A stretch of 23,846 bases of DNA from a virus. This document shows positions 1 through 23,846 of the stretch, one piece after another. Numbering within the stretch: position 1 is the first letter of the stretch; each line of letters starts with the position of its first letter. The DNA lies in IMG/VR virus record IMGVR_UViG_3300030329_001545, positions 1 through 23,846 of that record. The stretch is one strand, 5' to 3'. Position numbers and translations under genes: made by a program. Below the pieces are notes generated by a model, which ran no database searches, was not told the origin of the DNA, and saw only the letters and a list, made by a program, of their open reading frames with translations.

Positions 1-308
1 GTCGGTTGGCAAACTCTGACGAGCATATTGGTGATTGGTTTGATCCAAAACGACATCGCCCATCCATCGGTATTCTGGACAGGACTGTAGCATGTGTCGT
101 CAGCGTGTTCGAGATAACCTACGCCAGACTGCCAACCCGCTGCGCCTTCGCCTAATTTCTTGACAGGAGAAGCAGCAGGCCCACCATCTTTCTTGATTAG
201 ATTGTAGTCGGTGCTTCCAGAAGTAGTTTGCCCTCCCTTGTCCAGCGAATAACACGGACAGCAGTTGCAGCAAGAGCTCCCAGGATTGTCTCGCTTCCAG
301 AATGGCAT
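1..308 (-). CDS. Partial tail/adhesin protein with LamG-like (concanavalin-type) domain, truncated by window edge
   Basis: The ORF starts at ATG 308, 4 nt after the stop of the preceding gene, and runs off the left edge, so only about 102 N-terminal residues are visible. Residues 13-20 form a very cysteine-rich cluster (SCCNCCPCYS). The segment from about residue 56 (GWQSGVGYLEHAD) to about 92 ends in the pattern MSFWIKPI, which is typical of the first strands of LamG/concanavalin A-like jelly-roll domains. Such domains in phage tail-tip proteins usually bind carbohydrate. The position at the end of the tail operon after other odd Cys/Gly-rich proteins supports a distal tail or receptor-binding role. 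The LamG assignment is pattern-based and the rest of the protein is missing. Confidence 0.6.
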   Translation of the reverse strand, partial: MPFWKRDNPGSSCCNCCPCYSLDKGGQTTSGSTDYNLIKKDGGPAASPVKKLGEGAAGWQSGVGYLEHADDTCYSPVQNTDGWAMSFWIKPITNMLVRVCQP

Positions 309-312
309 ATTT

Positions 313-1413
313 TCAACTCGTCGAGCAGGGAACGACAACGATTGTGACCGTAGATGCCCCGATGAAATCTCGCACCGAAACTACATTTTGCCCCTTGTCA
401 ATTTTCGCGGAGCCTGGATTGTGCGCCCACATCATCACGTGTTCATCATCATCGCAGTCGGGGAAACCTGAACCTTTTTTCCCAAGCGGATTCGGTGGGT
501 CTTCTTCTTTTTCGCACTTACTTTTCATTTCCTTGGGGCCAGACTTGCCGCAAGCGAGCCAACCATACGCTCCAGGGTCAAGGTCATCAAGAACGTACCC
601 TTGAAAAACAATCTGCCGCTGCGCAGGAGTCAGACTCCCGCCGCCAGTGCCTCCTGTGCCACCTCGCCCCGTTCCTGTTCCATCAGGCGGCGTTCCGGTA
701 TCGCCACCGCTTCCGTATCCAGGCCTACAACACCAAGCCTCGGTTTTCTGTTTATTGAAATCCATAGTGGGATCGTGATCCCAAGACGACCAAACTTTGC
801 CGCCCATCCTTTCGCACGCAGGCGTCAAGACATTACGGCGATAACCCTCCGGAGTCCTTCCGTTGAACGGAGCTTCGGGGTGATGTACGTGAGCTTCGCT
901 TGTTTTCCAAGAAACAAGCATCGACACTGATTCCCCAGGGCATCGCGTCCGTCCACCGCCGCTGCCGCCACCGCCCCCTCCATCGCCGCCACCGCCTTCC
1001 GTATCGGAGCTGGGACAGCAATACGCAACACCGTTCTCGTCAACTTTGCGAATCCAATGCGGCCCGCAATATCCATTATTGTTTGCAGGAGTGCCACCGG
1101 AACAGTCAATGTTTGGACTCTTGCCGTATCCTGGGGGCGGTGGCGTACCGCCGCCTCCCTGCGTACCGCCGCCTCCCTGCGAGCCGCCCCCGCCGCCCCC
1201 GCCGCCCTCGCCGCCCTCGTAGAATCCCCCTTCGGTCCCGCCAGAGTCGTAGCTGTGCGAAGTCCCGCCGTCGTACTCTTTTGGATTAGCTACCGGCATG
1301 TGAACATCGGTGCCGCTGACGCTTCCCGTTCGAGGATGCGTATGCGTTGGTGCGCCAATAATATGGGATGCGACTTGCCCCAACGCTTCATCGTTGAGTA
1401 TTCGAAACGTCAT
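313..1413 (-). CDS. Glycine-rich, cysteine-rich putative tail-tip/adhesin protein
   Basis: 366 aa; the start overlaps the stop of the preceding gene as ATGA. I recognise no named family. The N-terminus (about 1-45) is His/Thr-rich. It is followed by poly-glycine tracts (about 57-92, 139-154 and 235-260) that separate compact Cys-containing modules. Two modules end similarly (AYCCPSS and AWCCRPG), which suggests a repeated disulfide-bonded or metal-binding unit. The C-terminal ~100 residues contain three more Cys, an acidic DCDDDEH stretch and a beta-rich end. Polyglycine segments are known in phage distal adhesins (gp38 of T-even phages folds as polyglycine-II), so a tail-tip role is reasonable, but this is inference from composition and position. 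An 18-bp tandem repeat encodes one of the glycine tracts. Confidence 0.7.
   Translation of the reverse strand: MTFRILNDEALGQVASHIIGAPTHTHPRTGSVSGTDVHMPVANPKEYDGGTSHSYDSGGTEGGFYEGGEGGGGGGGGSQGGGGTQGGGGTPPPPGYGKSPNIDCSGGTPANNNGYCGPHWIRKVDENGVAYCCPSSDTEGGGGDGGGGGGSGGGRTRCPGESVSMLVSWKTSEAHVHHPEAPFNGRTPEGYRRNVLTPACERMGGKVWSSWDHDPTMDFNKQKTEAWCCRPGYGSGGDTGTPPDGTGTGRGGTGGTGGGSLTPAQRQIVFQGYVLDDLDPGAYGWLACGKSGPKEMKSKCEKEEDPPNPLGKKGSGFPDCDDDEHVMMWAHNPGSAKIDKGQNVVSVRDFIGASTVTIVVVPCSTS
1144..1197 (-). repeat. 18-bp tandem repeat in the glycine-rich gene (two exact copies plus one degenerate)
   Basis: On the plus strand the unit cgtaccgccgcctccctg occurs at 1144-1161 and is repeated exactly at 1162-1179. 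A degenerate third copy follows (1180-1197). On the coding strand it specifies a QGGGGT-like hexapeptide repeat. It probably arose by slippage, and copy number may vary between relatives. Confidence 0.8.
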
Positions 1414-2246
1414 ACCGCCCGCACCGAAACTTGTGACGGCCTATCGCTGTGCAGCCAGTTCGTGACCGTTACCACGTTGGGGTCATAGATAAACGAGCCG
1501 CGATAGATTCGGACGTTTGTAAGAGTTCGAGCCTGACCGCTAAACACTGTGTTTACTGTCCCGCCTTCCATTGTCACGTTTTTGATGCCGTAGTTCCCGC
1601 CCCAAAAAGCGGTTCCACCAAACACGTTTAAGTCTTTGACCTTCGCATCTGCGCTTCCAGAGAATGTGCCGCTGTATAGATTCACAACACTGTTTGTCGT
1701 TCCTGCGGTTGCGGTCACCGTCCCGCCGTAAATCATTGCGTTCGTCCAGGTCGCCCCGTCACCAAGCATCAGCTTGCCGCGACTCAGCATCTCAATCTCT
1801 GCAACGGTTGACGTTTCACCAGGACCAAGGGCCACGGCCACATTCCCGTCAGTCAAATTGATGCGGCCTATCGCTGACCCTTTCAGGTTCAAACCCGCCG
1901 CGCTAAACGTGCCGCTCCCGGTGTTCTGTATATTCAAGACTCCGGTAGATGCCTTGACATCCAAGAACGTGGGCTGGACACAATTCAAATAAGCCACTGA
2001 CGGCTTCATCTCAAAATAGTTTGGGCCTGTACTTGATCCGATAAATTTCGTGTAGCTGTTTCGAATATGTAGCTCACCGTTGACGGTCGAAAGCGTTGTC
2101 AGGTCGTGGAGCAAACTGCTCGTGCTGAGGTGAGTAAAGAATATATTGTCGCTGCCAGTCGGCACGCCGCTCGGCGACCAGTTCGCTGCCACGTTTGCGC
2201 TGTTTGCTCCTGCGGTGCTGCCACCGATCCAAGTCTTGTCAGCCAT
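1410..2246 (-). CDS. Putative beta-helix tail fibre/adhesin-like protein
   Basis: 278 aa; the start overlaps the previous stop as TAATG. The N-terminus (TWIGGSTAGANSANVAANW, then a Pro/Gly turn) resembles the start of repetitive right-handed beta-helix or autotransporter-type passenger proteins. The remainder is rich in Gly/Asn/Thr/Val with recurring short strands (for example VTATAGTTNSVVNLYSG and YGIKNVTMEGGTVN), low in charge and without Cys-rich blocks. No catalytic motif is visible. It is the middle member of three genes after the tape measure protein, where siphoviruses encode distal-tail and receptor-binding proteins. The fold is inferred from composition; I cannot name a family. Confidence 0.65.
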   Translation of the reverse strand: MADKTWIGGSTAGANSANVAANWSPSGVPTGSDNIFFTHLSTSSLLHDLTTLSTVNGELHIRNSYTKFIGSSTGPNYFEMKPSVAYLNCVQPTFLDVKASTGVLNIQNTGSGTFSAAGLNLKGSAIGRINLTDGNVAVALGPGETSTVAEIEMLSRGKLMLGDGATWTNAMIYGGTVTATAGTTNSVVNLYSGTFSGSADAKVKDLNVFGGTAFWGGNYGIKNVTMEGGTVNTVFSGQARTLTNVRIYRGSFIYDPNVVTVTNWLHSDRPSQVSVRAV

Positions 2247-3214
2247 TATTTCTTACCACCCTTTTTCTTTTTCTTTGGTTGTCCTGGCCACGCTATCACC
2301 GCGCCACCTATTGATTCCATCGCAACAATCGGGAAGGTTTCGCCGTCTACTGTCCCAACGTGCATCGTCGTGCCGGTGCCCCCGGTCTTGGGGTCATAGC
2401 CACATTTTTTGTATCCAACCTGAGCGATGCCTGGAGCAGTGAAATCGCCGTCAATCCAATTCTTCGTGACAGCATAATACGGCCCACACGGCCCAAACTC
2501 AACTCCACCTATACTGCCGCCAGAAAGCATTGATCCGCATGGAGCGTTATCTTGCCGCTCCTGGTCGTCGGCTCCCATAGCTGGATGCCCTTCTCTGTTG
2601 CCCTGACCTGGACATTCATCTTCTCCCTGCATGTCGCGGCCACGCCTGGCGTTTTCTCGCTGCGTTTCTTCGTCGTCGATTTTTCCCATCGAATCAACAA
2701 GATCATTCTCATCCTCTGATGGATCGTTGCCCATTTTGTAGGTAACTTCTGTGCGTTGCAGCATCGCTACTTCAATTTGTGGTGTGGGAAGAATTGGAGT
2801 ACCGCAGCGGTTGTTTATCGGGTAGTCCTTCATGGCTCTGACTGTCGTGCTTGTCCGTTTCGGTGGCGGCAAACATGGACCGCGACCGCCCCCGCCGCCT
2901 GGACCGCTTCCGCTCCCGCCTCCTGATCCAGGCCCAAGAGGATCGCATCCTTCGTCACGATAGACTGCCTGCGCGATGTATAGATTCCGTGACGCATCGC
3001 TCACGTTTACGTTGCAACTCTTGAGGCAGAAGTTTTCCCGATCGTTCGGCGGTTTTTCAGGAACGAGATTGATGACGGCTAGCACTTCGTTTGTAGTTTT
3101 TGAAGCGTCGTCAATCGTTTTTGTGGACTCGTAGACATAAGACACGTTGATGGTTGTAAAACCGTTTCCTTCGTCGTATGCTGCGTTGATCGCTGTTGCT
3201 TTTAATTCTGCCAT
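2246..3214 (-). CDS. Putative minor tail protein with central Gly-rich linker and acidic region
   Basis: 322 aa; start ATG overlaps the tape-measure stop (TAATG), so it is translationally coupled. The N-terminal ~90 residues look beta-stranded (FTTINVSYVYES). Next comes a Gly/Ser/Pro linker (about 94-118), then an acidic/Arg-rich hydrophilic section (about 165-225) rich in Asp, Glu, Gln and Asn. A C-terminal globular part contains Cys-Gly motifs (FGPCGPYYAV, GYKKCGYD). The protein ends in a Lys-rich tail (KKKKKGGKK). Position directly after the tape measure protein is where distal tail/minor tail proteins are encoded, but no recognisable Dit or Tal signature is present. Function is assigned by position only. 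Confidence 0.6.
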   Translation of the reverse strand: MAELKATAINAAYDEGNGFTTINVSYVYESTKTIDDASKTTNEVLAVINLVPEKPPNDRENFCLKSCNVNVSDASRNLYIAQAVYRDEGCDPLGPGSGGGSGSGPGGGGGRGPCLPPPKRTSTTVRAMKDYPINNRCGTPILPTPQIEVAMLQRTEVTYKMGNDPSEDENDLVDSMGKIDDEETQRENARRGRDMQGEDECPGQGNREGHPAMGADDQERQDNAPCGSMLSGGSIGGVEFGPCGPYYAVTKNWIDGDFTAPGIAQVGYKKCGYDPKTGGTGTTMHVGTVDGETFPIVAMESIGGAVIAWPGQPKKKKKGGKK

Positions 3215-5265
3215 TATACGTCATCCAGTCCGATAGCTTCAAATTTTGGGCTGTCGCCTCCACCTCCACCACCTGCGCCTGCACCACCTCCCGCTGCACC
3301 CGCACCGATCTTTCGGTCAATGGAACGCAGTGCGGCAAGCTGGTCGGTTTGGAGCTTGGTGCTTTTCTTCTGGAAAGTCGCTAGTGGATTGTTCTTTTTA
3401 AATTGTGCCTTTGCGATCTGCTCGTACATCTTTTTGGAACCGAACCGAACCAGTTCTGTGGTTGATTTCTTCGCCGCATTTTCTGACGCTTTTTCCCATG
3501 CGTTAATCCGGTCCTTTTCTGCTTTAGCAGCAGCGTCTGCGTTAGCTTTGACAATCTTGTCAATGTCGCTCTGAATCTGCGCTTCAACTTTTGCAGAGAC
3601 TTTGGCAGCCTGCTCCTGTGTCAAAAAGCCTCCCTTTTGGAGCGTGGCAATTTCACGCAGTTGCTCTTGATACTTTTCGGCCTGAGTCATCGCGCTATCG
3701 GTCAGACTTCTTGCACGCTGCCACGCCTTGTCATCCTCCCGCTTCTTTGCTTTGGCAGCTTCCTTTTCCCGCTTCGCAATCTCCTTGACAATCGCAGCGT
3801 GCTTTTCTTGCGCCTTGTTCTGCAAGTTGACATTGTGAGTGATCGCCTTCTGCTTGAAAGCGATTTCATCTTGAAAATCTGCGGCTTGCTCGGCTGACAT
3901 TTTGCCGCTTTCTTGCAGCTTCTTTGCCTCAATAAGTTGCTGGTTGACTTCCTTCAGCTTTGCAACGCGACGTGCTGACATTTCTTCAATCTGTTGCTTT
4001 TCTTTTTGGAGATCGGCAAATGATCCACCAGATATAAGCTGCTGGTCGGCTGTTGGCTGACCTGCGCCGGGACTCAAACCCAACTTGCCGATGCTTTCGC
4101 CTTGCTTCTGCAAGTCTTTTATCGTTGTTTTTAGCACGCCTACCTTTTCGGTGGCTTCTTCCGCATCGCTCTCGATGCCTGAGAAGATTGAGTCAATCCC
4201 CATATCTAGCGCAAGTGCGGCTGCCAGTGAAACCAGAGCGGTGACGAGTCCCGCTCCCGTTGCCGCCTGCGCGACGATTGCCGCTTTTGCTAGATTTTTA
4301 ATTGTCTTAATCAAACGGATGACCGCAGGAATGGCAACAGTAAAAGCAACAATCCGCAACAGTTTTAATCCACTGTTGAACGATATCAGGCCACCAGTCG
4401 CATCGCTAAGAGAATTGCCCCAACCGATCACCGTCTTTGCCATAGCTGTCAACGCTTGAGCGACTGAGATTGCCGAATCGAGCAAGTCATTGATGGTTGG
4501 AAGAAAGGCCTGCGCGATCTCGATGCCTAGCATGGAGACATTATCCAGCAGCGTTGACCATTTACCTGCGGTAGTCTCTGCCATCTCAGCCATCGCAGTT
4601 GATAGCTCGCCACCTGCACCCGCCAGCTTGAATAGAGCGGCTTCGAGATCAGCAAACTTAATTTCTCCCGCAGATACCAGTTCCCTGATCGCCGTCTCTG
4701 CTACGCCCAGGTGTTCCGCTAGCGCACGTCCTACAGGAATGGCTCGCTCGGCCATCTGGTCGAGTGTTTCGGCAGTGACCTTGCCCTGTGCTTTGACTTT
4801 TCCAAAAATCTGTGCTAACTCAGAAACCTCTGCACCCGACACGGCTGCCAAGTTGCCCAACACAAAAAGACTATCTTGCACTTTTTCTGCTTCAACGCCA
4901 AACGCCAAAAGCATCTTGGTTGACTTGGTAAGGTCTGCCATCTGAAACGGCGTAGACGCAGCGAACTTTTGCAGGTCTTTCATCTGCTGTTCGGCAATCT
5001 CCATCGAGCCGGTCAGCGTCTTGATTGCCAAAACGTCCTTTTCAAGCTGTGCAGCATCCATGACTCCTTTAGAGAGGAAAGCTCCAGCTCCAGCTATTCC
5101 AGCAAGACCAGCCAGGGGAGCCAGCATTCCCTTTAGCTTGGAAGTGACACCAGCAGCTCTGTTGCCAAAGTCCTCAACACCCCTGCCGGCCGCTTGAAGG
5201 TTTGACTGGAAACCTGCCGTGTTCGCAGACAGAAGAACAGAAAGTTTGCTAATCGTCGCTCCCAC
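3214..5265 (-). CDS. Tail tape measure protein
   Basis: 683 aa; GTG start at 5265 lies 17 nt inside the preceding ORF, with a GGAG about 11 nt upstream. Residues ~70-235 match the conserved N-terminal tape-measure domain (QLEKDVLAIKTLTG, then STPFQMADLTKSTKMLLAFG, AAVSGAEVSELAQIFGKVKA, AERAIPVGRALAEHLG and TTAGKWSTLLDNV). Hydrophobic segments follow (about 305-325 and 340-360), then a long Lys/Glu/Ala/Gln coiled-coil region (about 385-625) and a Gly-rich C-terminus (about 650-670). The protein acts as the ruler and scaffold of a non-contractile tail. By the usual ~0.15 nm per residue rule the tail would be roughly 100 nm, a length inference only. It is a short tape measure for a siphovirus, and position after a gpG/gpGT pair fits. 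Confidence 0.93.
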   Translation of the reverse strand: MGATISKLSVLLSANTAGFQSNLQAAGRGVEDFGNRAAGVTSKLKGMLAPLAGLAGIAGAGAFLSKGVMDAAQLEKDVLAIKTLTGSMEIAEQQMKDLQKFAASTPFQMADLTKSTKMLLAFGVEAEKVQDSLFVLGNLAAVSGAEVSELAQIFGKVKAQGKVTAETLDQMAERAIPVGRALAEHLGVAETAIRELVSAGEIKFADLEAALFKLAGAGGELSTAMAEMAETTAGKWSTLLDNVSMLGIEIAQAFLPTINDLLDSAISVAQALTAMAKTVIGWGNSLSDATGGLISFNSGLKLLRIVAFTVAIPAVIRLIKTIKNLAKAAIVAQAATGAGLVTALVSLAAALALDMGIDSIFSGIESDAEEATEKVGVLKTTIKDLQKQGESIGKLGLSPGAGQPTADQQLISGGSFADLQKEKQQIEEMSARRVAKLKEVNQQLIEAKKLQESGKMSAEQAADFQDEIAFKQKAITHNVNLQNKAQEKHAAIVKEIAKREKEAAKAKKREDDKAWQRARSLTDSAMTQAEKYQEQLREIATLQKGGFLTQEQAAKVSAKVEAQIQSDIDKIVKANADAAAKAEKDRINAWEKASENAAKKSTTELVRFGSKKMYEQIAKAQFKKNNPLATFQKKSTKLQTDQLAALRSIDRKIGAGAAGGGAGAGGGGGGDSPKFEAIGLDDV

Positions 5266-5536
5266 TAAACATCGCCTCCATCACTGCGATCATCTGATCT
5301 GGTGTTTGCTGCTTCTTGGTCTTTGGCCTTCGGACAGGCAAAAAGTCCTGGGGAGTCGTCTTTGCGCCAGCACAATTAGACACCACCGAACACAGGACAG
5401 CAGCCTGCTCCCATCCCTCTTGATCCAGGCAGTAATCTCCTAAATAAGCGACCCAATATGTAAACTCTTCTGAGCTAATCCTCTGCATGGCCTCGCTGAC
5501 AGCCATCTTTAAGTGGCTAGCGAGCCTGAACCACAT
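5249..5536 (-). CDS. Tail assembly chaperone gpT-like part, expressed by -1 frameshift from the gpG-like gene
   Basis: 95 aa from the first in-frame ATG, but the open frame continues upstream to the slippery site at 5560. The N-terminus (MWFRLASHLKMAVSEAM, then SSEEFTYWVAYL) resembles DUF4035/gpT-like phage tail-assembly proteins. Between 5560 and the ATG at 5536 the -1 frame reads L-T-E-R-A-D-L-L without a stop, so frameshifting yields a fusion of about 220 residues (117 + 8 + 95). I see no convincing SD sequence for independent initiation at 5536. In lambda-like phages the G and GT proteins are made in a fixed ratio, coat the tape measure and recruit tube subunits, then leave. Directly downstream is the tape measure gene, as expected. 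Confidence 0.8.
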   Translation of the reverse strand: MWFRLASHLKMAVSEAMQRISSEEFTYWVAYLGDYCLDQEGWEQAAVLCSVVSNCAGAKTTPQDFLPVRRPKTKKQQTPDQMIAVMEAMFSGSDD

Positions 5537-5556
5537 CAGAAGATCGGCTCTCTCAG

Positions 5557-5910
5557 TTAGTTTTTTGCCGCTTCCTCAACAGCATCTTCGTCCATGCCGC
5601 AAATCTCACGGCACTTTTCGTGTATCCTGTCGATTACATCGCTGTTCTTTTCAGCCAAAGCCTCTAGATCATCTTCCTCGAATAGCGGCTGTCCCTTTTC
5701 GTCTACCGCACAAGACAAGATGAGCTTTTCTCTTATACCTCGGTAGTCAGGAAACTCTTTTTTGCTCTGGATCATAGCCCAGTATTCGTAGTTGTTTCTC
5801 TGCTTACCTGTCATGCTCCTGAGCAAGATTGTTCCCCCCCACTCGGGCACTTCAAACTCATGGACATCGGTATCTTTAGCATTAAAAATAGCGTCTCTGG
5901 ATAAAGCCAT
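5557..5910 (-). CDS. Tail assembly chaperone gpG-like
   Basis: 117 aa; ATG at 5910 preceded by AAAGGA about 6 nt upstream, 9 nt after the tail-tube stop. The protein has a beta-stranded N-terminus (EFEVPEWGGTILLRSMTGKQRNNYEYW) and an acidic helical C-terminus (FEEDDLEALAEKNSDVIDRIHEKCREICGMDED). This pattern is usual for gpG-type chaperones encoded between tail tube and tape measure. The last codons before the stop form a frameshift site (see 5560-5566). Function is supported by position, size, the N-terminal pattern and the slippery site rather than by any catalytic motif. Confidence 0.8.
   Translation of the reverse strand: MALSRDAIFNAKDTDVHEFEVPEWGGTILLRSMTGKQRNNYEYWAMIQSKKEFPDYRGIREKLILSCAVDEKGQPLFEEDDLEALAEKNSDVIDRIHEKCREICGMDEDAVEEAAKN
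5560..5566 (-). promoter_or_regulatory. -1 programmed ribosomal frameshift slippery site A AAA AAC
   Basis: The final sense codons of the gpG-like ORF read GCA AAA AAC TAA, so the heptamer A AAA AAC lies exactly in the X XXY YYZ phase immediately before the stop (5557-5559). A -1 slip joins this ORF to the downstream frame, which is open through 5536 into the gpT-like ORF. A GAGGA sequence (5577-5573) sits six nucleotides upstream and could act as an SD-like stimulator. A stem (5524-5514 with 5505-5492, 3-nt bulge) lies downstream but 36 nt away, which is longer than usual spacing. Confidence 0.8.
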
Positions 5911-5919
5911 AATGGTCCT

Positions 5920-6297
5920 TTAAGCAAGCGTCCAGTCGCCGCTGCACTTAATAGTCAGCGAGTAACTGACCACATCGTCCATCGGCACACCTGTCTCCCA
6001 GTTAGTAACAAAACCTGTACCCGACCACGTTTTATTCCCAGCCGTAGTACCGATTGTTACTGTAACCACTTCGGCTGCACTAGCAATAGGAGTCGCAGTG
6101 CCGGCCCAGGCACCCTCAATACTCAGCTCGCCATAATCAACCAGATCGCCAGGGATAAACTCCCTGCCACCTGTCGTAGCGAGATCAGAAACGTCAATCG
6201 ATTCTCTGGTTCCACCTACTCCTGAAATTGATGTGATAGTGCCTACGTTGCCGCTAGAGGCCCATCCTAAAGTCGCACCGTTGCCTGTTGCTGGCAT
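5920..6297 (-). CDS. Major tail tube protein
   Basis: 125 aa; ATG start with GGAGAGG about 5 nt upstream. The sequence is Gly/Thr/Ser-rich and all-beta. Features typical of the lambda gpV/TP901-type tail tube family are the N-terminal variant of 'ATGNGATLGWASSG', then 'GTRESIDVSDLATT' with a following 'YGELSIEGAW', and a C-terminal 'TNWETGVPMDDVVSYSLTIKCSG'. The protein polymerises around the tape measure. It lies between the tail terminator and the gpG/gpGT pair, the canonical position. It is somewhat shorter than many tube proteins and lacks an extra Ig-like domain. Confidence 0.88.
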   Translation of the reverse strand: MPATGNGATLGWASSGNVGTITSISGVGGTRESIDVSDLATTGGREFIPGDLVDYGELSIEGAWAGTATPIASAAEVVTVTIGTTAGNKTWSGTGFVTNWETGVPMDDVVSYSLTIKCSGDWTLA

Positions 6298-6307
6298 GTT
6301 ACCTCTC

Positions 6308-6721
6308 CTATGTTGAGTAATAAAACAGATCTACGTCTATAGACCTGCCGTAAATGTAGTCGTCTGAACCGTCTGACGGCTGTACAGGTGCCTCGTCGCC
6401 GGCTCCCGATACGTGCCCGCTTTCTATCTGAATACTACCAAATGTAGTGCTGTTGGTGTTGAGTACAGCGGTCACCGCTTCTGCTATGTCTATGGTTTGC
6501 GAGTAGCTGTTTAAAGAGTAGCAATCTACGGTGACGGTGGCTGTTCTTAGGGTCGTGTGCCCTGTGCTAGAATTAATTACTTCGTCCGCTAGAAGGGAAA
6601 ATCGGACGTTGGGGTAATCTGCGCCTTGAGGCACTATCTGGGGATAAATTCTTGTGCCGACTATCCCCGTCAGGGACGTACTTCCTGTCAGCGCAGAGTA
6701 TATGCCTGCTTCTATTCCCAT
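6308..6721 (-). CDS. Tail terminator/completion protein (DUF3168-like)
   Basis: 137 aa; start ATG directly follows the previous stop. The pattern 'GIEAGIYSALTGSTSLTGIVGTRIYPQ' followed by 'DYPNVRFSLLAD', 'TVDCYSLNSYSQTIDIAEAVTAVL' and a C-terminal 'DVDLFYYST' matches the DUF3168/lambda gpU-like tail-terminator fold (alpha/beta with an Ile-rich first helix). The protein caps the tail tube and joins it to the head. Order head closure - gp10-like - terminator - tube is standard. Confidence 0.85.
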   Translation of the reverse strand: MGIEAGIYSALTGSTSLTGIVGTRIYPQIVPQGADYPNVRFSLLADEVINSSTGHTTLRTATVTVDCYSLNSYSQTIDIAEAVTAVLNTNSTTFGSIQIESGHVSGAGDEAPVQPSDGSDDYIYGRSIDVDLFYYST

Positions 6722-7288
6722 TTATTTCAACATCCCCATCGCTGTTTGCTCTGAGCTACTCAGCTTTTTGCCAGCTGAGTATTTTTTAAATATCTTGGCT
6801 GCTTCTCTGTCTATTGCTGGCTGGAGATTCTTTTTCAGGTCTTTCTTGAACTGCTTCTGGACCTTGATGTAAGCTCTGCGTACAAACCTGTTCTTCGGGC
6901 GACCTCTCCAGCCCCTCTCAATCCCTACAGCTACAGTAGTCAGCCGTACATTGTCTCTTTTTGACCTATACTTGTCTCCTCTCCTGGGGCCAATAACGGC
7001 AATCGTAGTGCCAGAGCCTTTGTATGTCTTGACTTTGTGCCCGATGCTCTTCCTCAGGTCTTTCAACGAGGGGTCTTTGGGGAATGGGTCTTTCCTTTTT
7101 GTGGGGAGCTGTTTCGGCACCTCTTCTTTCATGGTTTTCACAGCCGGCTTTGCAGCCTTCCTGAAAACATCTCGCATGATCCTGCCTCTTATCTTCTGAG
7201 GCAGTTCATTTACTACGCCTTGCTGAAACTCTTTGATTCCCCGAAGGTCGAAATACACCTTCGGAGCCTTTGCTTTACCGGCGGCCAT
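6722..7288 (-). CDS. HK97 gp10-like tail completion/neck protein
   Basis: 188 aa; start overlaps the previous stop (TGATG). The N-terminus (YFDLRGIKEFQQGVVNELPQ) with a following helix 'RDVFRKAAKPAVKTMKEEVP' is characteristic of the HK97-gp10/putative tail-component family. The middle is very basic with a 'GPRRGDKYRSKRDNV' segment, and 'GIERGWRGRPKNRFVRRAYIK' is the family's usual W-G-x-x-P-x-x-F-x-R-x-A motif. The C-terminus is an amphipathic helix. The protein joins head and tail during assembly. Confidence 0.83.
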   Translation of the reverse strand: MAAGKAKAPKVYFDLRGIKEFQQGVVNELPQKIRGRIMRDVFRKAAKPAVKTMKEEVPKQLPTKRKDPFPKDPSLKDLRKSIGHKVKTYKGSGTTIAVIGPRRGDKYRSKRDNVRLTTVAVGIERGWRGRPKNRFVRRAYIKVQKQFKKDLKKNLQPAIDREAAKIFKKYSAGKKLSSSEQTAMGMLK

Positions 7289-7632
7289 CAGCTGTCCTCC
7301 TTGGCAAGAATCTCAAGTGCGTAATTTCTGTGTTCCATGTTGTTCACATCCACGATATGCAGGGTGCTTGTGCTGTTTGCCACTGGATTCCACTTTATAC
7401 GCATATCGGCCGTTATTCCCGGCTGGTATCTCATTGTGATCTTGTGAGTAGAGTTAGCTTTTATTTGCTGTGCTGTCACTAGCTCAGTTCCACTCAGCTT
7501 CACTATGTTCATCCATGCTGTAGTTTTCTCCGACCACGACGAAGTAACTTCTCCTACAGAGTTTCTAGAGCTACCTGTGTCCTGCTCGATTCTTCCGTAG
7601 AACCTTAGATCTCCACTACGTATAACTGCCAT
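7288..7632 (-). CDS. Head closure (head-tail joining) protein
   Basis: 114 aa; ATG 7632 lies 17 nt inside the connector gene. The N-terminal 'GDLRFYGRIEQDTGSSRNSVGEVTSSW' followed by 'TTAWMNI', then 'SGTELVTAQQIKANSTHKITMRY' and 'RIKW' is the SPP1 gp16/HK97-like phage head-tail joining fold (small beta barrel). It seals the capsid portal after packaging and provides the docking surface for the tail. Confidence 0.88.
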   Translation of the reverse strand: MAVIRSGDLRFYGRIEQDTGSSRNSVGEVTSSWSEKTTAWMNIVKLSGTELVTAQQIKANSTHKITMRYQPGITADMRIKWNPVANSTSTLHIVDVNNMEHRNYALEILAKEDS

Positions 7633-8203
7633 ACCCGATGCTCCCTAGCAAGCTGCTGACACCATGTGCAATAGGCTTGCTGATGGTGCCCACCAAGACA
7701 TCTTCTCTGTTTGAGTACCAGTGCCCGACAAGCATCTTGATAGCTTGTTTTATCTCATTTGGCTCTTGCCCTGACTGCCAGCCGGAAACAAACCTAATCT
7801 GTATGGCGTCTGCTCTGTCCGCGACAGTCGGCCAGTCGCCTACCAGGGGGTGAAGCTCAACGCTTCCAGGAAGCTTGTACGGGACATGCACAATGTAGTT
7901 GGTCGAGCTGAGTACAGTCAGCCCCGTACTCTTGTCTTCATCGTAGTATTTTATGTGCGTGAGAGACTGAAGCGGAGGTCTTGGTATCTCAAAGCTATTT
8001 CCTGTCCAGTCGTGTATTTTCCAGTCCCAGGTCTGCGACATAAAAGACCTGGAGCCTGAGACCTGCTCTTCGCAATAGCTGACAGCCGCAGCTATGTAGT
8101 CGTCCACCAAAGAGTCGTCGTCGTCAGTCGTCAGCCTTAGGTGCTTTTTCACCTCCGACAGAGTCACCGGATACTCTGTTGGGGCTTGTACCCTTTCTAG
8201 CAT
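7616..8203 (-). CDS. Head-tail connector (adaptor) protein, HK97 gp6-like
   Basis: 195 aa; ATG 8203 with strong AGGAG about 7 nt upstream. The N-terminal 'APTEYPVTLSEVKKHLRL' followed by 'DDDSLVDDYIAAAVSYCEE' is diagnostic for the gp6-like connector family (helical adaptor ring under the portal). Then come 'WDWKIHDW', 'IPRPPLQSLTHIKYYDED' and 'IRFVSGWQSG', also family-typical. The C-terminal helix (EIKQAIKMLVGHWYSNRE) is the usual last feature. The start overlaps the preceding small ORF by 80 nt. Confidence 0.9.
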   Translation of the reverse strand: MLERVQAPTEYPVTLSEVKKHLRLTTDDDDSLVDDYIAAAVSYCEEQVSGSRSFMSQTWDWKIHDWTGNSFEIPRPPLQSLTHIKYYDEDKSTGLTVLSSTNYIVHVPYKLPGSVELHPLVGDWPTVADRADAIQIRFVSGWQSGQEPNEIKQAIKMLVGHWYSNREDVLVGTISKPIAHGVSSLLGSIGYGSYT

Positions 8204-8366
8204 TTTTAACTCCTGGGCTTGGCTTCATTGCGGTCTCTAATAGCAACTCTACTTTTCCATCTTTTGCTAGCGAGAGAGCCTTAGTTTTTTCAAGGTCGTA
8301 GTAGCAGCCTACTTTCAGGTTCCAAAGATCTCCATCCAGCTGCTCTTTAACTCTTACTCTTGTCAT
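8124..8366 (-). CDS. Small hypothetical head-region protein overlapping its neighbours
   Basis: 80 aa from ATG 8366, which overlaps the stop of the preceding gene as ATGA. Similar small proteins (short N-terminal 'VRVKEQLDGDLWNLKVGCYYDLEKTKALSLAKDGKVELL' pattern, here about residues 3-43) are often encoded in capsid modules. The C-terminal half is Lys/Gly/Ser-rich and unstructured. Its last 80 nt lie within the connector gene in another frame, which is unusually long for an operon overlap. An upstream extension of this frame (to 8441) lies inside the preceding gene and is probably not used. Function unknown. Confidence 0.6.
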   Translation of the reverse strand: MTRVRVKEQLDGDLWNLKVGCYYDLEKTKALSLAKDGKVELLLETAMKPSPGVKNARKGTSPNRVSGDSVGGEKAPKADD

Positions 8367-9229
8367 TTCCACTGCTCCCAGTACTTGGTATCTTCTTCCG
8401 CTCCAGACAGTGCTATCAGCTTCTCTCGGGAAATGGCCCATTCTGACTGCGCCTTCTCAGCCTGCGACTGAAGGAGGCTCTGCCGGCTGTTTATCGCTTC
8501 TGAGAGAGATTCTGTTAACTCTCCGTTCATCAAGTGTTTTGCCTGCTCCAGCTCGTTAGCTGCGGCCGTAGCTCCAGCAATCGCCCTGCCATGCATTTCT
8601 AGCTCATGCTTCGCTTGCTGGACTCTGGCAGCTAGCTCAGCTTTCCTAGCTGCCATTTTTGCTGCGTACGCATCATCTTGCCCGTAAGCATACATCACTC
8701 TTGCTTTCAGCAAGTCGGAAACTAGCGGTATTTCTATCTTGATACCCCGGCCTCTTGCAATCCCAAGTATATATTCGCAAGAAGGTCTTTGCGATCCGTA
8801 TTCTTCGCTTGCGGCCATGTCCACCCCATAAACCTGTATCTCTGTTGCGCCATCTAGAATTGCGTGCGCAATCATGAAAGAGATGGTGTTTGTGAAATAC
8901 GTGCCAAACTCTTCTGTTATCTCGTCAATCGGGAATCGTTCGAGGCCGGCTACGTTCTCTTGCGTGAATACAGTTGCGCCTTTTGCCTGCAGGCTATTAA
9001 GCCAGCGCACGTATTCATCTACCTTGGCACCAGCCTCGTCTAGCTTTGACAAAAGGCTAGGCTCGCAGAATTTATGAAGCTCGTAAAATCGGTTGATTCT
9101 CGGGAGGTCGCAAAACGTGCTGTTGGATGCGTCGTAGTAAGGTGAACATGCCCATATTTCAACGCTTTCATCGTAGTATGGAGCCAGACCTCTAGACGAG
9201 GGTGCAGTACCGATAATTGCAACTTTCAC
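8363..9229 (-). CDS. Rossmann/glycosyltransferase-like protein with C-terminal coiled coil
   Basis: 288 aa; GTG start with GGAGG 6 nt upstream. Residues 1-~170 look like a nucleotide-sugar-type Rossmann fold: an N-terminal glycine loop (VAIIGTAPSSRGLAPYYD), a central 'FTNTISFMIAHAILDGATEIQVYGVDM', then 'QRPSCEYILGIARGRGIKIEIP'. I have seen this family beside capsid genes in many environmental phages. The general pattern (GxxPS near the N-terminus and a later G-[IV]-D-[MF]) is reminiscent of DUF115 and GT42 sialyltransferase-like proteins, but I cannot prove homology. Residues ~185-275 are an Ala/Glu/Lys/Gln-rich coiled coil. Placed directly after the capsid gene, it could be a structural or capsid-modifying protein. 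Confidence 0.65.
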   Translation of the reverse strand: MKVAIIGTAPSSRGLAPYYDESVEIWACSPYYDASNSTFCDLPRINRFYELHKFCEPSLLSKLDEAGAKVDEYVRWLNSLQAKGATVFTQENVAGLERFPIDEITEEFGTYFTNTISFMIAHAILDGATEIQVYGVDMAASEEYGSQRPSCEYILGIARGRGIKIEIPLVSDLLKARVMYAYGQDDAYAAKMAARKAELAARVQQAKHELEMHGRAIAGATAAANELEQAKHLMNGELTESLSEAINSRQSLLQSQAEKAQSEWAISREKLIALSGAEEDTKYWEQWK

Positions 9230-9250
9230 AAGAGCCTCCTTGTTCGTGGT

Positions 9251-9286
9251 ATTAAAGGGGAGCCGGGGGGCGAACCCCCGACTCCC
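9251..9286 (-). terminator. Strong GC hairpin after the capsid gene, probable (partial) terminator
   Basis: On the minus strand 9286-9275 (GGGAGTCGGGGG) pairs with 9269-9258 (CCCCCGGCTCCC), a 12-bp stem with one G-U wobble and a short UUCGC loop, followed by CTTTAAT. The U-tract is weak, so it may attenuate rather than end transcription, or protect the upstream capsid mRNA from decay. It starts 22 nt after the capsid stop codon. Confidence 0.7.
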
Positions 9287-9307
9287 GCTTGTCTACCTTA
9301 CCACTTA

Positions 9308-10666
9308 TTACGTGGTCAGCAAGGCCACTAGAGGCTGTGAAGCCGTAGCACTTGTGCTGAACAAGATTGCCGAATCGTGGCGGCTGAAAGCAACCCATCC
9401 GACTTGATCGCTGAGAGCAAGACGCTCATCCAGTCGACGCAATCGAAGGTCTGCTACATCCCGAATAATGTGCTTCGAGAAATCTCCAGCAATCAGGATC
9501 TTCTCGGCAGAAGCAGTGCTGCTTGCCGTCATGTCCTGGTTGATGTTGACAGCCGTTCCAAGCAGCAAGTTCGGTGCATCGTCCCGGAGAGATACGTTCC
9601 ACAGGGGAACACCGTTCGAGTCAACCAGCTTGCGAATCTCGCTGAGGATTCCATCACTGCACTGGAACGCAAAACTGGCACTGTTGCGATACGCAGGATC
9701 AACACTGTGGTACAAATCCACAATATTGTTGTACGTTATATCGCCGCCAGTAGCAGTCGATCCAGTCACAGTTGTAGTTGCAGCATGCACCGCACCCTTG
9801 GGCTGGCTAGAGCCGGTCCCGTTGGTAAACGATGCGTTAGTGCCCCTAGCGATACGAACACCGATAGCTTCCCCGATAAACGCCTGAAGGTTGATCGCTG
9901 TATCCTCGAGAAGCTCAAACGAAGAAACTACATAAGAGCTGTACTTGTAGGAGGATAGCGTAACCTGGGCGAAATTGAGAGACTGGATAGTTACGGTAGA
10001 CCCTTCTGTGATGATCGCGGCCGATGTGGTCGTGTCATCGTTAGTCGGGATCGGCAAATCTGCACCATTCGAAGTACGAATAACTCGGCTCAGATTCCTC
10101 TGCCCACCGTACTCTAAGAGTGCCTGCTCAACGCTACCCATCAGGCTGAGATCATCAGCAACCGTGAACCCGCCAGCAGCGTTAGTCAGAGACTGCGCCG
10201 TGGTAGCACGATAAGTGATGTTCTCTTTAATCATCGCTCGGACTTCTTCAAGGCTCCTTGGAGCGTTTTTCATAAATCCTAGCGACATCTCCGGAGAGTC
10301 AAGCTTCACTCCGCAAGCCTCGGCATCTTCCCTCCATTCAGGGCGAATGGACGAAGGACGATCAGAAAAACACCAAGCTCTAAAAGCGTTGGCTCGCATT
10401 TCAGCAGTAATGCCAGACTTGTCTTTCTTGTCGAAATGCTTCTGAACATCTAAGCCGGCGTTGCGGGCATCTTGCTGTGCAGCTGCTCGCTCCTCTCGGT
10501 CGATGTCCTCGGCTTTCGATGCCAGGGAGTCGATCTCTTTCTCAAGGTTGTCGAACTCGGTGCGATCCTCGTTCGTCCACCCTTCTTTGTTGCATTTTTC
10601 AGCGATACCGCGCATCTTCTGCGCTAGCGGTACACGCTGTTGTCTCAGGTCAAGTGATTTAGACAT
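9308..10666 (-). CDS. Major capsid protein, HK97 fold
   Basis: 452 aa; ATG 10666 with AGGAAA just upstream. Residues ~1-120 form a charged helical N-terminal delta/scaffold region (LDLRQQRVPLAQKMRGIAEKC, EFDNLEKEIDSLASKAEDIDREERAA). The mature shell domain follows, with 'AAGGFTVADDLSLMGSVEQALLEYGG' and 'VIRTSNGADLPIPTNDDT' in the N-arm/E-loop region. Then come 'SSYVVSSFELLEDTAINLQAFIGEAIGVRIARGTNASFTNGTGSSQPKG', and a P/A-domain 'AFQCSDGILSEIRKL', 'ILIAGDFSKHIIRDVADLRL'. All are typical of HK97-type phage capsid proteins. The N-terminal region is probably removed by the adjacent prohead protease. Confidence 0.96.
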   Translation of the reverse strand: MSKSLDLRQQRVPLAQKMRGIAEKCNKEGWTNEDRTEFDNLEKEIDSLASKAEDIDREERAAAQQDARNAGLDVQKHFDKKDKSGITAEMRANAFRAWCFSDRPSSIRPEWREDAEACGVKLDSPEMSLGFMKNAPRSLEEVRAMIKENITYRATTAQSLTNAAGGFTVADDLSLMGSVEQALLEYGGQRNLSRVIRTSNGADLPIPTNDDTTTSAAIITEGSTVTIQSLNFAQVTLSSYKYSSYVVSSFELLEDTAINLQAFIGEAIGVRIARGTNASFTNGTGSSQPKGAVHAATTTVTGSTATGGDITYNNIVDLYHSVDPAYRNSASFAFQCSDGILSEIRKLVDSNGVPLWNVSLRDDAPNLLLGTAVNINQDMTASSTASAEKILIAGDFSKHIIRDVADLRLRRLDERLALSDQVGWVAFSRHDSAILFSTSATASQPLVALLTT

Positions 10667-10785
10667 TTTCCTATTCCATCTTTTGTCCTGTTAGGACGAT
10701 TATTCTTGAAGGTCAAGCACTTGTCGTTGTTACTTGGACAGCGAACACATGCACGTTATATAAAGGCACTTAGGCCAAATATCTA
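10667..10785 (-). promoter_or_regulatory. Intergenic leader before the capsid gene with palindromic hairpin
   Basis: This 119-nt gap is the largest internal intergenic region. On the minus strand a perfect inverted repeat GTCCT-AAC-AGGAC (10697-10685) lies 18 nt before the capsid start, close to the SD. A TTGACC at 10722-10717 resembles a -35 element, but the hexamer 17 nt downstream (TAACAG) is a poor -10, so a promoter is possible, not shown. Confidence 0.35.
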
Positions 10786-11742
10786 TTACGAATCTGCGGC
10801 TATTTGCGCCTCGACAACTCGAAGCCTAGCCATTACTTCCTCGTCTGGAGATGCCTTTGCCTCGGCTGCGAAGCCGACAAACGTGACTCCTCCTTCTTCA
10901 TACACCTCCACTACATGGCGATGATCCAGTTGGAGGCCAGCGACAGCTGCCGCCCTCGCTACACACTCCCCGTCTTTTGCGACTGTTCCCGGAGGGCATG
11001 ATTTGTCCTTGCCACCCTTCTTTTTCCCGGAACCCTTCTCCTCCGATACTTCCTCCAGATCGGCCTCTTCATCCTCGCTCGCATCAATCCGAAGCAGCTC
11101 GCCAATCTCGCTGTGAAGCTCTTTTAAGTCGCTGATATCTTTTTGTACGGTAGCCTTCCAAGCCTCATAGCTAGCTCTGCACTCGTCAGCAGATCGAGCG
11201 TTTACGGTTGTGCTTTTGTAAGCCGGGGATGTCACCGGGGAAACGTCAACGATCTGGTCGATTTTGTGAATCTCTCTTACTTCAGTGTCGCCATCCATTG
11301 TCCATTTCTCTCCGTTCTTGGCTACTTGAAACGCAAACGAGCTTCCTCCGAAGTCGCCGGCTTGAGTATGCGCTACTGCATCTCTCCCAGCGTTGGTGTC
11401 GCTAGGCTTGGCAGTATAGTGCAAACCCTGCTCGTCAGCTGTGATTTTTAGTGTACCGGATTTAGTTCTAGCGAAAACCAGAGAAGGATCGTGGTTGATT
11501 GCCGCATACACATCCTGGTTTCGGTCAATCGTACCTCCCTGCCCACGACCCAAAGCTCTCTTGAATGCTCCAGGCATTATCCTCTCTTTGACTCCAGGAA
11601 GCCCATATCCAGCCAAGTCGTATTCTGTGCCTTTATTTGCTGGGTCATAGAATACAGCAGCCGTACCAGTTATGGTCGATTGCCCATCTTCTCCTCGAGA
11701 GACTCTTACTTCTGACTCTATCAGTCGTCTTTCCATGTCCAT
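10786..11742 (-). CDS. Prohead protease (HK97 family, S78) with C-terminal extension
   Basis: 318 aa; two ATGs (11742 and 11736), the second with AAGGA 6 nt upstream, both overlapping the portal stop. Residues ~5-185 are the protease: 'SEVRV...GTAAVFYDPAN', 'ERIMPGAFKRAL', 'VYAAINHDPSLVFARTKSGTL' with catalytic His84, 'GGSSFAF' with catalytic Ser134/135, and 'DVSPVTSPAYKSTTV'. It matures the prohead by cleaving the scaffold region of the capsid protein. A ~130-residue extension follows: a charged region with Glu/Lys runs (about 205-245) and a small C-terminal unit with a 'CPPGTVAKDGECV' pair of cysteines. That extension may serve as a scaffold. Confidence 0.92.
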   Translation of the reverse strand: MDMERRLIESEVRVSRGEDGQSTITGTAAVFYDPANKGTEYDLAGYGLPGVKERIMPGAFKRALGRGQGGTIDRNQDVYAAINHDPSLVFARTKSGTLKITADEQGLHYTAKPSDTNAGRDAVAHTQAGDFGGSSFAFQVAKNGEKWTMDGDTEVREIHKIDQIVDVSPVTSPAYKSTTVNARSADECRASYEAWKATVQKDISDLKELHSEIGELLRIDASEDEEADLEEVSEEKGSGKKKGGKDKSCPPGTVAKDGECVARAAAVAGLQLDHRHVVEVYEEGGVTFVGFAAEAKASPDEEVMARLRVVEAQIAADS

Positions 11743-13343
11743 TCCTTCATCAGCGTCTTGCGAACTTCGTCAGAGGCCTCCTCTACGCTTGGCTTCAGCT
11801 CCCTGATTTTGCACTCGCTGGCCTTCTTGTAGGCACTTGAGATTGTATCAAAAAACATTTTCAATGTGTTGTCGTGAAACTCTTGCAGGTCTTTCCGCAT
11901 CAACTTCGCTAGTACACGCGATGCTTTTAACGTGTTGTTAGACACGACATCTATGTGCTTTTCCTCGAACCCTTCGAGCCATTCGTCAAATTTATCACGA
12001 CCTTTAGCCTTCGCTTCAGCATCGCTGGATATCCTTTTTGCAGCCCGTTCTAGCTGGAATAGCAAAGCATCGGCAGCTGCCTGAATCAGCTCTTCCTTTT
12101 CTGGCTCGCTATCTTCCGCAGGAGGCTCTAGCCCCTCTGGCTCTTCTCCCAGAATACCCATGTTAAGTGGTATGCGGAAATCTTGCCCCAGGCCATTCGG
12201 GACAGGAGGCATGTTCAAGATATTTCGAGCCTCGTCTAGCGTAAGCAATCCATTATTCACCTGAACCTGCAAAGCGTTGACCTGAGTTGTTATGTCAGGA
12301 CGCTCGATGCTCTCTTTGTTGAATTCGATAACGTGAGATCGGTTCTCTTTTTCTTCTGGAGACAGCAGCTTGCGGGCACACTCAGACTCCCAGTTTGTCA
12401 TGGGGTCTTGCATGTCCCGGAGGAATGTCCTGTTTTCAACTTCTAGGCTGGCAAACGAAGTCCTGGTGTTGTCGCCCAAGAGATACGCCGGTATCCCGAT
12501 GGCGTTTGCTATTTGCTTCACTTCAAACTCTCGTGTCTGCAGCATCTCAGCGTCTTGTGGGCTTACAGAGAATGGCTTCAGCTGTGCGCCATTCTCAAGC
12601 AGTGCAGGTTGGTGCGAGTTGTCTACGCCTTGGTGCCGCTTCCCCCACATGGCACGAAACCTCTCGATAGCCTCTTTGTTACGGAGCGATCCTGGCAGCT
12701 CGATCACCGTCATCGGTGCTGCTCCGTTCTTGAAAAACACAGACTGATATCTTTGTGCGGCCAGCCCCAAACCTAGAGACTCTTTTAGTACGTCCACTAG
12801 GCCCAGGCCTTTGATGCCGTCCCAGCTTAGGCCGCATATGTGGAGGATGTTTGCCGGCAGCTCTACACTCATGCCAGTATCAGTCATAATGCTGTAAGCT
12901 AGCCTCCCATTTTCTCGGAATGGTATGACTTTTTCAGGCGGCAGTGGTATCAGGGCAGTAGGCTGACCGAAACTGTTCCGGGATATTAGAGCGTACCCGT
13001 CTCCAGCCAGGATAGCATGAGCCTCCAAAAGCGTCTTGAATGCCTTGGCACTCTGCTCGCTATTAGGTTGTTCCCTGAGCAAGAAAAACGCTGGATGCTT
13101 CTCGTCTCGCTGCTTCCCTTCTCCTTCTCTGCGTAATACATTCAGAGGGAGCCGGCCGATAGTGCCCGCACGAATATTTACGCCGCGCCATACAGCAGGA
13201 TAGCCTAAGCTACTCTCGGGAGTGACACTTATCCCAGACGTTGCCTTGCTGCTTACGCCTAGTATCCTCTCTATCCCGACTCCGTTTAGAGGCACAGAAG
13301 GAGACTCAACTGTACGCTTACCGAACAATTTTCCGATTATCAT
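11721..13343 (-). CDS. Portal protein, HK97 family
   Basis: 540 aa; ATG 13343 overlaps the stop of a small membrane protein (ATGA). Family features are 'SSLGYPAVWRGVNIRAGTIGRLPLNVLRRE' (about 44-73), 'HPAFFLLREQPN', 'HAILAGDGYALISRN', 'IPLPPEKVIP', 'ILHICGLSWDGIKGLGLVDVLKESLGLGLAAQRY', 'FKNGAAPMTVIELPG', 'EVKQIANAIGIPAYLLGD' and 'FASLEVENRTFLRDMQDPMTNWESECARKLL'. The dodecameric ring forms the DNA entry channel and binds terminase. The C-terminal ~130 residues are a charged helical extension ('ALLFQLERAAKRISSDAEAKAKG', 'KHIDVVSNNTLKASRVLAKLMRK') seen in a subset of HK97 portals, here longer than the minimal ~400-aa family length. Confidence 0.95.
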   Translation of the reverse strand: MIIGKLFGKRTVESPSVPLNGVGIERILGVSSKATSGISVTPESSLGYPAVWRGVNIRAGTIGRLPLNVLRREGEGKQRDEKHPAFFLLREQPNSEQSAKAFKTLLEAHAILAGDGYALISRNSFGQPTALIPLPPEKVIPFRENGRLAYSIMTDTGMSVELPANILHICGLSWDGIKGLGLVDVLKESLGLGLAAQRYQSVFFKNGAAPMTVIELPGSLRNKEAIERFRAMWGKRHQGVDNSHQPALLENGAQLKPFSVSPQDAEMLQTREFEVKQIANAIGIPAYLLGDNTRTSFASLEVENRTFLRDMQDPMTNWESECARKLLSPEEKENRSHVIEFNKESIERPDITTQVNALQVQVNNGLLTLDEARNILNMPPVPNGLGQDFRIPLNMGILGEEPEGLEPPAEDSEPEKEELIQAAADALLFQLERAAKRISSDAEAKAKGRDKFDEWLEGFEEKHIDVVSNNTLKASRVLAKLMRKDLQEFHDNTLKMFFDTISSAYKKASECKIRELKPSVEEASDEVRKTLMKEWTWKDD

Positions 13344-13495
13344 TTCTCACCCTGCTTTGCGATATTCACTGCGCTGGCTGATATGACGAGGCCTCCGAAA
13401 ATCCAAACTAGCGGAGGATATATGCTGTGAAGTCCGAAAAGAATGCAGCCTAATCCGGTAAAACAAGCTAAGTCAGCGACTAAAGATTTCACCAT
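13340..13495 (-). CDS. Small two-helix membrane protein
   Basis: About 50 aa and too short for many gene callers. It starts at ATG 13495 or, better, at the next codon GTG 13492, which has GGGAGG six nt upstream; spacing to the ATG is only 3 nt. It overlaps the sulfotransferase stop by about 20 nt and ends in ATGA with the portal start, so it fits the operon. Two hydrophobic segments (LVADLACFTGLGCILFGL and YPPLVWIFGGLVISASAV) predict a hairpin in the membrane. Similar tiny membrane proteins sit between terminase and portal in some actinophages. Its function is unknown; holin-like activity is possible but unsupported. Confidence 0.65.
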   Translation of the reverse strand: MVKSLVADLACFTGLGCILFGLHSIYPPLVWIFGGLVISASAVNIAKQGEK

Positions 13496-14108
13496 ACACC
13501 TCCCGTATATGCCTCTGGGTTGCTTGGTCGAGAGCCGGCTCTCCTACGCCGGTCCTGTGGAGGTGCCTAACTTTGGCTGTGCATCCGTACTTTTTCAGCA
13601 AGCTCTGTATACCCTCGGTGTCGTTTATGTCGTACAGCTCTACATAATCATTGATCCACCAGTTGAACCGCCCGACTTCGTTGTAGTTTTTTTCGGCAGC
13701 TGGAAGTATGGAGTCAACATACCAGTCGTTGAACGGTTCGATCTTATTCTCTACATACTCGTAAAAACTGTGTTCCCAGCAGTACCTGTCAGCAGGGTGC
13801 CTCCATTTCACGCTGTCGGTGTCCATGTAGTACCTGCGCCGCCAAAAATTCCATTTTGACCACTCGCACTCCACTGGGTCTCGGATTGTAGCAAAAACTA
13901 CCTCGAAACTGTTGAGAGGTATTCCGGTGAACCCCTCAAAGTCGTCTGCCCTTATGTGGCCTATCGGCAATCCAGGCTTGTGGTCTTTTCTTTTGACTCC
14001 TGGCTCATAATACCCAGGTAGACCGGCTCTTGCTGCTGATGTGACGGAAAGGCCACCGCACTTCGGTATATGGAGATAAAGTATCTTTTCGTTGTAAAAA
14101 ACAGGCAC
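13473..14108 (-). CDS. Sulfotransferase-like protein
   Basis: 211 aa from GTG 14108 (TAGTG overlap with the previous stop, GGAG 8 nt upstream). A TTG at 14144 would add 12 residues. Family signs are the 5'-phosphosulfate loop-like 'YLHIPKCGGLSV' close to the N-terminus, and a 3'-phosphate-binding-like 'VFATIRDPVECEWSKWNFW'. Both are typical of the sulfotransferase family (PAPS to hydroxyl or amine acceptor). Trp-rich and Asp/Glu-rich sections (RRRYYMDTDSVKWRH, GRFNWWINDYVELYD) follow. Position after two nonulosonate-type sugar genes suggests that a sugar or glycoconjugate is the acceptor, an inference. The phage would use host PAPS, since no PAPS synthesis gene is present. Confidence 0.75.
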   Translation of the reverse strand: MPVFYNEKILYLHIPKCGGLSVTSAARAGLPGYYEPGVKRKDHKPGLPIGHIRADDFEGFTGIPLNSFEVVFATIRDPVECEWSKWNFWRRRYYMDTDSVKWRHPADRYCWEHSFYEYVENKIEPFNDWYVDSILPAAEKNYNEVGRFNWWINDYVELYDINDTEGIQSLLKKYGCTAKVRHLHRTGVGEPALDQATQRHIREVYGEIFSR

Positions 14109-14923
14109 TAATGCATCTCCGATGACTGCTTTATCCAACCGCAAAGAGAGCTAAGGCCAGGAGGCTCTAGGCTAGCTGCATGATCCGTTCCCGGCAGTGC
14201 CCTGTTCATGGTAAGGTGAACCTCTACGAGGTCTGCTGCGTATTTTATAGCGGCCGTGGCGGGTGCTTTTACCCCGGCTGTGTGGTCTGAATATCCAACT
14301 ATTACGCCGAATGCGGAACGCAGTCTCTCTATTTCTCGCAGCCTGCACTCTACCGGTGGCGTCGGGTATTTGGAAACGCAGTGCATAAGAGCAACCTCTG
14401 TGTAAATGCTTGCCCAACTGAGAGATGACTCTATTTGGGCAAGGTTCTCTGCTTTCCCTGTGCTTATTATCAAAGGCTTGCCGGTTCTTGCTACTTCCTG
14501 AACTAGCTGCTGATTCAGCATGTCTTTGCTGGCAATCTTGTACATCTTGCACCATTTGTTTTTCTCAAGCCAGTCAAGCCGGTTGACTGCACAGACAGTA
14601 CAAAAAAGATTACAGGGGTTGTCGTTGTATCGGTGCCTCTCTTTTATGTGCTGGAAATCTTCGTCCTGGAGGTCGAGAAACTGGCGGTGTTCCCCGTACG
14701 TCTTGCCGAATGAGTTGCGGCCTCCGTAGGCTTCTCTAAGCTCAGAATCTTCAAACTCTTCAAACCTGTCCCTGGCCTGGAGCTTTACAGAGTCTGCTCC
14801 GCAAGATGCAGCCGTTTGTATCAGCCGTATTGCGTGGTAAACATCGCCGTTGTGGTTCTGGCCTATCTCTGCGATTACGTGGCAGGGATGCCCTGGGCCT
14901 ATGTTGAAATCTCGGAATTGCAA
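14108..14923 (-). CDS. NeuB-like sialic/nonulosonic acid synthase (TIM-barrel domain only)
   Basis: 271 aa; the only plausible start is TTG 14923, inside the 3' end of the previous gene (25-nt overlap). The TIM barrel of the N-acetylneuraminate/legionaminate synthase family is intact: 'HVIAEIGQNHNGD' (about 17-29), 'GADSVKLQ', 'CKMYKIASKDM', 'PLIISTGKA', 'ALMHCVSKYPTP', 'VIVGYSDHTAG' and 'VEVHLTMNRALPGTDHAASLEP'. These enzymes condense PEP with a hexosamine-type sugar to make nine-carbon acidic sugars. The usual C-terminal SAF/antifreeze-like domain (about 60 residues) is absent. In the usual 'EKH' motif before the substrate-binding end of the barrel, Lys is replaced by Val. The order with a cytidylyltransferase supports a CMP-sugar pathway. 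Confidence 0.88.
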   Translation of the reverse strand: MQFRDFNIGPGHPCHVIAEIGQNHNGDVYHAIRLIQTAASCGADSVKLQARDRFEEFEDSELREAYGGRNSFGKTYGEHRQFLDLQDEDFQHIKERHRYNDNPCNLFCTVCAVNRLDWLEKNKWCKMYKIASKDMLNQQLVQEVARTGKPLIISTGKAENLAQIESSLSWASIYTEVALMHCVSKYPTPPVECRLREIERLRSAFGVIVGYSDHTAGVKAPATAAIKYAADLVEVHLTMNRALPGTDHAASLEPPGLSSLCGWIKQSSEMH

Positions 14924-15543
14924 TCCAGTTCTTTCATCCTGTACTCTATTGTCGCCAAGTCTCTAGGCAGGTCTACGACCGTGTGGATCGGCTCTCCTTC
15001 TATTTTTATCCAGTGCGGGTTGCATGAGCAATACGCAGCAACAGTCACGTGCTCTGGTATAGTTCCCCAAAGAGACAATATCTGTCGAGTAAATACTTCT
15101 GGCGCACCATATTTTGTAAGAACACTGGGTACATCGCCAAACCTGTAGCCTACATAATCAGGAGGGTCTTTTGACTGCGCCCAGAGCCGCATCTGGAGCA
15201 CCGCTTCATCAATCATATTGGGGTGAATCAGGGGGCAGTCTCCGTTGACTCTCACTATATGCTTGGGCCTGTATTCTTCTGCAACTGCGATGATCCTCGC
15301 AAGAACATTGTTCTCTGCGACTTTTGGCTCCTCGAAGCGAACGTTTTTTGACTTCAGCCATTCTTTCAGCGGATAGCTTGAGTCGTTCTTTGGGATTGCG
15401 ACTACAACTTCGTCTAGAGTAACAGCCTGACAGCACCGCTCTATTACGTGCTGCAAGACAGGCTTTCCCATGACTTCTTTCAGGCACTTACCTGGGTATC
15501 TATTACTGTTGTATCGAGCAGGTATCACGCATAGAGTTTTCAT
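14899..15543 (-). CDS. Cytidylyltransferase of the NeuA/KdsB/SpsF type (CMP-sugar synthetase)
   Basis: 214 aa; ATG 15543 overlaps the previous stop (ATGA). The N-terminal NTP-binding signature 'VIPARYNSNRYPGKCLKEVMGKPVLQHVIERC' (residues 5-36) is characteristic of CMP-KDO/CMP-NeuAc synthetase and SpsF-type nucleotidyltransferases. The later 'AENNVLARII' and 'VRVNGDCPLIHPNMIDEA' contain the metal-binding Asp loop. It should activate a sugar acid with CTP to CMP-sugar. Its product would be used by a glycosyltransferase that is not obvious in this window (but see the protein at 8363). It pairs with the NeuB-like gene immediately downstream. Confidence 0.85.
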   Translation of the reverse strand: MKTLCVIPARYNSNRYPGKCLKEVMGKPVLQHVIERCCQAVTLDEVVVAIPKNDSSYPLKEWLKSKNVRFEEPKVAENNVLARIIAVAEEYRPKHIVRVNGDCPLIHPNMIDEAVLQMRLWAQSKDPPDYVGYRFGDVPSVLTKYGAPEVFTRQILSLWGTIPEHVTVAAYCSCNPHWIKIEGEPIHTVVDLPRDLATIEYRMKELDCNSEIST

Positions 15544-16184
15544 TTTTTAGCCTTAAAGTTTTCCAGCAGCGCAAACGATTCTGCTCCGTAAGCCGCTAGT
15601 CTGTCGTCTTTGTCTATCCTCAGGTTGCACTCTGCTGCCTCGGTTCTTGAGTACACTACCTTAGCGTATTTCAAGTCGTGCTTGCCTATGAGCAGGTCTT
15701 GTTTTCCTCCTACAGAAGCAGTTAGAACAAGGTTTGCGGGTATCTGGTCTTTTCTTTTCACCCAATACCAGAGAGACTTTGTAAACGCCCAGAAATGACA
15801 ATCTTTATTTTGACGGATAAACATAAGCCATCCGTCAAAATAATCTTGGGAAAAGAAATCGCCGCTAGTGTGTATTCGCACTCTCTTGGCTTTTACCGGA
15901 AAGCAAGAGCTTAAAACCTTAGCTACTTCTTCGGGCGACTTTTTCTTGACCGCTTCGAAGTTTTCCCAGACTCTTTTTCTGACACTAGGGTATCTCTCGT
16001 ACACCGCAGAATAGCACTTGTATTCTTGTTCTTCCCCGTCTGTGATCTTCCCTGTTTTCCTGTCAGCTTTCGCCAGGCACTTTAATGCTAGCGGGCATGT
16101 GTGTCCGCTAGGCAGATTCCATGCGTAAGCCTTCGGGTCGAATATGTATTTGTTTGCGGGGGTAAACTTGGGGCCTTTATTCAT
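15540..16184 (-). CDS. Gp88-like phage protein (possible iron-sulfur/radical-SAM-like)
   Basis: About 214 aa from ATG 16184 (8-nt overlap with the terminase stop). A longer frame to 16199 is open but lacks a better start. The sequence resembles a phage 'Gene product 88'-type family: 'YAWNLPSGHTCPLALKCL', then 'EQEYKCYSAVYERYPSVR' and 'RVRIHTSGDFFSQDYFDGW', 'CHFWAFTKSLWYWVK'. Cysteines at about residues 30, 36 and 57 (C-x5-C-x20-C) could hold a metal or Fe-S cluster, and the repeating strand-helix pattern suggests a TIM-barrel-like fold. It lies between terminase and the sugar island. Function is unknown; the link to radical-SAM chemistry is an inference from the Cys pattern. Confidence 0.7.
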   Translation of the reverse strand: MNKGPKFTPANKYIFDPKAYAWNLPSGHTCPLALKCLAKADRKTGKITDGEEQEYKCYSAVYERYPSVRKRVWENFEAVKKKSPEEVAKVLSSCFPVKAKRVRIHTSGDFFSQDYFDGWLMFIRQNKDCHFWAFTKSLWYWVKRKDQIPANLVLTASVGGKQDLLIGKHDLKYAKVVYSRTEAAECNLRIDKDDRLAAYGAESFALLENFKAKK

Positions 16185-17694
16185 CGTCCCACAAAGCACC
16201 TATGTTAGTGAAATCGTCAAGTAGTTGTCCGCAGAGTTTGATGGCCATGACAGCTGCGACTATCCCGTCTATTTTCTTACCCGATTGACCGTGTTGCGGT
16301 TTCACAGGTCTTATGTTTCCATTGTTGTCTGTCCAAACTTCCACGTTGCTGGCCATCCACTGAGCAACAGGATTTTCGCCGTGGTGCAGCTTCCCGTCTA
16401 GCACAGCCCTCTCCAACTCCCTGGAAGGCTCTGTAAGTTGAGCTACACCCTGCGTAACCTTTACCATGTTTAGCCCCTCCTGCTCTAACTGTTGAGCCGT
16501 AGCAGTTGCGTTCCATGGATCAAACCCGATGTAGTCTATCATGTACTCTTCGGCATCAGCTAGTATCTGCTCGACGATAATGTTGTAATCTATTGTCCCG
16601 CCAGGAGTCGCTACCACATGGCCCTGCCTGACCCACTGGCTGTACGGTACTCTGTCGTTTTCTTCGATCTCATGCATCCGATCTTGAGGTATAAAAAACT
16701 TCCATCGCATCACATATCCTTCGTCTACTGGATGCGCTAGCACCCATGCAGCGATGTCTGTTGTGGATGCAAGGTCTAAGCCGCCGCAGACCTGAGATCC
16801 TTTGGGTATCTCTCCTTTGTTCTCGCAGCTGTTCCACTTGTCCATGTTGAGCCATCTTGTAACTTGCTGCGTATGCTCGTTCAAGTACAGACGCCTGAAA
16901 TCGTTTTCGAGTCTAGTGTTTATGAGAGCCTTTTTTGCGTCTTGCTGCATTGACTCCAGTGACCTGAAATCGCCAAGCGCAGGATTAACTCGGTGCCACA
17001 CATCCTCGTCTTGCCAGTGTTCTCCTTTTTTTATCTCGTAAATTACTGGCAGATACGTAGGATCATCTACTGTCCCGTCTCTTACTCCACATGCGTACTT
17101 GTAAAGCTCCCACTCCAGGCTTTCAGGCTCATACGTGCCTGCGGTAGTGATTGTGAGAAACAGCTTCTCAAGCCTAGCTCCAGAGCCGGTAGTAAGTGCA
17201 GTCCACAGGTCTCTCCTGGGCCAGCAGTGTATCTCGTCTGCAATAATTACGCTCGGATTGTATCCATGCTTGCTGGAATGCTCGCTGGAAAGCGAAGCAA
17301 ATATAGTTCCTGTCTTTTTGTTTACTACTCTTTTTTGCGTAGCAACAATCTTGCATCTCTGGCTAAGCGCAGGGTTGCTCTCTATCATTCCCTGCAACTT
17401 CTTGAAGATAATACCTGCTTGCTCTCGCTCGGCAGCTGCACTGTATATCTCTCCTTCCTGCGGGTCACAGAACAAGAAATACGCAGCAATAGCTGCCGCA
17501 AGCTCAGTCTTTGCGTTTTTGCGAGGAAGCCATATCCCGCATTCTGTATATTGCCGCCGGCCCTCGGGGGTCTTTGTGTCGAACAGCTTACGCAGAATAT
17601 CTTTCTGCCATTCCCTGAGCTTGAACGGCTTGCCAGCATAATCGCCAGAGAGAGTCAAACACTCAATGAAACTGATTACGTTTTCGCTGCTCAT
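16177..17694 (-). CDS. Terminase large subunit (HK97-type)
   Basis: 505 aa; ATG 17694 overlaps the small-subunit stop (ATGA). The ATPase domain has a Walker A variant 'LPRKNAKTELAA' (about 56-67), Walker B 'VIIADEIH' (about 149-156, D153/E154), and a coupling motif 'TITTAG' (about 181-186). The C-terminal nuclease has the expected acidic residues in 'GGLDLASTTDIAAW' (D307), 'DYIGFDPWNA' (D392) and 'KKIDGIVAAVMAI' (D476). It powers DNA packaging and cuts concatemers. The 5' adjacent P27-type small subunit confirms it. Confidence 0.96.
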   Translation of the reverse strand: MSSENVISFIECLTLSGDYAGKPFKLREWQKDILRKLFDTKTPEGRRQYTECGIWLPRKNAKTELAAAIAAYFLFCDPQEGEIYSAAAEREQAGIIFKKLQGMIESNPALSQRCKIVATQKRVVNKKTGTIFASLSSEHSSKHGYNPSVIIADEIHCWPRRDLWTALTTGSGARLEKLFLTITTAGTYEPESLEWELYKYACGVRDGTVDDPTYLPVIYEIKKGEHWQDEDVWHRVNPALGDFRSLESMQQDAKKALINTRLENDFRRLYLNEHTQQVTRWLNMDKWNSCENKGEIPKGSQVCGGLDLASTTDIAAWVLAHPVDEGYVMRWKFFIPQDRMHEIEENDRVPYSQWVRQGHVVATPGGTIDYNIIVEQILADAEEYMIDYIGFDPWNATATAQQLEQEGLNMVKVTQGVAQLTEPSRELERAVLDGKLHHGENPVAQWMASNVEVWTDNNGNIRPVKPQHGQSGKKIDGIVAAVMAIKLCGQLLDDFTNIGALWDDE

Positions 17695-18170
17695 ACAATC
17701 ATTTTTAATATCGGGTCAGCTGATTCTGATTGCCCGTCTGCTACGACAACTCGGGACCGACTGGAGGGAGTCATACCCATCTCGGAAAGCTGACGAAGAA
17801 GCTCCTCTTTGTACTTGTGCAACTCTACGCTGTAAGGGTTGCGTTTAATCTCCCAGGAGCCGTCGTCTTGCTGTGTACGCAAAGCCTGACCGGAAACTCG
17901 GACAAGCTCAAGTGCCCGCCTGTAGTTTGAGTAAGTCTCGCAGTAAAGCTCAAGAGTTGCTTGGTATGTAGAAGTCCACATGCCAGCCGCTCTGAACAAT
18001 ACTTCAACTCTCTCCCACTCTTGTTTTGCCGTGTCGTCCAGATGCTCCGGCATGACTGGATCGTCGCTGGAAGTCTCAGGTATTTCTGTTGCGTATCTCT
18101 TGGGGTTTTTCAGGTGGCGACCTTCTGCGATCTGCACTTCTCTCGCCTTGGGTTTTCTTCCTTTTGACAC
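17691..18170 (-). CDS. Terminase small subunit, P27 family
   Basis: 159 aa; GTG 18170 with GGAGG five nt upstream. The basic N-terminus (SKGRKPKAREVQIAEG) followed by a 'MPEHLDDTAKQEWERVEVLFRAAGMWTSTYQATLELYCETYSNYRRA' helical core is typical of P27 family terminase small subunits. The core continues as 'LRTQQDDGSWEIKRNPYSVELHKYKEELLRQLSEMGMTPSSRSRV' with the usual M-G-[ML]-[ST]-P-S-[SA]-R motif. It recognises the packaging site and recruits the large subunit. Confidence 0.92.
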   Translation of the reverse strand: MSKGRKPKAREVQIAEGRHLKNPKRYATEIPETSSDDPVMPEHLDDTAKQEWERVEVLFRAAGMWTSTYQATLELYCETYSNYRRALELVRVSGQALRTQQDDGSWEIKRNPYSVELHKYKEELLRQLSEMGMTPSSRSRVVVADGQSESADPILKMIV

Positions 18171-18171
18171 G

Positions 18172-18654
18172 TTATCCTCCTAGCAACTCAATCACTTTTT
18201 CTAATGCAGCTTGAGAGTCTGGCACATCGTAGTCCGACTTGATTTTGGATACCCTCGTAGCTATCGACTTTACGTGCCTGGACGTCTGGTTGCTGCCTCT
18301 GGCAGACCTTCCCTTCGAACCATCGTCAAGTATCCTTATGATTGTCGGTGACATCTGTTCGATGTAGGTCTTGTTTGTCAGTCGGTCTCCTTCCCCTACA
18401 ACCGTGTAAGACCTTGATGTCTTGCAAAACAGCGGAAGGTCTTTCATAAGTGCCATGCTCAATCTGTCAGAGCCGGCGTACATGGTTCCATCGTATTTCC
18501 CGACAAAAATAAACTTGCTGTTTCTATGATAGCAAAACATGCCGCATTTTTCGGTAACGTCAGCACAATACATGGAAATAAGTCTCTGCATTACCCATGT
18601 CTTGCCAGAACCGCAAGCACCTATTATTAGGATGTTTTTCATTTCAGAAACCAT
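18172..18654 (-). CDS. P-loop 5-hydroxymethylpyrimidine DNA kinase-like
   Basis: 160 aa from ATG 18654; an alternative ATG at 18642 gives an ATGA junction with the preceding gene. The P-loop 'GACGSGKT' (about 12-19) follows an 'ILII' strand. 'FVGKYDGTMYAGSDRLSMALM' (about 51-70) and 'YTVVGEGDRLTNKTY' (about 83-97) match the P-loop kinase domain of the 5-hydroxymethyldeoxyuridine DNA kinase family as I know it. That family phosphorylates the hydroxymethyl group of 5-hydroxymethyl bases in DNA. A basic C-terminal part (about 110-140, SKGRSARG and HVKSIATRVSKIKS) could contact DNA. The predicted helical domain is in the gene just upstream rather than fused. Confidence 0.78.
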   Translation of the reverse strand: MVSEMKNILIIGACGSGKTWVMQRLISMYCADVTEKCGMFCYHRNSKFIFVGKYDGTMYAGSDRLSMALMKDLPLFCKTSRSYTVVGEGDRLTNKTYIEQMSPTIIRILDDGSKGRSARGSNQTSRHVKSIATRVSKIKSDYDVPDSQAALEKVIELLGG

Positions 18655-19631
18655 TCTCCTCTAAACGGCAATCCGTTGTCCCTGAACGACAATCCTTGTT
18701 TTCTTACTTCTATTTTTTCTTTTGCGCACTCAGCTCTAAGCCATTCCGGGAGAAGCTCTGATCGCATGTCTTTGAAAATCGCGCAGTCTCTGCCTCTCGA
18801 CTCAGCCCACTCGATCCTGTCCCATGCCATGTCTGCGTAGACGCCTGGATACCTGCGTCCGAAAAAATGATTCTTAAAAGTGCATAGATTACTTTCGAAT
18901 GTGAAATTCCCTACGTAATTGACGTTGGGGTGCGACAAGCGGAACTCCTCCAGGAACGATTCTGCGGAGCTTCTAAGATGCCTGCACATCTTGTCGAACT
19001 GCGGATACTTGCCGTCGAATCCGTTCTCCATCCTCTTGTCCCACACCCATTCGTCGTGACCTTGCAAGAGAAGCATCCCGTTTCGGTGGCTCTTGCTTCC
19101 AGACTTATCCTCGAAGAGCAGGTTTGCGCAGTCGGCTCCGAACCCATACAGATACACGTACTCTAGGTAGCTAAAAGAGGACAGCCGGCCAAACGACTTG
19201 TATCTCTTGCTCACCCTGTTCCAGAGGCTTCTGTAGCTGCCTGTTAGCATTTCTTCCTGACTCTTGAAATGAGAAAGAAGGGAAGTGTAAGACCGGATGG
19301 AATCGACGGTGTCTTTCTTCTGATACCTGCGGTCAGTGTCAAACTGAAGGTTGTCCCATTGGTCGTCAAACCATTCCCCAAACTTCTGAAGCTGTGTTTC
19401 GGATGGCGGCTCTGGTATCTTTTCGTATATAGCCAGAGATGTGATTGGGTTTTGTGTCATGCCGTTCAAGAAAGCAAACCAGAGCTTCTGTTCTGGGCAC
19501 CAACCAAAGCGATCAGCTAGTTCAGGCAAATAAAGATAGACAAGGCCAGGCATGACCCCGTATCTCAGATTCATTTCGTACAGACCTGTGAAGAATTTCA
19601 GCCTGTTTTCTTTAAGCCTGTAGTCTTTCAT
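18639..19631 (-). CDS. Helical protein of the ADDT/hmdU-kinase-helical (aGPT-PPlase) superfamily
   Basis: 330 aa; ATG 19631 overlaps the previous stop (ATGA). The N-terminus 'FFTGLYEMNLRYGVMPGLVYLYLPELADRFGWCPEQKLWFAFLNGMTQNPITSL' (split here: residues 13-65) is the recognisable helical start of this superfamily. The middle 'FGRLSSFSYLEYVYLYGFGADCANLLFEDKSGSKSHRNGML' (about 147-187) resembles the helix-hairpin-like core seen in phage HMUDK_hel/amino acid:DNA transferase proteins. The neighbouring P-loop kinase (stop/start overlap) suggests the two act as split parts of one kinase, or as kinase plus transferase. The second family member in this operon is at 21335. Superfamily is confident; the exact clade is not. 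Confidence 0.7.
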   Translation of the reverse strand: MKDYRLKENRLKFFTGLYEMNLRYGVMPGLVYLYLPELADRFGWCPEQKLWFAFLNGMTQNPITSLAIYEKIPEPPSETQLQKFGEWFDDQWDNLQFDTDRRYQKKDTVDSIRSYTSLLSHFKSQEEMLTGSYRSLWNRVSKRYKSFGRLSSFSYLEYVYLYGFGADCANLLFEDKSGSKSHRNGMLLLQGHDEWVWDKRMENGFDGKYPQFDKMCRHLRSSAESFLEEFRLSHPNVNYVGNFTFESNLCTFKNHFFGRRYPGVYADMAWDRIEWAESRGRDCAIFKDMRSELLPEWLRAECAKEKIEVRKQGLSFRDNGLPFRGEWFLK

Positions 19632-20386
19632 TCTTCTACCGGCTTCAAGCCTTTATGCCCCTCGCCGGCCTCGATTTTCAAAAACCTTATATCTGCTCCA
19701 TCGAGGACAGATTCTTCTGGCTCTATCTTGATGTAGAAACAGGTTCCGTGGTATGCCATCGCAGTAACCCTGTACCCGTAGCGATTCTGGAAGAAAGCAC
19801 TAAAACACTTGGCGTAGCTCTCTCTGTCCTCTCCTGCTGCGAACCCCCGACCCTTCAAGTGCTTGACCATGAAATGCCATCGGCAGCTAGAACCATCAGT
19901 TATTATTATTGCCCTGGGCTTGTGCGATATCATCCTTTCCATCTCCTGCTTCCAGTGACCGTTAAGATATTTTATGAGAGTGAAATGGGGGAAGTCACAC
20001 ACGTATATGTCTGCCGGCTCTAGCCCTAGAGTTAAATGCGCGTCAGAGTGATTTATTTCTACGTTTTTGTATTCTCTGGTGCAGTAGTGAAGCTGGTGCA
20101 AGCACTCTAGGTCTAGCTCTCCTATAACGTGCTTGGCAGGCTTCAACATTTCTTGTATCGCAACTGAGAAAACTCCACAGCCGCCAAAAGGCTCATCTAC
20201 TTTGATCTCTTGACCGGCGTGCTCACTCAGCAAGAACTGCTGGCAGAGGACGTTTTTGCCTGTCTCCTGCCACCTCTTGTTAAGGTACTGGTAGTAGCTG
20301 TAATCTCCATCGGGCATTTGCTTTGGTTTGCCCGGAAGCAGAGAAAAAGAATATCGATTCAGTATTTTCCACTTAGTTATCATCAC
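19628..20386 (-). CDS. Rossmann methyltransferase-like protein in the DNA-modification operon
   Basis: 252 aa; GTG 20386 overlaps the previous stop (GTGA) or ATG 20383 by one base. The SAM-binding motif I-like 'VDEPFGGCGVFSVAI' (about 63-77), 'IGELDLECL' (motif II-like, about 88-96) and 'VCDFPHFTL' (about 129-137, in place of the DPPF-type catalytic motif IV) indicate a SAM-dependent methyltransferase fold. The catalytic motif differs from both adenine/N4-cytosine (DPPY/SPPY) and C5-cytosine (PCQ) methylases. The substrate is therefore uncertain: it could methylate a pyrimidine, a modified side chain, or be a catalytically diverged member. Gene order places it between the PLP enzyme and an ADDT-type protein. 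Confidence 0.7.
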   Translation of the reverse strand: MMITKWKILNRYSFSLLPGKPKQMPDGDYSYYQYLNKRWQETGKNVLCQQFLLSEHAGQEIKVDEPFGGCGVFSVAIQEMLKPAKHVIGELDLECLHQLHYCTREYKNVEINHSDAHLTLGLEPADIYVCDFPHFTLIKYLNGHWKQEMERMISHKPRAIIITDGSSCRWHFMVKHLKGRGFAAGEDRESYAKCFSAFFQNRYGYRVTAMAYHGTCFYIKIEPEESVLDGADIRFLKIEAGEGHKGLKPVEE

Positions 20387-21342
20387 GCAATCTCAGGGTA
20401 AAAAGGCTCGATAACCTTGGTCTTTGGAGCACTACCGATTATCCAAAAACCTACGCAGCCGTCTTGCGGCAGCGGTGCATTTTCTCTCAGGTATCTCCAC
20501 ACCTTGGCCTCGTATGTAGGGTGGAACTGTATACCCTCGAAGGACTCCCCGTTGAATTTGTCCGAATATGCGCAGTACTTGTTGTCGTGCAGCGAATAAT
20601 GCCTCCAGCGAAACGGCAAATATCCCGTATCGACTCCCATTATTTTTAAGCGTTGCCTTACCCAGTCCATCTTGTCTGGTCCTATGCCCAGAGTGAATAT
20701 CTCTTTCAGGTTGTGCGGGTCTTTGCTCAGGCCCAGGAGTATACTGGTGAGAGAGTTACAAGAGCCGGCTGGTATCACTAAAACCTCAACCTCGTCCGGT
20801 ATGTTCACTGTCTGATATGCTCCTACGTCGTGGAAGCCTTTTACATCCTCAGCTGGATGCTTGTGATGCGGAACAGTTATCCCGTACTCCACGACAAGAG
20901 AGCTACGCTCTCGGAGATCTTCTACACGCTTCTGAATGATCGGGTTGTACGGACCTGAAGCATAGTCGAACTCTGCCCCGAAGCCTGCTGCTATCCTTGG
21001 GTTGTCGTGAGTTTTCACCGTGTGCGGTTTGCTGTAGACAACTTGCCGGGACAGCATCCCGTAATGATATCCAACGATAGCACTCATGCTGAGTTGCGGA
21101 GACTGTATCGAGGCTCCTGTCAGTATGTAGTCTTTGCCGGCTTTGAACCTATTTACGTACCATATAAGCTGGCGCATCTTAGAGCCGTTTGGACCTCCAT
21201 AGCCTAGAGGTGCAAAATAATCTTCTCTTTTGAACCATATGCCGGCTTTGTTGTGCCATGGAGTCAAGTGAGACAGATAGCTTTCCCACTTGATCTCGTC
21301 TCGATCCACCGACAGCCTGTCAAATACAGTTCCTTCAGACAC
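20383..21342 (-). CDS. Fold-type II PLP-dependent enzyme (ACC deaminase-like)
   Basis: 319 aa; GTG 21342 lies 8 nt inside the preceding gene with SD-like GAGG near it. 'WFKREDYFAPLGYGGPNGSKMRQLIW' (residues 36-61) carries the predicted Schiff-base Lys55. 'TGASIQSPQLSMSAIVGYHYG' (75-95) and the PLP-phosphate loop 'PAGSCNSLTSILLG' (191-204) complete a tryptophan synthase beta/ACC deaminase-type fold. In phage hypermodification pathways PLP enzymes decarboxylate or otherwise tailor amino acids attached to bases. That role is inferred from the operon, not proved by sequence. A metabolic ACC deaminase role is less likely in this context. Confidence 0.85.
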   Translation of the reverse strand: MSEGTVFDRLSVDRDEIKWESYLSHLTPWHNKAGIWFKREDYFAPLGYGGPNGSKMRQLIWYVNRFKAGKDYILTGASIQSPQLSMSAIVGYHYGMLSRQVVYSKPHTVKTHDNPRIAAGFGAEFDYASGPYNPIIQKRVEDLRERSSLVVEYGITVPHHKHPAEDVKGFHDVGAYQTVNIPDEVEVLVIPAGSCNSLTSILLGLSKDPHNLKEIFTLGIGPDKMDWVRQRLKIMGVDTGYLPFRWRHYSLHDNKYCAYSDKFNGESFEGIQFHPTYEAKVWRYLRENAPLPQDGCVGFWIIGSAPKTKVIEPFYPEIA

Positions 21343-22060
21343 GCGCCTCTAGCCTCCTAGACTTCAGATGCTTTATGTCCGATCCTACGCTGTAGTGACC
21401 GTGGGCGTAAGAGTGGTACTTGCACAGCAGCGTCTCTATTTCATTGATATTTATCCCTCTGTCCTGGTTGTGAGGGGTAGTTGAGGGGTTGATATCGGCT
21501 GACATATCTAAAACTCTGTTCATGCACTCATGGTAGATTTTTCGCTGCTTCAGAAGTCTTATGTCCTCAGGGTATCCCCCTACCATCAGGAGACCCATCA
21601 GCGGTGCCCTGTAAGTGTTGCGGAAGTCTATCGTGTCAAAATCTACATCCATGCCGTAGCAGCAGCTAACCAAGTCCATCATGTTCCATGCTGCCCAAGG
21701 GCCGCAGCCTCTTATCTTCACTATGTCGTTAAAGACCAGTTGCCCATGCCTTCCGAAAAAACGCTCTATGTTTAATCCTAGAAATCTCTGCCTGATTGCT
21801 GTCAGATATTCAGCTGCCCTTGCCTTGTGTTTCCTCCTCTCTGTTCCGTACTTGCATGACGATAATGTTGACTGCCCTGTAAGTACCTGGAACTCGCTAA
21901 CAGAATCGTAGATAACAATCTTGTGGAGTATCCATTCGAATATCTCCTGATGGCCCCATCCGACCTCAGCCGACTTCTCTCTCAGGAATATGTAGTCAGG
22001 GTCTATATCTCCCGTCTCCAGGAGTATCTTGGAGAACCTAACGAAGCTCAGGTTGCCCAC
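21335..22060 (-). CDS. Amino acid:DNA transferase (ADDT)-like protein with helix-hairpin-helix
   Basis: 241 aa; GTG 22060 overlaps the dioxygenase stop by 13 nt. Features are an N-terminal helical pattern (VRFSKILLETGDIDPDYIFLREKSAEVGW), an HhH-like 'VKIRGCGPWAAWNMMDL' (114-130), and a C-terminal 'NEIETLLCKYHSYAHGHYSVGSDIKHL' (about 206-232). That last pattern resembles the 'ETxLCxxHSxxxGxYxVGxDI' signature I associate with ADDT/aGPT-PPlase clade 2 proteins of actinophages. Such enzymes are proposed or shown to transfer amino acids onto phosphorylated hydroxymethyl pyrimidines in DNA. The neighbours (dioxygenase, PLP enzyme, kinase) support this. Confidence 0.8.
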   Translation of the reverse strand: MGNLSFVRFSKILLETGDIDPDYIFLREKSAEVGWGHQEIFEWILHKIVIYDSVSEFQVLTGQSTLSSCKYGTERRKHKARAAEYLTAIRQRFLGLNIERFFGRHGQLVFNDIVKIRGCGPWAAWNMMDLVSCCYGMDVDFDTIDFRNTYRAPLMGLLMVGGYPEDIRLLKQRKIYHECMNRVLDMSADINPSTTPHNQDRGININEIETLLCKYHSYAHGHYSVGSDIKHLKSRRLEARV

Positions 22061-22872
22061 GGTGATCTCTTCTCTGCGTCCGTTCTAGAAGATCTGTAGT
22101 GCTGTATCTCTTCTTTAAGCGGAAGGCATTTCCACATCTGCTGCATCGAGTAATAAACAGCTGTGAACCTGTACCCTCCTTTTCTCACTTTTATCGGAGT
22201 GACTCCGTGGACCAACCTCTGTCCATCGAAGCTGATGAAACTTCTGTCTGATATCGAGAACGAAATATCAAGCTCTGGAACACACAGAAGCCCACCCGTA
22301 GACTTGTGCCTGAATCCAGCCATCACCTGACGGCAGCTCTTGAAGTTGCCACGATCCAAGTGGTAATGCAGGGCATTGTTTTTGTTTGCTATGCCGCTCG
22401 TAAATACACTGCCACGTATCTTGTAATCGTCTACCATCTCAGAATCGTCTACGATCTTCTTGTGCTTTTCATAAGCCTCTGGCGACATCCTGCTGTACCA
22501 CTCGCAGGCTTCCAGCCCTAGCCTCTCCATGGCCGCATAAAAGTCAGGCATATCCTCGGCTGTGGATGCAGCCCTGCATGGAGAGTTGCGTAGAGCGTTT
22601 CTTGGTGCGTACCCGAATATCCTAGACTGCGTACGCAAACCGCCACTCCTGGTGGCATCAACAAACCCACCGGGGTCTTTGTGGAATATCCTTTTCGCCT
22701 CGTTCATTGCCGGGGAAGATATGCCAACCTGATACACGCAGAGGACGTCTCCGCTGCTGCTGTGTATTACTGCGTCATAGTCAACATGCCGGCTGCAGTC
22801 TGACTCTTCGGGCTGGCGATTTACATAATCGTTGTTGTCGATTTCTCGGGGGTCTACTTCAAGGTATTTCAT
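22048..22872 (-). CDS. TET/JBP-type 2-oxoglutarate/Fe(II) DNA dioxygenase
   Basis: 274 aa from ATG 22872 (14-nt overlap with the ParB-like gene); a TTG at 22878 adds two residues. The metal/2OG motifs of the TET/JBP family are visible in order: the H-x-D in 'NALHYHLDRGNF' (about 168-179, H173/D175), then 'GGLLCVPELDISFSISDRSFISFDGQRLVHGVTPI' (about 195-229) with the distal His224. 'YRFTAVYYSMQQMWKC' (about 236-251) has the 2OG-binding Arg237 (numbering from the TTG). Phage relatives oxidise 5-methylpyrimidines in DNA to the hydroxymethyl form. Whether the substrate here is 5-methylcytosine or thymine is not readable from the sequence. Confidence 0.83.
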   Translation of the reverse strand: MKYLEVDPREIDNNDYVNRQPEESDCSRHVDYDAVIHSSSGDVLCVYQVGISSPAMNEAKRIFHKDPGGFVDATRSGGLRTQSRIFGYAPRNALRNSPCRAASTAEDMPDFYAAMERLGLEACEWYSRMSPEAYEKHKKIVDDSEMVDDYKIRGSVFTSGIANKNNALHYHLDRGNFKSCRQVMAGFRHKSTGGLLCVPELDISFSISDRSFISFDGQRLVHGVTPIKVRKGGYRFTAVYYSMQQMWKCLPLKEEIQHYRSSRTDAEKRSPWAT

Positions 22873-23482
22873 AACCAAGTTCTCGGAGAACCCGAATAAT
22901 GGTGTTGGTGAAATCAGGCTGACCGTATTTCTCTCGCAGGCTTTCGAGTGCTGCTACTACTGCGCCGTATTCTTCCTGAGAAAAGGTCAGGTGGACTTGC
23001 TTTACAATCCCGTCGTAAGTCAGATGTCCAGGCTGTAGATTCTCGTTCCTTATCTCCTCCACCGGCTCCATCCAGTCTCCTGTACCTGTGTCTACATCAG
23101 CTAGCAACTCGATCATCTCGTCCTGGGTAAATCCAGAAGCTGAAAGAAGCTTGTCGTCGAATGAGCCAATCTGTGCAGCCAATTCTTCTTCATTCCATGC
23201 GGCCAGTTCTGCTGTTCGATTGTCAGCTATTGCAAACGCCTGTGCTTCGTCTGCCTCTAAATCTGTAACTGCGACCGCTATTTCTTTCCAGCCTAAAGAG
23301 CTAGCAGCCTGGAGTGTTCCGTTGCCTGCTATCACCCTGTTGTTTTTGTCCACAACTATAGGCTTTTGCTGGCCGAACTGGTCTAAGGATTTCTTGATAG
23401 AATCTATATTCCTCTCGCTGTGCTGCCTGGCATTACTAGGATCTTCTGCCAGCTGCTTGACTTGCATCTTTTTAACTCTCAT
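22859..23482 (-). CDS. ParB-like nuclease-domain protein
   Basis: 207 aa from ATG 23482, chosen because GGAGG lies 11 nt upstream; an earlier ATG at 23500 is possible. The N-terminal ParB/Srx-type domain shows 'VKQLAEDPSNARQHSERNIDSIKKSLDQFGQQKPIVVDKNNRVIAGNGTLQAASSLG' followed by 'VAVTDLEADEAQAFAIADNRTAEL' (spanning about residues 8-95). Many phages carry such domains near terminase or DNA-modification genes. Some act as sequence-specific DNA-binding or CTPase proteins, others are fused to methylases. There is no HTH or partition ParA partner here, so chromosome partitioning is not implied. The C-terminal part (about 125-205) is charged and helical. Confidence 0.85.
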   Translation of the reverse strand: MRVKKMQVKQLAEDPSNARQHSERNIDSIKKSLDQFGQQKPIVVDKNNRVIAGNGTLQAASSLGWKEIAVAVTDLEADEAQAFAIADNRTAELAAWNEEELAAQIGSFDDKLLSASGFTQDEMIELLADVDTGTGDWMEPVEEIRNENLQPGHLTYDGIVKQVHLTFSQEEYGAVVAALESLREKYGQPDFTNTIIRVLRELGYEIP

Positions 23483-23675
23483 GGAACGAGTTTCCTCCAT
23501 TGTGAAATCCTGCGATAAAATCTCCGCATATCAGCTCCAGGCACCTACCCTCACTTATCGTGTGATCTTCTTCCGCGACTCGGAGCATGTGCATCGCTCT
23601 GTCTACAATGCTCCTCTGGTCCTTAGTTAATCGAACTGGCCGGCCCATGCAAGACCTATCCCCCCGATCATGCAC
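23472..23675 (-). CDS. Small hypothetical protein, possible DNA-binding/regulatory
   Basis: About 67 aa from GTG 23675, chosen because AGAGG lies 7 nt upstream; TTG 23681 and ATG 23648 are alternatives. The core 'LTKDQRSIVDRAMHMLRVAEEDHTISEGRCLELICGDFIAGF' is helical, with a SEGRxLELICxDF pattern I associate with short phage proteins encoded near ParB-like or terminase genes. No catalytic motif. It overlaps the ParB-like start by 11 nt. It is the first visible gene of the operon. Confidence 0.6.
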   Translation of the reverse strand: MHDRGDRSCMGRPVRLTKDQRSIVDRAMHMLRVAEEDHTISEGRCLELICGDFIAGFHNGGNSFHES

Positions 23676-23681
23676 CTTCAA

Positions 23682-23846
23682 GCCTCTAATTTCCTTTCTA
23701 ACGCATCATGTTTTATCTGCCTGACAAAACTCTAGTGCCAAAAAGAACGGTCCCTGGAGAGGAATATGGGCTAGCTGTACGACATATCTTGCTAGCTGTA
23801 TATAGCTGACATAAATACTGCTATTACGGGGAAAAAACACGCGCGA
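23682..23846 (-). promoter_or_regulatory. Upstream non-coding region with 10-bp direct repeat, possible operator/promoter
   Basis: No ORF of note. On the plus strand the 10-mer gctagctgta occurs at 23770-23779 and again at 23791-23800, 21 bp apart (two helical turns), with a related tatagctgac just beyond (23801-23810). The repeats contain the palindrome GCTAGC. The arrangement suits a protein-binding site upstream of the operon's first visible gene. No convincing -35/-10 pair could be assigned. A run of T (minus strand) near 23830 may be the end of a terminator of an off-window gene. Confidence 0.4.

Follow-up and report, generated by a model that had tools for sequence, protein, structure and literature searches.

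The window, by which we mean the whole stretch of DNA analysed, is a 23.8-kb virus fragment, and every absence from the window reported below applies to that fragment. Its list of open reading frames contains six long, intact frames, A to F, which lie side by side on the minus strand between positions 18172 and 22878 in the order A-B-C-D-E-F, as the original prediction had described. Gene A starts with a TTG codon; position 22872, taken in that prediction as its end, is an in-frame ATG. The successive pairs A/B, B/C, C/D, D/E and E/F overlap by 13, 8, 4, 4 and 16 nt, respectively. A gap of 1 nt separates the end of F from the small terminase gene, TerS, which itself overlaps the gene for the large terminase, TerL, and a ParB-like gene overlaps A on its upstream side; ParB-A-B-C-D-E-F-TerS-TerL is thus one coupled unit, with the following features:

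22859-23500, minus strand: ParB-like protein (Pfam ParB_N, 3e-7; found ahead of TET in most related contigs, and likewise in actinophages)
22048-22878, minus strand: A, TET/JBP 2OG-Fe(II) dioxygenase (Pfam PF12851, 1.4e-11)
21335-22060, minus strand: B, M6-type amino acid:DNA transferase (ADDT) (phmmer to solved ADDTs; hhalign)
20383-21342, minus strand: C, PLP-dependent fold-type II enzyme (AlphaFold model, Foldseek, K55)
19628-20386, minus strand: D, class I SAM-methyltransferase-like protein (predicted fold, conserved motifs)
18639-19631, minus strand: E, ADDT (Pfam PF18724, 2.3e-17, above cut-off)
18172-18654, minus strand: F, TET-associated P-loop kinase (Walker A; relatives in TET clusters)
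17691-18170, minus strand: TerS, small terminase (flank, outside the pathway)
16177-17694, minus strand: TerL, large terminase (flank, outside the pathway)

The terminase genes are recognized by Pfam Terminase_4 (4e-20) and TerL_ATPase/TerL_nuclease. The ParB gene adjoins that of the TET enzyme in most related loci, and also in CaiB, RawrgerThat and MementoMori; judged by this comparison, it is part of the conserved block. A nucleotide-level search of the window DNA against phages gave no match, and a TerL-based search found no relatives of the window's own phage. Within the block of head genes, on the minus strand at 13473-15543 and 8363-9229, are a NeuB gene (Pfam, 8e-56) and a CTP/CMP-sugar-type cytidylyltransferase gene, along with an unassigned 288-aa protein and a gene that weakly matches sulfotransferases; together they are possibly a phage nonulosonic-acid (sialic-acid-like) set.

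Family assignments of the six proteins

Profile and structure searches upheld the family predicted for each of the six proteins: the evidence is strong for A, C and E, moderate for B and F, and at the level of the fold for D. Given that A and E exceed Pfam cut-offs, that B matches solved ADDTs, and that C and D both have relatives, the six-gene set is not a product of chance.

The match of A to the Tet_JBP profile lies above the Pfam cut-off, and His173, Asp175, His224 and Arg237, which provide the HxD...H iron site and the arginine for 2-oxoglutarate, are invariant in a six-sequence alignment; the protein is predicted to act on thymine within DNA, oxidising it to 5-hydroxymethyluracil (hmU). 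Phylogenetically, A groups (97/89), on a long branch (1.49), with the TETs of contigs whose TerL and portal genes are homologous to those of the window and which have none of the tailoring genes seen here. The PHROG label 'queuine tRNA-ribosyltransferase' attached to A was rejected as a mislabel in the light of the Pfam and residue evidence, and the same public annotation of relatives of A also looks wrong.

Of the two proposed ADDTs, E is the clear case and B the more moderate one. E scores 64 bits against the ADDT profile PF18724 (cut-off 26.2), and by tblastn it is 38% identical to RawrgerThat gene 3 and 28-31% identical to Ackermannviridae proteins; it appears to be the ADDT type common to Ackermannviridae and cluster-B mycobacteriophages. 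B falls just under the cut-off of the same profile (23.2 bits; 6.7e-5), and it matches solved ADDTs by phmmer (PDB codes: 25qc, 1.6e-13; 8z2m, a glycinyltransferase, 3.7e-10) and the M6-type ADDT profile by hhalign (probability 99.9%). It also keeps T16/D18/D20-P21/Y23, E74-R75-R76, E209-T-L-C213 and D228, and is probably a glycinyltransferase-like ADDT. A helical kinase subunit was considered for B and discarded in favour of the M6-type ADDT (hhalign 0.7%).

The AlphaFold model of C is confident (pLDDT 90.8), and its best Foldseek matches in the PDB are D-cysteine desulfhydrase (4d8w, 8.8e-12) and ACC deaminase. The active-site lysine, Lys55, is invariant among relatives, and modelled fold and lysine together indicate a fold-type II PLP enzyme. 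Relatives at 58-74% identity occur in 70 viral loci, in most of which E adjoins, and Ackermannviridae-type phage proteins are 36-38% identical; no relatives were found in bacterial or archaeal genomes. From its co-occurrence and fusion (see below) with E, we predict that C decarboxylates the base-linked amino acid.

D gave no significant family in Pfam, PHROG or NCBIfam. Its predicted model is of moderate quality (pLDDT 64), and Foldseek relates it to SAM methyltransferases with probability 1.0 (best 1.2e-6), in agreement with the methyltransferase-like protein first proposed. Relatives are found at 63-68% identity, the motifs EPFGGCG, GELD and DFPxFT are conserved, and homologs occur within M6-like clusters, in Pseudanabaena phage Pam3 and in a further contig (L214); none was found in Ackermannviridae. 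At the level of the modelled fold, D would represent an undescribed class I SAM-methyltransferase-like tailoring family, with no database entry and seen only in hypermodification-bearing phages.

F carries the Walker A motif GACGSGKT and matches Pfam Ploopntkinase3 weakly (15.3 bits; cut-off 27). It is 40-44% identical to kinases in three TET clusters (L189, L190 and L198), and kinases of its type adjoin TET/ADDT genes in many contigs; tblastn of F against phages gave no match. At family level, hhalign aligns it with the P-loop kinases of the C-D-E loci described below (96.5%, E-value 8.8e-10), a member of which, in L013, matches HMUDK_HMUD1 at 1.3e-5, under the cut-off. F is predicted to be an hmU-DNA kinase.

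Recurrence of the parts in other viral contigs

C-D-E occurs in the same order in nine IMG/VR loci (L005-L013; in L006 and L007 a small additional ORF separates C from D), at 63-72% identity to the window. These contigs differ from the window in having no TET, no B and another kinase: the neighbours of C-D-E are a P-loop kinase, the helical kinase subunit HMUDK_hel and a gene of the thymidylate-synthase/hydroxymethylase family (its counterpart in MP1412, an M6-like phage, is 42% identical), and hmU is presumably made there on nucleotides. We regard C-D-E as a transferable cassette. A further scan of C for TET contexts yielded none in additional loci. Relatives of B, at 50-55% identity, directly follow TET in contigs with the order ParB-TET-B-kinase-terminase, where a flavoenzyme often separates B from the kinase; the window lacks this flavoenzyme. 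As B/F, C-D-E and the TET of the window each have their relatives in different types of contig, the operon appears to be a mosaic with three sources: a ParB-TET-terminase frame, B and F in common with TET-B-flavoenzyme-kinase phages, and the C-D-E cassette in common with phages that use a dUMP hydroxymethylase to make hmU.

An independent second case of TET with the C/E/D/F set is provided by contig IMGVR 3300024520_002273 (L246/L251), where ParB, TET, a 712-aa fusion and an F-like kinase are contiguous. The N-terminal half of the fusion (L251:1853-3991) is C-like (38% identity) and the C-terminal half E-like (36%), which supports the action of C and E in sequence on one substrate; this natural fusion links PLP chemistry to the attachment of the amino acid. 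A homolog of D (65%) lies elsewhere on the contig, directly beside a gene for a 2OG-Fe(II) oxygenase (PF13640; L246:7441-7995). No hydroxymethylase was found on this contig; the stretch read at L251 showed no B, and an ADDT profile search of the contig matched the fusion alone.

The target base and a candidate pathway

The original prediction saw no dUMP hydroxymethylase or hmC synthase in the window and took the dioxygenase, acting on DNA, as the probable source of the hydroxymethyl group. A profile search indeed finds no thymidylate-synthase/hydroxymethylase family gene in the window, and the wider comparison favours the second proposal as well: the family is present in all 27 C/E records that lack TET, and in 0 of 25 records with TET plus ADDT or kinase, among them the window and the contig with the fusion (Fisher p 2e-15, although the records are related and often fragments, such that the counts are not independent). 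HMUDK_hel divides in the same way, being found in 5/5 against 0/8 of the TET records searched, the window included. Hydroxymethylase-family and TET genes thus appear to be mutually exclusive in the records compared; this, with the rarity of C5-cytosine methyltransferases (see below), suggests that TET replaces the hydroxymethylase as the source of hmU. Of the two bases that had been named as targets, cytosine and thymine, thymine is the most likely on this genomic context, and cytosine is disfavoured by the methyltransferase searches.

A pathway on cytosine would have A oxidise 5mC, supplied by a host or unseen phage C5-methyltransferase, to 5hmC, which the later enzymes would decorate. Phage TETs acting on 5mC have reportedly been described (Burke 2021). 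A C5-methyltransferase is encoded on some contigs with TETs of this family, so that other members of the family may have cytosine substrates, and some contigs encode a TET-associated glycosyltransferase. The C5-methyltransferase is, however, rare among other TET contigs (it is present near TET at L113 and in single records), and it is absent from the window, from three complete TET-kinase actinophages and from all 27 of the C/E records that carry the dUMP-type hydroxymethylase family gene; B, moreover, matches ADDTs of thymidine-modifying phages. We consider the cytosine pathway improbable. Two further arrangements were observed among TET contigs: a large phage contig (L079/L080) has two ParB-TET pairs, a flavoenzyme, an acetyltransferase, a kinase and also a C5-methyltransferase, and many contigs at several loci (L096-L164) have the TET-associated glycosyltransferase between ParB and TET, usually with no C5-methyltransferase.

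We think it likely that the six genes form a phage DNA hypermodification operon that acts on thymine after replication. Building on the family memberships of A, B, C and E established above, we infer substrate, order and product as follows. A, from a family of hydroxylases, would oxidise the thymine methyl group within the DNA, giving hmU; F, by its family, would phosphorylate the hydroxymethyl group to create a leaving group; the two different ADDTs, E (probably of the ViI-like phage type) and B (of the glycine type), would displace the phosphate with amino acids; and C would decarboxylate the attached amino acid to an amine. D would probably methylate the product, perhaps at the amine, and this is the weakest step. 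The end product, predicted to be an aminoalkyl-thymine, would block host nucleases. The assignments of serine, glycine and decarboxylation draw on homology and background literature, and the second contig, which lacks B, counts against the scheme, given the two ADDTs of the window. Only tentatively, and with doubts that outweigh our confidence, do we propose that TET oxidation of thymine in DNA is followed by the work of both ADDTs, the PLP enzyme and a novel SAM-dependent family, and that these build an N-methylated aminoalkyl-thymine not known from any DNA.

The same thymine chemistry could instead run along two parallel routes, with A and F serving both: B, with host or other enzymes, would give a glycine-derived base, and E-C-D a separate amine base. 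The association of B with flavoenzyme-linked clusters and of E with the PLP cassette, as well as the lack of B at L251, fits this variant; yet the window lacks the flavoenzyme usually found after B, a single coupled operon points to a single product, and B could be left over from the earlier cassette. We regard the variant as possible but rather unlikely. It is very improbable that the operon is a decayed or assembly-joined mosaic, in which insertion of the cassette displaced the flavoenzyme and no finished base is made. Such decay would account for the missing FAD gene and the long TET branch, but the six frames are intact and overlapping with their catalytic residues kept, the contig is continuous with the terminase, and TET occurs together with the C/E/D/F set in another phage.

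Comparison with known systems

Clusters of ParB, TET, transferase and kinase genes preceding the terminase have been published for Gordonia phage CaiB (PMC9302106) and Rhodococcus phage Tonitrus (PMC11955845), which bears out the similarity to actinophage clusters first suggested for this locus. These clusters (CaiB, Tonitrus and cluster-B mycobacteriophages) share with the window the order ParB-TET/JBP-pyrophosphorylase (ADDT)-kinase, the position before the terminase, the gene overlaps, and the combination of TET, ADDT and P-loop kinase with no hydroxymethylase. They differ in having one ADDT or none, and some have a flavoenzyme; the C and D families are in none of CaiB, RawrgerThat and MementoMori.

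The Ackermannviridae/ViI phages, whose thymidine hypermodification is 5-NeOmdU and whose family chemistry has been reported (PMC11721090, PMC6449724), carry E-like ADDTs and C-like PLP proteins, whereas they start from 5-hmdU made on nucleotides, their genes are scattered and no D relative was found in them. The pathways of M6/Yuavirus (M6 makes 5-NedU) and of the PaMx11-type glycinyltransferase share an ADDT of the B type with the window, and M6-like clusters (Pam3 and L214) also share relatives of D; these pathways differ in their hydroxymethylase, HMUDK P-loop and helical kinases, radical SAM enzyme and different PLP enzyme.

Relative to the published TET, ADDT and kinase clusters, the PLP enzyme, the D family and the presence of two ADDTs appear to be new; we found no description of TET with a PLP enzyme and D in the literature, although priority is not certain. 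The modified thymine would be a disguise against bacterial defences, put together from components of three known types of viral gene set, and the role of phage TET/JBP enzymes outside cytosine systems is brought down to a small, testable gene set. Overall, the comparison suggests that the same amino-acid tailoring cassettes can be served by either of two interchangeable front ends, a hydroxymethylase that forms hmU on nucleotides or a TET/JBP enzyme that forms it in DNA.
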